A stretch of 64,000 nt of DNA from Pseudotabrizicola formosa (GTDB lineage Bacteria; Pseudomonadota; Alphaproteobacteria; Rhodobacterales; Rhodobacteraceae). Both the position numbers and the translations under genes were made by a program. Below the pieces are notes generated by a model, which saw only the letters and a program-made list of their open reading frames with translations, did not search any database and was not told the origin of the DNA. Every line of letters begins with the position of its first letter. The stretch's first letter is position 1. The DNA lies in contig NZ_PJOM01000002.1 of NCBI RefSeq assembly GCF_002900965.1, positions 1,116,001 through 1,180,000 on the forward strand, written 5' to 3'. Positions 1 through 64,000 of this stretch are shown here, piece by piece.

Positions 1-1218
1 GCCTATGCCGAAGGCAAGGCCAGCCGCGACGAGCTGATGGCGGCGGAAATGGCCAGCTATCACGGCGCGGGCACCTGCACCTTTTACGGCACCGCCAATA
101 CCAATCAGATGCTGATGGAATTCATGGGGATGCACCTGCCCGGCTCCAGCTTCATCAACCCCGGCACGCCTTTGCGTGACGCGCTGACCACGGCAGCGGT
201 GGAACGCGCGGCCCAGATCACCGCACTTGGCAATGATTTCCGGCCGGCCGGCGAGATTCTCGACGAACGGGCCTATGTCAACGGTCTGGTGGGGTTGATG
301 GCCACGGGGGGCTCCACCAATCTTGTGCTGCACCTGCCGGCGATGGCGCGGGCCAGCGGGGTGATCCTTGATCTGCAGGATTTTGCCGATCTGTCCGATG
401 TGGTCCCGCTGATGGCCAAGGTCTATCCCAACGGCCTTGCAGATGTGAACCATTTCCACGCCGCCGGCGGGTTGCAATTCCTGATCAACCAGCTGCTGGA
501 CGCAGGGCTGCTGCATCCCGATGCCAAGACGGTTCAGGGCGACGGGCTGGAGGCCTACCGTCAGGAACCCACGCTGAAAGAGGGCAAGCTCGGCTGGCAG
601 GACGGCCCGCGCATCAGCCTGAACGACAAAATCGTGCGGCCCGCCTCTGATCCTTTTGCCTCCAGCGGCGGCTTGAAACAGCTGTCCGGCAATCTTGGGC
701 GCGGCGTGATCAAGGTCTCCGCCGTCGCCCCCGAGCGCCATATCGTGCAGGCCCCGGTCCGCATCTTTCACACCCAGGATGCGGTCAAGGCCGCCTTCAA
801 GGCGGGCGAATTCACCTCTGACACCATCGTCGTGGTCCGCTTTCAGGGCCCCAGCGCCAATGGGATGCCCGAACTGCACTCGCTGACCCCCACCCTGATG
901 GTGCTGCAAGATCGCGGGCTCAACGTGGCGCTGGTCACCGATGGCCGCATGTCGGGGGCCAGCGGCAAGGTGCCTGCCGCCATCCACGTCTCCCCCGAGG
1001 CCGCCAAGGGCGGCCCCCTCGCCCGCCTGCGCGACGGCGACATCGTCCGCCTTGATGCGGTCGCAGGCACGCTGTGCGTATTGGCAGAGGATTTCGACAG
1101 CCGCCCCCCCGTCACCGCCGATCTCTCGGCCAACAATCATGGCATCGGGCGCGAACTCTTCAACGTCTTCCGCCAGACCGTCGGCACCGCCGACACCGGT
1201 GCCGGCGTGGTGGTCTGA
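1..1218 (+). CDS. edd: Phosphogluconate dehydratase (partial, 5' end outside window)
   Basis: This is the C-terminal 405 residues of an IlvD/Edd-family dehydratase, open from the first base, so about 200 N-terminal residues lie outside the window. The enzyme converts 6-phosphogluconate to 2-keto-3-deoxy-6-phosphogluconate in the Entner-Doudoroff pathway in the cytoplasm. The visible family motifs are [13 protein letters not shown], whose cysteine is expected to be an Fe-S cluster ligand, the [14 protein letters not shown] segment, and the C-terminal [19 protein letters not shown] block. Assignment to Edd rather than dihydroxyacid dehydratase is supported by the KDPG aldolase gene directly downstream in the same orientation. 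The first ATG at 37 is internal, not the start. Confidence 0.95.
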
Positions 1219-1236
1219 CGCAGCACCCTCTTGTCT

Positions 1237-1268
1237 CATTATCTGTTCTTAAATATCCCCGCCGGAGG
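1237..1268 (+). repeat. 3'-UTR element copy 1 (ATTATCTGTT...AAATATCC)
   Basis: The element begins 19-20 bases after the edd stop codon and reads ATTATCTGTT, CTT, AAATATCC, then a C/G-rich tract. The same element occurs at 34371-34401 (minus), 45861-45890 (minus) and 63498-63527 (plus), always downstream of a stop codon in the sense of that gene. This copy has only a weak following hairpin, and it sits between edd and eda. Confidence 0.75.
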
Positions 1269-1310
1269 CTCCTGCCCTCCCCGCCTCTCTGCCGCCAAAG
1301 GACCATGCCC

Positions 1311-1952
1311 ATGACCCCCGCCGAACAATCCGCCCGCGCGCTTGACGTGTGCCGCCTTGCCCCCGTCGTTCCCGTGCTGGTGATCGACGATCTGGCGCAT
1401 GCCCGCCCCTTGGCCGAAGCGCTGGTCGCGGGTGGTCTGCCTGCGCTGGAGGTCACCTTGCGCACAGCTTGCGCGCTGGACGCAATCCGAGTGATGGCAG
1501 AGGTTCCGGGCGGCGTCGTCGGGGCAGGCACGCTGCTGACCCGCGCGGATGTCAAGGCCGCCAAGGAGGCCGGGGCCACCTTCGGCGTCTCGCCGGGGGC
1601 AACCGAGGCTCTGCTCGACGCCTGCGCCGAATTTGATCTGCCTCTGCTGCCCGGCGCGGTCACCGCATCCGAAGTGATGCGCTTGCTGGAAAAGGGCTAC
1701 ACGGTGCAGAAATTCTTCCCCGCCGAACAATCCGGGGGGGCGGCCTTTCTCAAATCCATCGGCGCGCCGATCCCGCAGGTCAGCTTTTGCCCTACAGGGG
1801 GCATCAGCCTGAAAAACGCGGCCGATTATCTGTCACTCAAGAACATCCTCTGCGTCGGCGGCTCTTGGGTCGCGCCCAAAGAGGCAATGGCGAAGGGCGA
1901 CTGGGCCACCGTCACCACCCTTGCGGCCGAAGCACGCGCTTTGCGCGGCTAG
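1311..1952 (+). CDS. eda: KDPG aldolase (2-dehydro-3-deoxy-phosphogluconate aldolase)
   Basis: This class I aldolase cleaves KDPG to pyruvate and glyceraldehyde 3-phosphate, the last step of the Entner-Doudoroff pathway. The 213-residue product has the normal family length. The Schiff-base lysine lies in the KFFPAE motif (K134), the catalytic glutamate in LEVTLRT (E47), and GAGTLL and CPTGGI are phosphate-site motifs. I chose the ATG at 1311 because AAAGGA at 1297-1302 is then spaced about eight bases away; an in-frame ATG at 1305 is too close to it. The gene follows edd in the same direction and probably shares its transcript, with the repeated 3' element in between. Confidence 0.96.
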   Translation: MTPAEQSARALDVCRLAPVVPVLVIDDLAHARPLAEALVAGGLPALEVTLRTACALDAIRVMAEVPGGVVGAGTLLTRADVKAAKEAGATFGVSPGATEALLDACAEFDLPLLPGAVTASEVMRLLEKGYTVQKFFPAEQSGGAAFLKSIGAPIPQVSFCPTGGISLKNAADYLSLKNILCVGGSWVAPKEAMAKGDWATVTTLAAEARALRG

Positions 1953-1993
1953 GTCCAGGCCAGCGCGCGACACTGTGCACAAAACGGCTAGCC

Positions 1994-3661
1994 TCAGGCC
2001 GCCCAGCCCCATTGATCGATGCGCCGTTTGCGCCGCGCCGCGCGCGGGGTCTCGGCCCGCATCTCTTCTGCCAGGGCTTCGGCAATCACCGCCCCGATTT
2101 CGGCCGAGGCGGTGATGCCCTGAACGAACGGCCGGTCGTGCATCAGGTACGGCAAGGCCGCCAGCACCAAGCGCCCCTCGAACCCCGGCACGCCGGTCAG
2201 CGCGAAGGCAGCGTCCAGATCCGGCACCTCTTGCCCCGCTTCCAGCACGGCGCGGCGCAGCCCGGGAAAGGGCATATCCTCTGCCGCCATCGGGCGCTGG
2301 CCGCGCGCGTCGATGAACACGTCAAACCGCATCTGCCGCGCCGGCGCGGCCTGATCTGCATCCGGTGCCAAGGTGATCACCGTGCCTTGCGGCCCGGGCT
2401 CCAGATCATAATCCTCGCCCAATGCCACCACCCGCAGCACGCCCGCATCCCGCAGCGCCAGCAGACGGCGGATCGATTCCGGTGGGACGGCGGCGTAATT
2501 GTCGATGAACACCCGCTTGAGCCCCGCATCAAACCGGGCGCGGTCGGCCTCGGGTAAGCTGGCCACAACCGCTTCGACCTGTTCATGCATGCGCAAGATG
2601 GCATAACGCCAGCCGACCGTCACCTTATTGGCCTTGTTCGCCTCGACCTCGCGCAGGTTTTCCCGCGCCCAGCCAAAGGGATCGCGCGCCATCCGGTCTG
2701 CAAAATAGGTCTGCGCGACATCATCCGCCGTCAACTGGTCAAGGCCGATCTTCTCGGCATATTCCGGGTCCGCCACTGCAATCTCGGCCCGGAACAGATC
2801 GAACACCGCATCCAGCGGCCTTGGCCCGGCAAGCGCCTGCGTCAGCGCGCTGTCGGTCATCACCTGCAAGGGGCTGTAGGGAATGGGGCAATAGAAATCC
2901 GCCTCTGGCAACACCCCGCTGCGTGACATCAAGGTGATCTGCAGGCCGGTGCCATCCGCTGCTGCATCGTCGAGGTCATAGGTCAGGTCTTCACCACGCC
3001 CGCTGAGACGAAAGCGCCCATGCTGGGTTGCGACCGCCATCGCCGCATCGATCGCGCTCAGCGAGGTGCCAAGAATGCCCACGCGCAATGCGGGAATGTC
3101 GGTCTGAATCAGCCCGGACCAAGGGTTGGGGAAATAGCGCCCTGTGCCCGGATCATCCTCGGCAAAGCTGTGGCCCGAGGCCACGATCACATGGTCAAAC
3201 ACCGCCGTTTCAGACGGTGCCGCCGCCACCACCAGCCGCAAGCCAGTGCTTTGCGCGACGATATCGGTCACCTCGACCCCGGTTTTTACCACCACCTGAT
3301 GGCCTGCCGCCTGCGCCCGCGCGATCAGCTGCTGAAACTGGTCATGAAAATAGCTCCCCAGCATCAGGCGCGGCGTGAACAGGCGTTCATCCAGATCGGC
3401 ACGCACCAGCCCGAACCGCGCCAGATCGGCATCGGATTGCGCCTGCATCCAGTCCAGATAGCCTGTCACCAGTGGTGGAATTTCAATACTTGCGATATTG
3501 GCCAGCATTGCCTTGGTGGCCGAGTCCAGGGAATAGGGCGTGCCGACGCCGATGGTGTCGCCCTTTTCGTACAAGGTGATCCGGCAGGCCGGTCCGGCAC
3601 TCAGCCCGGCAAAGGTGTAAAGGCCGGTCGGCCCGGTGCCGATGATCGCGACAGATTTCAT
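1994..3661 (-). CDS. FAD/NAD(P)-binding oxidoreductase (PF13454-like)
   Basis: A 555-residue protein with an N-terminal dinucleotide-binding motif GTGPTG (residues 8-13) and a second Rossmann-like motif GILGTSLSAIDAA near residue 180. The architecture matches the FAD-NAD(P)-binding family that includes HI0933- and HpyO-like proteins. It is cytoplasmic, with no signal peptide or membrane segment. The start at 3661 is preceded by AGGAG at a nine-base spacing; a longer reading frame reaching 3820 lacks a good site and reads as non-coding. It is convergent with edd-eda. The substrate cannot be deduced: this family includes ornithine monooxygenase-like and unknown redox enzymes. Confidence 0.8.
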   Translation of the reverse strand: MKSVAIIGTGPTGLYTFAGLSAGPACRITLYEKGDTIGVGTPYSLDSATKAMLANIASIEIPPLVTGYLDWMQAQSDADLARFGLVRADLDERLFTPRLMLGSYFHDQFQQLIARAQAAGHQVVVKTGVEVTDIVAQSTGLRLVVAAAPSETAVFDHVIVASGHSFAEDDPGTGRYFPNPWSGLIQTDIPALRVGILGTSLSAIDAAMAVATQHGRFRLSGRGEDLTYDLDDAAADGTGLQITLMSRSGVLPEADFYCPIPYSPLQVMTDSALTQALAGPRPLDAVFDLFRAEIAVADPEYAEKIGLDQLTADDVAQTYFADRMARDPFGWARENLREVEANKANKVTVGWRYAILRMHEQVEAVVASLPEADRARFDAGLKRVFIDNYAAVPPESIRRLLALRDAGVLRVVALGEDYDLEPGPQGTVITLAPDADQAAPARQMRFDVFIDARGQRPMAAEDMPFPGLRRAVLEAGQEVPDLDAAFALTGVPGFEGRLVLAALPYLMHDRPFVQGITASAEIGAVIAEALAEEMRAETPRAARRKRRIDQWGWAA

Positions 3662-3771
3662 GCTGACAGACTCCTGACCGGCAAAGGCTCCGGCACCGTG
3701 CAAACGCGCATCAGCACCGGCAGGTTCCCCTGACCTGGAGCCAAGCATCGCGAACCCCTTCCAGCCGGATA

Positions 3772-3811
3772 CGGTGAAAAAATTACGCCGGGGGAAGGCC
3801 TTCCCCCGGCG
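3772..3811 (-). terminator. 26-bp perfect palindrome with T tract (minus-strand terminator)
   Basis: Positions 3786-3811 form a perfect palindrome, CGCCGGGGGAAGG followed by its exact reverse complement. Reading the minus strand, the hairpin is followed by TAATTTTTTC, as expected for a factor-independent terminator. It lies 140 bases past the stop of the DUF2383 gene and upstream of the FAD protein gene, so it would insulate the latter from the glgC-glgX-DUF2383 transcript. Confidence 0.75.
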
Positions 3812-3951
3812 CAGTGCCACTCGTGAAATACCAAACGGAAATCAGACAACTTGTTACCAACCGATACAGGGCAAAGCCCCGCACCGGATCCTGTAGCGCA
3901 AGTTCATGACGGGGGTGCAGCGCATAAGGCCGGCCCGAGCCCGTCAAACCC

Positions 3952-4437
3952 TCAGTCCAGATGGCGGGTGTCTTGCAACAGCACTGTCAGCTCATCGCGC
4001 ATGTCGCGCAGCTGGGTTACGTCCGCTGGCGGCATGCCAGCTGCGCCAATGGCGTCGTCAAAGGCCTCCAGCACGTGGTTTTCACCATCGCGGATGCTGT
4101 CCATCACATCGGCATCAATGTCATCGAACAAAGCGCGCAGTGACACCACAGCCTTGTTGACGGTGCCCATGAAACTGCCGTCGGCATCGGGTTCGACGCC
4201 GTGGCGGATCAACATGGCGGTCAGGGCCGCATTGTGGCGGTCATGAATCGCGCGGAACCGTTCGGCCACCGGGCGGAACTCTGGTTCGGCCTTGTCTACC
4301 ATGGTGACATAACCGGCCAACGCATCCGCCGTCCGGCGTTGCAGCGCCAGCAAGGCATCGGCGGCATCCGGGGCCGCTTCGGGTGCAGTGCCGGTTTCGG
4401 TATCAAGCATCATCGCGGCGGTTGTCGGGGTGAGCAT
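3952..4437 (-). CDS. DUF2383-type four-helix-bundle protein
   Basis: A 161-residue, largely helical, acidic cytoplasmic protein. The sequence (a helix containing RRTADALAGYVTMVDKAEPEF, then RFRAIHDRHNAALTAMLIRHG) resembles the PA2169/DUF2383 ferritin-like four-helix-bundle family, often linked to stress responses, although no ferritin metal-ligand set is obvious. The start at 4437 has AAGGAG six to seven bases upstream. The gene lies 100 bases downstream of glgX on the same strand and may be co-transcribed with it; a strong terminator follows at 3772-3811. The family assignment is by overall pattern and is moderately secure. Confidence 0.65.
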   Translation of the reverse strand: MLTPTTAAMMLDTETGTAPEAAPDAADALLALQRRTADALAGYVTMVDKAEPEFRPVAERFRAIHDRHNAALTAMLIRHGVEPDADGSFMGTVNKAVVSLRALFDDIDADVMDSIRDGENHVLEAFDDAIGAAGMPPADVTQLRDMRDELTVLLQDTRHLD

Positions 4438-4537
4438 GGAAACTCCTTTCACGCGGTTGCAGGGATTCTGCCGGGTCGGCTGCCCGACCCTGTGCAGATA
4501 CAACGCCGGTCCCCCGGCTGGGGTTCCGGCGCAGCGG

Positions 4538-6610
4538 TCAGCTTTGCACCAGAACCAGAACCGCCTGCCCCGGCACCATCACCTGCCCCGAACGCGAGGC
4601 ATCGGCCCCCTCCTGCGGCACGACGGCCTCGGCCGCGCTGTCGAGCCGAAGGGTCCAGTCGCCCTCGGGCAAGACAAAATCTGCGTCATCGCCCGCATTC
4701 AGCACAACCAGCACATCGGCCCGCTCTGCCCGGCGCAGCACCAGCCCCAGCGGCCCTTCCTGCTGCCAGTCGCCGTCCTGCATCTCGCGCCCTTCGGCGT
4801 GCAGCCACACCGCCTCGTCGGCCATGCCGTCGCCATCCCCGGCCCCAACGGCAAAGCGCCGTCGCGCCAGACCCAGATCGCTGCGCAGCGCCGTCATCTG
4901 ACCCACGGCCTGCACCAGTTCGGCTTTCGCTTCGGCCCAGTTGATCCAGGCCAGCTCGTTATCCTGACAATAGGCGTTGTTGTTGCCCTGCTGCGAATGG
5001 CCCAGCTCGTCGCCCGCCAGGATCATCGGAACGCCCTGCGACATCAGCAGACTGGCCAACATCGCCTTGGCGCGGCGCAAGCGGCCATGCAGGATACCGG
5101 GGTCATCGGTCGGACCTTCGGCCCCCATGTTGTGCGACAGGTTGTTGTCGTGGCCATCGGCATTGTCTTCGCCATTGGCCTCGTTGTGCTTGTCATCATA
5201 AGACAGGCAATCCCACAGGGTAAAACCGTCATGTGCCGCCAGAAAGTTGACCGAAGAGGTCGCCGGCCGGCGGGAGTGGTGAAACTGCACCGGTGACCCC
5301 AGCAGGCGCTGCGCCAGATCGCCGCGCAGGCCGGCATCGCGCCGCCAGAAGCTGCGCAGGTCATCGCGCGCCTTGTCGTTCCATTCCCGGAAGGGCCAGG
5401 GGAAACCGCCCACCTGATAGCCGCCCTCGCCGATATCCCATGGTTCGGCGATCAGCTTGACGCGGCTCAGCACCGGGTCTTGCCGGATCGCGGCAAAGAA
5501 GGCGCCTTCCCGCTCGAAGCCCGCGCTTTCGCGCCCCAGGGTCGAGGCAAGGTCAAAGCGGAACCCGTCGACATGCATCACCTGCACCCAATAGCGCAAG
5601 CTGTCCAGCACCATGCGCAACACCATCGGATGCGCAACATTGAGCGTATTGCCGCAGCCGGTGGTGTCAAAGCTGTGGCGCGGGTTTTCGGGCGACAGGA
5701 GGTAATAGGATGCGTTGTCGATCCCGCGGAACGACAGGGTCGGCCCCATCTCATTGCCTTCCGCCGTGTGGTTGTAGACCACATCCAGCAGCACCTCGAT
5801 CCCGGCATCATGGAAGCGGCGGATCGCATCCTTGATTTCCGACAGTTTGCCGGTCTTCAGATAAGGCGCATTCGGCGCAAAGAACGACAGCGAGTTATAC
5901 CCCCAATAGTTCGACAGCCCCTTTTCCAGCAGATGCCGGTCCTGCACAAAGGATTGCACCGGCAGCAATTCGATGGCGGTGATCCCAAGTGCCTTGAGGT
6001 GATCAATCACCGGGGCGGATGCCAGCCCGGCAAAGGTGCCCTGATCGGCCTGCACCACCCCGTCATGGCGCATCGTCAGTCCCTTGACATGCGCCTCGTA
6101 GATCACGGTCTTGTCCCAGGGCGTCTGCAAGGCGCGGTCTGCCGACCAGTCAAAATTCTGGTCCACCACCAAGGCGCGCGGCATGAATGGGGCGGAGTCG
6201 CGGTCATCAAATGCCGTATCCTCACCGCCGACAGGATAGCCGAACAGCGCATCATCCCAAGTCAGCGTGCCAGTCAGCTGCCGGGCATAAGGGTCCAGCA
6301 ACAATTTGTTCAGGTTGAAACGGTGCCCCTCTTCCGGGGCATAGCGGCCATGAACGCGGTAGCCATAGGCCTGGCCCGGCATCAGCCCCGGCACAAAGCC
6401 GAACCAGACCCCGCCCTCCATATCGGGCATGTCCATACGGGCGGTTTCGGTCTGCCCGTCAGGGCCAAAGAGACACAGCTCCACCCGCTCGGCATGGTCT
6501 GAAAACAGCGCGAAATTGACGCCATCTCCATTGGGTTCGGCGCCAAGGGCATCAGGATGGCCTGCGTCCCGGTCAAAGGCCACATCCTGCGTAACGGCTT
6601 TTAGCATCAT
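4538..6610 (-). CDS. glgX: Glycogen debranching enzyme (isoamylase-type, GH13)
   Basis: GlgX hydrolyses alpha-1,6 branches of glycogen limit dextrins. The 690-residue product has an N-terminal CBM48 domain (about 20-120) followed by a GH13 barrel. The barrel shows DVVYNHT (276-282), GFRFDLAS with the nucleophile D353, LIAEPWD with acid/base E389, and AAHDGF with D461. The ATG at 6610 overlaps the TGA of the upstream glgC-like gene by four bases (ATGA), which fixes this start and indicates translational coupling. No glgA, glgB or glgP is in the window, so the pair is separated from a classical glycogen operon. Confidence 0.93.
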   Translation of the reverse strand: MMLKAVTQDVAFDRDAGHPDALGAEPNGDGVNFALFSDHAERVELCLFGPDGQTETARMDMPDMEGGVWFGFVPGLMPGQAYGYRVHGRYAPEEGHRFNLNKLLLDPYARQLTGTLTWDDALFGYPVGGEDTAFDDRDSAPFMPRALVVDQNFDWSADRALQTPWDKTVIYEAHVKGLTMRHDGVVQADQGTFAGLASAPVIDHLKALGITAIELLPVQSFVQDRHLLEKGLSNYWGYNSLSFFAPNAPYLKTGKLSEIKDAIRRFHDAGIEVLLDVVYNHTAEGNEMGPTLSFRGIDNASYYLLSPENPRHSFDTTGCGNTLNVAHPMVLRMVLDSLRYWVQVMHVDGFRFDLASTLGRESAGFEREGAFFAAIRQDPVLSRVKLIAEPWDIGEGGYQVGGFPWPFREWNDKARDDLRSFWRRDAGLRGDLAQRLLGSPVQFHHSRRPATSSVNFLAAHDGFTLWDCLSYDDKHNEANGEDNADGHDNNLSHNMGAEGPTDDPGILHGRLRRAKAMLASLLMSQGVPMILAGDELGHSQQGNNNAYCQDNELAWINWAEAKAELVQAVGQMTALRSDLGLARRRFAVGAGDGDGMADEAVWLHAEGREMQDGDWQQEGPLGLVLRRAERADVLVVLNAGDDADFVLPEGDWTLRLDSAAEAVVPQEGADASRSGQVMVPGQAVLVLVQS

Positions 6611-7854
6611 GACACCATCTGTTGGAAAAATCTGAACCGTCCCTGACGCGCTGTGCGCGGCAAGCTCGCGGCCCGGCGCGACAACATCTGTGTGGTCACC
6701 AGCGTCGTCCCCCCCGGGGTCACCCGGAACCAGCGCGCATCCTCGACCGGGTCTTCGCCCACCACCAGCCCTTCGGGCAGGGTGACACCCGGCGCAATCA
6801 GCGCCCGCGTCAACCGGCAGCCCGGCGACAATCGCGCGCCATCCATCAGCACCGATTGCTCCACCACGCCCCAGCCCGGTTTTCCGGACGGGCTGTGCAG
6901 CGGCGCAAACAGCCGCAGGCCACCCACCGTAGTCGACATGCCAAAGCGCGACAGCACCGGCTCCAGATCGGCCAGATCGGGGGATGGCAAGGCGCAAGGC
7001 ACCTCACCGGTCTCGAACAGCAGGGCGGTTTCGCGCAGGCTGTCCAGCGTGCCCACATCGCGCCAGAAGGCGGGCTGACCGCGCTCGCTGTTCCAGACCC
7101 AGGCAAAAGCATCGCCCGCGGCCACCGCCTGAGGCAGTATGTCATGGCCGAAATCATGGCCGCTGCCCGCCACCTGCGCATCTCGCGCCAGCATGTCGCG
7201 CAGCCAACGCCAGTCGCAGATGTAGATGCCCATGCTGGCCAGCGCCTGATCCGGCCGGTCCGGCATCCCGCGGGGCGCGGCGGGCTTTTCGACGAAGGCG
7301 CGGATCTGGCCGCCGTCATCGGCTGTGATCACGCCAAAGTCACGCGCGGCCTCGCGCGGTACGGGCTGCGCTGCCACCGTGATGCGCGCGCCAGAGGCGC
7401 GGTGCGCCGCGATCAGCGGGCGATAATCCATTTCATAAACATGATCCGCCGACAGGATCAGCACCTCACGCGCGCCAAGCCCGTCCAGATCGGCCCGGTT
7501 CTTCCACACCGCATCCGCCGTGCCGGTATAACCCAACTCCGCATCCGGCAGGTCTGACCCCCGCCGCAGCCGAAGCGCCCCATCCCCCAGCCGCCCGCTC
7601 CAGGCGGCCTGCAGATAGTCTTCCAGCGGCTCGGCCCGGTACTGGCTGGCCACGATCACGTGCTGCAGACCTGACCGCACGATGTTTTCCAGGGTGAAAT
7701 CCACAATCCGCCGCCGTCGCGCAAAAGGCAGCGCCGGCTTGCAGGTCCGCTCGGTCAACTCATAAAGACGCGATCCGCGCCCCCCGGCGAGCAGAAGGGT
7801 CACCAGGTTGGCAGATCTCTCATCCTGCGTTGCGTCGCTCACCATGCTGGCCAT
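6607..7854 (-). CDS. glgC: GlgC-like glucose-1-phosphate adenylyltransferase
   Basis: A 415-residue nucleotidyltransferase predicted to make ADP-glucose from ATP and glucose 1-phosphate. The nucleotide-binding LLAGGRGSRL motif is at 21-30, LSADHVYEMDY replaces the usual GDHIYKMDY, and FVEKP, SMGIYIC and SGHDFGHDILP match GlgC. The C-terminal part is a left-handed-helix domain ending in PGVTLPEGLVVGEDPVEDARWF. The block normally reading RAKPAVYFGGK-RIIDFALSN is diverged (CKPALPFARRRRIVDFTLEN), so this may be a second, divergent paralogue. The start at 7854 has GGAG at nine bases. It is coupled to glgX by a four-base overlap. Confidence 0.85.
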   Translation of the reverse strand: MASMVSDATQDERSANLVTLLLAGGRGSRLYELTERTCKPALPFARRRRIVDFTLENIVRSGLQHVIVASQYRAEPLEDYLQAAWSGRLGDGALRLRRGSDLPDAELGYTGTADAVWKNRADLDGLGAREVLILSADHVYEMDYRPLIAAHRASGARITVAAQPVPREAARDFGVITADDGGQIRAFVEKPAAPRGMPDRPDQALASMGIYICDWRWLRDMLARDAQVAGSGHDFGHDILPQAVAAGDAFAWVWNSERGQPAFWRDVGTLDSLRETALLFETGEVPCALPSPDLADLEPVLSRFGMSTTVGGLRLFAPLHSPSGKPGWGVVEQSVLMDGARLSPGCRLTRALIAPGVTLPEGLVVGEDPVEDARWFRVTPGGTTLVTTQMLSRRAASLPRTARQGRFRFFQQMVS

Positions 7855-7989
7855 TGTTCGGATCTCCGGAAACAGGGACAGAGGCGGCATCTGCGCCAGT
7901 GTCCGACAACTGTGTGAAGTCCGGTGTCAACGCCACAACCGCGGCTTGGGTTGCATGAAATCTGCGTGCCTCGGCGATTAATTGCCCGC

Positions 7990-9768
7990 TTATAACGGCC
8001 AGAACCACAGGATCGCCGGCATCCCCACCGCTATCACGATCGCCTCCAGAGGCAAGCCCATCCGCCAGTAATCCGAAAACCGGTACGACCCCGGCCCCAT
8101 GACGATGGTGTTGTTCTGATGTCCGATCGGCGTCAGGAACGCGCAGGATGCGGCAATCGCCACCCCCATCAGATAGGAGTCCGGGTTCGTCCCCGTCGCC
8201 TCGGCCAGCCGGATGCCCACCGGGGCGGCCAGAATGGCGGTGGCATTGTTGTTGAGCACATCCGAGATGAACATGGTCGAGACGATCAGCACCAGCAGAC
8301 CCACCCAGGCCGGCAGTCCCGATGTCGCAGCCGCCAGCGCCCCTGCAATCAGCCCAGATGCGCCGGTGCTGTCCATTGCCATCCCCAGCGGGATCAGCGC
8401 CGCCAGAAGGATGATCACCGGCCAGTCGATATGGTCATACAGATCCTCTACCCCCAGCACCTTGAACAGCACATAGCCAATCACCACCGCCCCCAGCGCC
8501 ACCGGCATCGTCACCAGCCCAAGGCTGACCGCCGCAATCGCGGCGACGAACATCAGCACCGCCCCCACCGCACGCTTTTCCATCGTCACTGTCTCGCGCC
8601 GGCTCAGCGGCAGCAGGCGCAGCGCATCGGCGATGGCCTCGGCCTCGGTTTCGGGGATCAGCACCAGCAGGATGTCGCCCGCAAGGATCTTGGTGTCGCG
8701 CAGCTTGTCATGCAAGGTGCGGTCGCGCCGCATGATGCCCAGCAACACCGAATCGTGGTCCACCGCCAGCCGCGCCTGACGCGCCGTGCGCCCCACGATG
8801 CGCGACGCATCGGTGACAACAAATTCCACCATCACCTCACCGGCCAGGGAAATGCGCGGCGCATCTGCCGCCAAGCCATCAGGGTAGGCCAGTTGCAGTT
8901 CCACCCGCACCTCCTCCAGCAAGGTCGGGTTCGCCTCGACCAGCAGGATATCGCCAATCTCCAGCACGATGCTGGCCGGAGCGCCGTAAACCCGCCGGCC
9001 CCGGCGCTTGACCGCGATCAGTGTCGCCCCCAGCTTTTCGCAGGCGGCGCGCAGATCGGCCTTGCTCTGGTCGATGGATTTGGAATCCTCGGGCACCACC
9101 AACTCGGTCACATAATGGCGCATCCGCGCTTCGGTATCGGCGGGTGTGCTGCCCTCGTCCCGGTGTGGCACCAGCCGCCAGCCAACAAAGGCCACGAACA
9201 GCAGGCCCGCCACCGCCACAATGCCGCCCGCCCAGGCAAAGTCGAAAAAGCCAAAGGGCGTCCCCGTTGCATCGGCACGAAAGCCCGACACGATCAGGTT
9301 CGGCGGCGTACCGATCAGCGTGACCATTCCCCCCAGAATGGTGGCAAAGGCCAGCGCCATCAGCGTCAGGCCTGCCCCCCGCCCCGCCTTGCGCGCTGTC
9401 GCCACATCGACGGGCATCAGCAGGGCCAGCGCGGTCACATTGTTCATCACCGCCGACAGCAGACCGCCCACTGCCCCCAAGCGCAGCACATGCAGCGACA
9501 CCGGCAGATCAGGGTTCGACAGCACCCGCGCCAGAGCATTGATGGCCCCTGTCCGGATCAGGCCGGCCGACACCACAAGCACCAGCGCCACCGTCACCAC
9601 CGCCGGATGCGCAAAGCCAGAGAAGGCGTCATCGACCGGCACAACGCCGATCAGCACCCCCACGATCAACCCGGCAAAGGCCACGATGTCATGCCGCAAT
9701 CGCCCCCAGATCATCAGCAGGATAATTGCCGCAAACAAGGCGAACAGCAGCATCTGGGGTTGGGTCAA
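7990..9768 (-). CDS. SLC13/DASS-family permease with two TrkA-C (RCK_C) domains
   Basis: A 592-residue inner-membrane transporter with hydrophobic segments at both ends and a soluble insert at about 200-390. The insert holds two RCK_C-like repeats (GDILLVEANPTLLEE and GDILLVLIPETEAEAIADAL). This architecture is typical of bacterial SLC13 anion:sodium symporters annotated for sulfate, citrate or dicarboxylates. The motifs NNVTALALLMPV and NNNATAILAAPVGI are the paired hairpin regions, and GTPPNLIVSG is the cation-site signature. The start is a TTG at 9768 with GGAG 11 bases upstream; an ATG five codons later (9753) is the alternative. The substrate cannot be read from sequence. Confidence 0.87.
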   Translation of the reverse strand: MTQPQMLLFALFAAIILLMIWGRLRHDIVAFAGLIVGVLIGVVPVDDAFSGFAHPAVVTVALVLVVSAGLIRTGAINALARVLSNPDLPVSLHVLRLGAVGGLLSAVMNNVTALALLMPVDVATARKAGRGAGLTLMALAFATILGGMVTLIGTPPNLIVSGFRADATGTPFGFFDFAWAGGIVAVAGLLFVAFVGWRLVPHRDEGSTPADTEARMRHYVTELVVPEDSKSIDQSKADLRAACEKLGATLIAVKRRGRRVYGAPASIVLEIGDILLVEANPTLLEEVRVELQLAYPDGLAADAPRISLAGEVMVEFVVTDASRIVGRTARQARLAVDHDSVLLGIMRRDRTLHDKLRDTKILAGDILLVLIPETEAEAIADALRLLPLSRRETVTMEKRAVGAVLMFVAAIAAVSLGLVTMPVALGAVVIGYVLFKVLGVEDLYDHIDWPVIILLAALIPLGMAMDSTGASGLIAGALAAATSGLPAWVGLLVLIVSTMFISDVLNNNATAILAAPVGIRLAEATGTNPDSYLMGVAIAASCAFLTPIGHQNNTIVMGPGSYRFSDYWRMGLPLEAIVIAVGMPAILWFWPL

Positions 9769-9857
9769 TTTGGGGAATACTCCATAGGTATCAACTCACA
9801 ACGCGGCCGAGGACAGGCAGTTCCAGCCTCAAAAGCTGTGGGCGTCAGGCGATCCGG

Positions 9858-10598
9858 TCAGCGCCTTTGCTGCAACAGGGCAGGCACGCTGATCGTCAGC
9901 AGGATCAGCGCCAGCGGCATCGAGAAGAAGAAACCGATCTGGCCATATCCGACCGCCCCGATCACCCCACCACCCAGAAAGGCCGCGACAAGCCGCAGCA
10001 GGATGCGCAGCTTGGCACTGTCCACCCGCACGCCAAGTCCGGGCCGCAGCAGCGAAAGACAGGCGCGCCCCAGCTCGATCCCGATGTCGGTGATCATGCC
10101 GGTTGCATGCGTCGTGCGGATGCGCGCGCCCGAAATCTTGGTGATCGTCGCATTCTGCATGCCCATGATGAAACACAGGCACGCCAGGGCGAACATCCGG
10201 CCTGCCTCGCTGGTCAGGGTGCCGCCAAAGGCAAAGCAGAACAGGAACAGTCCCTGCACGGCCAATGGCCAGGCAAACTGCTGCCGGATCGCGGCCAGGC
10301 GGGCCACATGGATCAGAATGGTGCTGAAGCCTGCACCGGCGACAAAACCCGTGATGGCCAGACCACTGACAAAGGCAATCCACCAGTTCACGGTCACCAG
10401 ATTGTCGGCCAGTTGCGACAGATATCCGGTCATATGCGATGTGTATTGGCCCAGCGCAAAAAATCCGCCCGCATTCACCGCCCCGGCAACTGCCGCCAGA
10501 ACCGTAGCCAGCACAAGATCGTTCCCGGCAGACCGCCGATGCGTCACAATGGCCCGCGCCAGACGCAGAGGATGCAGCATGCGGCGGCGGGTTTTCAT
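9858..10598 (-). CDS. DUF1275 (YoaK-type) integral membrane protein
   Basis: A 246-residue inner-membrane protein with about six hydrophobic segments. The GAVNAGGFFALGQYTSHMTGY motif near residues 40-60 and GMQNATITKISGARIRTTHATG near 145-165 are diagnostic of the YoaK/DUF1275 family, whose role is undefined. The ribosome-binding site is weak. It is oriented like the permease downstream of it, 90 bases apart, but I see no functional link. Confidence 0.85.
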   Translation of the reverse strand: MKTRRRMLHPLRLARAIVTHRRSAGNDLVLATVLAAVAGAVNAGGFFALGQYTSHMTGYLSQLADNLVTVNWWIAFVSGLAITGFVAGAGFSTILIHVARLAAIRQQFAWPLAVQGLFLFCFAFGGTLTSEAGRMFALACLCFIMGMQNATITKISGARIRTTHATGMITDIGIELGRACLSLLRPGLGVRVDSAKLRILLRLVAAFLGGGVIGAVGYGQIGFFFSMPLALILLTISVPALLQQRR

Positions 10599-10724
10599 CG
10601 CATATCCGATTTAATTCACCCTGCCCCTGCAAGACCCGCGCCCAGCATCGCCGGATGCCAGCCAGGCCATCCTGAATACCGGCGCAATGCACCGGCTCTG
10701 TGGCCACCCTGTGCCCCCCGTCCC

Positions 10725-10994
10725 CTATGCCCCCAAGCGTGCCGCCCGTCCACCCCTGCGACGCGGCGGGTCGGGGCGGACCAGCGCCTGCGTCAGCACC
10801 TGGCTCATCGGATGCTCTGGTGCGGCCACCGCATATTCGGCCAGCACCGCCCGCAACGCCTGAGTCACATCCACCCCCGGGGCCAAGCTCAGCGCCCAGT
10901 CGATGAAAATCGACCGGCATTCCGGCCCGGTGATCCCCTCGATCCGGTAGCTTTCGCGCACCAGCCCCTTGGGGTCCGCCTCATCCTGCCGCAT
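10725..10994 (-). CDS. Small conserved hypothetical protein coupled to glnE
   Basis: An 89-residue soluble protein with a central helical segment (RSIFIDWALSLAPGVDVTQALRAVLAEYA) and a basic, proline/arginine-rich C-terminus. It starts inside the last codons of glnE, with a 14-base overlap and GGAG seven bases before the ATG at 10994, so it is probably translated together with GlnE. I do not recognise a domain. An upstream in-frame ATG at 11009 would add five residues. The tight coupling suggests a conserved partner gene rather than chance, but no function can be stated. Confidence 0.6.
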   Translation of the reverse strand: MRQDEADPKGLVRESYRIEGITGPECRSIFIDWALSLAPGVDVTQALRAVLAEYAVAAPEHPMSQVLTQALVRPDPPRRRGGRAARLGA

Positions 10995-13779
10995 CACCGC
11001 TCTCCCCATCCAGATCCCCCATCAGTCTGCTGATCACCCGGTCCGCCTGTGCCGTCACCGCCTCCAGCCGGGCGGTCAGCGCCTCGGCACTGGCCTCTCC
11101 CGTCTCGCGCAGCAAGAAGGCCCGGCCCCCGATGCCCAGATCGTCCATGTCCAGCGGCCCCTCGGTCAGCAGCCTTGTGCCGCATTGCAGCCGCCACAGC
11201 AGTCTGTAGGCGTCCAGGAGCGCGGTCTGATCCGCCTGCGACACCCCTGCCACCGAACCCGCCGCGATCTGGCGTTCCACCCCGCGTGCGGGGCTGCCCG
11301 CAAGCAGCGCCAGCATCTGGGCGCACAGTTCCACATCCATCAGGCGGCCCGCGCCGTTCTTGGCCTCCCAACTCCCCTTCGCAGGCTTGGCCGCCTGCAA
11401 GCGCTGCCGCATGGCGGCCACATCGGCCCGGACGGTGGCCCCCTTGCCCTTGCGCAGCACAAGGTCGCGGCGGAACGTCTCCCAGTCCGCCGCCAGCCCC
11501 GCATCGCCCGCCAGTACCCGCGCCCGGGTCAGCGCCAGATGCTCCCAGGTCCAGGCTTCGGTCTCCTGATAGCCGGTGAAACTCTGCCATCCCGTCGCCA
11601 CCGGCCCCTGCCGCCCGGATGGGCGCAGGCGCATGTCGACCTCATAGAGCCGCCCTTCGGGCATCTGCGCCGTCAGCGCAGTCACCATTCCTTGCGTGAG
11701 GCGCGCATAATAGGGCCGCGTGGCAAGCGGCTTTGGCCCGTCGGATTGCTCGACCCCCGCCGCATCATAGATCATGATCAGGTCCAGATCCGACCCCGCA
11801 TTCAGCCGCTGCGCCCCCATCGACCCCATGCCGATCAGCACCGCCCCCCGCCCCGGCATCGGCCCGTGCTTGCGGGCAAACTCTGCCGTCACCACCGGCC
11901 ACAGCGCCCCCACCACCGCATCGGCGAGGTCAGCGTAGGCCTTGCCCGCCTCGAACCCATCCTTCAACCCGCGCAGATGGTGCACCCCCACCCGGAAATG
12001 CCATTCCTTCATCCAGCGCCGCGCGGTATCGAGCTTTTTCTCGTAATCGGCCACCTCGTCCAGCACCCGCGCCAGATCGGCCCGCAGCGCCACCGTCCCC
12101 GGCCACGCGGTCCAGAAACTGCCGCCGATCACCGCATCCAGCACCCCCGCATTGCGCGACAGATGCCGCGCGAGCGACGCAGAGGTGCCGACAATGTCGA
12201 TGATCAGCTCGATCAGAACCGGATTGGCCTCGAACAGCGAGAAAATCTGCACCCCCGCGGGCAAGCCCGCCATGAAGCCGTCCAGCGCGCGCAACGCCTC
12301 ATCCGGGTTCGCGGCGCGGTGCAGTTGCCTGAGAAGCTGCGGCCGCAACCGCCGGAAAATCGCCTGCGCCCGATCTGACCGCAGCGCCGGATAATGCATC
12401 CAGCCTGCGACGATTTTTGCCGCAGCCTCGGACAGTTCCGGCCCGGCCTCGGCCTCACCCGGAGCAAAGAAGGCATCGGTCAGCGTATCCACCCGCGCAA
12501 TCCGGTCCAGCAGACCACTGCGAAACGCCGCCACCTCCTCACCGCAAAAGGCCGCAATCCGCGCCACCCCCTCTGCCGTGACCGGCAGATCATGGGTCTG
12601 CGCATCGCCCACCATCTGCAAGCGGTGCTCCATCTCGCGGTGCGCGCGGTACAGCGTGGTCAGCTCCGCCGCGACATCCGGCGGCACCCAGCCCTTGGCT
12701 GCCAGCACCGCAAGCCCCCCCAGCGTGGTGCGGTCGCGCAGGTCAGGGTCACGCCCCCCCGCAATCAGCTGCCGGGTCTGGGTAAAGAACTCGATCTCGC
12801 GGATACCGCCCTGCCCCAGCTTCATGTTGTGGCCCTCCACCACAACCCGGCCGTTCAGGCCGCGATGCTCACGGATGCGCAGCCGCATGTCATGCGCGTC
12901 CTGGATGGCGGCAAAATCCAGATGCTTGCGCCAGACAAAGGGTGTCAGTGTTTTCAGAAACCGCGCCCCCGCCGCCAGATCACCACCACAGGGCCGCGCC
13001 TTGATATAGGCCGCGCGTTCCCATGTCCGGCCCACGCTTTCATAATAGCTTTCCGCCGCCGCCATCGACAGGCAGACCGGGGTCACAGAAGCATCCGGGC
13101 GCAGCCGCAGATCGGTGCGGAACACATAGCCATCCCCGGTCAGGTCCGACAGGATTGCCGTCATCTTGCGGGTCACGCGGATAAAGGCCGCCCGCGCCTC
13201 CTGCTCTTGCCCAGGGTAGCGGGTCTCGTCAAACAGGCAGATCAGATCGATGTCAGAGGAATAATTCAGCTCCCCTGCCCCCATCTTGCCCATGGCCAGC
13301 GCGACCATGCCTGCCGCTGTCGCCGCATCCTCGGGCAGCGCACCGGGGATCTTGCCACGCCGGATCTCATCCGCCACCAGCCGGACCATCGCCAGATGCA
13401 CGGCGCGGTCGGCAAGCCCGGTCAGGGCCCCGGTCACCTCTTCCAGCGTCCAGACCCCGCCCAGATCGCACAGCGCGGTCAGCAGCGCGATGCGCCGTTT
13501 GGCCTGCCGCAGGCCCGACCCCAGATCCTCCAGCGCCAAGGCCTCGATCCGGACGAACTCCTCCGTCACGGCCTCCTCCGGCCCCTGTGCCAGGGCAAGG
13601 CGCAGCCACGCCCCCTCCCGCCCCATCAATCCACGCAGATAGGGACTGCACCCCGCCACCCCCCCCATCAGACCGGCCACCTCTGACCCAAGATCGGAAA
13701 ACGCCGCCCGCACCTCATCGCCGGTGGCGCGGTCAAAGGCATGCGGAGAGCGGGTCAGCCGTGCTGCAAAATCGGTCAT
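10981..13779 (-). CDS. glnE: Bifunctional glutamine synthetase adenylyltransferase/deadenylase
   Basis: GlnE attaches AMP to glutamine synthetase and removes it in response to PII, controlling nitrogen assimilation. The 932-residue protein has two homologous nucleotidyltransferase halves. The N-terminal half carries the YSSDIDLICLFDE metal-binding motif near residue 175, and the C-terminal half carries GSDLDLIMIYD near 665; GGIREIEFFTQTRQL follows the first and RLMDVELCAQML the second. The start MTDFAARLTR at 13779 matches family N-termini; ATG 13782 and TTG 13818 are in-frame alternatives and no Shine-Dalgarno sequence clearly decides. Length is normal for the family. Confidence 0.95.
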   Translation of the reverse strand: MTDFAARLTRSPHAFDRATGDEVRAAFSDLGSEVAGLMGGVAGCSPYLRGLMGREGAWLRLALAQGPEEAVTEEFVRIEALALEDLGSGLRQAKRRIALLTALCDLGGVWTLEEVTGALTGLADRAVHLAMVRLVADEIRRGKIPGALPEDAATAAGMVALAMGKMGAGELNYSSDIDLICLFDETRYPGQEQEARAAFIRVTRKMTAILSDLTGDGYVFRTDLRLRPDASVTPVCLSMAAAESYYESVGRTWERAAYIKARPCGGDLAAGARFLKTLTPFVWRKHLDFAAIQDAHDMRLRIREHRGLNGRVVVEGHNMKLGQGGIREIEFFTQTRQLIAGGRDPDLRDRTTLGGLAVLAAKGWVPPDVAAELTTLYRAHREMEHRLQMVGDAQTHDLPVTAEGVARIAAFCGEEVAAFRSGLLDRIARVDTLTDAFFAPGEAEAGPELSEAAAKIVAGWMHYPALRSDRAQAIFRRLRPQLLRQLHRAANPDEALRALDGFMAGLPAGVQIFSLFEANPVLIELIIDIVGTSASLARHLSRNAGVLDAVIGGSFWTAWPGTVALRADLARVLDEVADYEKKLDTARRWMKEWHFRVGVHHLRGLKDGFEAGKAYADLADAVVGALWPVVTAEFARKHGPMPGRGAVLIGMGSMGAQRLNAGSDLDLIMIYDAAGVEQSDGPKPLATRPYYARLTQGMVTALTAQMPEGRLYEVDMRLRPSGRQGPVATGWQSFTGYQETEAWTWEHLALTRARVLAGDAGLAADWETFRRDLVLRKGKGATVRADVAAMRQRLQAAKPAKGSWEAKNGAGRLMDVELCAQMLALLAGSPARGVERQIAAGSVAGVSQADQTALLDAYRLLWRLQCGTRLLTEGPLDMDDLGIGGRAFLLRETGEASAEALTARLEAVTAQADRVISRLMGDLDGESGDAAG

Positions 13780-14028
13780 CATCCCCGCAGCTTTGACCAA
13801 CTGCGCAAGCAGGGTCAATCGCCGACGCGCACCACAGAAAAGGCGCTGCCCCGGCGTGGGACTTGCAACAGTCCTATTATCAGGCGGGGATCAGAAAAAT
13901 TCTGTCGTGCAGCAGATGCAGCTTTCCCAACGGCCTTGAGCGGATGCAGGCCGGAGCCGGTTGGCCGCAGGCCAGAGGCGACTTGAAAAACAACGCGGCG
14001 CAGCCGCTCTATTTTCTTCAAGGCGCGC

Positions 14029-14388
14029 TCAGGCGGCGGGCGCATCCTTGAACTTGATCGACTCGCCGCAGCCGCAGGCTTCGGCCACATTGGGATTGCG
14101 GAACTTGAACCCTGCGTGCAGCAGGTCGATATCATAATCGATCTCGGTGCCGATCAGGAACATCTGCGCCATGGGCGCAATCATCACCCGGGCCCCGTCC
14201 TGTTCGACAATTTCATCCAGCGGGTTCACCTCGGACACGTAATCCATGGTGTATTCCATTCCCGCGCAGCCGCCCTTCTTGACGCCGATGCGCAGGCCCT
14301 GACGGCCATCCTTTTCCATCAGCCGGGCAATCTGCTTTGCGGCAATCGGGGTCAGGGTGACGGCGGCTTTGCCGGGGATGCCAAACAT
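14029..14388 (-). CDS. A-type iron-sulfur carrier (IscA/SufA/ErpA family)
   Basis: A 119-residue HesB/IscA protein that holds and delivers Fe-S clusters to apoproteins. The three family cysteines are present: C41 in KKGGCAGMEY, and C105 and C107 in ACGCGES. The start at 14388 has AGGAG seven bases upstream; a longer reading frame to 14442 is not needed. It is the last gene of a same-strand series: DUF59 Fe-S protein, SatD-like, DUF3307, then this carrier, 28 bases after DUF3307. Which of the SufA/IscA/ErpA subtypes it is cannot be decided by eye, so no symbol is given. Confidence 0.92.
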   Translation of the reverse strand: MFGIPGKAAVTLTPIAAKQIARLMEKDGRQGLRIGVKKGGCAGMEYTMDYVSEVNPLDEIVEQDGARVMIAPMAQMFLIGTEIDYDIDLLHAGFKFRNPNVAEACGCGESIKFKDAPAA

Positions 14389-14416
14389 GGGGGTACTCCT
14401 GCTCTCTCGCTTCAAT

Positions 14417-15160
14417 CTAAGGCGAAAGGTCGGGAATTCCAAGCGCTGGCAGCGATGATAGCACCATCACCGTGCCAATCGCCATCAACATGGCCCAGCC
14501 GAACGACGCCAGCGTGCCGATGATGACATATTCCGACAGCCGCGCCTCCTCCTTCACCGCGCCAAAGCGCAGCACGGATTTGGCGGCGATCAGGAATCCG
14601 ATGCCGCCGGGTTCACCCGCAAGGATCAGCACAAAGATGATCCCGCGCTCCAGCATGCCGATGATCCGGCCGCCCCCGGGCAGGCCGTCCAGGCCCACCT
14701 CGCTCCAGGGCCGCATCAACAGGCCAAGCGCAAAGCCACCCGCCCGCGTGGCCAGCACCGCACCGGCAATGACGGTGGCGGCAGCGGGCAGCCAGAGCGG
14801 CGCATGCGCGGCCCAGGCCCCCTGCATCCAAAGGCCGGGCCAGAGCCCCGCCATCAGCAGCAAGGTGGCAAAATGGGCGGTCTGATCGGCCAGAAAGGCG
14901 GCAATTCCTGACAGGTGCCTGCCCAGCAACACCTTTGCCACGTCGATCGCCAGGTGCGCCGCACTCAGGATCGCCACCCCCATCAGCGCCTGCGGCGTCT
15001 GCACCCCCAGCACCAGCAACGTGACCACGCCCACCACCCCGATATGCGCGGCCATCCAACCAATGTGCCCCCCGGCCTTGGCCTGCGCCATGCGGTCCGG
15101 TTGCAGCACGAAATCGGCCAGGACATGCGCCACAATCAGCAGGGCCAGGGTTTCAGCCAT
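14417..15160 (-). CDS. DUF3307 multi-pass membrane protein
   Basis: A 247-residue integral membrane protein. The N-terminal motif AHVLADFVLQPDRMA followed by HIGWMAAHIGV is characteristic of DUF3307, and about six hydrophobic segments continue to the C-terminus (ALGIPDLSP). The start at 15160 has AAGGGGA seven bases upstream and lies inside the end of the upstream SatD-like gene (8-base overlap), so the two are translationally coupled. DUF3307 genes recur beside SatD genes in other bacteria, so this is a conserved two-gene unit of unknown function, probably a membrane effector regulated by its partner. Confidence 0.8.
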   Translation of the reverse strand: MAETLALLIVAHVLADFVLQPDRMAQAKAGGHIGWMAAHIGVVGVVTLLVLGVQTPQALMGVAILSAAHLAIDVAKVLLGRHLSGIAAFLADQTAHFATLLLMAGLWPGLWMQGAWAAHAPLWLPAAATVIAGAVLATRAGGFALGLLMRPWSEVGLDGLPGGGRIIGMLERGIIFVLILAGEPGGIGFLIAAKSVLRFGAVKEEARLSEYVIIGTLASFGWAMLMAIGTVMVLSSLPALGIPDLSP

Positions 15161-15785
15161 CGGTGTCCCCTTGCGCGAACTGCGTGGCAAAGGCCCGGAT
15201 CGCGCGCCGCGTCAGATCAAATCCGGCCGCCGACAGCCGCGCCCCAAAGGCCTGCCGCGAAATTCCCAGCCGCTCGGCCAGCACCTGCTGGCTCTGCTGC
15301 CCATCCGGGTCCAGCGACAGGGCGACCGCTTCGGCCTGTTCCGGCGACCAGCCCTGCACCTGCGCATCAAGATAGGCCATCAGCGCCTGATGCAGCGGGT
15401 CAGTCCCTGCCCCCGCCAGCGCCAGCCACTGGCCCGTGCTCATCGCGTCCAGCGCCCGGCCCGAGGCCACAAAGGCCATGCCGCCCGCAGTGCCAAGATT
15501 ACCCTTGTCAAAACCGGTGGCATCGCCGATCCCCAGGGCCATCCGGCTGGATAAAAGATCCATGGCGCGCAACTGTGCGGCCAGAAACACCATGACCTCC
15601 AGGCCCTGCGCCGCCGCGCCGACATAGGCCTGCCAGCCGTCACCCCGGTAACGATGAAAACGGGCCGTGCTGCCCAGCCGGTCAATAGCCTCTTCGATCA
15701 CCATCATCGTGTCATCAACCTGCGCCGCCGTGCTGCGGGTCGACAGGATCAGATCGCCGGTAAGGACTGCGTGCCGCTGGATCAT
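15153..15785 (-). CDS. SatD-family protein with C-terminal helix-turn-helix
   Basis: A 210-residue soluble protein. Residues 6-120 resemble the SatD family: AVLTGDLILS (D11), a central RYRGDGWQAY (GDG at 48-50) and GTAGGMAFVASGRAL, a pattern reminiscent of a nucleotide-cyclase-like palm fold. Residues 163-187 (QQSQQVLAERLGISRQAFGA) form a helix-turn-helix, so it may be a DNA-binding regulator. The ATG at 15785 abuts the first unit of a palindrome array at 15786-15951; a TTG at 15800 would fall inside that unit. No Shine-Dalgarno sequence is visible. It overlaps DUF3307 downstream by eight bases. Autoregulation is inferred, not shown. Confidence 0.7.
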   Translation of the reverse strand: MIQRHAVLTGDLILSTRSTAAQVDDTMMVIEEAIDRLGSTARFHRYRGDGWQAYVGAAAQGLEVMVFLAAQLRAMDLLSSRMALGIGDATGFDKGNLGTAGGMAFVASGRALDAMSTGQWLALAGAGTDPLHQALMAYLDAQVQGWSPEQAEAVALSLDPDGQQSQQVLAERLGISRQAFGARLSAAGFDLTRRAIRAFATQFAQGDTDG

Positions 15786-15951
15786 ACGCAAGCCATACAA
15801 CTTGCATGTCGAAAATGCAATTCATTTGGCCTGCACTTCAATCAAGAAAGCCAAATGGCTTTCGATCTCGAGAAGCAACCCCAAAACCATGCGGGGAATG
15901 CGCAAGCCGAAAGGGTTTCAAATGAAAAATGCAAGCCATTTGGCTTGCATT
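15786..15951. promoter_or_regulatory. Array of six palindromic operator-like units, period 27-29 bp
   Basis: Each 22-bp unit follows the pattern of left arm GCAAGCC, a four-base centre, and right arm GGCTTGC. The best unit, 15929-15950, is perfect (ATGCAAGCCA, TT, TGGCTTGCAT). Others are 15786-15807, 15815-15836, 15844-15865 (GAAAGCCA, AA, TGGCTTTC), 15873-15894 (weak, 11 of 22 bases match) and 15900-15921. Successive centres are 29, 29, 29, 27 and 29 bases apart. The array fills the gap between the DUF59 gene stop (15975) and the satD-like start (15785), and reads as a multi-site operator for a dimeric regulator. Confidence 0.75.
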
Positions 15952-15974
15952 ACATTCGATACCCTGATGGATCT

Positions 15975-16334
15975 TTACATGAAGCCCAGTTCCAGACGGG
16001 CCTCATCGCTCATCATCTCCATCCCCCAGGGCGGATCGAAGGTCATCTGCACATCGACCTGCTTGACCCCCGCCAAAGGCTCCACCGCATCGGCAACCCA
16101 GCCCGGCATCTCTCCGGCGACGGGGCAGCCGGGGGCTGTCAGGGTCATGATGATGCCGACCGCGTTTTCCGCGTCGATCTCGATGGTGTAGATCAGGCCC
16201 AGATCAAAGATGTTCACCGGGATTTCGGGGTCAAACACCGTCCGGCAGGCCTCGACCACCAAGTCATACAGAGGATGATCGGTGCTTGATGGCTTGATGA
16301 GCGGGGTGCCCTCGATCTTTGCTTCGCTGTTCAT
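15975..16334 (-). CDS. DUF59/MIP18-type Fe-S assembly protein (SufT-like)
   Basis: A 119-residue single-domain DUF59 protein implicated in maturation of Fe-S proteins, usually linked to the SUF system. The core EACRTVFDPEIPVNIFDLGL, the TLTAPGCPVAGEMP motif with the conserved cysteine C70, and TFDPPWGMEMM identify the family. The short N-terminal extension (MNSEAKIEGTPLIKPSS) is common in Rhodobacteraceae SUF-associated copies. The start at 16334 has TGAGG upstream. It lies upstream of the A-type carrier gene on the same strand, but the two Fe-S genes are separated by the SatD-DUF3307 pair and its palindrome array. Confidence 0.9.
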   Translation of the reverse strand: MNSEAKIEGTPLIKPSSTDHPLYDLVVEACRTVFDPEIPVNIFDLGLIYTIEIDAENAVGIIMTLTAPGCPVAGEMPGWVADAVEPLAGVKQVDVQMTFDPPWGMEMMSDEARLELGFM

Positions 16335-16437
16335 TCCGGCCTCATCAGGGGTTGTTGAGCGAATATATAGGAAATCCGGCCCGCCCCGTCCAGTCTTCGT
16401 CTGAAACGCCGCCGGCAAGGCCCTCTGCTGCGGCAGA

Positions 16438-17274
16438 TCAATCGCGGTGCGGGCGGGCTTCGGGCAGGTTGATACGGGCAACCTGTTCGGCAATGGGGTC
16501 CATAGACAGCGGGTGCAACTCGGCCCGGTGCGCGGCCGGATCCCCCAGATCCTGCCATGTGCCGCCCTTGTAGATCTCCAGCGCGGAAAACCCGGCCTTA
16601 TAACCCATCTTGCGGCTGCCGGGCACCCAATAGCCCAGGTAGACATAGGGCAACCCGGCCTCACGCGCGATGGCGATGTGATCCAGGATGATATGGGTGC
16701 CCAGGGACAGATCGACCAGATCGGGGTCGTAAAAGCTGTAGACCATCGACAGCCCGTCATCGAACACATCCGTCAAGCAGACCGCCGCCAAAGCCGCCGA
16801 CCGTTCACCGGGCCCGCGCGGGGCGGTGTATTCGATCACCCGGCTTTTGATCGGGGTTTCCTCGATCATCGCCGCAAATTCGAAGATATCCATATCGGCC
16901 ATGCCACCATCGGCATGGCGCGCATCCAGATAGCGGCGGAACAGGGCGAACTGGTCTTCCGTGGCCCAGGGGCTGGTGGCGTTGCGGCGCAGATGGGCTG
17001 TGCGCCGCATGATCCGGCGCTGCGTCCGGCTGGGTTCGAAATCGGCCACCCGGATCCGGGCCGACAGGCAGGCCGAACATTCGGCGCAGGACGGGCGGTA
17101 GAGCACATTCTGGCTGCGGCGGAATCCCTGCTTGGACAGCGTATCATTCAGCCGCTGCGCATGCTCCCCTTGCAGCGCCGTGAACAGCTTGCGCTCCATC
17201 CGACCCTCAAGGTACGGACAGGGCTGCGGAGCCGTCACATAGAACTGGGGCGCGATGGGAAGGGTGTGGCGCAT
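16438..17274 (-). CDS. bpt: Aspartate/glutamate leucyltransferase (arginyltransferase family)
   Basis: Bpt transfers leucine from Leu-tRNA to N-terminal Asp or Glu residues, marking proteins for the ClpS/ClpAP N-end-rule pathway. The 278-residue length is standard. The N-terminal ATE_N region contains [15 protein letters not shown] and a cysteine cluster ([14 protein letters not shown]), and the C-terminal GNAT-like part contains [20 protein letters not shown]. The start ATG at 17274 gives the usual [12 protein letters not shown] beginning. It is followed on the same strand by the DUF59 gene after about 100 bases, with no evident functional link. Confidence 0.94.
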
Positions 17275-17386
17275 GACTGACTGATTGTGAAAGATGCGTC
17301 ACGTTAGCAAGCCGCGCGCCGGTCGCCAAGACGGCATTTGTCGCAAGACAGCACTTCAGGACAGCGGTCGCGCAGACTTGCCTGCT

Positions 17387-17851
17387 TCAGCGCGTGGACG
17401 GGCTGTTGATCGCCACAGAGCCCAGCACCAGATCGCTCAGGCCCTGCCCGCGCGACGAGGTCAGCATCAGAACCACCGACAGGATCTGCGGCATCACAAA
17501 GGCCATCGACAGCGTATAGCCCAGCGTGTGCAGCAACGCGGTGGCGCCATCAAAACGCTGGCCGTTGCGGTCCAGAAATTCGATGTTCATCAGCCGCATG
17601 CCCCAGGTGGCCGAGCGGCCCGACAGGGTGAACCAGCGATAGACAAAGCCCACCACCAGAAACAGTGCCGGCAGGAAAAACAGCGCGGTAAAGGCGGTGA
17701 ATGGCACGATCAGTGCGGTCACCAGACCGATCAGCACAAGGTCCAGCACCCAGGCCAGGAACCGCTTGGGAAGGACACCTTCGTAAAACGCGGCATGGCG
17801 CTCGGGGTCGGGTTGCATATCGGATATCGTCATCGAAGAGATTGTGCGCAT
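17387..17851 (-). CDS. RDD-family membrane protein
   Basis: A 154-residue inner-membrane protein. The LPKRFLAWVLDLVLIGLV segment is the RDD signature (arginine, then aspartates in the first membrane helix). Further helices follow at FTALFFLPALFLVVGFVYRW and LSMAFVMPQILSVVLML, with the conserved SATWGMRLMNIEF loop. The start at 17851 has AGGA ten bases upstream; an ATG at 17833 is the alternative. It lies immediately downstream of the DUF2852 gene on the same strand, so the two may form an operon. RDD proteins have been linked to ion transport or ubiquinone-related assembly, but none is indicated here. Confidence 0.85.
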   Translation of the reverse strand: MRTISSMTISDMQPDPERHAAFYEGVLPKRFLAWVLDLVLIGLVTALIVPFTAFTALFFLPALFLVVGFVYRWFTLSGRSATWGMRLMNIEFLDRNGQRFDGATALLHTLGYTLSMAFVMPQILSVVLMLTSSRGQGLSDLVLGSVAINSPSTR

Positions 17852-17925
17852 GGCAATCGGTCCTGAACAAGAGGTTTCGGGCGGAAAAGGCGGCGGCCCG
17901 ACCCCGGGCCGCCACGTCACTGGCA

Positions 17926-18396
17926 TCAATATTCGCCGCGCGGAGCGTCTTCGGCAGCAACCGCCGGGCGCGTGGCCCCTTTGGCGCGGTCTTCCATGAA
18001 GCTGTCGAACTCCTGCTTGTCCTTGGCGTCACGCAGACGCTGCAGGAAGGATTCGAAGGCACCTTGTTCATCTTCCAGACGGCGCAGCGTATCGGCCTTG
18101 TAGGCGTCAAAGGCCGAATTGCCCGAAGACCGCCAGGCAGCGTGCCGGCCCATGCCACCCTCGCGGCGGCTGGCGCAGAATTTACCTTTGAACATGCTTT
18201 TGCTCCATTTGTTGGCGTAGGTCATGTAGATCACAAGGGCCAGTCCGACCGGCCAGACGAAGATGAAGCCCAGCACCATGGCGGCGATCCACGCCCCCCG
18301 GCCCCGGGAATCCATCCAGTCCTCAGCACGGCGCAGTCTGTCCATCAGGCCGCCGAGCGCAGGCGCTTTGGCGGTGGTCTCAGGGGAATAGGTCAT
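17926..18396 (-). CDS. DUF2852 protein with one transmembrane segment
   Basis: A 156-residue protein with a single central hydrophobic segment (WIAAMVLGFIFVWPVGLALVIY) followed by a soluble, charged C-terminus. The NKWSKSMFKGKF, SSGNSAFDAYKADTLRRLE and FDSFMEDRA motifs are typical of DUF2852 of Rhodobacterales and Rhizobiales. The start at 18396 has GGAGA eight bases upstream; the longer reading frame to 18489 is unnecessary. It precedes the RDD gene by 74 bases. The function of the family is unknown. It diverges from tpiA across a 247-base gap, which must contain both promoters. Confidence 0.83.
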   Translation of the reverse strand: MTYSPETTAKAPALGGLMDRLRRAEDWMDSRGRGAWIAAMVLGFIFVWPVGLALVIYMTYANKWSKSMFKGKFCASRREGGMGRHAAWRSSGNSAFDAYKADTLRRLEDEQGAFESFLQRLRDAKDKQEFDSFMEDRAKGATRPAVAAEDAPRGEY

Positions 18397-18643
18397 CAGC
18401 GTCTCTCCATCTCGGCGGTTGCGGGTGTGACGGGTAATGTAAACGCCCTTCACATGATGCAAGATGCCCATGCGGGGCGTGTCGTTCAAGAGGGGATGTA
18501 AAACATTTTTACATTATTCCCGACAGGCCGCTCCGTCCGGGTTTGCGCGGGTCATGGGGCGGTCAGCCTGCGATTGACGCTTGTGTCATGAGTCCCGGCT
18601 TCTATGATCGCCCCCGGTCATTCTGCACTGTAAGGGAATCGAG

Positions 18644-19387
18644 ATGCGCAAGCTGGCAGCGGGAAACTGGAAGATGAACGGAACGCAGGCCAGCCTGTCC
18701 GAGGTGGCGGCCCTGCTGAGCGCGCATCCTGCCCCGGCCTGCGATATGCTGCTGTGCCCGCCCGCCACGCTGATTGCGCGGATGGCCGATCTGGCACGCG
18801 GCACCGCACTGCGCTTGGGCGGGCAGGACTGCCACGCAAACGGCAGCGGTGCGCATACCGGCGATGTCTCGGCAGCGATGCTGGCAGATGCCGGGGCCAG
18901 CCATGTGATCGTCGGTCATTCCGAACGCCGCACCGACCATCACGAGTCAGATGCGCAGGTGCTGGCCAAGGCAGAGGCGGCCCATCTGGCCGGTCTGGTC
19001 GCGGTGGTCTGCATCGGCGAGACCGAAGCACAGCGCGATGCCCATGAAACGCTCGATGTGATCGGGCGGCAGCTGTTGGGGTCCGTCCCCGAGGGGTCTA
19101 CGTCGAAAAATCTGGTGATTGCCTATGAACCGGTCTGGGCCATCGGCACCGGGCGCACGCCCACGATTGCCGAGATTGCCGAGGTGCACGCCTTTATCCG
19201 CGCCCGCCTGACCGCGCGGATCGGGGCGCAGGCAGAGGGCGTGCGGCTGCTGTACGGCGGGTCGGTCAAGCCGTCGAATGCCGCCGAGATCTTTGCCGTG
19301 CCGCATGTGGATGGCGCGCTGGTCGGCGGGGCCAGCCTCAAGGCCGCCGATTTCGGCGCGATTGTCGCGGCGCTGTCGGCAGCCTGA
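18644..19387 (+). CDS. tpiA: Triosephosphate isomerase
   Basis: TpiA interconverts dihydroxyacetone phosphate and glyceraldehyde 3-phosphate in the cytoplasm. The 247-residue TIM barrel has all catalytic residues: K10 in GNWKMNG, H92 in VGHSERR and E162 in [11 protein letters not shown], plus [11 protein letters not shown] at the phosphate site. The ATG at 18644 follows GGGAATCGAG. It is a single gene with its own upstream region of 247 bases, divergent from DUF2852. It links to the ED enzymes at the window start as part of central carbon metabolism. Confidence 0.97.
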
Positions 19388-19463
19388 CCGGTCGGCCGTT
19401 TGCGGCATTGTGCCGTCGCGGGCAGGCAAGCCTGATGGAGAGGAGGCGGGCATCAAGGGGGGA

Positions 19464-20387
19464 ATGACCCTTGCCCCCGCCACCCTGCCCCAGCCCTCGC
19501 TCGCCCTTGCCCATCTGGCCTGTGCGGGGTCGATGCTGGTCTGGGCGGCGGGACTTCCGGCGGCAGATCTGCTGATCCCGCATGTCCCCGCGCTGACCCT
19601 GACCGCCGCACGCATGACCATTGCCGCGCTTGCGCTCTTGCCGTTCTGGTGGCTGCTGGATGGGCACCGCGCCGTTTTGGGGGCGGCCTGGGGGATCGGC
19701 CTGCTGATCGGGGCGATCAACAGCCTTGGGGCCTTCGGGCTGATCCTCGGGCAGGCAAGGTCGGATGCGGTGACGGTGGCCATCGTTTCCGCCGCAATGC
19801 CGATTGTCGGCATGGGGATAGAGGTGGTGTTCGACGGCCGCCGCATCACGCGCGCTTTGGTGCTTGGCATCGGGCTGTCGCTGGTGGGCGGGTTGATCGC
19901 GCTGGACGGCGGGGCGTCGGGCAAAGGCACGGTGCTGGGGGCGCTCTTGTGCCTTGGGGCGATCGTCATCTTTACCTTCGGCTCGCGCCTGACGGTCACC
20001 GCATACCCGGGCCTGTCGCCTTTGGGGCGCACCACCATCACGCTCTGCGGCGGCGCACTGGCCGCTGTGGTCACGGCAGGGGTGGCCACGGTCTTTGGCC
20101 TGCCGGCACCCGACTGGTCGGCGCTTGGCCTGCCAGAGGCGGGGGCGATGCTGGTCTATGCCTTTGCCGCCCTGGCCCTGTCGCAGCTTTTGTGGATCGT
20201 CTCTGTCGGACGGCTGGGCATCGGGATGGCCTCGCTGCACATCAATGCCACGCCCTTCTATGTGATGCTGATCCTGTTTGTCCTTGGCGGGCCATGGCTT
20301 TGGCATCAGGTGCTGGGGGCTGCGCTGGTGGTGGTGGGGGTGATGGTGGCGCAAGGACCCTTGCGCCGGCGCCCCCGGCGCGGGTAA
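19464..20387 (+). CDS. EamA/DMT-family transporter
   Basis: A 307-residue inner-membrane protein with ten predicted hydrophobic helices arranged as two EamA repeats (about 15-145 and 160-300), characteristic of drug/metabolite exporters. The first repeat has HLACAGSMLVWAAGLPAADLL and the second ALLCLGAIVIFTFGSRLTV. I chose the ATG at 19464 after AAGGGGGGA; a GTG at 19410 in frame preceded by poorly coding sequence is less likely. It ends 10 bases before the P450 start, suggesting co-transcription. The substrate is unknown; export of a P450 product is only a speculation from adjacency. Confidence 0.85.
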   Translation: MTLAPATLPQPSLALAHLACAGSMLVWAAGLPAADLLIPHVPALTLTAARMTIAALALLPFWWLLDGHRAVLGAAWGIGLLIGAINSLGAFGLILGQARSDAVTVAIVSAAMPIVGMGIEVVFDGRRITRALVLGIGLSLVGGLIALDGGASGKGTVLGALLCLGAIVIFTFGSRLTVTAYPGLSPLGRTTITLCGGALAAVVTAGVATVFGLPAPDWSALGLPEAGAMLVYAFAALALSQLLWIVSVGRLGIGMASLHINATPFYVMLILFVLGGPWLWHQVLGAALVVVGVMVAQGPLRRRPRRG

Positions 20388-20397
20388 GCGAGGGCCC

Positions 20398-21579
20398 ATG
20401 AAGACCCTGTCCCAATCCCCGACCGCGCCGGATTTTGTCCAGAATCCCTATCCGTTCTATGAACGCGCCCGCAAGGCAGGCCCGTTCTTTCACTGGCAGG
20501 ATTATGGGCTGATCTGCACGCCAAGTGCCGCCGCCGCCAATGCCATCTTCCGCGACCGCCGCTTCGGGCGCGAGGTTCCGCCGGATCTGGCGCGCCCCAT
20601 TGCCCCGCACACAGCGCCCTTCTACGCGGTCGAGGCGCATTCGATGCTGGAGCTGGAGCCGCCGCGCCACACCCGCCTGCGGTCCCTGGTGCTGCGGGCG
20701 TTCACATCGCGCCGGATCGCCAACCTGCATGGCGATGTCGAAAGCCTGAGCCACAGCCTGATCGACGCCTTGCCCGAAGGCGACTTCGACCTGATCAGCG
20801 GTTTTGCCCGCTCCCTGCCGGTGATCATCATCGCCCGCCTGCTGGGCGTGCCCGAGGCGATGGCGGATCAGCTTTTGCACTGGTCCAATGCCATGGTCGG
20901 CATGTATCAGGCCCGGCGCACGCATGAAATGGAACTGGCCGCCAGCAACGCCGCCCGCGACTTTTCCGATTTCCTGCGCGGCTATGTCGAAGAGCGCCGC
21001 AAAGCCCCTGCCGACGACCTCATCACCCAGCTGATCGCGGCCGAATCCGAAGGCGAGCGGCTGTCGACCGATGAGCTGATCACCACCTGCATCCTTTTGC
21101 TGAACGCCGGGCATGAGGCGACGGTGCACACCATCGGCAATGGCGTGAAGACCCTGCTGGAGACCGGATCGGTGCCGCAGCTCCTGTCGCCCGAAACCCT
21201 GCCCGGTACGGTTGAAGAGATCCTGCGCTTTGACCCGGCGCTGCACATGTTCACCCGCACCGCCTATGAAAGCGTCGAGGTGATGGGCCATACCTTTGCG
21301 CGCGGCGATCAGGTGGCGCTGCTGCTGGGGGCCACCAACCGCGACCCGGCGCTGTGGGACCGCCCGGAGCGGTTCTTGCCGGAGCGGACAGCCAAGCCCC
21401 ACCTGACCTTTGGTGCCGGCCTGCATTTCTGTGTGGGCGCACCATTGGCGCGACTGGAATTGCAGGTGGCCCTGCCCATCCTGTTCCAGCGGCTGCCCGG
21501 GCTTCGGCTGGCCGAACCGCCGCGTTACGCAGATGTCTACCATTTCCACGGGCTGGACCGGCTGATGCTGGCGCGCTGA
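20398..21579 (+). CDS. Cytochrome P450
   Basis: A soluble bacterial class I P450 of 393 residues, the family's usual length. The heme-ligand loop FGAGLHFCVGAPLARLE has C345 as the proximal ligand, the I-helix oxygen-binding motif is AGHEATVH, the K-helix ExxR motif is EEILR, and PPRHTRLRSLV is the conserved C-helix region. It needs a ferredoxin and reductase; no cognate ferredoxin is adjacent. It is probably transcribed with the EamA gene upstream. The substrate cannot be inferred. It converges with the Lrp-type regulator at 21604 with a gap of only 24 bases. Confidence 0.93.
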   Translation: MKTLSQSPTAPDFVQNPYPFYERARKAGPFFHWQDYGLICTPSAAAANAIFRDRRFGREVPPDLARPIAPHTAPFYAVEAHSMLELEPPRHTRLRSLVLRAFTSRRIANLHGDVESLSHSLIDALPEGDFDLISGFARSLPVIIIARLLGVPEAMADQLLHWSNAMVGMYQARRTHEMELAASNAARDFSDFLRGYVEERRKAPADDLITQLIAAESEGERLSTDELITTCILLLNAGHEATVHTIGNGVKTLLETGSVPQLLSPETLPGTVEEILRFDPALHMFTRTAYESVEVMGHTFARGDQVALLLGATNRDPALWDRPERFLPERTAKPHLTFGAGLHFCVGAPLARLELQVALPILFQRLPGLRLAEPPRYADVYHFHGLDRLMLAR

Positions 21580-21603
21580 TACGCGCCCGCCCCTGTGGCG
21601 GCC

Positions 21604-22065
21604 CTATAGTGGCAGCACGGTGGTCGATTTGATCTCTTCCATGCTCAAAAGTGCGGTGACGTTGTAGATCTTCACTTCAGAAATCAGCGCCTGATAGAAC
21701 TGGTCATAGGCGCGGGCATTCTTGACCCGCACTTTCAGGATATAGTCGATATCCCCGGCCAAGCGATGCGCCTCCAGCACCTCGGGGCGTTCGCGCAGCG
21801 TTTTCAGGAACTTGCGCTGCCATTCCGCCTCATGTTCCGAAGTGCGGATCAGCACGAAGAAACAGGCCTCCAGCCCCAGTGCCTCGGCATCCAGAATGGC
21901 GGTCTGGCGGGTGATCACGCCCTGTTCGCGCATCCGGCGGATGCGGTTCCACACCGGCGTTTTCGACGACCCCACCTTGCGCGCGATTTCATCCAGCGAC
22001 TGGCTGGAATCCAGCTGCAACTCGCCAAGGATTTTCCGGTCCAGTTCATCCAGTTGGGCCGCCAT
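21604..22065 (-). CDS. Lrp/AsnC-family transcriptional regulator
   Basis: A 153-residue regulator with an N-terminal winged helix-turn-helix (LDELDRKILGELQLD, SLDEIARKVGSSKTPVWNRI) and a C-terminal RAM/AsnC ligand-binding domain (RLAGDIDYILKVRVKNARAYDQF). It is divergent from the sulfur assimilation operon starting at 22204 and so is the likely regulator of that operon, with amino acids such as cysteine precursors as possible effectors (inference). A 13-bp AT-rich inverted repeat at 22164-22176 in the shared intergenic region is a candidate binding site. ATG at 22065 gives the standard start. Confidence 0.92.
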   Translation of the reverse strand: MAAQLDELDRKILGELQLDSSQSLDEIARKVGSSKTPVWNRIRRMREQGVITRQTAILDAEALGLEACFFVLIRTSEHEAEWQRKFLKTLRERPEVLEAHRLAGDIDYILKVRVKNARAYDQFYQALISEVKIYNVTALLSMEEIKSTTVLPL

Positions 22066-22163
22066 TCACCATTTCCTTCGTTTTGCAGAACCCCTGCCCC
22101 GCTTTGGCGCAGTATCGGAACAGGTTTCCTTATCTGCAAGGGGGCATGGCAGGCGACAGGGAA

Positions 22164-22176
22164 AATATCCTATATT
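22164..22176. promoter_or_regulatory. Candidate Lrp-type operator in the divergent intergenic region
   Basis: AATAT, CCT, ATATT forms a 5-3-5 inverted repeat 27 bases before the cobA start, in the 138-base gap shared with the lrp-like gene. Lrp-family proteins recognise degenerate AT-rich palindromes of about 15 bases. The assignment rests on position and base composition only. Confidence 0.35.
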
Positions 22177-22203
22177 GACCGCGCACAGCCAAAGGAATCC
22201 GCC

Positions 22204-22971
22204 ATGCCCACGCTGCACCAGCCCTTGCTGCCCGCCGTCACCTTTGTCGGCGCAGGCCCCGGTGCGGCCGAGCATCTGACGCTGGGGGCTTACCGCGCGC
22301 TGCAAGAGGCGCAGGTGGTGATCCATGACCGTCTGGTGGGGGCCGAGGTGCTGGCGCTGATCCCGGCCACCGCGGCCCGCGTCGATGTCGGCAAAGAGGG
22401 CTTTGGCCCCACAACAGCGCAAGCCACGATCAACGCCACGCTGGTGGCCCATGCGATGACCGGCGCGCGGGTGGTGCGGCTCAAGGGCGGCGACTGCGGT
22501 ATCTTTGGCCGGCTGGATGAAGAGATGGACGCGCTGACAGCGGCAGGGCTTTCGTTCCGCATCCTGCCCGGTCTCACCTCGGCCACGGTGGCTGCCGCCA
22601 GCATCGGCCAAAGCCTGACCAAACGCGGGCGCAACGCCAGCCTGCGCATCCTGACCGGGCATGATATGGCGGGCTTTGCCGAACAGGACTGGCGCGGCAT
22701 GGCCCGGGCGGGTGAAGTGGCGGCCATCTACATGGGCAAGAAATCCGCCCGCTTCATTCAGGGCCGGCTGATGATGCATGGTGCCGCCCCCGGCACCGAG
22801 ATCACCATCGTCGAAAATGTCAGCCGCGCGGATCAGCGCATCATCGGCATCACGCTGGCCCAACTGCCCGACGCGGTTGCCACCTGCGACGGGCCTGCCA
22901 TCATTCTGTTCGGCCTCGCCCCGCGCGCGGCTGCCTCCTCTCTTGACCAGTTGAAAGAAGCCACCGCATGA
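22204..22971 (+). CDS. cobA: Uroporphyrinogen-III C-methyltransferase (SUMT)
   Basis: SUMT methylates uroporphyrinogen III at C2 and C7 to give precorrin-2, the siroheme precursor. The 255-residue product has the tetrapyrrole methylase fold with VGAGPGAAEHLTLGAYRAL, VVRLKGGDCGIFGR (the GGD-type SAM site) and LPGLTSATVAAASIGQSLTKRG. The ATG at 22204 is preceded by AAAGGA with good spacing. It is the first gene of the sulfite reductase operon, supplying the siroheme needed by that enzyme. Its stop overlaps the next gene in an ATGA arrangement. It is a stand-alone SUMT, without the CysG oxidase domain. Confidence 0.95.
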   Translation: MPTLHQPLLPAVTFVGAGPGAAEHLTLGAYRALQEAQVVIHDRLVGAEVLALIPATAARVDVGKEGFGPTTAQATINATLVAHAMTGARVVRLKGGDCGIFGRLDEEMDALTAAGLSFRILPGLTSATVAAASIGQSLTKRGRNASLRILTGHDMAGFAEQDWRGMARAGEVAAIYMGKKSARFIQGRLMMHGAAPGTEITIVENVSRADQRIIGITLAQLPDAVATCDGPAIILFGLAPRAAASSLDQLKEATA

Positions 22972-23273
22972 GCCGCCAGTTCACCCCGAAAGTCGTTACC
23001 GCCAACCGCCTGCGTGAAGGCGATGTGGTCTATCTGACCGCCGATGACCAATGGACGCTGCTGCATCACGAGGCAGAGCTGATCGAGGATGAGGCGCATG
23101 CGCAGCTGCGCCTCTTGCATGCCTCAGCGCAGAAGCTGCTGATCGTCGGCCCCTATCTGGCCGATGCGAAGGCCGGCCCGAACGGGCCGGAACCTGTGCA
23201 TTTTCGCGAGGCGTTCCGCACCCGTGGCCCGTCGAATTATGACCACGGCAAGCAAGCAGACCTGAGGGCGTAA
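22968..23273 (+). CDS. DUF2849 protein of the sulfite reductase operon
   Basis: A 101-residue soluble protein with the N-terminal core KVVTANRLREGDVVYLTADDQWT characteristic of DUF2849, found almost only between cobA/cysG and sulfite reductase genes in alphaproteobacteria. The start overlaps the cobA stop by four bases (ATGA) and the stop lies two bases before the next ATG, so translation is tightly coupled on both sides. A role as an accessory or electron-transfer adaptor of the siroheme reductase is an inference from context; no cysteine-based cofactor motif is visible. Confidence 0.85.
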   Translation: MSRQFTPKVVTANRLREGDVVYLTADDQWTLLHHEAELIEDEAHAQLRLLHASAQKLLIVGPYLADAKAGPNGPEPVHFREAFRTRGPSNYDHGKQADLRA

Positions 23274-23275
23274 AG

Positions 23276-24946
23276 ATGTATTCCTATTCCGACTTTGACG
23301 AGTCCTTCGTCCGTGCCCGCGTCGCCCAGTTCACCCAGCAGGTCGAACGGCGGCTGGACGGATCGCTGACCGAGGAAGAGTTCCGCCCGCTGCGCCTGAT
23401 GAACGGGCTCTATCTGCAATTGCACGCCTATATGCTGCGGGTGGCGATTCCCTACGGCACGATCAGCCCGCGCCAGATGCGGCAGCTGGCGATGATCGCC
23501 GATACCTATGACAAGGGCTATGGCCACTTCACCACCCGGCAGAACATCCAGTTCAACTGGCCCAAACTGCCCGATGTGCCCGCCATCCTGCAGGCCCTCG
23601 CCGATGTGGAAATGCACGCCATCCAGACCTCGGGCAATTGCGTGCGCAACGTGACGGCGGACCATTTCGCCGGGGCGGCTGCGGATGAGATTGAAGACCC
23701 CCGCCCCTATGCCGAACTGCTGCGGCAATGGTCCACCGATCACCCGGAATTCCAGTTCCTGCCGCGCAAGTTCAAGATCGCCATCACCGGCAGCCCCAAT
23801 GACCGCGCCGTAACCCGCGCGCATGACATCGGGTTGCGCATGGTGAAGAATGCCGCTGGCGAGTCGGGGTTCGAGGTGATGGTCGGCGGTGGCCTTGGCC
23901 GCACGCCGATGATCGCGCATACCGTGCGGGACTTCCTGCCGATCGCCGATCTGCTTCCTTACGTCGAAGCTGTGCTCAGCGTCTACAACACGCTGGGACG
24001 GCGCGACAACAAATACAAGGCACGCATCAAGATCACCGTGCATGAGACTGGAAAAGAAGAAATTTCCCGGATGATTGAACAGCGGTTCACCGAGCTGCGC
24101 CCGCTGTTTGGTGGCCATGATCAGGCGCTGCTGGAAGACATCCGCGCCGCCTTCGCACCGCCCGCCTTCCGCAACGCGCCCACCGATGCCTATGACGCCT
24201 TCTACAAGGCCGATCCGGTGTTCCGGTCCTGGGCCGATACCAACCTGACCCCACACCGCAATGACCAATATGCCATCGTTACCATCAGCGTGAAGGCGCA
24301 TGGCCAGACCCCGGGCGATGCGTCCTCCGATCAGATGCGGGTCATGGCCGATCTGGCCGAGCGTTACGGCCACAATGATCTGCGCATCAGCCATGAGCAG
24401 AACGTGATCCTGCCGCATGTCCACAAATCCGACCTGCCAGCCGTGCATGCGGCACTGGCGCAAGTCGGTCTGGCCACTGCCAATGTTGGCCTGATTTCCG
24501 ACATCATCGCCTGCCCCGGCATGGATTACTGCGCCCTTGCCACCGCGCGGTCGATCCCCATCGCCACCCAGATCGCCGAACGCTTCAAGGCGCTGGATCT
24601 GGAGCATGAGATCGGGCCGATGAAGATCAAGATCTCGGGCTGCATCAACGCCTGCGGACACCATCATGTCGGCCATATCGGCATTCTGGGGCTCGACCGG
24701 GCGGGGGTGGAAAACTACCAGATCACCCTTGGCGGCGACGGCACGGAAACCGCTGCCATCGGCGACAAGACCGGCCCGGGCTTTGCCTATGACGAGATTG
24801 TGCCCGCGATAGAGCGCATTATGCGCGCCTATCTTGCGGTGCGCGAGGCACCGCAGGAAACCTTCCTGCAAACCGTCCGCCGTCTGGGCCTGGAGCCGTT
24901 CAAGGTGGCCCTGTATGAGGCCGAAGGCGCTCAGGATGCCGCGTGA
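23276..24946 (+). CDS. cysI: Siroheme nitrite/sulfite reductase (assimilatory sulfite reductase)
   Basis: This enzyme reduces sulfite to sulfide (six electrons) at a siroheme-[4Fe-4S] centre. The 556-residue protein has two ferredoxin-like halves; RQNIQFNWPKL and the SGNCVRNVT siroheme-contact motif lie in the first, and the cluster cysteines are C413-x5-C419 and C456-x3-C460 (SGCINACGHH). Assignment to sulfite rather than nitrite reduction rests on the adjacent cobA, cysH and ferredoxin-NADP reductase. It resembles ferredoxin-type reductases, so the reductase at 26162 could supply electrons through a ferredoxin. It overlaps cysH by 11 bases. Confidence 0.93.
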   Translation: MYSYSDFDESFVRARVAQFTQQVERRLDGSLTEEEFRPLRLMNGLYLQLHAYMLRVAIPYGTISPRQMRQLAMIADTYDKGYGHFTTRQNIQFNWPKLPDVPAILQALADVEMHAIQTSGNCVRNVTADHFAGAAADEIEDPRPYAELLRQWSTDHPEFQFLPRKFKIAITGSPNDRAVTRAHDIGLRMVKNAAGESGFEVMVGGGLGRTPMIAHTVRDFLPIADLLPYVEAVLSVYNTLGRRDNKYKARIKITVHETGKEEISRMIEQRFTELRPLFGGHDQALLEDIRAAFAPPAFRNAPTDAYDAFYKADPVFRSWADTNLTPHRNDQYAIVTISVKAHGQTPGDASSDQMRVMADLAERYGHNDLRISHEQNVILPHVHKSDLPAVHAALAQVGLATANVGLISDIIACPGMDYCALATARSIPIATQIAERFKALDLEHEIGPMKIKISGCINACGHHHVGHIGILGLDRAGVENYQITLGGDGTETAAIGDKTGPGFAYDEIVPAIERIMRAYLAVREAPQETFLQTVRRLGLEPFKVALYEAEGAQDAA

Positions 24947-25685
24947 TCTGCACGCCGGCCCGGTGGCAGAGCGGGTGGCGGCGCTGAACGCGCGCTACAA
25001 GCACCACTCTGCCACCGCCGTGCTGGAACACAGCCTCAAGGATGCCGATCTGGGCCGGGTGGCGCTGGTGTCATCCTTTGGCGCGGAATCAGTGGTGCTC
25101 TTGCATTTGGTTTCTGTGATAGCACCCGAAACACCGGTGCTGTTCATCGACACGCGGATGCTCTTTGCCGAGACGCTCGACTATCAGCGCCAACTGGCCG
25201 ACAAACTCCACCTGTGCGACGTGCGCACCATCCGGGCGGCGCAACCGCGTGTGGCCTTCGAAGATCCGGACGGCACCCTGCACCAGTTCAACACCGATGC
25301 CTGCTGCGCCGTGCGCAAGGTGGAGCCGCTGGAACGCGCGCTGTCCGGCTTTGACGGCTGGATCACCGGGCGCAAACGCTATCAAAGCAACACGCGCGGC
25401 ACGGTGGATTTTTTCGAATCCGAAGGCGACACCCGCATCAAGGTCAACCCGCTGGCCCATTGGGGCCGCGAAGACCTTGAGGAGTACATCGTCAACAACC
25501 GCCTGCCACGGCATCCGCTGGTGGCCAAAGGCTATCCCTCCATCGGCTGCGCGCCCTGCACCAGCCCGGTGAAACCGGGAGAAGATCCGCGCGCAGGCCG
25601 TTGGCGGGGTACACAAAAAACCGAATGCGGCATCCATTTCATCGATGGCAAGCCGGTTCGCATCACAAAGGACAGTGCCGCATGA
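24936..25685 (+). CDS. cysH: Phosphoadenylyl/adenylyl-sulfate reductase (APS-type, 4Fe-4S)
   Basis: CysH reduces activated sulfate to sulfite using thioredoxin or glutathione. The 249-residue product has the PAPS reductase core (SSFGAESVVLLHL, TGRKRYQS) and the catalytic C-terminal cysteine C231 (TECGIH). It also carries the paired cysteines C123-C124 (DACCAVRKVEP) and C205-x2-C208 (GCAPC) that ligate a [4Fe-4S] cluster, as in the bacterial enzymes that prefer adenylyl sulfate. The start at 24936 lies inside the end of cysI. Its stop overlaps the DUF934 start by four bases. Confidence 0.94.
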   Translation: MPRDLHAGPVAERVAALNARYKHHSATAVLEHSLKDADLGRVALVSSFGAESVVLLHLVSVIAPETPVLFIDTRMLFAETLDYQRQLADKLHLCDVRTIRAAQPRVAFEDPDGTLHQFNTDACCAVRKVEPLERALSGFDGWITGRKRYQSNTRGTVDFFESEGDTRIKVNPLAHWGREDLEEYIVNNRLPRHPLVAKGYPSIGCAPCTSPVKPGEDPRAGRWRGTQKTECGIHFIDGKPVRITKDSAA

Positions 25686-26086
25686 GCGTGATCGTCACCG
25701 ATACGGGCTTTGCGCCCGCCGCCCCCGTCGATGCCGTGACCCTGGCAGATATTGCCAGCCATCAGGGCACCTTGGATCTGGCCCATACCGATGATCCGGC
25801 GGCAGTTGCGCCGCACCTCGCTGGCCTCACCCTGATCCGCATCTCCTTTCCCGCCTTCAGCGATGGCCGCGCCTTTACCGTCGCCCGCCGCTTGCGGATG
25901 CTGGGCTACACCGGCGAGTTGCGCGCCACCGGACCGGTGATTGCCGACCAATATGCGATGGCGCGGCGCGTGGGCTTTGACTCGGTCGAAATCCCCGACG
26001 AACTGGCCGCGCGCCAGCCGGCCGAGCAATGGCAGTTCCGCGCCGACTGGCAGGCCCACCACTATCAGGCCCGCTTGCGCGCCTGA
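25682..26086 (+). CDS. DUF934 protein of the sulfate assimilation operon
   Basis: A 134-residue soluble protein of the DUF934 family, known from its constant association with cysI/cysH in alpha- and betaproteobacteria. It shows IRISFPAFSDGRAFTVARRLR and GYTGELRATGPVIADQYAMARRVGFDSVEI, the characteristic motifs. The ATG at 25682 overlaps the cysH stop (ATGA). It is sometimes called an oxidoreductase, but no cofactor site is visible and its biochemical role is not established; a helper of sulfite or APS reduction is an inference from the operon. Confidence 0.87.
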   Translation: MSVIVTDTGFAPAAPVDAVTLADIASHQGTLDLAHTDDPAAVAPHLAGLTLIRISFPAFSDGRAFTVARRLRMLGYTGELRATGPVIADQYAMARRVGFDSVEIPDELAARQPAEQWQFRADWQAHHYQARLRA

Positions 26087-26161
26087 GACACCCCGATGCT
26101 TTCCACTGATCCGGATCATAGCTAGAAGGAAGATGCCGGTATATCGCCGGACACAACTCTC

Positions 26162-27001
26162 ATGACCGAAGTGACCCCGATGACCACTGCCACACCCGCC
26201 CCCGCCCCGGCCGCAAAACCGCACCTGCCCGATGCGGCAAAGGTCACTTCTGTGACTCATTGGACCGACCGGCTGTTTTCCTTCCGGGTCGAACGCCCGC
26301 GCACCTTGCGCTTCCGGTCGGGCGAGTTTGTGATGATCGGCCTGATCGGGGACAACGGCAAACCCCTGTTGCGGGCCTATTCCATCGCCTCGCCCGCCTG
26401 GGATGAAGAGCTGGAGTTCTATTCAATCAAGGTGCCCGATGGCCCGCTGACCAGCAAGCTGCAGCATATCAAGGTCGGGGATGAGATCATCCTGCGTCCC
26501 AAACCCGTGGGCACCCTGGTGCATGATGCGCTGCTGCCGGGCAAGCGGCTGTGGTTTCTGGCCACCGGCACCGGCATCGCGCCCTTCGCCAGCCTGATGC
26601 GCGAGCCGGATACTTACGAGAAATACGACCAGATCATCATGATGCACACCTGCCGCGAGGTGGCGGAACTGGAATATGGCCGCCAGTTGGTGGAAAGCCT
26701 GAAGGATGACCCGCTGATCGGCGAGATGGTGGGTGACAAGCTGTTGTATTACCCCACCACCACCCGCGAGCCGTTTCCGCGCATGGGCCGGGTGACCGAT
26801 AACCTGTCCTCTGGCAAGGTGTTTGCCGATCTTGACCTGCCGCCGATGGACCCGGCCACTGATCGCGCCATGGTCTGCGGGTCGCTGGCGTTCAACGTTG
26901 ATGTCAAGGCGATCCTCGAAGGCTTTGGCCTGCGCGAAGGGGCCAATTCCGAACCACTGGAATATGTGGTGGAAAAGGCCTTTGTCGGCGACGGGATCTG
27001 A
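26162..27001 (+). CDS. fpr: Ferredoxin--NADP reductase
   Basis: An FAD enzyme of 279 residues that moves electrons between NADPH and ferredoxin or flavodoxin. The FAD motif RAYSIASP is near residue 70, the NADP-binding motif [13 protein letters not shown] near 135, and the C-terminal [10 protein letters not shown] is the Fpr-type tail. It comes 75 bases after the DUF934 gene in the same direction and is the plausible electron donor for the sulfite reductase. The first ATG (26162) has no clear Shine-Dalgarno sequence; an ATG six codons later is possible. The first 20 residues are alanine/proline-rich and dispensable-looking. A bidirectional terminator follows at 27020-27048. Confidence 0.93.
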
Positions 27002-27019
27002 CGGATCGATCCGCAATGA

Positions 27020-27052
27020 AAAAGGCCGCGCTCTCTGCGCGGCCTTTTCCTG
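27020..27052. terminator. Bidirectional hairpin terminator between fpr and the alanine-rich gene
   Basis: The arms AAAAGGCCGCGC (27020-27031) and GCGCGGCCTTTT (27037-27048) are perfectly complementary around the loop TCTCT. T-rich ends are present in both directions, matching the convergent genes that end at 27001 (plus) and 27066 (minus). Confidence 0.88.
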
Positions 27053-27065
27053 TTCTGATCCCGGA

Positions 27066-27728
27066 TCAGAGGCCGAGGGCCGATTTGACCTGCGTGATCA
27101 CGCCGTCCAGCAGCGCCGGATTGGAGGCGGCGGCATCCACGGCCGAGGTCAGCGTGGTCTTGGTCGCGCCATCCAGCGACGAGCTGGCGATCAGGGCCTT
27201 GACCGCATCGGCATCAAAGTTTTCCGGATCAAGGGCAGCAGCCCCGGCGGTAGAGGCGCTGGTCGCGGCCTCTTCTGCGGCATCGGCTGCGGATTCGGCG
27301 GCCACATTGGCGGCATTTGCCGCATCGGTCGCCGTGTCGGTGGCAGCCTCACCCGCATCTTCGACCGCTTCGGCAGCGGCAGCGGCAGCGCCCTGGGCCG
27401 CTTCTGCGGCGGCAGCAGCGGCGGCTTCGGCAGCGGCGGCGGCCGCTTCAACCGCGTCCGTCACGGCGCTTTCGGCCTCTGCCGCAGCGGCGGCAGCTTC
27501 AGCCTCGGCGGCGGCGGTGGCAGCAGCGGCCTCTTCGGCGGCCGCAGCAGCGGCAGCTTCGGCTTCGGCGGCGGCGGCAGCCGCAGCCTCTTCGGCCGCC
27601 TGCGCTTCGGCGGCAGCAGCGGCAGCGGCCTGTTCAGCCGCCTGTTGTGCCGGCACATAGCTGAACTGGTAATATCCGCCCGCGGCCAGCAGAATGACAA
27701 CGGCACCAATGATTACAGTCTTGTTCAT
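27066..27728 (-). CDS. Membrane-anchored alanine/glutamate-rich stalk protein
   Basis: A 220-residue protein of three parts. Residues 1-24 form an uncleaved-looking hydrophobic anchor ([20 protein letters not shown]). Residues about 28-165 are almost pure Ala/Glu repeats (units like [11 protein letters not shown]), predicted to be one long helix or coiled coil. Residues 165-220 form a small compact C-terminal domain ([32 protein letters not shown]). The likely location is the inner membrane with the stalk in the periplasm. The start at 27728 has GGAG eight bases upstream. I do not recognise a family; a similar low-complexity region occurs in the OmpA-type protein at 30708-32906. Confidence 0.75.
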
Positions 27729-27950
27729 CTTCCATACTCCCATATCCGGGTGTCCCGCCCGGTTGCACGGCCCATATGGCAGCTGAACACCGGGTTGAAA
27801 AGACGCGCGCCGCGCTGCGCCAAGGATTTGGCCGGGCCTGGCCGCTTTTCTGCATGTCTTGGGAACAAAATCGCGGTGAATCACATTGAACCCAAGGCGC
27901 AGGGCGTTTATCTTGCCTGCGCTTGTGTAAACCACCAAAGGACGAAAACC

Positions 27951-28490
27951 ATAGCCCGCAGACCCCACAACGCCCCGCCGCAACGTGACACCGGCCCGCG
28001 TATCAATGATCGCATCCGCAGCCCGGAAATCCGCCTGATCGGGGCGGATGGCGAAAATGTCGGCGTCGTGACGCCCGCCCGCGCCATGGCGATGGCCGAA
28101 GAGGCCGGTCTTGATCTGGTCGAGATCAGCCCGAATGCCGAGCCGCCGGTCTGCAAGATCATGGATTTCGGCAAGTTCAAGTATGAGACGCAGAAGCGCG
28201 AGGCGGAAGCCCGCAAGAAGCAGCACATCATCGAGATCAAGGAAATCAAGTTCCGCCCCGGAACGGATACCCATGACTATGACGTGAAGATGCGCTCTGT
28301 CCTCAAGTTCCTGAGTGAGGGCGACAAAGTCAAGGTCACCCTGCGCTTTCGGGGCCGCGAAATGGCGCACCAGAACCTTGGGATGGAACTGCTCAACCGT
28401 GTGGCGGCCGATGTCGGCGACAATGGCAAAGTGGAATCGATGCCCCGGCTGGAAGGCCGGCAGATGGTGATGATGATCGGTCCCAAATAA
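27951..28490 (+). CDS. infC: Translation initiation factor IF-3 (ATA start)
   Basis: IF-3 binds the 30S subunit and proofreads the initiator tRNA-start codon pair. The 179-residue product contains [26 protein letters not shown] (N-domain), [15 protein letters not shown] (linker) and the C-domain [28 protein letters not shown]. No ATG or GTG exists in frame near the expected start. An ATA at 27951 follows AAAGGA with an eight-base spacing and gives the usual [18 protein letters not shown] beginning. A rare start codon on infC is the known basis of autoregulation in other bacteria. A strong terminator follows at 28527-28551. Confidence 0.93.
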
Positions 28491-28526
28491 GGGCCCTGAT
28501 GGTCACAGACCCTGCAAAGCAGAGCG

Positions 28527-28551
28527 CGGGGGCCAGTCTGGCCCCCGTTTT
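28527..28551 (+). terminator. Factor-independent terminator after infC
   Basis: CGGGGGCC (28527-28534), loop AGTCT, GGCCCCCG (28540-28547), then TTTT. The hairpin lies 37 bases after the infC stop and touches the stop of the opposite-strand gene. Confidence 0.85.
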
Positions 28552-29561
28552 CATGCCCGGAGGCGCGGTTCGCGCAGTTGCGGGCGGATCGGGATCTCCT
28601 TGAGCAGCCCCCCCACGCCCATGGCGGCAATGTCGTCATTCCCAAGCGCCAGCCCGCAGGCCAGCCGCTCCAGCACCCAATCGGCCCCGTTCAGCGCCGG
28701 GCTGCGCGCACAGCCCGGCAGGCCGATCACCGGGCGCGCGCCAAGGTGCCCATGGAACAGCAGATTGCCCGGGTCCACCGGCATGCCGAAACGAGCCACC
28801 TGCCCCCCGGCGCGGCGCAAGGCTTGCGGCGCGGTGTCAAACAGGTCTGACGTGGCCGATCCGGTCAGGATCAGCACCAGCGCCCCGGGTATGCGGCCCA
28901 GGGCATCGGCAAGTGCCGCCTCGTCATGCGCCACCACCTCACAGCCCGCCAGGCGCATGCCCAAGGCAGCCAACCGCGCCTCTACCGCGACGCGCCCCTT
29001 GGCTGCCAGCTTGGGCGGCAGGCCGGGCACCTCGGTCAGGATCAGCCCGGCATCGGGCAGCACCACCGGATGCACCTTCACCGCCGCGCGCCCCAGATCA
29101 CAGGCCCGCAAAAGCAGCGCCTCTGGCACGCTGTAGCTGATGATCTTGACCGTCCCCACCAAGGTGCCCGCCTCTACCCGGGTCAAGGGGGCCAGCGTGG
29201 CCAGCGTGATCGACGGGTCCACCCGGTTCAGCGCATGGATCGCCGCCGTATCAAGGCCCACCACCCCGGGCCCAAGCGCATTCAGGTTGACCCGCCCGGT
29301 AAAGGCGGTGGTCAGCGTCAGCCCTGCCGCCGCAGGATCAGGCGCAAGCGCCTGTGCCAGCAGCGTCGCGGCGCGATCTTCATCCACGTCACCGGGTTCC
29401 AGCCGTGCCACTGTCACCCGGGTCACCCCGGCCACGCGCAACTGCGCAAGCTCGCCCGCGCCCAGCACCACGCCCTTGCGCAGCCGCGCCGCGCCCTCCA
29501 GCACCGAATGCGCCAGCACCGCCCCCTCGGCCTGCTCCAGCGGCACTTCGGCAAAGATCAC
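28551..29561 (-). CDS. Molybdopterin-binding (MoCF/MoeA-like) protein
   Basis: A 336-residue cytoplasmic protein with a C-terminal MoCF-type domain (LVLILTGSATSDLFDTAPQAL, PVIGLPGCARSPALNG) similar to the molybdopterin-binding part of MoeA/CinA proteins. The N-terminal part begins FAEVPLEQAEGAVLAHS, as in MoeA-like proteins. The GTG start at 29561 overlaps the XdhC stop by four bases (GTGA), which fixes it and couples translation. Together with XdhC it probably inserts or tailors the molybdenum cofactor for a xanthine dehydrogenase/CO dehydrogenase-type enzyme; that enzyme is not in the window. Confidence 0.8.
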   Translation of the reverse strand: MIFAEVPLEQAEGAVLAHSVLEGAARLRKGVVLGAGELAQLRVAGVTRVTVARLEPGDVDEDRAATLLAQALAPDPAAAGLTLTTAFTGRVNLNALGPGVVGLDTAAIHALNRVDPSITLATLAPLTRVEAGTLVGTVKIISYSVPEALLLRACDLGRAAVKVHPVVLPDAGLILTEVPGLPPKLAAKGRVAVEARLAALGMRLAGCEVVAHDEAALADALGRIPGALVLILTGSATSDLFDTAPQALRRAGGQVARFGMPVDPGNLLFHGHLGARPVIGLPGCARSPALNGADWVLERLACGLALGNDDIAAMGVGGLLKEIPIRPQLREPRLRA

Positions 29562-30550
29562 GGCAGGCTCCGCAAGACCTGGGTAATCTGCGCCAGGATC
29601 GAGACCGCAATTTCTGCCGGCGTCTTTGCCCCGATGGCCAGCCCCACCGGCGCGTGAAGGCGCGCGATCTGCGCCTCCGTCACCCCCGCGGCCCGCAACC
29701 GCTCCAACCGTTTGGCATGGGTGCGGGTGGACCCAAGACAGCCCAGATAGAAACACGGACTTTGCAGGGCGGCCATGATTGCTGGATCGTCCAGCTTGGC
29801 ATCATGGGTCAGCGTCACCACCGCCGTGCGCGCATCGGGGGCAAGTGCTGCCATCGCCTCATCCGGCCAGTCTTCGGAAATCACCTCGCCCGGAAACCGC
29901 TCGGCACTGCCAAAGGCGGCGCGCGGGTCGATCAGGACCGGAGCATAGCCACAAGCGCGCGCCATGGTCAGCAGCGGCTGCGCGATATGCACCGCCCCCA
30001 CCACGATCAGCCGCAGACCGGGGTTGTGCACCGCGACAAAGCGCCCATCCTCCTCCAACCCCGATTTGTCCGAGCGCAGCCGCGCGTCCACTGCCGCGTC
30101 CTGCCCCACCGCCACCAGACACCGCGCCCAGCTGTCCAGCGCGACCGTATAGCCCAGCGGCTGCCGCGCGGCCCGCGCTGCGACCAATGCTTCCAGCATC
30201 TCGGGCGGCAGGCGGTTGCCACCTTTTCCCACCGGTTCCACCAGCACGCGGATGGTGCCGCCGCACGCCAGCCCCACCGCAAAGGCACTGTCATCGCTGA
30301 CCCCGAAGGTCATCAGGCGCGGCACACCATCGGCCATCGCCTCCAGCGCTTCGGCCACCACAGCGCCCTCGACGCAGCCCCCCGACACCGACCCCATGAT
30401 CTGGCCCGCCCCCGACACCGCGAGCTGACTGCCCGCCTGCCGCGGTGCCGATCCCCATGTCTCGACCACCGTGGCCAGCGCGGCACCGAGCCCGTCGCGG
30501 TGCCAGCCCAGCGCGGTTTCGGGGATATGGTCGTGGTCGGCAGCGATCAT
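29558..30550 (-). CDS. XdhC/CoxI-family molybdenum-cofactor insertion protein
   Basis: XdhC proteins bind molybdenum cofactor, protect it and hand it to molybdenum hydroxylases. The 330-residue product has the XdhC_CoxI N-terminal domain (ATVVETWGSAPRQAGSQLAV, GSVSGGCVEGAVV) and the C-terminal XdhC Rossmann domain (LRLIVVGAVHIAQPL, FYLGCLGSTRTHAKRLERL). The Rossmann motif is VGAVHIA, a normal variant. ATG at 30550 has GAGGA four to eight bases upstream. It is the first gene of a two-gene unit with the MoCF protein and lies on the same strand as MoxR and VWA genes of the CoxD/CoxE type. Confidence 0.9.
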   Translation of the reverse strand: MIAADHDHIPETALGWHRDGLGAALATVVETWGSAPRQAGSQLAVSGAGQIMGSVSGGCVEGAVVAEALEAMADGVPRLMTFGVSDDSAFAVGLACGGTIRVLVEPVGKGGNRLPPEMLEALVAARAARQPLGYTVALDSWARCLVAVGQDAAVDARLRSDKSGLEEDGRFVAVHNPGLRLIVVGAVHIAQPLLTMARACGYAPVLIDPRAAFGSAERFPGEVISEDWPDEAMAALAPDARTAVVTLTHDAKLDDPAIMAALQSPCFYLGCLGSTRTHAKRLERLRAAGVTEAQIARLHAPVGLAIGAKTPAEIAVSILAQITQVLRSLP

Positions 30551-30647
30551 GTCTTCCTCGGTTCGGCAGGCCGGGTGTGGCCATACTCGCAGTATGGGCG
30601 ATACCGGTCAGCCATGCCATTGGCAAAAAGTGCCGCAAGCCAAAGGC

Positions 30648-30681
30648 AAACGCCGCAGGGGAGTTTCCCTGCGGCGTTTTT
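30648..30681. terminator. Hairpin terminator after the OmpA-type gene
   Basis: Perfect 13-bp arms, AAACGCCGCAGGG (30648-30660) and CCCTGCGGCGTTT (30667-30679), enclose a six-base loop. The hairpin lies just past the OmpA-type gene stop (minus strand). The plus strand carries the longer T run, so it may work both ways. Confidence 0.75.
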
Positions 30682-30707
30682 CGTGTGTGTCAGGCGGTCT
30701 CAGCCGG

Positions 30708-32906
30708 TCAGCGCAAGGACGCAGACCGCATCAACGGTGTGATCACCCGCACCGCCGCCCGCCGGTTGCGGACCTCATCGGCCTGGGTGTCAATGCGCAA
30801 CTCGGTTTCCCCATAGCCCTGCACCACCATGTTTTCCGGCGGAATGTCGTAATACTCGGTCAGGGCCAAAGCCACGGATTCCGCGCGCCGGTCAGACAGC
30901 GTCAGGTTATAGGATGCCGAGCCGACCGCATCGGTATGCCCCTCGATCAGGAACACCTCGCCGGGATTGTCGCGCAGGATGTCATCCATGATGCGCCCGA
31001 TCGAGGCCAGCTTGCGAGCCTCGCTTGGCCGGATCACCGCAGAGCCGGAGGCAAAGGTGATGTTGTCCACGTCGATGGTCGCGGCAAGGTCGCGCACCTG
31101 CGGGATCTCGCGGATCTGACGCAGGCTGAAGGTGCGGCCAATGGCGCGCGCCTCATCCCGGGCAAGGGCTGCTTTCAGCGCGGCATTGCTGTCATTGGTC
31201 GAAATCGTCACCCGGTCCGGCCGCGGGCGTGGCAGGGTCGAGACATCGATCCGTTCTTCGCGCACCAGATCGTCAATCAGCACGATCTCATTGCCACGGC
31301 TGTCATAGGTCGCCCGGCGCAGCACCCGGCCCGAGGCATCGCGGATGGTCACCACCTGGGCACCGTCATCGCGGTTCACGGTGGTGCGGGTCGATCCATC
31401 GGTGAAGGTCTCGGTCTGCACGGTCGATCCGGGGCGGCGCAGCAGGGTGTCGTCATCCTTGTACACCTGGAAGTTACCCTGTGGATCGCGCACCACAACT
31501 CGGTCGCCGGTGTTCTCCACCACCTCGCGCCCATCGTTCAGCACGGCACCCACCACAAGGGCACCCAGCGCCAGCAGGCCGACCTTTTCCAAGTTCGACA
31601 GGCCCGAGCGCTGATTGTCCCCCACGGCGGTGGGTGCTGCGGCAAATTCCTGCGCCGAAGACCGGGCATCGGCCTCGGTCACGGTAGTGGTGGTGACGCT
31701 CTCTGGCTCCGGCTGGTCCGCCGGGGCCTCTGCCGGGGCGGTGCCATCGGCTGTGGTGCCTGCGATCAGCCCGGCTGCAGCGGCGGCGGCAATGCCAGTT
31801 ACCGTGTCGCTGCTGTCCGGTTCCGCATCGCTCGCAGCAGGGGCGGCAAGCAGATTCAGCAGGGTCTGGTTTTCCTCCTCGGTGACGACCGGTGCCTCTA
31901 CCGGCTCGGCCTCGGCAAGCGCCTGTGCTTCGCGCTCGGCAGCGGCTGCGGCGGCAGCCTCAGCCTCGATGGCGGCCTGCTCGGCGGCTATGGCATCCTG
32001 CTCGGCCAGCGCGGCGTCCTCAGCGGTCTCTGCCTCGGACGGAACTTCAGCCGTGGCCTCAGCCTCCGTGGTCGCCTCGGGCTCCACCGGCGCGGCGGCC
32101 TCGGCGGCCTCTGCCTCGGACGGCGCGTCAGCCGGGGCTTCGGACTCGGCGGTGGCTCCGGCGCCAGCCTCGGGTTCGACGGGCAGTTCTGCATCTGCCG
32201 CAGCTTCGGGCGCAGCATCAGCCTCTGCCTCTTCTTCCGCAGCGACCTCGGCCTCGGCTGCGGGCTCTGCGTCAGACGCGACCTCTGCCTCTGCCTCAGC
32301 CGCCGCCGCCTCTTCTGCCGCCAGCGCCTGTTCCAGCGCCAGAGCCTCGGCCGCCGCCGCGTCTTCTGCTGCGGCAGCCGTTGCGGCCTCGTCAAGCGCT
32401 GCAGCCTCCGCCGCTGCCAAAGCTTCCGCTTCTGCCGCCGCAGCCTCTGCTGCCTCCACTTCTGCCGCCGCAGCCTCTGCTTCTGCGTCTGCCGTTGCCG
32501 CAGCTTCGGCCTCAGCGGCCGCTTCTGCCTCAGCCGCAGCCTCCGCTTCTGCCGCTCCTGCTTCTGCCGCAGCCGCAGCCTCCGCTTCTGCCGCACCTGC
32601 GGCTTCCGCCTCTGCCGCTGCAGCCTCTTCTGCCGCCAGCGCTTCGGCAAGGGCCGCTTCCTCGGCTGCCGCCACTTCGGCGATCAGCTGGTCAGCATTG
32701 CCGGCCACAACCTGTTCGGTGATCAGCGCGACGTCGCAGGTCTGACCGGCAGCCACCGAGCACAAGAGCGCGCCGTCCTCGGCCAGGACCGAGCCATCCT
32801 CGGCCACCGTCAGGTTGGCGCTGATGTCCTGCGCCATCAACGGCCAGGGATGAATGGGGGTCAGGGCGAGCGACAGAACCGCAGTGGTGGAGAGCAAACG
32901 TTTCAT
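30708..32906 (-). CDS. OmpA-family protein with large Ala/Glu-rich region
   Basis: A 732-residue envelope protein with four parts. A signal peptide ends at about 25 (PLMAQ). Residues about 72-335 are Ala/Glu-dominated low complexity (units such as [12 protein letters not shown]). Residues 340-600 form a middle part with one hydrophobic stretch (EKVGLLALGALVVGAVLND) and a beta-rich segment (DRVVVRDPQGNFQVYKDDDTLLRR). The C-terminal OmpA peptidoglycan-binding domain (about 612-720) has ITFASGSAVIRPSEARKL, LIEGHTDAVGSASYN and LSDRRAESVALALTEYYDI. The start at 32906 has AAGGAAG. The C-terminus would hold peptidoglycan; the Ala/Glu region could span the periplasm or form a stalk. It sits between the VWA and XdhC genes. 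Confidence 0.85.
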   Translation of the reverse strand: MKRLLSTTAVLSLALTPIHPWPLMAQDISANLTVAEDGSVLAEDGALLCSVAAGQTCDVALITEQVVAGNADQLIAEVAAAEEAALAEALAAEEAAAAEAEAAGAAEAEAAAAAEAGAAEAEAAAEAEAAAEAEAAATADAEAEAAAAEVEAAEAAAAEAEALAAAEAAALDEAATAAAAEDAAAAEALALEQALAAEEAAAAEAEAEVASDAEPAAEAEVAAEEEAEADAAPEAAADAELPVEPEAGAGATAESEAPADAPSEAEAAEAAAPVEPEATTEAEATAEVPSEAETAEDAALAEQDAIAAEQAAIEAEAAAAAAAEREAQALAEAEPVEAPVVTEEENQTLLNLLAAPAASDAEPDSSDTVTGIAAAAAAGLIAGTTADGTAPAEAPADQPEPESVTTTTVTEADARSSAQEFAAAPTAVGDNQRSGLSNLEKVGLLALGALVVGAVLNDGREVVENTGDRVVVRDPQGNFQVYKDDDTLLRRPGSTVQTETFTDGSTRTTVNRDDGAQVVTIRDASGRVLRRATYDSRGNEIVLIDDLVREERIDVSTLPRPRPDRVTISTNDSNAALKAALARDEARAIGRTFSLRQIREIPQVRDLAATIDVDNITFASGSAVIRPSEARKLASIGRIMDDILRDNPGEVFLIEGHTDAVGSASYNLTLSDRRAESVALALTEYYDIPPENMVVQGYGETELRIDTQADEVRNRRAAVRVITPLMRSASLR

Positions 32907-33066
32907 GGTCTTCCTTTCGCATGGGATCGGCCCGGTCGCCTGATGCGATTCGGGCCGCCGTTGAGCAGGGGCAATTCCTAGGGTGAAGCGCAGTGCTATG
33001 CGATATCGGCCCCGGGTTTTGGCATAACACCTGTCAACTCTGCGCCTGTAACGCGCAGCCTGTGCC

Positions 33067-34338
33067 TCAGGTTCCCGACAACAGCCGCAGCAGCCGCGTC
33101 TTCTCGCCGTCCGCGCCGCCGGCACCGCCGCCAGCGCCGGAAATCACCGCGCCCAAGCCCTCCAGCGAGGCCACCGAATGCCCAGCGCGGAACACATCGC
33201 AATGCGGCAGCATCGCCCGGATGCCTTGGGCCTTCGGCGCAAAACCTTCCCAGCGCAACAGCGGGTTCAGCCAGATCAGACGGCGGCAGGACAGGTGCAA
33301 CCGCTCCATCGCCGTGGCCAGCTGCCCGCTGTCGTCGCGGTCCAGCCCATCGGTGATCAGCAAGACCACCGCGCCCTGCCCCAGCACCCGCCGCGACCAG
33401 TCGCGGTTGAAGGCGGCAAGGCTGGCCCCGATCCGCGTGCCGCCCGACCAGTCCTGCGCCTCGGCCCCCGCCGCCCGCAGCGCGGCATCAACATCGCGGG
33501 CCTTCAGGTGGCGGGTGATGTTGGTCAGCCGCGTGCCAAAGGTAAAGCCATGGACCTGCGCCCAGCCCTGCCCCTGCCGGTTCGCCACCGCATGCACGAA
33601 ATGCAGCGCCATCCGGCTGTACTGGCTCATCGAGCCGGAAATATCGCACAGCACCACCAGGTTCGGCCAGCGCAGGCGCGGGGCCCGCATCGCCAGCTGC
33701 GTGATCTCGCCGCCCTGGCGCAGGCTGGCGCGCAAGGTGCGGCGCAGATCGACCTGTGCCCCACCCGCCGATGCCCGGCTGCGCCGCGTGATCAGCGGCT
33801 TGACCGGCAGCGACAGCCGCGCCAGCATGGCCTTGGCCTGTGCCATATCTTCCACCGACATCTGTTCGAAATCGAGCGTCTTGAGCCGTTCTTCCTGGCT
33901 CATGCTGGCCGAGGCGTCGATATCGATCCGGTCTTCTGAGGGATCAGCCGGCGCGGGCATGTCCCGCTCTACCCCATCGAGCAGCGCCTGCGCCGCCCGC
34001 TGCTCCGCAGCCTGCGCCGGGCGGTCCTCCTGCAGACCGCGGATCGAGGGCAAGAGCAGGCTCATCATATGGTCAAGATACTTCGGATCGCGCCAGAACA
34101 GCCGGAACACCTGTTCGAACACCACCCGCTCTTCGGGACGGCTGACAAAACAGGCCTGCAAGGTCCAGTAGAAATCAGCGCGTTCGGTAAAGCCGGCCAC
34201 CTCCACCGCGCGGATGGCCTCCAGCACCCGGCCCGGCCCGATCGGCAACCCGGCCTTGCGCAGGGCCCGGGCAAAATGGGTGATGTTCTGAGCCAGTTGG
34301 CCGTTTTCGGGCAGGGTCAGCGGAGCGTAGGGGGCCAT
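33067..34338 (-). CDS. VWA-domain protein of the CoxE family
   Basis: A 423-residue cytoplasmic protein with a CoxE-type N-terminal region and a C-terminal von Willebrand A domain. The metal-ion-dependent adhesion site is intact: DISGSMS (DxSxS), the later threonine in SGGTRIG, and an aspartate in LLITDGLDRDD. With the MoxR-type ATPase upstream it forms the AAA-VWA chaperone pair that in CO dehydrogenase clusters (CoxD/CoxE) assembles the metal active site. The start at 34338 gives MAPYAPLTLPENGQ. A copy of the repeated 3' element and a G-rich hairpin separate it from the MoxR stop. Confidence 0.88.
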   Translation of the reverse strand: MAPYAPLTLPENGQLAQNITHFARALRKAGLPIGPGRVLEAIRAVEVAGFTERADFYWTLQACFVSRPEERVVFEQVFRLFWRDPKYLDHMMSLLLPSIRGLQEDRPAQAAEQRAAQALLDGVERDMPAPADPSEDRIDIDASASMSQEERLKTLDFEQMSVEDMAQAKAMLARLSLPVKPLITRRSRASAGGAQVDLRRTLRASLRQGGEITQLAMRAPRLRWPNLVVLCDISGSMSQYSRMALHFVHAVANRQGQGWAQVHGFTFGTRLTNITRHLKARDVDAALRAAGAEAQDWSGGTRIGASLAAFNRDWSRRVLGQGAVVLLITDGLDRDDSGQLATAMERLHLSCRRLIWLNPLLRWEGFAPKAQGIRAMLPHCDVFRAGHSVASLEGLGAVISGAGGGAGGADGEKTRLLRLLSGT

Positions 34339-34348
34339 GGCTGCGACC

Positions 34349-34401
34349 GGGGGGTTTCACACCCCCCGGACCCCCCGTGGGATATTTAAGAACAGATAAT
34401 G
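34349..34401 (-). repeat. 3'-UTR element copy 2 with G-rich hairpin
   Basis: On the minus strand, 24 bases past the MoxR-type stop (34425), the element reads CATTATCTGTT, CTT, AAATATCC, ACGGGGGG. It is followed by a hairpin of six GC pairs (GGGGGG at 34349-34354, CCCCCC at 34362-34367 on the plus strand). Its core matches copy 1 exactly over 21 bases. Confidence 0.8.
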
Positions 34402-34424
34402 GGCAAAAGACGGGCTTATGCTCC

Positions 34425-35327
34425 TCATGCCGGCGCAAGCTCCTTGCGCACCTGGTCGAGCAGGCGCTTGGCTTCGGAGCCTTGGATCTTCTGGATGTCG
34501 TCCTGATATTTCAGGATCGCGCCGAGCGTGTCGGCAATCACTTCGGGCGACAGCGCGATCACATCCAGCGCCAGCAGGCATTTGGCCCAGTCGATGGTTT
34601 CGGCCACGCCGGGTTTCTTGAACAGATCTTCGCGTCGCAGGCGCTGGACAAAGCCCACGATCTCGCGGCTCAGCGCGTCTTGCGCCTCTGGCGCGCGGGC
34701 CTGCAGGATCTGCATCTCGCGGTCGAAGGCGGGATAGTCCACCCAGTGATAGAGACAGCGGCGTTTGAGCGCGTCATGCACCTCGCGTGTGCGGTTCGAT
34801 GTCAGGATCACGATGGGCGGCTCTGGTGCGCGGATGGTCCCAATCTCGGGGATCGTCACCTGTGCCTCGGACAGGGCCTCCAGCAAGAACGCCTCGAACG
34901 GCGCATCGGTGCGGTCGATCTCGTCGATCAGCAAGACCGGTGCGCCACCCGGTTGCGGGCGCATCGCCGCCAGCAGCGGGCGTTCGATCAGGAAGTCTTG
35001 GCTGAACAGATCCGCCCGTGCGGGGCTGGTGCCCGTGGCCTCGGCAGCGCGGATCGCCACCATCTGCGCGGCAAAATTCCATTCTGCCACCGCCGAGGCC
35101 TGATCAAGCCCCTCGTAGCATTGCAGCCGGATCAACCGCCGCCCCAGGGCCCTGGCCAATGTCTTGGCAATCTCGGTCTTGCCGACCCCGGCCTCGCCTT
35201 CCAGAAACAGCGGCCGTCCCAGTTTCAGCGACAAGAACACCACCGTCGCCAGCGCGCGGCTGGCGACATAACTCTGGCTGGACAGCATGGCCTCTGTCGC
35301 ATCGATCGTGGCCGGAACGGCTGTCAC
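34425..35327 (-). CDS. MoxR-family AAA+ ATPase (CoxD-like)
   Basis: A 300-residue AAA+ ATPase with Walker A GEAGVGKTE near residue 46, Walker B VLLIDEIDRTD near 135, sensor 1 in ILTSNRT and an arginine finger region in LKRRCLYHWVDYP. It is predicted to remodel a metalloprotein together with the VWA protein encoded next. The GTG at 35327 has a strong GGAGGA site six to seven bases upstream, whereas a longer frame from 35381 lacks one. It is the first gene of the MoxR-VWA series on this strand. Confidence 0.9.
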   Translation of the reverse strand: MTAVPATIDATEAMLSSQSYVASRALATVVFLSLKLGRPLFLEGEAGVGKTEIAKTLARALGRRLIRLQCYEGLDQASAVAEWNFAAQMVAIRAAEATGTSPARADLFSQDFLIERPLLAAMRPQPGGAPVLLIDEIDRTDAPFEAFLLEALSEAQVTIPEIGTIRAPEPPIVILTSNRTREVHDALKRRCLYHWVDYPAFDREMQILQARAPEAQDALSREIVGFVQRLRREDLFKKPGVAETIDWAKCLLALDVIALSPEVIADTLGAILKYQDDIQKIQGSEAKRLLDQVRKELAPA

Positions 35328-35474
35328 ACGGCATCCTCCCTTGGGTTGCGACATGCTGGGCAGAACCCCTGGCGGGGTCAAGCAGGCACGTGCAGGGCTA
35401 CGACCAAGGCAGTAGTCTGCGCTCGGACTGCTGCCTGTGTCCCATGCGCCTCGCGCGACGTGCGCCCGCAGCCC

Positions 35475-37682
35475 TTACAGGTTCAGCATGCCCTGCCGGA
35501 TATAGCGGTGATCGCCCCGCGTCAGCACCCAGCGCCCCACCTTTCGCGCCAGATCCGGGCGGCCGCGGTCCAGCGCGCGTTTGAACAGTTCGCGCTGATA
35601 GCGCGCAAAACTGCGGCGGGCGCGCAGGGTGCGGTAGAACTCGGCTTGCGTCAGCGTGCCGTTCAGCGCGGCCAGCGTGATCGGCGCAAGAATGCCCATC
35701 TGGTGCAGGCTGGACCCAAGCCGGTGGCCCAGCAAAGGCGTGCGCAGCTTGACGACATTGGCTGCGGTGAACCGGTCGGCATGGGCGGTATCCAGCGGCT
35801 CGTAGGGGTCATAGAGCAGGAACACCCGGCCCGCCGCCTGTGCCACCTGCGCCGCATCACCGTAGGGACCCGAAAAATCGCGGCCCCAGGCCGTGTGATA
35901 GCGCGTCTCCCAGGGCACCAGCGCCTTGTCCAGCGTGGATTGCGGCGAGATCGCCACCACATCCGCCCCCGGACAGGCGGCGACAAAGGCGCAGGCGGCA
36001 TAGCCCCCCATCGAGGCCCCATAGAACACCACCCGCTTGAACGGCTGGAAAAATCCCGTGTCGCGCAGGTCGTTGAACTGCTGCCAGACCCAGGGGTCGC
36101 GGTACCATGTCCAGCCGTTCGCCATCACCCCCAGCATCGACCAGCCCTGCTTTTCGATGAAGGAAAACCCCCAGGGGCGTCGGTCTTCGCGCTTGCCCAT
36201 GGCGATATCAAGGTTGTCAAAGGTCACAACCAGCGTGTCTGACCGACCGATGAACAGAAACGAATGGTCCGGACTTTCGCGAAAGAACCCGTCCTGTCCG
36301 GCCAGCGTGGTGGCAATCGCCGCCCAGCTGCCCTCTTCGGGTGCTGTCGCTGCCGCCTCCGGTCCGGCGCGGAACAGGGCGCGGGTGATGGTCACCCCCT
36401 CCGCCTCGCGCAGGGACAGGGTCTCGCAGCGGCCATAGGCGTTCAAGAGCGGATAGCTGCCAGATCCTTTGCGGATATCGGTCAGCATCCGTGTTTCCGG
36501 CTGAAGTGCAGCGTCAAGAACGGGCTGCAGGTACTTGATCTTGTTCACATCGCCAAAACCGGACAGATTGGCGATCACCCCCGCCGGGCGCAGGTCGGCA
36601 GGGCTTGCGATACGCCTGATCTTGGCCGAAGGCACGCCCTGCGCTGTCAGGAAATCCACATAGGGCGCCACCCATGGTGACGGCGTGCCCGGCCAGGTAC
36701 CCTTGTGGTCCAGATCGATCAGATCAATGTCACAGGCCCAGCGATGCCAGGCGGCCAAAGCCACCGATTGCGCATTGCCGCCCACATCGGCAAAGACAGA
36801 GACAGCAACCCCGTCAAGCCGGTCGATCAGACCGGCATCAAACACCCGCTTGCCGCGGCCCTTGATCGGCGCGGCCTGCGCTGAAATATCGTGCAATGCC
36901 AGAAGTTTATGCAGATAACTTCCCACGGGCGGCACCCCGTGATGGCGCAGTCCCAACTCGCGCTTATTCGAGGCCCAGAGGTGCAGCGCCGTGGTGCGCG
37001 GCGTGATCATGCGCTCTGCCACCTCTGCCGGGCGCAGGAATTTCAGCCGGTCGGGAAAGGTAACCGGGTAAAAGGCATCCAGCGGTTGCACCTTGTCTGC
37101 CAGCCCCAGCGCATGGGTGAAATGGGTGATCATCATCGGCCCCCAGACGCCCCAGGGCTGCTGGCTGACATGCACCGGATGTCCCGCTGCCGCCGCCGCG
37201 CGGTACTCTTCCTGCAGCTTGCCCTTCACAAAGGGCGGGACGGCATGACCATCCGCCGTATAGTCCAGCATCGCCCGCAACAGTGCCCCCTCTGCCGGCA
37301 GGCCCAGCACCGCGTTGTTAACCCGCGAGTCACCAGGCAGCTCAAATCCCATCACATGATCATCGTCACAGGTGATGGGCCGAAGGCAGTAGACATCGGT
37401 ATCCACCCAGATCATGCCGGGATTGCACGCGATCATGTGCAGACGGAACAGGTCGGCAAACAGGGCGTAGCTGTCTTTCTTCTCGTATTTCAGAAAGCTC
37501 TCGGTCTCCAGCACCTCGCGCCCGTCGCGCAAGGTGACACCGGCGGGCACATTGGAAATCGGCTCATAGCAGAACAGGGTAATCGGCTGCCCCCGGTCGA
37601 CAAAGGATTTCAGGCACAGCTGTTCCAGCCAGGACAGGCTGCCGCCAATCCATAAGGTGCCGACCTCCCTGACCCTGCCCAT
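35475..37682 (-). CDS. Multidomain glycosyltransferase with methyltransferase-like and alpha/beta-hydrolase-like parts
   Basis: A 735-residue protein of three regions. Residues 1-270 resemble glycosyltransferases with a sugar-binding DXD motif (GTLWIGGSLSWLEQLCLKSF, and VDTDVYCLRP with DTD at 94-96). Residues about 290-450 look like a Rossmann methyltransferase-like domain (SVFADVGGNAQSVALAAWHRW). Residues 480-700 carry an alpha/beta-hydrolase-like segment with the nucleophile elbow YGASMGGYAACAF (serine near 555). The ATG at 37682 gives MGRVREVGTLWIGG; its ribosome-binding site is weak. It is divergent from the glycosyltransferase at 37856. The context suggests synthesis of a surface glycan or modified saccharide; substrates are unknown. 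Confidence 0.7.
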   Translation of the reverse strand: MGRVREVGTLWIGGSLSWLEQLCLKSFVDRGQPITLFCYEPISNVPAGVTLRDGREVLETESFLKYEKKDSYALFADLFRLHMIACNPGMIWVDTDVYCLRPITCDDDHVMGFELPGDSRVNNAVLGLPAEGALLRAMLDYTADGHAVPPFVKGKLQEEYRAAAAAGHPVHVSQQPWGVWGPMMITHFTHALGLADKVQPLDAFYPVTFPDRLKFLRPAEVAERMITPRTTALHLWASNKRELGLRHHGVPPVGSYLHKLLALHDISAQAAPIKGRGKRVFDAGLIDRLDGVAVSVFADVGGNAQSVALAAWHRWACDIDLIDLDHKGTWPGTPSPWVAPYVDFLTAQGVPSAKIRRIASPADLRPAGVIANLSGFGDVNKIKYLQPVLDAALQPETRMLTDIRKGSGSYPLLNAYGRCETLSLREAEGVTITRALFRAGPEAAATAPEEGSWAAIATTLAGQDGFFRESPDHSFLFIGRSDTLVVTFDNLDIAMGKREDRRPWGFSFIEKQGWSMLGVMANGWTWYRDPWVWQQFNDLRDTGFFQPFKRVVFYGASMGGYAACAFVAACPGADVVAISPQSTLDKALVPWETRYHTAWGRDFSGPYGDAAQVAQAAGRVFLLYDPYEPLDTAHADRFTAANVVKLRTPLLGHRLGSSLHQMGILAPITLAALNGTLTQAEFYRTLRARRSFARYQRELFKRALDRGRPDLARKVGRWVLTRGDHRYIRQGMLNL

Positions 37683-37855
37683 GCCTGACGCCAACCCCAA
37701 ATCCGACCTGTCCGTGCAGACCGCTCTTTCCCAGTCTGACGATATTACCGCGCTTTGCCAAGCGCGTGCCACGCCGGACCGGCCTTTGCTTTGCCGTGAT
37801 CGGGCGCCATGCTATGCCACCGGCGACACGCACAGCCGACAGCAGGGGGATAGGC

Positions 37856-40123
37856 TTGGTCAGCGAGAGGACAAAAGGCGCGACCGTGCTTTGCCGCAGT
37901 CTTGGGGCGCGGGATCTGGGCCAGGACGGGCTGACGCGGCTGCTTGACTGCATTCAGCTGCCGGAGGGAAAGGTGATCACCACCTTTGGCACCGGCACGC
38001 ATCCGGCGGCATTCCTGCCCGATGGGGCAGCGGGCTGCGCCATGCCGCTGGAGCTGCGCGAGGTTTCGGAGGCCGCGCTGGTGGTCACCGCCGGCCCGGG
38101 GGCGCTGGCCTTGACCACGGGGGGACGCATCGAGGCAAACCCGGTGCCGGCCGAACCCGGGCTCTTTGCCGGGTTGAACACGATCTTTGGGTTCCGTCTT
38201 GACGAGACGCCGGAACAGGTGGCCGAAGGGCTGCGCTACCATGCGCTGCACCACGGTTTGCAGGCGGCCCTCATTGTCTGCCGGACTTCGGATGCTGCGG
38301 ACTTTGCCTGCGCGTTGCGCCGCAGAGTGGCGGATCTGGCTTTGACCGTGGTCGTGCTGGACAGCCCCCTTCCCCTGGGCAAGCCGGACCAGGGCCCGAT
38401 GACCCACCCCTGGCATGCGCCCGATGCCCCCGGCAAGGACAGGATGGAGCCGCCGCCCCCCGACCCCTGGCGGTCGGATCTGGCCGAGCAGATCCTGTTC
38501 GAACATCTCAAATGGCGGTTCCTGTCGCAGGCCCGGGCGGTGCTGACGCTGGATGTCTGTGATCTGCTGGCCCCGGACGGTCCGAACGCCTTTGACCGCT
38601 GTCTGACCGCAAGGCATGGGGTGATCTTGCTGGCAGGCCGGCGCATCTATCCCTGGCGGCTGCGGGCGCAGGGCGAGGCGCGCTTTGGCGACCACATCTG
38701 CCGCCAGTTCGACGCACGGCGCGGCATTGCGCGCTGGGGCGTGGCCCCGGCACGCGCGGGCCTGCAAAACACCTGGCGCATGGTGCGGGTGGCCTATGCC
38801 AAGCCCGACCCCGCCGAGGTGGTGCCGTTCCTGCGCGCCATGGCGCTTCGCGTGCCGGGGCGGCAGCCGGGCGAGCTTGCGCCGAAAACCTCGCTGATCG
38901 AAGATCCTGCCCTGCTGGCCCTGTCGGAGCAGATGTTTCACCACAAGCCGGTGCGCGCGCCCGCCTCTGCCCCGCGCGCCGCCCCGCGCCCGGCCTCCTT
39001 GGGCGGACGTACGGCGATTGTCACCACCATGAAGAACGAAGGCCCGTTCATTCTGGAATGGATCGCCTATCACCGCGCCATCGGCGTTGATGACTTCCTG
39101 ATCTATACCAATGACTGCACCGATGGCACCGATACCATGCTGGATCTGTTGCAGGAAAAAGGCCTGTGCCAGCATCGCCCCAACCCTTGGGTGCCGGGCG
39201 GTGCGCTCAAACCGCAGCACGCTGCCTTGCAGGCGGCGGAAAGCGAACCCGTGATGCAGAATTGCGGCTGGGGCATCTGCATGGATGTGGATGAATTCAT
39301 CAACATCAAGCTGGGCGACGGCACGCTGCGGGCGCTTTATGCCGCGATGGGCGACGCCAATATGATCAGTCTGACCTGGCGGCTGTTCGGCAATGCCGAT
39401 GTGGCGCGCTATGAAGACCGCTTCATGCTGGACCAGTTCACCGCCTGCGCGCCGCAGGTGATCCGCAAACCGCATCAGGCCTGGGGCTTCAAGACGCTGT
39501 TTCGCAACATCGACATCTACAAGAAACTGGGCGTGCACCGGCCCAAGGGGCTGCGTCCGGACCTGTGGGATCAGGTGAAATGGCTCAACGGCTCGGGCCA
39601 GCCGATGCCCAAGGAGCTGTTCCGCAACGGCTGGCGATCGACGCTGGAGACCTATGGGTATGATTGGGTGCAGCTCAACCATTATGCGGTCCGCTCGGCA
39701 CAGAGCTTTCTGGTCAAGCGTGACCGGGGCCGGGTCAACCATGTCGACCGCGATCAGGGGCTGAACTACTGGTTCCGGATGAATCACAATGCAGAGCGCG
39801 ACACCTCCCTCCAACGGATGATCCCTGCCTTGCGGGCCGAATATGACCGGCTGCTGGCCGACCCGCAGATCCGGGCGGCGCATGACCATTCGGTCGCCTG
39901 TCACCGCGCCAAGATCGACGAACTGCTCCAGACCGACACCTACAGCCGCTTGTACACCGAGCTGACGGGCGCGCGCATGCAAAGCCTGTGCCGGATGCAG
40001 CATCACTTCGGCTCTGCCGTCTTTGCCGCCGGGCCAGAGGTGATTCCGCATGATCTGCACCTGCGCGATCTGCCGCCGGGGTTCTTCTTCACCGTTGATC
40101 CCGCCGGGGCGGTCGAGCCCTAG
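37856..40123 (+). CDS. Large glycosyltransferase with C-terminal GT2 (PF13704-like) domain
   Basis: A 755-residue protein. The C-terminal half is a family-2-type glycosyltransferase: TAIVTTMKNEGPFILEWIAYHR, YTNDCTDGTDTMLDLL, the metal-binding CMDVDEFIN near 475, then LTWRLFGN and the acceptor-side WGFKTLFRNIDIYKKLGVHRP. Residues 1-330 form a separate region (VLCRSLGARDLGQDGLTRLLD ... LEHLKWRFLSQARAVLTLDVCD) that I do not recognise and that may be a degenerate second glycosyltransferase. The start is probably the TTG at 37856 after AGGGGGA; ATG 37814 is an alternative with poor coding upstream. The neighbouring divergent gene and the hydrolase-fold gene downstream suggest one glycan pathway. 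Confidence 0.75.
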   Translation: MVSERTKGATVLCRSLGARDLGQDGLTRLLDCIQLPEGKVITTFGTGTHPAAFLPDGAAGCAMPLELREVSEAALVVTAGPGALALTTGGRIEANPVPAEPGLFAGLNTIFGFRLDETPEQVAEGLRYHALHHGLQAALIVCRTSDAADFACALRRRVADLALTVVVLDSPLPLGKPDQGPMTHPWHAPDAPGKDRMEPPPPDPWRSDLAEQILFEHLKWRFLSQARAVLTLDVCDLLAPDGPNAFDRCLTARHGVILLAGRRIYPWRLRAQGEARFGDHICRQFDARRGIARWGVAPARAGLQNTWRMVRVAYAKPDPAEVVPFLRAMALRVPGRQPGELAPKTSLIEDPALLALSEQMFHHKPVRAPASAPRAAPRPASLGGRTAIVTTMKNEGPFILEWIAYHRAIGVDDFLIYTNDCTDGTDTMLDLLQEKGLCQHRPNPWVPGGALKPQHAALQAAESEPVMQNCGWGICMDVDEFINIKLGDGTLRALYAAMGDANMISLTWRLFGNADVARYEDRFMLDQFTACAPQVIRKPHQAWGFKTLFRNIDIYKKLGVHRPKGLRPDLWDQVKWLNGSGQPMPKELFRNGWRSTLETYGYDWVQLNHYAVRSAQSFLVKRDRGRVNHVDRDQGLNYWFRMNHNAERDTSLQRMIPALRAEYDRLLADPQIRAAHDHSVACHRAKIDELLQTDTYSRLYTELTGARMQSLCRMQHHFGSAVFAAGPEVIPHDLHLRDLPPGFFFTVDPAGAVEP

Positions 40124-40129
40124 CAGCGG

Positions 40130-40156
40130 TCTCCGGCACGGTCCCGGTGCCGGAGA
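40130..40156. repeat. Hairpin in the intergenic region after the GT2-type gene
   Basis: Perfect 10-bp arms, TCTCCGGCAC (40130-40139) and GTGCCGGAGA (40147-40156), enclose a seven-base loop just past the stop codon at 40123. There is no T run, so it is not a typical factor-independent terminator; it could attenuate or stabilise the transcript. Confidence 0.55.
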
Positions 40157-40273
40157 TAAAACCCTTGACGCAGCGATTGGATTTGCCTCAAATCGGCCAA
40201 AGTCGACGTGTAGATTTTGTGTAACCAGTAAAGTTCGGTGCAATCTTTGCTTGCACCGTGAACGGAGAGTATC

Positions 40274-41296
40274 ATGTCGGAACGGCTCCCCCCGCTGATT
40301 TTGGCGGTTGTAGCATCACAGGCGTCAACCGGCGTGCAACCCCAGACCCCCCAAGAAACCGTGACCCCCATTGATGCCACCCCACCCGACAGCCGTGCCG
40401 CCTGGCTGTCGCTGATGGACCGGATCGGCGAGGATGCGGGGTATTTCATCGCGCTTGGTACCCGGCACTGGGCATTTTTCATCGATGAGGCCCCGACCCT
40501 GCTGGTCACCTTTGAACAGGCCGCAGATATCATGTCCCGGCCCGGCCAGATGCCGCTGGGCTATGATATTGCAAAGCAGAATGGCTGGTCGCACCTGTGC
40601 CTGATTGCCGATGGCGACACCTTCTATCGCGACCCGCGGGTCTATGGCTTTTTCGACCGGCTGGTCGATGATGCGTTTTTTGAAGATTTCGATTCCGTGC
40701 TTTTCATGGGATCTGGCGCGCAGGGCTATGCAGCGGCGGCGTTTTCTGTCGCAGCCCCAGGTGCTTCGGTCATCGCGATGAGCCCGCGCGCCACATTGCG
40801 GCCGGAAAAGGCGGGCTGGGACAAGCGCGCGGTGCAGGCGCGCAAGCTGGATTTCACCAGCCGCTATGGCTATGCGCCCGACATGGTTGACGGGGCCAAG
40901 CATGTCTACATCCTCTACGACCCCGAGGTGATGGAAGATGCGATGCATGCGGCGCTGTTTGAGGGCAGCCATGTGACCCATCTGCGCTGCCCCCGGCTTG
41001 GCAGCCGGCTGGATGCGGCGCTGGCCCATATGCAGATTGTCGTGCCGCTGGCACAAGCGGCCATGGCCGGAACCCTGACCCGCAACCGCTTTGCCCGGTT
41101 GTGGCGCGGCCGGCGCAACTTTGGCCCCTATCTGCGGGTTCTGCTGATGCAGGCGCAGACCGCAGGCCGCACCGAGCTGGAGAAGATGATCTGCAAGAAT
41201 GTGACCGCGCGCCTGAACGCGCCGCGCTTTCGCAAGCGTCTGGCCGATATTCTGGCGGCCGAGGTTGCAAAAACGCTCAAGGACGGGGCCCCCTGA
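40274..41296 (+). CDS. Hydrolase-fold protein lacking the usual nucleophile (surface-glycan locus)
   Basis: A 340-residue soluble protein homologous in pattern to the C-terminal part of the 735-residue protein encoded at 35475-37682. Shared features are LLVTFEQ/LVVTFDN, NGWSHLCLIADGDTFYRDP against NGWTWYRDP, VIAMSPRATL against VVAISPQSTL, and HVYILYDPE against VFLLYDPYE. At the alignable nucleophile elbow the paralogue has YGASMGGYA but this protein has FMGSGAQGYA, so the serine position is glycine. It may be a non-catalytic or differently acting member. The start at 40274 has GGAGAG six bases upstream. I recall members of this family carrying a phosphoadenosine phosphosulfate reductase label, which I see no support for here. 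Confidence 0.7.
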   Translation: MSERLPPLILAVVASQASTGVQPQTPQETVTPIDATPPDSRAAWLSLMDRIGEDAGYFIALGTRHWAFFIDEAPTLLVTFEQAADIMSRPGQMPLGYDIAKQNGWSHLCLIADGDTFYRDPRVYGFFDRLVDDAFFEDFDSVLFMGSGAQGYAAAAFSVAAPGASVIAMSPRATLRPEKAGWDKRAVQARKLDFTSRYGYAPDMVDGAKHVYILYDPEVMEDAMHAALFEGSHVTHLRCPRLGSRLDAALAHMQIVVPLAQAAMAGTLTRNRFARLWRGRRNFGPYLRVLLMQAQTAGRTELEKMICKNVTARLNAPRFRKRLADILAAEVAKTLKDGAP

Positions 41297-41330
41297 GGCC
41301 CCCGGCCTAATGGCTGCGCCTCAGGTTTCG

Positions 41331-41735
41331 TCAGCCCTCCATACCTGCGGCCAGGGTCCACAGATCCTGCGCTCGCACTTGCGTCAGCCGCGCCTTGCAG
41401 CCCAGCACCAGCATCGGCTCCCCCGAGCCGCCGCGCATCTGGAATCCTTCTGCCGCGCAGGCATTGTCACGAAAACTGATCCAGGCCCGCTGCCCATCGC
41501 GCAGGGCAAGCTCTGCCCCTTGCTGGTCGGGGGACAATCCGCTGTCGATCTGGCGCATCTGGTCGCGGGCCTGCCCATAGGCGGCATTCAGATCCGCGTC
41601 CGCCGCCTCGAACGCCCTGCCGAGACAGGCGTTGATCTCCCTCTGCGTCATGGCGTTGCTGCAATCCAGCGTCTGCGCCTGCGCGGCACCGGCAAGCCCC
41701 GCGCCCAGCACCAAAACCCATCCCGACATCCGCAT
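41331..41735 (-). CDS. LprI/DUF1311-type periplasmic protein
   Basis: A 134-residue protein with an N-terminal signal peptide (VLVLGAGLAGAAQA, cleavage near 20) and the LprI/DUF1311 core: CSNAMTQREINACLGRAFEAADADLNAAY, AQRAWISFRDNACA-like region and a C-terminal cysteine. Four cysteines probably form two disulfides. Some family members inhibit lysozyme, but the activity here is not shown. The start at 41735 has GAGGAGG five to six bases upstream. It is convergent with the hydrolase-fold gene and expected in the periplasm. Confidence 0.8.
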   Translation of the reverse strand: MRMSGWVLVLGAGLAGAAQAQTLDCSNAMTQREINACLGRAFEAADADLNAAYGQARDQMRQIDSGLSPDQQGAELALRDGQRAWISFRDNACAAEGFQMRGGSGEPMLVLGCKARLTQVRAQDLWTLAAGMEG

Positions 41736-41804
41736 CCCGACCTCCTCACCTGACGTGGTATCAGGATGGAGCCTGCGTCTCGGACTGGCCAGCCCTAAAT
41801 CGGT

Positions 41805-42260
41805 TCAATTGGCGAAAACGGTGACCTCTGGCAGCGCGGTCAGCGGCAGGCCAAGCGCGACATAGGCGGCAAGGGACAGTTGCGCCGCCCCCTGCCCCGG
41901 CAACAGATCGACCGCAACCGACTGGCCCGAGGCGGTGACCACCCGGCCCTTGCCCGCCGCCGTGACCAATGCCGAGCGCAGCCAGATGCCCGGTTCCGCC
42001 GGCCCGCCCAGGCTGACAGACACCGTGCCAAGCGCGCGTTCGCCACTGGCGGCGGGCGCGGCGAGGGCGGCCTGCTTTTCCTCCTCGGTGGTGGTGTCCA
42101 GCGTGGCAGCGGTCGCGCCCGCGCCCAGCACGGGCGGCGGTGCGGTCACCGCCGGAGCGGCGGCGGCAGGAGCCGGCGTTGCCCGGGTCGTGATACGGTC
42201 AATCGCCGCACATCCGGACAGGGCAGACAGGGCAAGGCTCAGGAGGATGATCTTTTGCAT
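41805..42260 (-). CDS. Putative lipoprotein, function unknown
   Basis: A 151-residue secreted protein with a lipoprotein signal (KIILLSLALSALSGCAA, lipobox LSGC with cysteine near 17), then a flexible Ala/Pro/Thr-rich spacer (ATPAPAAAAPAVTAPPP) and a small globular domain (LGTVSVSLGGPAEPGIWLRSALV, PLTALPEVTVFAN). It is likely anchored in the inner or outer membrane facing the periplasm. Close relatives in Rhodobacteraceae are, as I recall, often labelled D-galactarate dehydratase, which neither size nor motifs support. It is divergent from moaA. Confidence 0.65.
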   Translation of the reverse strand: MQKIILLSLALSALSGCAAIDRITTRATPAPAAAAPAVTAPPPVLGAGATAATLDTTTEEEKQAALAAPAASGERALGTVSVSLGGPAEPGIWLRSALVTAAGKGRVVTASGQSVAVDLLPGQGAAQLSLAAYVALGLPLTALPEVTVFAN

Positions 42261-42345
42261 GATCAGACCTTAGTCTGCCCCGTCGCCGCCCGCAATGGCC
42301 CGATCACCGCTTGTCAGCGCATCGGCGGGGTCTTACCTTCGGCAT

Positions 42346-43356
42346 ATGGACAAGACAGCACCCTTGATCGACCCTTTTGCCCGCGCAATCACCTATCTGC
42401 GGGTCTCGGTCACCGATCGCTGCGATTTCCGCTGTGTTTACTGCATGGCCGAGAACATGACTTTCCTGCCGAAGGCCGACCTGCTGACGCTGGAAGAACT
42501 GGACAGGATGTGCACCACCTTTGTTCGTCTGGGCGTGGAAAAGCTGCGCATCACCGGCGGCGAGCCTTTGGTGCGCAAGGGCATCATGACCTTCTTTCGC
42601 GCCATGTCCCGGCACCTGGACTCGGGGGCGCTGAAAGAGCTGACGCTGACCACCAATGGCAGCCAGCTTGCAAAACATGCCGCGGATCTGGCGGCTTGCG
42701 GGGTCCGGCGGATCAACGTGTCACTCGACACGCTGGACCCAGAGAAATTCGCGCAGATCACCCGTTGGGGCCGTTTGCCGCAGGTGCTGGACGGGATTGC
42801 GGCGGCACAGGCGGCGGGGCTGCGCGTCAAGATCAACGCGGTGGCGCTGAAGGGGTTCAATGAGGATGAACAGTTCAGCATCACCCAATGGTGCGCCGAC
42901 AATGGCCATGACCTGACCTGGATCGAGGTCATGCCGATGGGCGATCTGGGCAATGAAAACCGGCTGGACCAGTATTGGAGCCTCAGGGATCTGCGCGCCC
43001 GCTATGCAGACCGCTTCACCCTGACCGATCTGACAGAGCGGTCGGGCGGGCCTGCGCGCTATGTGCGGCTGGAGGACACCGGGCAGAAAATTGGCTTCAT
43101 CACGCCTCTGACCCATAATTTCTGCGAAAGCTGCAACCGGGTGCGGCTGACCTGCACCGGCGAGCTCTATATGTGCCTTGGTCAGGAAGACATGGCCGAC
43201 CTGCGCGCGCCGCTGCGGGCCAGTGCAGACGATGAGGCGTTGGCCACCGCCATCCGCGCCGCCATCCGCCACAAGCCAAAGGGCCATGATTTCGACTACA
43301 GCCATACCGGCGTGGCCGGGCAGATGACGCGCCACATGAGCCATACCGGCGGCTGA
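42346..43356 (+). CDS. moaA: GTP 3',8-cyclase (molybdenum cofactor biosynthesis)
   Basis: MoaA, a radical-SAM enzyme, starts molybdopterin synthesis by converting GTP to 3',8-cyclo-GTP. The 336-residue protein has the N-terminal cluster motif CDFRCVYC (C26, C30, C33), the C-terminal cluster cysteines in [18 protein letters not shown], and the C-terminal GG typical of MoaA. The ATG at 42346 is used with a weak ribosome-binding site. It stands alone here, but molybdenum-cofactor genes of the XdhC/MoCF type lie 12 kb upstream. It is transcribed separately from the cytochrome bd genes that follow 84 bases later. Confidence 0.95.
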
Positions 43357-43440
43357 CCCCCATGCCGTGACCGCTGGTCGCACCGGGTTCCCGAACCTGC
43401 TGGCGCCCCCTAGATTGGGCGCAACAGCAAAGGTGTATTG

Positions 43441-44814
43441 ATGGACACGTTCCTCCTCTCGCGCATCCAGTTCGCGGCGAATATCAGCTTTCACATCCTG
43501 TTTCCGACGATCACGATTGCGCTCGGCTGGGTGCTTTTGGTCTTCCGCTACCGCTATGCCCGCACCGGGCTGGCGAAGTGGATGGAGGCCTATATGTTCT
43601 GGGTCAAGGTCTTCGCCCTGTCCTTCGCGCTTGGCGTGGTCTCGGGCATCACCATGTCCTTCCAGTTCGGCACCAACTGGCCGGGGTTCATGGAAGCGGT
43701 CGGCAATGTGGCGGGCCCGCTGCTTGCCTATGAGATCATGACCGCGTTTTTCCTTGAGGCGGTGTTCCTTGGGATCATGCTGTTTGGCGCGCGCCGGGTG
43801 CCGCCTTGGCTGCATATTCTGGCGACATTCCTTGTGGCCTTTGGCACCACGATGAGCGCCTTCTGGATCCTGGTGCTGAATTCCTGGATGCACACGCCCC
43901 AGGGCTATGAATTGCGCGACGGTATCGTGCACGCAACCGACTGGTTTGCCATCATCTTCAACCCGTCGATGCCCTACCGGCTGGGCCATATGCTGCTGGC
44001 CTCGGGCCTGACCGTGGCCTTCCTGATCGCGGGTATCGCAGCCTTCCGCCGCTTGATCGGCGACCGGGAGGAGTCGACCCTGACCCAGCTGCGCTTTGGC
44101 CTGATCCTTGGGGCCATGCTGATCCCGGCGCAGATCCTGATGGGCGACTTGCATGGTCTGAACACGCTGGACCATCAGCCGGCCAAGGTGGCGGCGATGG
44201 AGGGCAACTGGGAAACCGGGCCGAATGTGCCGCTGCTGCTGTTTGCCATCCCCGATGAGGCGGCGCGCACCAACCATGCCGAGATTGCCATTCCAAGCGG
44301 CGCAAGCCTGATCCTGAAGCATTCCGCTGATGGTGTGGTGCCGGGACTGAACGACTTCGTGGCCGAGGATGGCACGGTGATGCACCCGCCCGTGGCCCCT
44401 GTGTTCTGGGGCTTCCGGGTGATGGTCGGCACCGGCATGGCGATGCTGGCCCTGTCATGGGCAGGTGCCCTGCTGCTGTGGCGGCGCGGAGCAGATGCCC
44501 TGCCCCGGCCCTTCCTCTTTGCGACCACCGGCATGGCCTTTTCCGGCTGGCTGGCGACGTTGGCGGGCTGGTATGTCACCGAGATCGGCCGCCAGCCCTG
44601 GCTGGTGACCGGGGTGCTGACGACCGAGGCCGCGGTGGGCGATGTCGCCGCCCCGATGGTGATGGCCACCCTGATGACCTATCTGGCCGTCTATCTGGCG
44701 CTGATGATCGCCTATATCGGCGTGATCTTCCATCTGGCCAAGCGCGCCGCAGCGGGCAAGCGCCCGACCCGCGAAGAACCGCGCGACGCCCCCATCCCTG
44801 TCCCGGCGGAGTAG
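43441..44814 (+). CDS. cydA: Cytochrome bd ubiquinol oxidase subunit I (CIO-type)
   Basis: CydA oxidises ubiquinol and carries hemes b558, b595 and d in the inner membrane. The 457-residue length and short Q-loop region are typical of the cyanide-insensitive (CioA) branch. The heme-ligand histidines are H18 (ISFHILFP) and H183 (LGHMLLAS), and the GRQPWLVTGVLTTEAAVGDVA signature is present. The ATG at 43441 has AAAGG eight bases upstream; a TTG at 43438 is adjacent. It is co-transcribed with cydB, four bases downstream. Confidence 0.94.
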   Translation: MDTFLLSRIQFAANISFHILFPTITIALGWVLLVFRYRYARTGLAKWMEAYMFWVKVFALSFALGVVSGITMSFQFGTNWPGFMEAVGNVAGPLLAYEIMTAFFLEAVFLGIMLFGARRVPPWLHILATFLVAFGTTMSAFWILVLNSWMHTPQGYELRDGIVHATDWFAIIFNPSMPYRLGHMLLASGLTVAFLIAGIAAFRRLIGDREESTLTQLRFGLILGAMLIPAQILMGDLHGLNTLDHQPAKVAAMEGNWETGPNVPLLLFAIPDEAARTNHAEIAIPSGASLILKHSADGVVPGLNDFVAEDGTVMHPPVAPVFWGFRVMVGTGMAMLALSWAGALLLWRRGADALPRPFLFATTGMAFSGWLATLAGWYVTEIGRQPWLVTGVLTTEAAVGDVAAPMVMATLMTYLAVYLALMIAYIGVIFHLAKRAAAGKRPTREEPRDAPIPVPAE

Positions 44815-44818
44815 GACC

Positions 44819-45829
44819 ATGACGCTTGATGCCACCACCCTGCCGGTGATCTTTGCCGCCCTGATGGGGCTGTCGATCCTGCTGTATGTCATTCTTGACG
44901 GCTTTGATCTGGGCGTCGGCCTGCTGTTTCCGCTGGCCACGCCAGAGGAGCGGGACCGGATGATCGCGTCCATCGGGCCGTTCTGGGATGCGAATGAAAC
45001 CTGGCTGGTGCTGGCCATCGGTATTCTGCTGGTGGCCTTTCCGACCGCGCATGGCACGATCCTGACCGCGCTGTACTTGCCGGTGGCCGTCATGCTGGTG
45101 GGGCTGATCCTGCGCGGTGTGGCCTTCGAGTTCCGCGCCAAGGCCCCGCTGGCGCACAAGCAATCCTGGGACCGGGCGTTCTTTTGCGGCAGCCTGATGA
45201 CCTCGGGCGCGCAGGGGTTCATGCTGGGGATGTATGTGATGGGCTTGGACTGGACGCTGTTCCATGTGGCGTTTGCCGCCCTGACCGCCGGCGCGCTGAC
45301 CGTGGCCTACAGCTTTATCGGTGCGGCCTGGCTCATCCTGAAAACCGATGAGGCCTTGCAGATCAAGGCGGTGGCCTGGGCGCGCGGCGGCATCTGGGGC
45401 ATGGCACTGGGGCTTGGGGCGGTATCGCTGGCCACGCCTTTCGTCAGCACCAGGATTTTTGAGCGGTGGTTCAGCTTTCCCGAAGTGGTCCTGCTGGCCC
45501 CGCTGCCGCTGATGTCGGTCGCGCTGATCGTGCTGCTCTGGCTCTCACTGCGCCATCTGCCCAGCAAGGGCGACCATTTCGCCTGGTTCCCCTTTGCCGG
45601 GGCCACAACGCTGATGGTGCTTGGGTTTTTCGGCATGGGCTACAGCTTCTACCCCTTCATCGTGCCGGAACAGCTCACGATCTATGAGGCGGCGTCCAGC
45701 CCTGAGAGCCTGAAGATCATTCTTGTGGGTGCCCTGTTCGTGCTGCCGATGATCATTGGCTACACGGTGCTGTCCTACACCGTGTTCCGGGGCAAGGCGA
45801 CCAACCTCAGCTATGACTGGGACCGTTGA
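44819..45829 (+). CDS. cydB: Cytochrome bd ubiquinol oxidase subunit II
   Basis: CydB is the structural second subunit of the high-affinity bd oxidase, with about eight membrane helices and no heme ligands. The 336-residue protein begins TLPVIFAALMGLSILLYVILDGFDLGVG, contains WDANETWLVLA and GAAWLILKTDEALQIKA, and ends FRGKATNLSYDWDR. It starts four bases after the cydA stop with AGGA upstream. No small third subunit (CydX-like) was seen in the 79-base gap that follows, which holds only a hairpin and the copy 3 repeated element. Confidence 0.94.
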   Translation: MTLDATTLPVIFAALMGLSILLYVILDGFDLGVGLLFPLATPEERDRMIASIGPFWDANETWLVLAIGILLVAFPTAHGTILTALYLPVAVMLVGLILRGVAFEFRAKAPLAHKQSWDRAFFCGSLMTSGAQGFMLGMYVMGLDWTLFHVAFAALTAGALTVAYSFIGAAWLILKTDEALQIKAVAWARGGIWGMALGLGAVSLATPFVSTRIFERWFSFPEVVLLAPLPLMSVALIVLLWLSLRHLPSKGDHFAWFPFAGATTLMVLGFFGMGYSFYPFIVPEQLTIYEAASSPESLKIILVGALFVLPMIIGYTVLSYTVFRGKATNLSYDWDR

Positions 45830-45890
45830 GGGGGGCTGTCTGCCCCCCGCGCGTGCCGCGCCCCCCCGAGGATATTTGTGAACAGATAAT
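45830..45890 (-). repeat. 3'-UTR element copy 3 with G-rich hairpin
   Basis: On the minus strand, 19 bases past the M20 gene stop (45909), the element reads ATTATCTGTT, CAC, AAATATCC, TCGGGGGGG. Then, at 45830-45848, a hairpin of six GC pairs (GGGGGG, CTGTCTG, CCCCCC) follows. The hairpin also lies directly after cydB and could serve both transcripts. Confidence 0.8.
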
Positions 45891-45908
45891 ACGCGGAGGC
45901 GGTCAAGG

Positions 45909-47075
45909 TCAGGCGGCAGGCATCCGGGCCTCGACCATGCCGGCATACCAGCTTGAGCCGAAGGGGATGGCATTGTCGTCGAAGTTGTAGGCGGGGTGGT
46001 GCACCATCGCGGTATCGCCATTGCCAAGGAAGATATAGGCGCCGGGCCGCGCGTTCAGCATGAAGCTGAAATCCTCCGCCCCCATCAGGGGGGGCGTGTT
46101 GTCATCGACCTGCCCCGAGACGGCTTGCGCAACGGCCACGGCGTGGCGGGTGTTGTCTTCGGCATTCACGGTGACCGGATAGCCGCGCTGATAGTTTACC
46201 TCAGCCTTGCCCCCGAGCGCGATGGCGGTGCCTTGCGCGATCTCGGAAATGCGGCGCTCGACATAATCCTGCACCGACGGGTCCATGGTGCGGACGGTGC
46301 CTTTGAGCTTTACCACCTGCGGGATCACGTTATGCGCGGTGGAATCGGTCTGCACGGTGCAGACGCTGACCACCACCTGTTTCATCGGATCGACCCCGCG
46401 CGCGGCGATGGTCTGCAGCGCCACAATGATATGGGCAGAGATCACCGTGGTGTCGATGCAGTCATGCGGTTTGGCGGCATGGCCGCCCTTGCCGGTGACG
46501 GTGATTTCGAACTGATCCGCCGCCGCCATGATGGCCCCCGGACGGATGGCAAAGGTGCCAAGCGGAATGCCGGGCATGTTGTGCATGCCATAGACTTCCT
46601 GCACGCCGAACCGGTCCATCATGCCATCATCGACCATCTCGCGCCCGCCGCCGCCGCCTTCCTCTGCCGGCTGGAAGATCACCACGGCGCGGCCGTCGAA
46701 ATTCCGCGTCTCGGCCAGATATTTGGCCGCCCCCAGCAGCATCGCCGTGTGGCCGTCATGGCCGCAGGCATGCATCACGCCCGGCGTGGTGGAGGCATAG
46801 TCGACCCCGGTCTGTTCATGGATCGGCAGAGCGTCCATATCGGCGCGCAACCCGATGACGCGGCCGGATGTATCGGTCTTGCCATGGATCACGCCCACCA
46901 CCCCGGTGCGGCCGATGCCGGTCACCACCTCGTCACAACCAAAATCGCGGAGCAGGTCGGCCACTTTGGCCGCCGTGCGGTGCACCTCGAACAACAGTTC
47001 CGGATGGGTGTGAAAGTCACGCCGCCATTGGGTGATTTCGGGCAGCATCTCGGCGAAGCGGTTCTTGACGGGCAT
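45909..47075 (-). CDS. M20-family amidohydrolase (hippurate hydrolase-like)
   Basis: A 388-residue zinc-dependent aminoacylase-type amidohydrolase. The metal-binding and catalytic motifs are LRADMDALP, MHACGHDGHTAMLL and PAEEGGGGGREMVDDG, and MGAEDFSFML is the C-terminal signature. Such enzymes hydrolyse N-acyl or benzoyl amino acids in the cytoplasm. The ATG at 47075 (second of two adjacent ATGs) is better spaced from GAGGAGG than 47078. It lies on the same strand as the FAD oxidoreductase and ArgE-like genes upstream, and probably acts with them on imported acylated amino acids. Confidence 0.9.
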   Translation of the reverse strand: MPVKNRFAEMLPEITQWRRDFHTHPELLFEVHRTAAKVADLLRDFGCDEVVTGIGRTGVVGVIHGKTDTSGRVIGLRADMDALPIHEQTGVDYASTTPGVMHACGHDGHTAMLLGAAKYLAETRNFDGRAVVIFQPAEEGGGGGREMVDDGMMDRFGVQEVYGMHNMPGIPLGTFAIRPGAIMAAADQFEITVTGKGGHAAKPHDCIDTTVISAHIIVALQTIAARGVDPMKQVVVSVCTVQTDSTAHNVIPQVVKLKGTVRTMDPSVQDYVERRISEIAQGTAIALGGKAEVNYQRGYPVTVNAEDNTRHAVAVAQAVSGQVDDNTPPLMGAEDFSFMLNARPGAYIFLGNGDTAMVHHPAYNFDDNAIPFGSSWYAGMVEARMPAA

Positions 47076-47123
47076 CATGGCCTCCTCTGGGTCAGGGTGG
47101 CGGAATGGTGGGCCGGAATGCCG

Positions 47124-47170
47124 CCCCCTTCAAGGGGGTCAGCGCCGCATCCTGATCTTTTGATCAAAAA
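47124..47170 (-). terminator. Hairpin plus TTTTGATCAAAA element after the FAD oxidoreductase gene
   Basis: On the minus strand, past the stop at 47178, the sequence reads TTATTTTTGATCAAAAGATC and then a hairpin with 7-bp arms (CCCCCTT and AAGGGGG, 47124-47138). This resembles the layout of the four ATTATCTGTT elements, an AT-rich motif then a G-rich stem, but the core differs. Confidence 0.5.
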
Positions 47171-47177
47171 TAAGGCA

Positions 47178-48515
47178 TCAGGCCAGGGCCGGCCCCACCT
47201 CGGGGGCCGTGCCATCGCTGAAGCGCGACAGGCGGAACCGGCGCAGATCATGGCCGGTTGGCCGGCCCATCACCAGATCGGCCATCACGCGTCCGAGGCC
47301 GGGGCCAATGCCAAAACCATGGCCGCACATGCCGGTGGCGATAGAGAGGCCGGGGATCGGCGCGTGATCCACCACCGGCACCACATCGGGCATGGTGTCG
47401 ATCATGCCGGCCCATGCGGTCTTGATCTTCGGGCGGCCCAGCGCAGGAAAAGCGGCGGCAAAGCGATCCTGCACGCGGGACAGGGTGGTGCGGTTCGGGG
47501 CCGGGTTCAAAATGCGCATCGCCTCGAAGGGGCTGGGGCCATCGCCCCAACGGCGCTTGGTGCCCCATGCGTCGGGAAAGCCCTTGGGCGCGACCGGGCG
47601 GAAATGGGTGGAGCGGAAATCCTGTTTCAGAACCGGCAGATAAGGCGCGACGCTGCGAAACGCATCCGGCCCGATGAAAAAGTCATGCTCGGACCCCGGC
47701 GCGATGCTGTAGCCGCCATCCATCCGGCGGCGAAAGGCGAAATGATCATCCGCCGCCGCCCCGGGAAAGATCTCCGCCATCGGTTCGGTCTGCGCAACGC
47801 TTGCCAGCACCGACAGTTGCGGAATGTCCACCCCATGCGCCGCCAGAAACAGCCGTGACCAGGCACCACCCGCCACCACCACGCGCGACGCGCGCACTAG
47901 GCCCTGTTCGGTCACCACCCCGGCCACCGCCCCGGCCTGCAGATCAAGGCTGCGCACCGCACACTGCTCGACCACGCACACCCCCGCCTGAACCGCGAGA
48001 TCCGCCAGCAGCGGGACCGCGACAAAGGGTTCGGCCCGCGCGTCAGAAGGCGTGATCATCCCGCCCTTCCATCCGGCCGAGGTGCCAAGCAGCGCCGCAA
48101 TCTCGGCCCGGCTCATCAGACGGGTGTCGACGCCATTGGCCTGCGCCTGCGGCAGGAAGTCGGCGTATTTTGCAAGCGCGGCCTCGGTATTGGCCAGATA
48201 GACCACCCCGGTCTGGCGGAACCCCAGCGCAGCGCCGAAGGTCTGCGCAAAGCCTTGCCACAGGCGCATGGCCTCGACCACGATCGGCAATTCGTCCTTG
48301 TCGCGGCCCTGCTGGCGGATCCAGCCCCAGTTGCGGCTGCTTTGCTCGCCCGCAATCCGGCCCTTTTCGCACAGGACCACCTTTTGCCCGGCCTGCGCCA
48401 GATAATAGGCGGTCATCACCCCGATGATGCCGCCGCCCAGCACCACCACATCCGCCGCCTGCGGCAGTGGGCCGGGAAAACGGATCGGGCTTTGCAAGCT
48501 GATCGGAAAGGTCAT
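47178..48515 (-). CDS. FAD-dependent D-amino-acid/glycine oxidase-type oxidoreductase
   Basis: A 445-residue DadA/ThiO-family flavoprotein. The dinucleotide motif VVVLGGGIIGVMTAYYLAQAG is near residues 23-43, and the GEQSSRNWGWIRQQGRD and GGAWSRLFLAAHG motifs are typical of the family, as is the C-terminal GMCGHGFGIGPGLGRVMADLV. It oxidises an amine or amino acid with FAD; the substrate is not specified by sequence. The ATG at 48515 overlaps the ArgE-like stop (ATGA), so the two genes are translationally coupled. This supports a catabolic pathway in which the amidase or deacylase releases an amino acid that this enzyme oxidises. Confidence 0.87.
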   Translation of the reverse strand: MTFPISLQSPIRFPGPLPQAADVVVLGGGIIGVMTAYYLAQAGQKVVLCEKGRIAGEQSSRNWGWIRQQGRDKDELPIVVEAMRLWQGFAQTFGAALGFRQTGVVYLANTEAALAKYADFLPQAQANGVDTRLMSRAEIAALLGTSAGWKGGMITPSDARAEPFVAVPLLADLAVQAGVCVVEQCAVRSLDLQAGAVAGVVTEQGLVRASRVVVAGGAWSRLFLAAHGVDIPQLSVLASVAQTEPMAEIFPGAAADDHFAFRRRMDGGYSIAPGSEHDFFIGPDAFRSVAPYLPVLKQDFRSTHFRPVAPKGFPDAWGTKRRWGDGPSPFEAMRILNPAPNRTTLSRVQDRFAAAFPALGRPKIKTAWAGMIDTMPDVVPVVDHAPIPGLSIATGMCGHGFGIGPGLGRVMADLVMGRPTGHDLRRFRLSRFSDGTAPEVGPALA

Positions 48516-49672
48516 GCCAGATCCGCCAGCAGTTTCTCCATGAACGCCTGCCCCGCCTGAAATTCGGCGATCTCCAGATATTCATCGGCCTGATGCGCCT
48601 GCGCGATATCACCGGGGCCGCACACCAGGCTGGAAATGCCCGCTGCCTGAAAATGCCCGGCTTCGGTGCCATAGCTGACCACATGGGTGGCATTGTCGCC
48701 GGTCAATCGGCGCACCAGGGCCTCGGCCTCGCCATCCGCTTCGGGCACCAGAGGCGGCACGTCGAAGAAGCGTTCAAGCACCACATCCGCCTCTGGCCGC
48801 ACCGCCTGCATGGCGCTGCGCAGGGCCGCCACCTCGGCCTCGAAGGCCTGACACCAGTCTTCCGGCGCCTCGCCGGGCACGACGCGGAATTCCATCACAT
48901 AGCGGCAGTCGGCGGCGGTGATGTTATGCGCGGTTCCGCCCGAAATCATGCCGGTGTGCAGCGTGGTGAAGGGCGGGTCGAACAGCGCCGCCACGGCCGA
49001 TGCGGGCTTGGCCGCATTCTCGGCATTGCGGTCATTGGCCCACATGATCAGCCGCGCCGCCTCCATGATCGCGCTGACACCTTGGGGCAGCAGCGACGAA
49101 TGCACCTCGAACCCGCGCAGATGCACGCGGTAACCGGCCCCGCCCTTGTGGCCGTTGACCGCCTTCATCCGGCTGGGTTCGCCGATGATGGCAAGCGCGG
49201 CCTTGGGATATTCGGATTGCAACGCCGCAATCAGCGGCGGCGCGCCCATGCAGCCGATCTCCTCGTCATAAGACAGCGCAATCTGCAACGGGCGGCGCAG
49301 CCCGCGCCGGTGCGCCTCCGCCAAGGCCCAGATGGCAAGCGCGTCAAACCCCTTCATGTCGCAGGTGCCGCGCCCGTAAAGCCGCCCGTCCCGTTCTGTC
49401 ACCACCCAAGGGTCCGACGTCCAGGCCTGCCCGTCCACCGGCACCACATCGGTGTGGCCCGACAGAATCACCCCGCCCGGCACCAGGGGACCGGCATGGG
49501 CAAACAGCCCGGCCTTGGTCCGGTCCTCGTTCCAGTGCCGGTGTGCGGTGATGCCCTGACTGGCCAGATAGCCCTCGACCCAGTCAACCAGCGGCAGGTT
49601 GGTATCCCGGCTGACGGTCGGAAAACTGACAAGTTGGTCAAGGATCTGGCGGGCGGAAAGCGGGTTTGTCAT
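48512..49672 (-). CDS. argE: ArgE-family deacylase (acetylornithine deacetylase-like)
   Basis: A 386-residue M20 zinc hydrolase with the ArgE pattern: LSGHTDVVPVDGQAWTSDPW, GRGTCDMKGFDALAIWA, SYDEEIGCMGA and the C-terminal YGTEAGHFQAAGI. It would deacetylate N-acetylornithine or related N-acyl amino acids. The start at 49672 has AAGGA eight bases upstream. It heads the argE-FAD oxidase pair and is divergent from the ABC peptide transporter, which argues for a role in handling imported N-acyl substrates rather than in arginine biosynthesis. The symbol is given for family similarity, not proof of biosynthetic role. Confidence 0.85.
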   Translation of the reverse strand: MTNPLSARQILDQLVSFPTVSRDTNLPLVDWVEGYLASQGITAHRHWNEDRTKAGLFAHAGPLVPGGVILSGHTDVVPVDGQAWTSDPWVVTERDGRLYGRGTCDMKGFDALAIWALAEAHRRGLRRPLQIALSYDEEIGCMGAPPLIAALQSEYPKAALAIIGEPSRMKAVNGHKGGAGYRVHLRGFEVHSSLLPQGVSAIMEAARLIMWANDRNAENAAKPASAVAALFDPPFTTLHTGMISGGTAHNITAADCRYVMEFRVVPGEAPEDWCQAFEAEVAALRSAMQAVRPEADVVLERFFDVPPLVPEADGEAEALVRRLTGDNATHVVSYGTEAGHFQAAGISSLVCGPGDIAQAHQADEYLEIAEFQAGQAFMEKLLADLA

Positions 49673-49872
49673 CGGTCTGTCCTTGATGCGTTCGCGTCGA
49701 AGGTGCGCCGCTTAAACAGGCAAGGTCAAGCCCGGACCCGCTGCCGCAAGGGCATGGCAAACATGCCGCTTGCGGGATGCACAAAAATCTCTAACACTTG
49801 GTCAAATCACCGGGCGAGCCTTGGCTATGACACCGGAATAATAAATAAAAAGAACCACTTGGGGGTTACCAT

Positions 49873-50883
49873 ATGGCCGATGGGGCCGCGCCCGTCCTTG
49901 ATGTCCGGGGGTTAAAAACTGTATTTCGCACCCGTGGGGGCGAAGTGCATGCCGTGAATTCAGTCAGCTTCCACCTCAACCCCGGTGAACTTTTGGGCGT
50001 TGTCGGAGAAAGCGGCTCCGGCAAGTCTGTAACGATGATGTCGCTGATCGGGCTGTTGCCCTCGCCGCCCGCAGATGTGCGCGGGGGCACGGTGATGCTG
50101 GGCAACCGCGATCTGCTGAAAATCAGTGCGGATGAGCTGCGCGATGTGCGCGGCGCAAAGGTCGGCTTTGTCTTTCAGGACCCGATGACCAGCCTGAACC
50201 CGGTGTTCACGGTGGGCAACCAGATCATGGAACCGCTGATCCGCCACATGGGGATGAGCAAGAAACAAGCCCAGGTGCGCGCGGCGGAACTGCTGGCGCT
50301 GGTCGGCATCCCCGATGCGGCGGCGCGGCTCAAATCCTACCCGCACCAGTTTTCCGGCGGCATGCGGCAGCGGGTGATGATCGCCATAGCACTCGCCTGC
50401 GACCCCGATGTGCTGATCGCGGATGAACCGACCACGGCATTGGACGTTACCATTCAGGCGCAGATTCTGGAACTGGTGAAAGACCTGCGCCAGAAACTGG
50501 GCATGGCGATTGTCTGGATCACCCATGATCTGGGGGTGATCGCGGGCATCGCCGACCGGGTGATGGTGATGTATGGCGGTCAGGTGGTTGAACAGGCCCC
50601 GGTGAAGGACCTCTTTGCCAATCCGCAACACCCCTATACCCGCGCTTTGCTGAAAACCATTCCGTCGCTGACCGGGGAGCGTGAGGCGCGGTTGCAGGTG
50701 ATCGAAGGCCAGCCGCCGATCATGACCGGCGCGCCCGCCGCCTGCCCCTTCCGGGACCGTTGCGCGCATGCCTTCGCCCGCTGCTTTGTGGAAAACCCCG
50801 AACGCCGCGCGATTGACGGGTGCGAGGTTGGCAAGGGCCATGACGTGGCCTGCCATTGGGTGGCAGAGGTGGCGCATGCTTGA
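49873..50883 (+). CDS. dppD: Peptide ABC transporter ATP-binding protein (DppD-like)
   Basis: A 336-residue ABC ATPase of the oligopeptide/nickel family. Walker A is GESGSGKSV, the signature [16 protein letters not shown], Walker [14 protein letters not shown], and the C-terminal oligo_HPY domain contains [12 protein letters not shown] and a cysteine trio ([15 protein letters not shown]). ATG at 49873 follows GGGGG. It is the first gene of a five-gene operon in the order ATPase-ATPase-binding protein-permease-permease, and it overlaps dppF by eight bases. Divergent from argE across 200 bases. Confidence 0.93.
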
Positions 50884-51937
50884 TGTGGCCAAACCGATCA
50901 CGCCACTGGTGCAGGTGCGCGGGTTGAAAATGTATTTCCCGATCTATTCCGGCATTCTGCGCCGCCACACCGGCGATGTGAAAGCGGTCGATGGGGTCAG
51001 CTTTGACATCATGCCGGGCGAAACCCTTGGGCTGGTGGGCGAATCGGGCTGCGGCAAATCCACCGTGGGCCGCGCCCTGCTGCGGCTGTACGAGATCACG
51101 GGTGGCACGGTCGAGATCAACGGCACCGATGTGGCGACCCTTGGCACCGAAGATCTGCGAAAGGCCCGGCCGCAGATGCAGATGGTGTTTCAGGACCCGC
51201 AGGCCAGCCTGAACCCGCGCATGACGCTGGCCGATATCATCGGCGAGCCGCTCAACGAACACACAGACTGGGACGGTGACCGCAAACTGGCCCGGATCTA
51301 TGAGCTGATGGATGCCGTGGGTCTGAACCGCCGCTTTGCCAACCGCTTCCCGCATGAATTTTCCGGCGGGCAGCGCCAGCGGATCGGGATTGCCCGTGCC
51401 CTCGCCCTCAACCCGCGCTTTATCGTCTGTGACGAGCCGATTGCGGCCCTGGATGTCTCGATTCAGGCGCAGGTGGTGAACCTGCTGGAGGATTTGCAGG
51501 AAAAGTTCGGCCTGACCTATCTGTTCATCAGCCATGATCTGTCGATGGTGCGCCATATCGCCGACCGGGTGGCGGTGATGTATCTGGGCCGGATTGCCGA
51601 GCTTTCCCCGCGCGATGCGCTTTATGCCCGCCCGCTGCACCCCTATGCCGAGGCGCTTTTGTCGGCGGTGCCCGAACCGGACCCGACGCTGGCGCGGTCG
51701 CGTCAACGCATCATCCTGCAAGGCGATGTGCCCTCGCCCGCCAATCCGCCAAAGGGCTGCAATTTCTGCACCCGCTGCCCCAAGGTGTTCGACCTGTGCC
51801 GTCAGGTCAAACCCGAGCTGGCCGAGGTGGAACCGGGCCGCTTTGTGGCCTGCCATCTGTATTCCGATCCTACCGCCGCCGGATCAACCGGCGCGTCCAC
51901 TGCCAACGAGCACAACCAACAAGGAGTGTCCCTATGA
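50876..51937 (+). CDS. dppF: Peptide ABC transporter ATP-binding protein (DppF-like)
   Basis: A 353-residue second ATPase of the same transporter. Walker A is GESGCGKST, the signature FSGGQRQRIGIARALA, Walker B FIVCDEPIAALDV, and a C-terminal oligo_HPY segment includes HPYAEALLSAVPEPDP. The start at 50876 lies inside the end of dppD (8-base overlap), and its stop overlaps the binding-protein ATG by four bases. The pair forms the heterodimeric ATPase of a Dpp/Opp importer. Confidence 0.93.
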   Translation: MLDVAKPITPLVQVRGLKMYFPIYSGILRRHTGDVKAVDGVSFDIMPGETLGLVGESGCGKSTVGRALLRLYEITGGTVEINGTDVATLGTEDLRKARPQMQMVFQDPQASLNPRMTLADIIGEPLNEHTDWDGDRKLARIYELMDAVGLNRRFANRFPHEFSGGQRQRIGIARALALNPRFIVCDEPIAALDVSIQAQVVNLLEDLQEKFGLTYLFISHDLSMVRHIADRVAVMYLGRIAELSPRDALYARPLHPYAEALLSAVPEPDPTLARSRQRIILQGDVPSPANPPKGCNFCTRCPKVFDLCRQVKPELAEVEPGRFVACHLYSDPTAAGSTGASTANEHNQQGVSL

Positions 51938-53634
51938 AACTGAAAACCGCCCTTCTGGGCGCGGCCGCCACATTGGCCTTTGCGCCTGCCGCATTTGCGG
52001 AACGCGGGGCCGATGGCAACGTCAACGTCCTGTATTCGCAAGCCGTCTCGATCATGAACGCCTATCTGTCTTCGGGCACCAAGGATGTCGAAGTGGGCTC
52101 TCTGGTGCTGGAGCCGCTGGCCGGTTTCGACCAGGATGGCAATGTCATCCCGCGTCTGGTCACCGAAATTCCATCGGTGGAAAACGGCGGCATCTCCGAA
52201 GACCTGACCACGATCACCTGGAAACTGACCCCCGGCCTATTGTGGTCGGATGGCACGCCGGTGACAGCGGCGGATGCCGTCTTCTCGTATGAATACTGCA
52301 CCCATCCCGAAGGCGGCTGCGCGCAGGCCGCGCGCTATGAAGGGATCGAAAAGGTCGAGGCGCTGGATGATCTGACCGTCAAGATCACCTGGACCGGGCC
52401 AAAGCCCAACCCCTTCACCGCCTTTGTCGGTGCCACCTCGCCCATTCTGCAGGCCGCGCAATTTGCCAATTGCCTTGGCACCGCCGCCCCCACCTGCACC
52501 GAACAGAACTTCCGCCCGATTGGCACCGGCCCCTTCATGGTCACCGATTTCAAGGTGAATGACGTGGTCGAACTGGCCGCCAACCCGAATTACCGCGACC
52601 CGGCCAAACCGGCCTTTGCCACGATGACCGTCAAGGGCGGCGGCGATGCGGCGGGGGCAGCCCGCGCCGTGATGGAAACCGGCGAATTCGACTACGCCTG
52701 GAACACCCAGATCAACCCCGAACTGCAGGCCCAGATGGAGGCTGGCGGTCAGGGCAAGTTCGTGTCCGCCTTCGGCACGCTGGTCGAGCGGATCGAGATG
52801 AACATGACCGATCCGTCGCCGGATCTGCCAGAAGGCGAGCGCTCCACCGCCATGCACCCGCACCCGATGCTGTCGGACATCCGCGTGCGCAAGGCCCTGT
52901 CGATGGCCATCGACCGCAGCCTGCTGGTTGAAGTCGGCTATGGCAATGCCGGGCGCCCGACCTGCAATCTGGTGCCGGCACCGGCGCAATTCGCCTCGCC
53001 CAACACCGACTGCATCGCTCAGGATATGGAAGGGGCCAAAGCCCTGCTGGACGAAGCCGGCTGGGTCGCGGGGGCAGATGGCATGCGCGCCAAGGATGGC
53101 GTGCCGATGAAGCTGCTGTACCAGACTTCGGTCAACCCGGTGCGGCAGGACTTCCAGGCGCTGATCAAGGGCTGGTGGAATGAGCTGGGCGTCGAGGTCG
53201 AGCTGAAATCGGTCGACGGCGGTGTGTTCTTTGGCGGCGACCCGGGCTCGCCCGACACCTTCCAGAAATTCTATGCCGATGTGGAAATGTATGCCAACAA
53301 CTTCGATGGCACCGACCCCGAGCCCTATCTTGCGCAATACCTGTGCGACAAGGCCCCAAGCCCGGCCAATGGCTGGCAGGGGGAAAACATCAACCGCTAT
53401 TGCGACCCGGCCTATGATGCGCTGGTGGCCGAACTGGCCAGCACCCGCGAGCCGGAAAAGCGCAGCGAAATCGCCATCCGCCTGAACGAAATGCTGACCA
53501 AGGACAGCTATGTCATCGTGCCGCTGGTGGATCGTGGACGGTTGTCGGCCCATTCCAACACGCTGGGCGGCGTGGTGCTGAACACTTGGGATTCCGAACT
53601 GTGGAACGCCAGCGACTGGTTCCGCATCAAGTGA
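51934..53634 (+). CDS. Periplasmic peptide-binding protein (SBP family 5)
   Basis: A 566-residue SBP_bac_5 protein with a cleaved signal peptide (ALLGAAATLAFAPAAFA, cut near 22). It begins GADGNVNVLYSQAVSIMNAYL and includes FRPIGTGPFMVTDF, IRVRKALSMAIDR and the C-terminal PLVDRGRLSAHSNTL. It captures peptides or related substrates for the DppBCDF transporter. The ATG at 51934 overlaps the dppF stop and has AAGGAG upstream. It lies between the ATPases and the permeases, and a 10-bp hairpin separates it from the first permease. Confidence 0.93.
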   Translation: MKLKTALLGAAATLAFAPAAFAERGADGNVNVLYSQAVSIMNAYLSSGTKDVEVGSLVLEPLAGFDQDGNVIPRLVTEIPSVENGGISEDLTTITWKLTPGLLWSDGTPVTAADAVFSYEYCTHPEGGCAQAARYEGIEKVEALDDLTVKITWTGPKPNPFTAFVGATSPILQAAQFANCLGTAAPTCTEQNFRPIGTGPFMVTDFKVNDVVELAANPNYRDPAKPAFATMTVKGGGDAAGAARAVMETGEFDYAWNTQINPELQAQMEAGGQGKFVSAFGTLVERIEMNMTDPSPDLPEGERSTAMHPHPMLSDIRVRKALSMAIDRSLLVEVGYGNAGRPTCNLVPAPAQFASPNTDCIAQDMEGAKALLDEAGWVAGADGMRAKDGVPMKLLYQTSVNPVRQDFQALIKGWWNELGVEVELKSVDGGVFFGGDPGSPDTFQKFYADVEMYANNFDGTDPEPYLAQYLCDKAPSPANGWQGENINRYCDPAYDALVAELASTREPEKRSEIAIRLNEMLTKDSYVIVPLVDRGRLSAHSNTLGGVVLNTWDSELWNASDWFRIK

Positions 53635-53644
53635 TCTGACATCC

Positions 53645-53752
53645 GGGGCGCGCCTGATCGAATTTTCGGTGAAAATTCAAAAGGGCGCGCCCCTTCCCTT
53701 TCCATCCTCTCCCTCAACCCTCGTGCGGGTCTGAATTTTCACAGAAAAATTC
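53645..53752. repeat. Nested intercistronic hairpin and a second inverted repeat
   Basis: Just past the binding-protein stop (53634), outer arms GGGGCGCGCC (53645-53654) and GGCGCGCCCC (53684-53693) enclose an inner inverted repeat GAATTTTC-GGT-GAAAATTC (53660-53678). A second copy of the inner motif, GAATTTT then AAAATTC, lies at 53733-53752, 35 bases before the dppB start. The position suggests mRNA stabilisation or attenuation that raises binding-protein expression relative to the permeases. Confidence 0.7.
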
Positions 53753-53786
53753 ATGCCCGCCCGACTGCACAACCGAGGCGTCGCCG

Positions 53787-54794
53787 ATGCTTACCTTCAC
53801 GATCCGCCGGTTGCTGCTGGCGATCCCGACGCTCTTGTTCATCTCCTTGGTGATTTTCCTGCTGGTCGATTTCGCGCCCGGCTCACCGATGAGCCAGATC
53901 CCCCTGACGGTACCGCCCGAAGTGCGGCTGCGCATCATCGAGGCGATGGGGGCCAACGAGCCGATCTTTGTGCGCTACCTGTTGTGGCTCAAGCAATTCT
54001 TCTGGGTCGAACCGCTGGTGATGATCGATGGTATCTTCGGTACCACCTGGTCCGAGGGGATGCAGCGCATCGTCAGCTGGCAGTCGCGCAGCCCGGTCAT
54101 GGATATCATCGCCGAACGCATGCCGCAGACCCTGACCGTGGTCGGCTCGGCCTATGTGATCGGCGTTCTGATCGCGGTGCCGATCGGCATTTATTCGGCC
54201 TACCGGCAATACAGCTGGTTCGACCAGATCGGCACCTTCATCGCCATGATCGGCTTTTCGGTGCCGACCTTCTTTACCGGGGTGGTGCTGATCCTGGTGT
54301 TTTCGGTCAATCTGGGCTGGTTCCCGTCAATCTACAACACCAGCCTGCGGGTGACCGACTGGGACAGCTTTTTGCAGCAGGTGCGGCAGATGGCCATGCC
54401 GGTGGCGGTGCTGGCGCTGTACAACGCGTCACAGATCAGCCGCTACATGCGGTCATCGATGCTCGACAATCTGGCGCAGGATTATGTGCGCACGGCGCGC
54501 GCCAAGGGCATGTCGGAACGGGTGGTCGTCCTGAAACACGTGCTGCGCAATTCGCTGATCCCGGTGGTCACCGTCATCGCGCTTGGCATTCCCACCATCT
54601 TTGGCGGGGCGATCATCACCGAACAGGTGTTCAAGGTGAACGGCCTTGGTGCGCTGCTGATCAATGCCATCCAGGGGTCGGATCTGCCGATGGTGCAGAC
54701 CCTGACCTTCATCTTTGCCGTGCTGATCGTGCTCTTCAACCTGATTGCCGATGTGCTCTACGGCATGCTCGACCCGAGGATCCGCTATGACTGA
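53787..54794 (+). CDS. dppB: Peptide ABC transporter permease (DppB-like)
   Basis: A 335-residue inner-membrane permease with a family-typical N-terminal helix (FTIRRLLLAIPTLLFISLVIFLL), the LTVVGSAYVIGVLIAVPIGI segment and the EAA loop DYVRTARAKGMSERVVVLKHVLRNSLIPVV. The ATG at 53787 has only a weak ribosome-binding site. It follows the binding-protein gene after the 152-base gap with hairpins and overlaps dppC by eight bases. With DppC it forms the membrane channel. Confidence 0.92.
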   Translation: MLTFTIRRLLLAIPTLLFISLVIFLLVDFAPGSPMSQIPLTVPPEVRLRIIEAMGANEPIFVRYLLWLKQFFWVEPLVMIDGIFGTTWSEGMQRIVSWQSRSPVMDIIAERMPQTLTVVGSAYVIGVLIAVPIGIYSAYRQYSWFDQIGTFIAMIGFSVPTFFTGVVLILVFSVNLGWFPSIYNTSLRVTDWDSFLQQVRQMAMPVAVLALYNASQISRYMRSSMLDNLAQDYVRTARAKGMSERVVVLKHVLRNSLIPVVTVIALGIPTIFGGAIITEQVFKVNGLGALLINAIQGSDLPMVQTLTFIFAVLIVLFNLIADVLYGMLDPRIRYD

Positions 54795-55707
54795 CATCTC
54801 CGCCATCGAGAAACCCCGCAGCCAGTGGTCGGATGTCTGGTCGCAGTTCAAGACCCACAAGGGCGCGGTTGCGGCGCTGACGGTCTTTGTGCTGCTGATC
54901 CTGTTCGTGACCGTGGGCCCCTTCATCTGGACCGCCGATCCCACCTATATCAACCCCGATGCGGCACAGATGATCCGCACCCGCAACAAGCCGCCAAGCT
55001 GGGACTTTCCCCTTGGCACCGATCAGCTGGGCCGCGACATGCTGGCCCGGATGATGAAGGGCGGGCAGGTTTCCATCGCGGTCGGGCTGGTGGCAATGAC
55101 CATCTCCATCCTGCTGGGCACGCTGGTGGGGGTGACGGCGGGCTATTTCCGCCGGCTTGACGGTCCGCTGATGCGGCTGACCGACCTGTTCCTGGCCCTG
55201 CCCCTGCTGCCTTTGCTGCTGGTCATGGTCATGCTGTTCCGCGATCCCCTCTCGCGTACCCTGGGGCCAGAGGGTGGCACCTTCCTGCTGATCGTCTTTG
55301 CCATTGGTGTCACCAGCTGGATGCAGGCCGCCCGCATCGTGCGCGGCGAGGTTCTGGCGCTGAAAGAGCGTGAATTCGTGCTGGCCGCGCGGTCCATCGG
55401 CACCCCGTCGCGCCGGATGATCCTGCGCCATATCCTGCCCAATGTGGTCAGCCCGATCATGGTCTCGGCCACGCTGGGCATCGCCTCGGCCATCATCACC
55501 GAATCCGCTCTGTCTTTCCTCGGCCTTGGCTTTCCGCCCGATTTCCCGACCTGGGGGCGGCTGTTGTTCGACGGGGTGGATTACATCCAGCAATATCCCG
55601 AACGGGTGATCTGGCCCGGTGTGGCGATCTCTCTCACCGTGCTGTCGGTCAATTACATTGGTGACGGCTTGCGCGATGCACTGGACCCAAGGATCAGGGG
55701 GCGCTGA
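54787..55707 (+). CDS. dppC: Peptide ABC transporter permease (DppC-like)
   Basis: A 306-residue permease with N-terminal soluble segment (RSQWSDVWSQFKTHKGAVAAL), the conserved FPLGTDQLGRDMLARMM and the EAA loop EFVLAARSIGTPSRRMILRHILPNVVSP, ending SVNYIGDGLRDALDPRIRGR. Start at 54787 overlaps dppB (8 bases). It is the last gene of the operon; the next gene is on the opposite strand and ends 60 bases later. Confidence 0.92.
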   Translation: MTDISAIEKPRSQWSDVWSQFKTHKGAVAALTVFVLLILFVTVGPFIWTADPTYINPDAAQMIRTRNKPPSWDFPLGTDQLGRDMLARMMKGGQVSIAVGLVAMTISILLGTLVGVTAGYFRRLDGPLMRLTDLFLALPLLPLLLVMVMLFRDPLSRTLGPEGGTFLLIVFAIGVTSWMQAARIVRGEVLALKEREFVLAARSIGTPSRRMILRHILPNVVSPIMVSATLGIASAIITESALSFLGLGFPPDFPTWGRLLFDGVDYIQQYPERVIWPGVAISLTVLSVNYIGDGLRDALDPRIRGR

Positions 55708-55766
55708 CGCGACAGGCGGCCTGTGCCGCCTGTCCTGCGATGAAACCGGGGGTGCGGTGACGCGCC

Positions 55767-56504
55767 TCAGCCCCGCCCAAGATACGGCATGTCGCGCGCC
55801 ATGATGGTCATGAAGGGCACGTTCACATCCAGCGGCAGATTGGCCATATGCAAGACCGCCTCGGCCACATGCACCACCGGCATCAACGGTTCGGGACGCA
55901 TCTCGCCGCTGGCCTGCGGCATGCCGCTGGAAAACCCGGCCGTCATCTCGCTGGCAGCATTGCCGATGTCGATCTGGCCGCAGGCAATATCGAACCGCCG
56001 CCCATCGACCGCGAGGGTTTTTGTCAGCCCGCTGACCGCATGTTTTGACATGGTATAGGGGGCAGATCCGGGGCGCGGGCGGTCCGCGCTGATCGACCCG
56101 TTGTTGATGATCCGCCCGCCCTGCGGGTCTTGCCGCCGCATCAGGCCAAAGGCCGCGCGGGCGCAGAGGAACATGCCGGTGATGTTCACATTCGACAGGG
56201 CCAGCCAGTCGGCCACCGCAATCTCGTCAATCGGTTTGCCCGGCAGCGACATGCCGGCATTGTTGAACAACACATCCAATCGCCCGAACTGTGCCGCAAC
56301 CCGCGCAAAGGCCGCATCGACCTGCGCCTCATCCGTGACATCGGTGGGCAGCACCAGCGCGTCATGCGTGCCAGCGGTTTCGCGCAAAGCGTCCTCTCTG
56401 CGGCCCACCAGTGCCACCTGCCAGCCTGCCGCGATGAACGCCCGCGCCGTGGCCCGGCCAATGCCCGAGCCTGCCCCGGTGATCAGAATGCTGCGCTGTG
56501 CCAT
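55767..56504 (-). CDS. Short-chain dehydrogenase/reductase
   Basis: A 245-residue classical SDR. The cofactor motif is TGAGSGIG, NNAG is conserved, and the catalytic set is N, S and YxxxK in the region from INNGSISADRPRPG through the following YTMSK. The presence of an arginine (VGRRE) after the second strand suggests NADP(H). Cytoplasmic. The ATG at 56504 has GGGAGGAG upstream. The substrate is unknown. Relative to the transporter operon it is convergent, so a shared pathway is possible but not indicated. Confidence 0.92.
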   Translation of the reverse strand: MAQRSILITGAGSGIGRATARAFIAAGWQVALVGRREDALRETAGTHDALVLPTDVTDEAQVDAAFARVAAQFGRLDVLFNNAGMSLPGKPIDEIAVADWLALSNVNITGMFLCARAAFGLMRRQDPQGGRIINNGSISADRPRPGSAPYTMSKHAVSGLTKTLAVDGRRFDIACGQIDIGNAASEMTAGFSSGMPQASGEMRPEPLMPVVHVAEAVLHMANLPLDVNVPFMTIMARDMPYLGRG

Positions 56505-56570
56505 GTGGTCTCCTCCCGTATGCTACGGAGCAGACCTTAACGACCGTCCTGCGGCGGGACCAGTGCTTGC

Positions 56571-56840
56571 TTAATGCAACCGGAACTCTCCGACCACATT
56601 GCGCCATTCATTCGGACCGATCAGCCGCTTGTGGCTGAACCGCACCGAATGCAGCGGGCCTTCAATCTTGTCCTGCCAATATTCAATGAACTTGAACAGG
56701 CGCGGATAATCGGGGGCAAGATCATAGTCCTGCCAGATGAAGGTATTGAGAACATTACGATAATCGGGCAAGCGATAGAACATTTCTGCCGTGGTCAACC
56801 CATAGCCTTTCAGCATCAGTTCGGTCTCGGTTCTCTCCAT
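56571..56840 (-). CDS. usg: Usg-family protein
   Basis: An 89-residue soluble protein with the Usg signature: LMLKGYGLTTAEMFYRLPDY, TFIWQDYDLAPDYPRLFKFI and EGPLHSVRFSH. Usg is restricted to alphaproteobacteria; it was first noted upstream of tryptophan genes in Caulobacter, and its function is unknown. The start at 56840 has AGGAG six to seven bases upstream; the longer frame to 56867 is not needed. It sits 66 bases upstream of the SDR on the same strand and is divergent from gyrA across 190 bases. Confidence 0.85.
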   Translation of the reverse strand: MERTETELMLKGYGLTTAEMFYRLPDYRNVLNTFIWQDYDLAPDYPRLFKFIEYWQDKIEGPLHSVRFSHKRLIGPNEWRNVVGEFRLH

Positions 56841-57030
56841 ATGACTCTCCTGTGTCATGCCTGTCACAGAATCATGCCAGCTTCAGATTAAAAATCAATG
56901 ATTTCAATTTGTTATCACTGCCTCGACCCGGCTGCCAGATCGCATGCCGAGGCGGCATTGCACCCCATCCCTTGCATGGTGTAAGGTTGCCCCAACAAGA
57001 TATAGCCCCCCGTAAGGAAGGCCCGGCCCC

Positions 57031-59739
57031 ATGAGCGATACGCCCGAAGACACTGATAAAACAGACGAAAAGCCGGTCTACACCGGCCCGCAGATCGACA
57101 TCGCCGCCGAGATGAAGACCGCCTATCTGGATTACGCGATGAGCGTGATCGTCAGCCGCGCGATCCCCGATCTGCGCGACGGGCTCAAACCCGTCCACCG
57201 GCGCATTCTGTTTGCCATGAGTGAATCGGGCAACAGCCACGACAAACCCTACCGCAAATCGGCGCGGCCCGTGGGCGATACCATGGGGAAATACCACCCC
57301 CATGGCGATAGCGCGATCTATGACGCGCTGGTGCGGATGGCCCAGCCGTTTTCGATGTCTTTGAAACTGCTCGATGGTCAGGGCAATTTTGGCTCGATGG
57401 ACGGCGATTCCGCCGCTGCGATGCGCTATACCGAAGTGCGGATGGACAAGCCCGCCGCCTTCCTGCTGGCCGATATCGACAAGGAAACCGTTGATTTTCA
57501 AGACAATTACGATGGCAAAGACCGGGAACCCACGGTCCTGCCCGCGCGCTTTCCCAACATGCTGGTCAATGGTGCGGGTGGCATCGCCGTCGGCATGGCT
57601 ACCAACATCCCGCCGCACAATCTTGGCGAAGTGATCGACGGCACGCTGGCCTTGATCGACAACCCCGATCTGTCGTCCGAGGCGCTGATGGAGATCATCC
57701 CCGCCCCGGATTTCCCCACCGGCGCCACCATACTTGGCCGGTCGGGCGCGCGCAAAGCCTATCTGGAAGGGCGCGGCTCGGTCATCATCCGCTCGAAAAC
57801 CCATATCGAAGAGGTCCGCAAGGACCGCTACGCCATCATCATTGATGAGGTGCCCTATCAGGTCAACAAGGCCGCGATGATCGAGAAGATCGCCGAACTT
57901 GTGCGCGAAAAGCGGATCGAAGGCATCTCAGCGGTCGCCGACGAATCCGACCGGATCGGGATTCGCGTGGTGATCGAATTGAAACGCGACGCAACGCCGG
58001 ATGTGGTGCTGAACCAGCTGTTCCGCTTCACGCCCATGCAGACCAGCTTCGGCTGCAACATGCTGGCGCTGAACGGCGGCCGCCCCGAACAACTGACGCT
58101 GCGCGATTTCCTCACGCATTTCATCACCTTCCGCGAAGAAGTTGTGGCGCGCCGCACCGCGTTCGAGCTGCGCAAGGCACGCGAGCGCAGCCATATCCTC
58201 TGCGGTCTGGCGGTTGCCGTGTCCAACGTGGATGAGGTGGTGCGCACCATCCGCGCCTCTGCCGATGCCGCCGAAGCGCGTGAAAAGCTGATGACACGCC
58301 GCTGGCCTGCCGCCGACATCGCGCCCTATATCCTGCTGATCGACGATCCCTCCCACACGATGAACGAGGATGGCACCTATAACCTGTCGGAAGTGCAGGC
58401 CCGCGCCATTCTGGAATTGCGGCTGCAACGCCTGACCGCGCTTGGCGTCAAGGAAGTCACCGACGAGCTGGAAGAACTGGCCGGCAAGATCAAGGAATAC
58501 CTTGAGATTCTGGGCTCACGTGACCGGATCATGGCCATCATCTCGGACGAGCTGCGCGAGGTGAAACAGCTTTTCGCCGTGCCGCGTCGCACTGAAATCG
58601 TCGACTGGGCCGGCGATATGGAAGACGAGGATCTGATCGAGCGCGAGGATATGGTCGTCACCATCACCTCCGGCGGCTATATCAAGCGCACCCCCCTGGC
58701 CGAATTCCGCCAGCAGAACCGGGGCGGCAAGGGCCTGTCGTCGATGGCGACCAAGGAAGATGATGTGGTGACGACACTTTTCGTTGCCAATACGCACACT
58801 TGGCTGTTGTTCTTCACGACAGATGGCATGGTCTACAAGCTGAAAACCTGGCGCCTGCCGCTGGCGGGCCGCACCGCCAAGGGCAAGGCCATCGTCAATA
58901 TCCTGCCGATCCAGCCCGGGGTTTCCATCGCAGCCCTGATGCCGGTGGATGTGCCAGAGGATGAATGGGAAACCCTGCAGATCGTCTTTGCCACATCCGA
59001 TGGCGATGTGCGACAGAACGACCTGTCGGACTTCACCAACGTCAAGCGTAACGGCAAGATCGCCATGAACCTGCCCGAGGGCGTGCTGCTGGTGAATGCC
59101 GCGATTGCCGATGAAAATGACGATGTGATGCTGGTCACCGCCCTTGGCCGCGCCATCCGCTTTTCCACCACCGAAATCCGCGTGTTCAAATCGCGCGGGT
59201 CCACCGGCGTGCGCGGCATCCGTCTGGCCGAGGGGGATAAGGTGGTGTCGATGGCCATCATCCGCCACTTCGAGGCCACGCCCGAGGAGCGGGAGGCTTA
59301 CCTCAAGCAGCGCCGCCTGATGGCAGGGGCTGTGGAGGATGAGGCCGAAGCAGATGAAGACGAAGAAACCGTTGCAGTGGGCCAACTTAGCCCGGAACGT
59401 TACAGTGAAATGTCAGCATCCGAAGACCTGATCCTCACCATCACCGCAGGCGGTGCGGGCAAGCTGTCGTCCAGCCACGGTTATCCGGTGCGCGGGCGCG
59501 GCGGCATGGGGGTGATGGCGATGGACAAGGCGATGCGCGGCGGTCGGCTGGTGGCGTCATTCCCGGTCGATCCGTCGGATCAGATCATGCTGGCCACCTC
59601 CACCGGCCAGTCGATCCGGGTACCGGTCGATCAGATCAGCTTCCGCTCGCGCTCTGCCGGGGGCGTGCGGGTGTTCAACGTCGGCCGCGACGAAGTGGTG
59701 GTCTCGGTCGCCCGCGTCGCCGAACAGGGCGATGAATGA
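57031..59739 (+). CDS. gyrA: DNA gyrase subunit A
   Basis: GyrA breaks and rejoins DNA during supercoiling. The 902-residue product has the N-terminal breakage-reunion domain with the catalytic tyrosine Y133 ([10 protein letters not shown]) and the region [17 protein letters not shown], where the equivalents of the E. coli quinolone-resistance positions 83 and 87 are S94 and D98 (wild type). The C-terminal six-bladed domain has the gyrase box QNRGGKG, and an acidic insert ([11 protein letters not shown]) lies near residue 770. ATG at 57031 gives [10 protein letters not shown]. It overlaps the next small gene by eight bases. Confidence 0.97.
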
Positions 59740-60061
59740 CCTGGACCACCGGCTGGCAAGCCTCGCCGCTGCCGGTCAGACCATCACCTATGGCCAGCTT
59801 GCCCGCGATCTCGGCTGGCGGATGGGCCAGCTGACCGCGGCCCTTGAGGCGCTGATGGAAACCGATGCGCGCAACGGCCAGCCGTTGCGCGCAGCGCTGT
59901 GCGAGGCCCGCCTCTCGGCTGGCCTTCCCGCCCGGGGGTTTTTCGACAAGGCGGCAGAGCTTGGCTTTGCCATCGGCGACCCCGCCGCTTTCACCGCACA
60001 GCACCGTGCCGCGCTTTACAGCGCCGATGTTGCCCCTCCGCCACAGTCCGGGGCTGGTTGA
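59732..60061 (+). CDS. Small conserved hypothetical protein coupled to gyrA
   Basis: A 109-residue soluble protein that starts eight bases inside the end of gyrA and so is probably translated with it. It begins [24 protein letters not shown] and has a conserved middle [28 protein letters not shown]. The [11 protein letters not shown] motif resembles the helix-turn-helix-like start of methyltransferase (Ogt/Ada) C-terminal domains, but no active-site cysteine motif follows, so I do not assign it. Function unknown; link to gyrA is positional only. Confidence 0.65.
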
Positions 60062-60147
60062 TCGCACCGGTTTACAGCCTGTCCCCCGACCGCGTATCCA
60101 TCGGGCAACGCGCGACAAAGCGCGATGCAATAACCATTGAGGCACCT

Positions 60148-60852
60148 ATGAAGCATTCCCTTTCCCTGGCTCTGGCCGGCCTGTTCTGCGCAACGGGCGC
60201 GCAGGCATTCGAGGTTACCGGCGGTTCGCTCTCGCTGGGCTATTCCAGCTTTGTCGGCAGCAGCGAGGCCACCGATGTCAGCAAGCTGTCACTGGGCAGT
60301 TCGATGGAATTTGCCCTGTCGCACCAATTTGCGCTGCAAGGCGATTTTGCCCTGACCCAGCTTGATGCCTCCAATACCGACAACCTCAACTTCGGCCTGC
60401 ATGCCATTGTTCATGCAAATGAAAGCACCTCTGTCGGGGCCTATGTCGGGCGCGACCGGTTTGAAGGGCAGAACCTGAATTACTTCGGGTTCGAGGTCGG
60501 GCATCAGGCCGGGCTGATCGACGCCGAAGGCTATGTGACCTTCGCCAAGGATGGGGGCACCGATGGCACCGTCATCGGCATCAAGGGCGATTATGCCCTG
60601 ACCGGGACCGCGATGGTCGGGGCACGCCTTGACAACCTGAACATCGAAGGCGCCGATACCACGCGCTTTGGTCTGACCGGCGCAGTGGATGCGCTGCCCG
60701 GCGTGACGGTCACCGGTGAACTGGGCCGCGCCCGGATCGAGGGATTGGGGTCCGAACCCTATGTCTCGGTCGGCGTCAAGGTGACCTTCGGCGAAAAGCG
60801 CGGCACCAGCTTTGAGCGCCGCAGCATCATCGACCTGTTGCCCGGCGGCTGA
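60148..60852 (+). CDS. Outer-membrane beta-barrel (porin-like) protein
   Basis: A 234-residue secreted protein. The signal peptide (SLALAGLFCATGAQA) is cleaved near 20. The rest is an alternating polar/nonpolar beta-strand pattern (GGSLSLGYSSFV, LNFGLHAIVHANESTSVGAYVG, NYFGFEVGHQAG, AEGYVTFAKDG), resembling small porins, but it ends LLPGG rather than with the usual terminal phenylalanine, which weakens an outer-membrane claim. ATG at 60148 with TGAGG upstream is the natural start. It stands alone between the gyrA pair and the DUF6614 gene. Confidence 0.7.
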   Translation: MKHSLSLALAGLFCATGAQAFEVTGGSLSLGYSSFVGSSEATDVSKLSLGSSMEFALSHQFALQGDFALTQLDASNTDNLNFGLHAIVHANESTSVGAYVGRDRFEGQNLNYFGFEVGHQAGLIDAEGYVTFAKDGGTDGTVIGIKGDYALTGTAMVGARLDNLNIEGADTTRFGLTGAVDALPGVTVTGELGRARIEGLGSEPYVSVGVKVTFGEKRGTSFERRSIIDLLPGG

Positions 60853-60918
60853 GCCGCAGCGCTTAACCCTTTGGCAACAGGGCCGTGCCTATCTTCACCG
60901 CAAAGGGAGATGGCACGG

Positions 60919-61269
60919 ATGAACCTTTATCACTGCATGATCGAATTGCGGCAAGACAGCCGCGCCTTGGCCTTTGCCAAGGCGGTCGATAACTGGATGG
61001 GCTATCTGCAAACGCATGGGCTGATCACCGGCTGGCGGCTGATGCGGCGCAAGTTCGGCCTCGCCTCGGGCGCCCATCCCGATTTCCTGCTGGAGGTGGA
61101 GGTGAAGGGCATGGCCGCGCTGGATGACGCCTTTGCCGCGCTCGCCGCCGCAGATGAAGAGGCGGGCCGCCGCTATGATCTGATGCATCAGATGATCGCG
61201 CATGTCGATGTCGGCCTCTACCGTCCCTACCCCGATGCCTCTCAACGTGAACGGATTGCGCTGGTGTGA
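60919..61269 (+). CDS. DUF6614-type small protein
   Basis: A 116-residue soluble protein beginning [21 protein letters not shown] and containing [31 protein letters not shown] and [15 protein letters not shown], a pattern I associate with DUF6614 of Rhodobacterales; the assignment is from memory. The ATG at 60919 is better spaced from GGGAG than an ATG at 60910. Function unknown. It precedes trmFO by 44 bases on the same strand. Confidence 0.65.
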
Positions 61270-61313
61270 CGCGCCCGCTTGAAAGCGGGGGGCCGGCGGG
61301 ATATCTCCCGCGC

Positions 61314-62645
61314 ATGAACAAGACACTCCACATCATCGGCGGCGGTATGGCCGGGACAGAAGCGGCATGGCAGGCGGCGCAACAGGGTGTGCCGGTCGTC
61401 ATCCACGAAATGCGGCCCAAAACAGGCACCTTTGCCCATCGCACCGGGCATCTGGCCGAAATGGTCTGCTCCAACTCCTTCCGGTCCGATGACCATGAAA
61501 GCAATGCCGTGGGCCTGTTGCATTGGGAAATGCGCGCAGCCGGCGGCTTGATCATGGAACAGGCCGCCGCGCACCGCCTGCCTGCGGGCGGCGCGCTGGC
61601 AGTGGACCGTGACCCGTTTGCGCAAAGCGTCACCGCCCGCATCATGGCGCATCCGCTGATTTCCGTCTCCTATGAAGAGATCACCGACCTGCCGACCGAT
61701 GGCCACTGGATCATCGCCACCGGCCCGCTGACCTCGGGCGCGCTGGCCGAAAGCATCCGCGCCGCCACCGGGGCCGAGGCGCTGGCATTCTTTGATGCCA
61801 TTGCTCCCATCGTTTATGCCGACACCGTCGATATGTCGGTGGCCTGGATGCAGTCGCGCTATGACAAGGGCGAAACGGTTGAAGAACAGACCGCCTATAT
61901 CAACTGTCCGCTGACCCGCGAACAGTACGAGGATTTCATCGACGCGCTGCTGGCGGCAGAAAAGACGGAATTCAAGGAAGGCGAAACCGCAGGCTATTTC
62001 GACGGCTGCCTGCCGATTGAGGTGATGGCCGAACGCGGCCGCGAAACCCTGCGCTTTGGCCCGATGAAGCCGGTGGGCCTCACCAACCCGCACCAGCCCG
62101 ATGTGAAGGCCTATGCCGTGGTTCAGCTGCGTCGCGATAACAAGCTGGGCACGCTGTTCAATATGGTGGGCTTTCAGACCAAGATGAAATATGGCGCGCA
62201 AACCGATGTGTTCAAACGCATTCCAGGTCTGACCAATGCCAGCTTTGCCCGTCTGGGCGGCATTCACCGCAACACCTTCATCAATTCTCCCACCCTGCTG
62301 GATGATCAGATGCGCCTGAAATCGCACCCGCATATCCGCTTTGCCGGGCAGATCACCGGGGTGGAAGGCTATGTCGAAAGCGCCGCCATGGGCCTCTTGG
62401 CAGGCCGGATGGCGGCGGCAGAGATCAAGGGCACCACCCTGCCGCCGCCCCCACCCGAAACCGCCACAGGCGCGCTGATCACCCATATCACCGGCGGGGC
62501 TGAGGCAAAAACCTTTCAGCCGATGAACGTCAACTTCGGCCTCTTCCCCCCGATCGACGCCCGCGGCGGGCGGCGTGGCCGCAAGGACCGCTACAAGGCC
62601 TATACCGACCGCGCCAAAGACGCGTTCACGGCATGGCTGGGGTAG
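61314..62645 (+). CDS. trmFO: tRNA m5U54 methyltransferase, folate-dependent
   Basis: TrmFO methylates uridine 54 of the T-loop using methylenetetrahydrofolate and FAD. The 443-residue product starts [20 protein letters not shown] (FAD motif), has [30 protein letters not shown], and later [38 protein letters not shown] and [20 protein letters not shown], all diagnostic. The ATG at 61314 is the start; a longer frame to 61266 lacks coding features. Its stop overlaps gluQ by 13 bases. Confidence 0.95.
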
Positions 62646-63496
62646 CGGCCCCGGCGTCAGGCGGGTTCACAACCCGCTTCGCGCCCTCGCCCACCGGCCC
62701 GCTGCATCTGGGCCACGCCTATTCCGCCCTCCTCGCGCATGACATGGCCCGCGCCGCCGGGGGCCGCTTCCTGGTGCGGATGGAAGACACCGATACCGAA
62801 CGCAGCAAATACGCCTGGGAGGCGCAGATCCTCGATGATCTCGCATGGCTTGGCCTGACATGGGATGGCCCGGTGCACCGCCAGTCCGACCATATCGCGG
62901 AGTACACCGCGCGGCTGGAGCCGCTGGTGGCCCGGGGCCTGCTGTACCCCTGCGCCTGCTCCCGGTCCGATATCCGCGCAGCGCTTGCCGCACCGCAAGA
63001 GGGCAGCATCCACCCCTTCTATCCCGGCACCTGCCGGCACCGCCCGATAGAGTCGCGCCAGCCCGGCGATGCGCTGCGGATCAACCTTGCCGCCGCCCTC
63101 GCCCAACTGCCCCCGGGCATCGGCTTTGCCGAAACCGGGGCGGCCCATGCGGGGCAGCACATCCTCAACCCCGCCGAGGCCATCTCCCGCATCGGCGATG
63201 TGGTCCTGTCACGCAAGGGCGAAGAGATCGTCGCCTATTTCCTCGCCTCGGCCCTGGATGATGCCGATCACGGCGTGACCCATGTGATACGGGGGGAGGA
63301 TCTGTTTGATTTCACCCCGGTGCAGGTGATCCTGCAGCACCTGCTCGGCCTGCCGACGCCCACATACCACCACCACCGCCTGATCCGCGATGATCAGGGC
63401 AAACGGCTGGCCAAGCGGGATGACGCCCGCGCCTTGGCAAAATACCGCGCCGAAGGGGCGACGCCGCAGGATATCCGCGCCCTCGTCGGTCTGTAA
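62633..63496 (+). CDS. gluQ: Glutamyl-queuosine tRNA(Asp) synthetase (GluQ-RS)
   Basis: A 287-residue truncated glutamyl-tRNA synthetase that attaches glutamate to queuosine-34 of tRNA(Asp). The class I core is complete with the HIGH-like [15 protein letters not shown] and the KMSKS-like [10 protein letters not shown]. The zinc motif (CACSRSD, and TCRH further on) is present, but the C-terminal anticodon-binding domain of full GluRS is absent. It overlaps trmFO by 13 bases, so co-translation is likely. A copy of the repeated 3' element follows two bases after the stop. Confidence 0.93.
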
Positions 63497-63497
63497 C

Positions 63498-63550
63498 CAT
63501 TATCTGTTTTCTAAATATCCTCCGGGGGTCTGGGGGTGGAAAACCCCCAG
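63498..63550 (+). repeat. 3'-UTR element copy 4 with G-rich hairpin
   Basis: Immediately after the gluQ stop the element reads CATTATCTGTT, TTCT, AAATATCC, TCCGGGGG. A hairpin follows with CTGGGGG (63530-63536) and CCCCCAG (63544-63550). The spacer is four bases instead of three. The element has the same orientation relative to its upstream stop as the other copies. Confidence 0.8.
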
Positions 63551-63577
63551 TGCAACGCCCGCCCCGCGGTGCACCGC

Positions 63578-64000
63578 CTAGAGTTCAGCCCCCGGCCGGG
63601 CGGAGACGCTCAACAGCCCCATCACATAGCCCGCGACCGAGCGGAAACACACCAGCGTAAAGCCGCCCTCCTCGGCCCAGAACGCCGCCGCCACCTGTGC
63701 CGCGCGGCTGCGGCGCAGCTCATTCGGCTCCAGCCGGTCGAAATCCACCGGCGACAGCTTGCGCAGCACCTGATCGGCCTTTGCGCCCTCGATCCGGAAC
63801 ACCGCGCGCGCGTCAGAGACATCGACCGCCAGATGGTGCTGGCCCTGCAAGGCCTCACCGATCCGGGCCAGAGCGCCCGCCACATCTGCATAGGGCAGGA
63901 TCAGCAACAGCTCATCCGGGCTCATCCATCCGGCCGCACATGGCCCCTGCCGCACAATGCGCCGCATCTGGGGCATGGCGCAGCCGGTGGCAGCCTGCAC
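63578..64000 (-). CDS. soxG: Sarcosine oxidase gamma subunit (partial)
   Basis: The C-terminal 140 residues of a SoxG-type protein; the gene is open at the window end (first complete codon at 63998-64000), so the N-terminus lies beyond 64000. Features are RIVRQGPCAAGWMSPDELLLILPYADV, AVDVSDARAVFRIEGAKADQVLRKLSPVDFD and FTLVCFRSVAGYVMGLL, the usual gamma-subunit pattern. Tetrameric sarcosine oxidase (SoxBDAG) demethylates sarcosine to glycine with FAD, FMN and folate. The remaining subunits, expected upstream on the minus strand, lie outside this window. Confidence 0.9.
   Translation of the reverse strand: MQAATGCAMPQMRRIVRQGPCAAGWMSPDELLLILPYADVAGALARIGEALQGQHHLAVDVSDARAVFRIEGAKADQVLRKLSPVDFDRLEPNELRRSRAAQVAAAFWAEEGGFTLVCFRSVAGYVMGLLSVSARPGAEL

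What the first reader, a model, noticed from the sequence alone, without database searches (positions are those of the whole stretch)
15786..15951. Six-unit array of palindromes at a 27-29 bp period upstream of satD-like gene
Read by eye, 22-bp units of the form GCAAGCC-n4-GGCTTGC repeat with centres near 15796.5, 15825.5, 15854.5, 15883.5, 15910.5 and 15939.5 (steps 29, 29, 29, 27, 29). One unit (15929-15950) is perfect. Against it the others match 17, 18, 15, 11 and 13 of 22 bases. The first unit directly abuts the satD-like start codon and the fifth to sixth lie about 125-150 bases upstream. This looks like a multi-site operator for a dimeric regulator, possibly SatD itself, or a local binding platform. 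The structure is not explained by any gene.
Basis: seen in the sequence. Interest (0 to 1): 0.78.

Follow-up and report, generated by a model that had tools for sequence, protein, structure and literature searches.

The report
Self-control switch array for satD operon
In front of a poorly understood bacterial gene pair sits a row of evenly spaced mirror-image DNA sites whose letters change, species by species, in step with the DNA-reading part of the neighbouring SatD protein, which suggests that SatD sits on these sites and switches its own operon.

Summary
The array is real. Chains of 4-6 units as good occur in 0 of 2000 shuffles.

It belongs to satD. 73 of 88 satD loci of the family carry such an array, against 0 of 23 satD-lacking genomes at the same sufT junction and 9 of 352 control windows.

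The half-site letters drift between species and track SatD's putative recognition helix. Of 197 usable SatD columns, residue 177 is the best for half-site position 9: R with G in 60, P/T/A/K with T in 11, Q with A in 1; 72 of 72 loci. All 5 changes fall on the same tree branches. K182 goes with C at position 5.

The satD-proximal dyad carries a -10-like TA, the next half-site a -35-like TTGC, 17 bp apart, and the start codon follows at once.

Best reading: SatD (cyclase-like domain plus HTH) is a dedicated autoregulator, probably a repressor, of satD-DUF3307. Outside the family 9 of 13 loci have an array, but the position-9 rule fails for both R177 proteins there. Binding and repression are untested.

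The parts
15786..15807 (-). Operator unit 1, abuts the satD start codon; its centre holds the -10-like element
   Evidence: in relatives the last dyad lies 8-13 bp from the start in 51 of 73 array loci (the window's own best-scoring chain stopped short of unit 1 and is not among the 51)
15792..15797 (-). -10-like hexamer TATGGC inside unit 1 (inferred)
   Evidence: TA at the dyad of the satD-proximal unit in 43 of 51 loci against 29 of 102 inner units, Fisher p 4e-11
15815..15820 (-). -35-like TTGCAT, formed by the half-site of unit 2, 17 bp from the -10-like hexamer (inferred)
   Evidence: T45, T40, G31 of 51 at -24..-22 from the last dyad; read. The sigma-70 consensus scan found no promoter here
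15815..15836 (-). Operator unit 2
15844..15865 (-). Operator unit 3
15873..15894 (-). Operator unit 4, degenerate
   Evidence: the relative L006 also has six units on the lattice
15900..15921 (-). Operator unit 5 (27-bp step to unit 4)
   Evidence: same 27-bp step in L006
15929..15950 (-). Operator unit 6, best unit; also terminator-like for the sufT-like gene (hairpin then T run)
15153..15785 (-). satD-like gene (210 aa): class III cyclase-like N-terminal part, C-terminal HTH
15210..15305 (-). Codons of SatD residues 161-192, the HTH; R177 at 15255-15257, Q178 at 15252-15254, A182 at 15240-15242
   Evidence: helix assignment inferred from HTH models, no structure
14417..15160 (-). DUF3307 membrane-protein gene, PF11750, overlapping the satD end
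   Evidence: found downstream of satD in 85 of 88 loci
15975..16334 (-). sufT-like gene (TIGR02945 SUF_assoc) upstream of the array; neighbour, not part of the system
14029..14388 (-). IscA/HesB-like gene (name recalled from its sequence, not from a family search); satD-DUF3307 sits between it and the sufT-like gene

Best explanation
The array is a multi-site operator bound by SatD, the product of the gene it precedes. SatD joins a class III nucleotide-cyclase-like domain to a C-terminal helix-turn-helix. Dimers recognise ~18-bp dyads, in this species GCAAGCC-n4-GGCTTGC, repeated every 29 bp. The two units nearest satD are built into the promoter: the half-site of one supplies a TTGC -35, the centre of the other a -10, and transcription probably starts at the start codon itself (leaderless). 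SatD on the array would therefore block RNA polymerase and repress satD and the adjoining DUF3307 membrane-protein gene, until a signal, plausibly a nucleotide bound by the cyclase-like domain, releases it. Shown by sequence: conservation, dependence on satD, covariation, overlap with promoter-like elements. Inferred: direct binding, dimers, repression rather than activation, leaderless start, the ligand.
For: Array in 73 of 88 satD loci at z>=4 and 63 of 88 at z>=6, against 9 and 2 of 352 control windows and 0 of 23 satD-lacking sufT junctions. Of the 8 satD loci with no sufT in the fetched flank, 7 keep it and the eighth scores 3.9. Residue 177 ranks first of 197 usable columns for position 9 (0.68 of 0.75 bits; the next column has 0.41), with R-G 60, P/T/A/K-T 11, Q-A 1, no exception in 72; residue 182 ranks first for position 5, by a small margin (0.49 against 0.45). 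On a tree built from the N-terminal part alone, 5 of 5 changes of each of position 9 and residue-177 class fall on the same branches of 142. E178 with G8, seen in L097, was seen again in its congener L144, fetched later. 8 of 9 Q177 proteins lack the array against 5 of 65 R177. Promoter overlap. Outside the family 9 of 13 SatD loci have a 28-29-bp array at z>=4, four of them between satD and DUF3307; K182 goes with C5 in 7 of 8, one tie.
Against: No binding or expression data. 15 of 88 family loci lack a clear array. Outside the family R177 faces T, not G, at position 9 in both cases (L164, L170), and L167 (K177) and L172 are ambiguous, so the position-9 rule depends on context. For position 8 residue 178 only ties with columns 93 and 135, and five of seven A8 loci keep Q178; positions 4 and 3 covary best with columns outside the HTH. 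Position 8 changes 8 times on the tree and residue 178 only 3 times; C5 4 times, K182 3 times. HTH matches to Pfam are weak; none passes the cut-off for the window's own protein. The sigma-70 scan finds no consensus promoter. Only 5 changes support the position-9 rule.
Confidence: 0.82

Rival explanations
1. The array is an operator for SatD, but SatD activates rather than represses: dimers on the upstream units recruit RNA polymerase.
For: In the window four of the six units lie upstream of the two that overlap the promoter-like elements, and the sigma-70 scan finds no consensus promoter.
Against: In 51 of 73 array loci the last unit lies close to the start codon and covers the place of the -10-like element, and the next half-site overlaps the -35; 26 of 73 loci have just two units after extension.
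Confidence: 0.12
2. The array is an RNA feature: stacked hairpins that terminate or attenuate transcription out of the sufT-like gene.
For: The sufT-proximal unit folds at -17.4 kcal/mol and is followed by a T run. T-runs follow the first unit in 24 of 66 loci against 18 of 126 later units, p 8e-4.
Against: Absent after sufT when satD is absent (0 of 23), present with satD where no sufT was found in the flank (7 of 8), and covariation with a DNA-binding helix is not expected of a terminator. One unit may well do both jobs.
Confidence: 0.05
3. Another regulator of the host binds the array and SatD merely shares its history.
For: None of the tests here measures binding; some covariation (half-site positions 4 and 3) is strongest outside the HTH.
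Against: For positions 9 and 5 covariation is strongest at HTH residues of SatD among 197 usable columns. The pattern search in 10 genomes of the genus found 10 scattered sites outside satD loci; the five read have no array, so there is no sign of a wider regulon.
Confidence: 0.04
4. Chance or a mobile repeat (iteron, REP-like, centromere-like array).
For: Tandem spacing; a low-complexity stretch in the same window scores higher by palindrome chains alone.
Against: The exact dyad is found at one place in the window's genome, arrays are tied to satD, and their letters drift with SatD.
Confidence: 0.01

Closest known systems
SatD family, Pfam PF16264 (the name stands for secretion and acid tolerance D)
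   Same: Linked through intermediates that match both the Pfam model and my alignment (G921, G754); DUF3307 relative downstream in the distant members too.
   Different: The window's protein does not match PF16264. No report of SatD as a DNA-binding regulator was seen in the listings of searches (20 of 47 listed in 21, 10 of 1,437 in 85).
Class III nucleotide cyclases (Guanylate_cyc, PF00211; Ma1120 structures)
   Same: Profile-profile match, probability 95%, E 3e-8 over 120 columns (the cyclases used had been picked by the SatD profile itself, so this E-value is flattering); independent PDB search E 0.003. Both GD aspartates kept in 100 of 101 proteins.
   Different: Fused to an HTH; the arginine at position 110 is present in 65 of 101 only; activity unknown.
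Regulator families whose DNA motifs coevolve with the protein, such as IclR (PMC8222616) and LacI (PMC4052901); both seen only as search listing with the start of the abstract
   Same: Comparative-genomic link between motif and regulator.
   Different: Different sensor domain; here up to six units on a fixed lattice locked to the promoter; no sign of a wider regulon. Comparison with those families is from recall, not from reading.

Membership tests
SatD family (PF16264) | Match to the Pfam model above its cut-off | tested here: not met
   No match for P0001; the model finds nothing in the window's genome. Two of 37 relatives match at E<=0.1, best 0.004.
SatD family (PF16264) | Linked through intermediate sequences | tested here: met
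   G921 matches PF16264 at 1.2e-10 and my alignment at 3.5e-11 (residues 51-199); G754 at 2.6e-4 (below the cut-off) and 4.6e-37.
SatD family (PF16264) | Pairing with DUF3307 (my own criterion) | tested here: met
   85 of 88 loci; of the other three, L012 and L019 are cut off by contig ends and L107 has no match. Also 13 of 13 loci outside the family, some over the C-terminal part only.
Class III nucleotide cyclases | Fold-level similarity of the catalytic domain | tested here: met
   PDB Ma1120 at E 0.003; hhalign E 3.3e-8 against cyclases that the SatD profile had itself selected. By sequence profile only; no reliable structure model (pLDDT 39).
Class III nucleotide cyclases | Two metal-binding aspartates (role recalled, not from a call) | tested here: met
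   D11 and D49 in 100 of 101 aligned proteins, L168 left out.
Class III nucleotide cyclases | Transition-state Asn/Arg (recalled) | tested here: inconclusive
   Position 110 is R in 65 of 101; alignment there is uncertain.
Class III nucleotide cyclases | Cyclase activity | not testable with these tools
   Needs an assay.
Autoregulatory HTH transcription factors with operator arrays | HTH domain | tested here: met
   Ten of 37 relatives match Sigma70_r4 models at E<=0.1, best 9e-6; the window's protein matches HTH models only below their cut-offs.
Autoregulatory HTH transcription factors with operator arrays | Conserved dyad sites in front of the regulator's own gene | tested here: met
   73 of 88 loci, controls 0 of 23 and 9 of 352.
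Autoregulatory HTH transcription factors with operator arrays | Binding and regulation shown | not testable with these tools
Toxin-antitoxin-like modules (repressor protects from its operon partner) | Partner harmful when the repressor is lost | not tested
   Only a hint: satD is accessory yet essential in S. pyogenes (PMC11323703, passages seen); whether DUF3307 is its neighbour there was not checked.

The most novel reading that the evidence does not exclude
satD-DUF3307 is a portable two-gene sensor-effector module found in Alpha- and Gammaproteobacteria. A cyclase-fold protein reads a nucleotide signal directly and, through a fast-evolving operator array that insulates it from related copies, keeps a membrane protein silent that would harm the cell (or an invader) when released. 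This would explain why satD can be accessory and yet essential, why the pair inserts between other genes and occurs on plasmids, and why DUF3307 matches a phage protein family filed under moron genes.
Probability: 0.25. Interest if true: 0.82.

Novelty: new variant of a known kind. Interest (0 to 1): 0.66.

Why it matters
No mechanism for SatD or DUF3307 was seen in the papers found here (listings of searches), although satD is reported essential yet accessory in one pathogen. The array gives SatD a concrete, testable job (dedicated self-regulator), points to a nucleotide-type signal, and offers a natural amino-acid-to-base code, replicated over the family (R177-G9, P/T/A/K177-T9, Q177-A9, K182-C5), that ordinary binding assays can test.

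Tried and rejected
AlphaFold of SatD from a two-sequence alignment gave pLDDT 39 and was not used for fold searches. A pattern search in 10 genomes of the genus for a wider regulon found 10 scattered hits outside satD loci (two of them in satD-lacking G003; G007 and G012 have none); the five whose surroundings were read lie in stop-free frames of 415-617 codons without an array. PADLOC gave nothing for the SatD or DUF3307 of the window or of L164; PHROGs gave nothing for the window's SatD, phrog_2470 for its DUF3307, and HTH families for the L148 SatD. Phages hold no tblastn match to the L148 SatD (the window's SatD was not searched there); plasmids hold three for the window's SatD and none for that of L148. 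A search in the family of G921 gave only the locus already known. The two congeners of G244 searched have no SatD match, so the single Q177-A9 case in the family could not be replicated there. Literature searches for SatD regulators, DUF3307 and cyclase-HTH fusions showed no report of this (capped listings, titles and starts of abstracts only). For L057, L047 and L100 the first scan chose a shifted register; this was corrected with a family-wide matrix built from DNA only. L168 was first read on the wrong strand and redone. L019 was left out of the covariation because its HTH is cut off by the contig end; G358 was not fetched because its match is partial. Five short partial matches (L175-L179) were not examined.

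Full report
WHAT IS THERE. On the minus strand the window reads sufT-like gene (15975-16334), the array, satD-like gene (15153-15785), DUF3307 gene (14417-15160) and an IscA-like gene (14029-14388). Chains of four or more units are not reached in 2000 dinucleotide shuffles, though three-unit chains are in 42. A GC-rich low-complexity stretch near 27.3-27.7 kb scores higher by the same palindrome measure, so the within-window score does not settle the matter. The exact dyad occurs once in the genome. The one relative returned from named genomes is Pseudotabrizicola sediminis (85% identity); its contig has the same length as that of L006.

CONSERVATION. I used 88 satD loci: 7 from the genus and 81 more from the family. 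The larger family sample has 84 strong matches in 394 genomes by my count of the listing, two of them partial; one of these (G358) was not fetched. For each locus the 170 bases before the start were scanned for chains of dyads 27-31 bp apart, with 40 shuffles of the same DNA as control and the best of 2, 3 or 4 units taken. 73 of 88 reach z>=4 and 63 of 88 z>=6, against 9 and 2 of 352 control windows drawn elsewhere in the same loci and scored the same way. Of 136 steps, 95 are 29 bp, 20 are 30, 17 are 28 and 4 are 27. After extension the arrays hold 2 to 6 units; only the window's genome and its closest relative (L006) have six.

THE ARRAY BELONGS TO SATD. Of 24 genomes of the genus and family without a SatD match, 23 have the sufT-like gene; none of the 23 has the array in the 176 bases after it (largest z 2.9). 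In 16 of these 23 the IscA-like gene follows sufT within 400 bp on the same strand, whereas 32 of 33 satD loci with enough sequence have it downstream of satD: satD-DUF3307 looks like a cassette present or absent between the two. Eight satD loci have no sufT in the fetched flank (1-1.5 kb); 7 of them have the array at z>=4 and the eighth scores 3.9.

A RECOGNITION CODE. Counting outward from the dyad axis, position 9 is G in 60, T in 11 and A in 1 of 72 loci with an array and a complete HTH. SatD residue 177, by alignment in the recognition helix of the HTH, is R in all 60, P, T, A or K in the 11, and Q in the 1. Of 197 usable SatD columns, residue 177 has the highest mutual information with position 9 (0.68 of 0.75 bits; next 0.41). 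Residue 182 has the highest with position 5, narrowly (0.49 of 1.01; next 0.45): K goes with C in 11 of 11, and one further C locus has A. Residue 178 only ties for first with position 8, and five of seven A8 loci keep Q178, so that rule is weak; positions 4 and 3 covary best with columns outside the HTH. On a FastTree tree of the N-terminal part alone, by simple parsimony, position 9 and residue-177 class each change five times and on the same five branches of 142; C5 changes 4 times and K182 3 times, position 8 changes 8 times and residue 178 3 times. E178 with G8 was first seen in L097 and again in L144, a congener fetched afterwards. Loss goes with the code too: 8 of 9 Q177 proteins lack a clear array, against 5 of 65 R177 ones.

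BEYOND THE FAMILY. Thirteen SatD loci from other families of the phylum, three of them plasmid-borne, were examined; all 13 have a DUF3307 relative downstream, some over its C-terminal part only. With two regions scanned per locus, nine have a 28-29-bp array at z>=4; L148, L165, L171 and L174 do not, though L148 shows a plain ACAACC dyad (2.9, 0 of 100 shuffles). In four (L164, L167, L168, L169) the array lies between satD and DUF3307, which points to DUF3307 as the controlled gene. K182 goes with C5 in 7 of 8, with one tie. For position 9, P-T (L146), T-T (L166) and Q-A (L168, L169) fit, and V177 (L147), a new letter, goes with T; R177 faces T in both cases (L164, L170), against the rule; L167 and L172 are ambiguous. 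The code is strong inside the family and partial outside.

PROMOTER AND TERMINATOR. In 51 of 73 array loci the last dyad of the best chain lies 8-13 bp before the start codon. There the dyad step holds TA in 43 of 51, against 29 of 102 inner units (p 4e-11). With TTG at 24-22 bp upstream of that dyad, the half-site of the neighbouring unit and the centre of the last unit form a -35/-10-like pair with 17-bp spacing, and the start codon falls where transcription should begin. This is inference from composition; the consensus scan calls no promoter. In the window the sufT-proximal unit is also a terminator-like hairpin, and across loci T-runs are commoner after the first unit than after later ones (24 of 66 against 18 of 126, p 8e-4).

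WHAT SATD IS. The 37-row SatD profile matches Ma1120 cyclase structures over residues 4-95 (E 0.003) and a profile of seven class III cyclases (hhalign probability 95%, E 3e-8); those cyclases, three of the seven checked as PF00211, had been picked up by the SatD profile, so the second figure is flattering. The two GD aspartates are kept in 100 of 101 proteins; the exception, L107, also has no DUF3307 match and no array. The C-terminal part matches several HTH models weakly. DUF3307 has several hydrophobic, membrane-like segments and lies downstream in 85 of 88 family loci.

MECHANISM. I hold that SatD dimers bind the array and repress their own operon by covering the -35 and -10, with a nucleotide-type signal read by the cyclase-like domain. 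Shown: conservation, satD dependence, covariation, overlap with promoter-like elements. Inferred: binding, dimer, sign of regulation, leaderless start, ligand, role of DUF3307.

LITERATURE. No paper seen describes SatD as a DNA-binding regulator or its operator (searches; capped listings with titles and starts of abstracts; for search 85 only 10 of 1,437 were listed). PMC11323703 (passages seen) reports satD as a single essential accessory gene of S. pyogenes, present in 178 of 249 genomes and essential in the strains tested; that pattern suits a repressor of a harmful partner, but this is a lead only, and whether DUF3307 is its neighbour there was not checked. PMC10326533 and PMC8504454 (passages seen) only name the families.

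Noticed in passing
window 14029-16334: satD-DUF3307 sits between the sufT-like and IscA-like genes, which are neighbours in 16 of 23 satD-lacking genomes: a present-or-absent cassette.
   Followed up: partly
L164: On a Sphingomonas insulae plasmid the satD-DUF3307 pair lies next to a gene annotated as Pycsar system effector family protein.
   Followed up: no
L107: A decayed SatD (both GD aspartates lost) has neither a DUF3307 match nor an array.
   Followed up: partly
L046, L049, L056, L069, L075, L090, L095, L098: Eight of nine SatD proteins with Q at residue 177 have no recognisable array; they may use another site or have lost self-control.
   Followed up: no
window 27300-27720: GC-rich, low-complexity stretch that gives high palindrome-chain scores; unrelated to the array.
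   Followed up: no
window 15918-15951: The sufT-proximal unit is also a terminator-like hairpin with a T run.
   Followed up: partly
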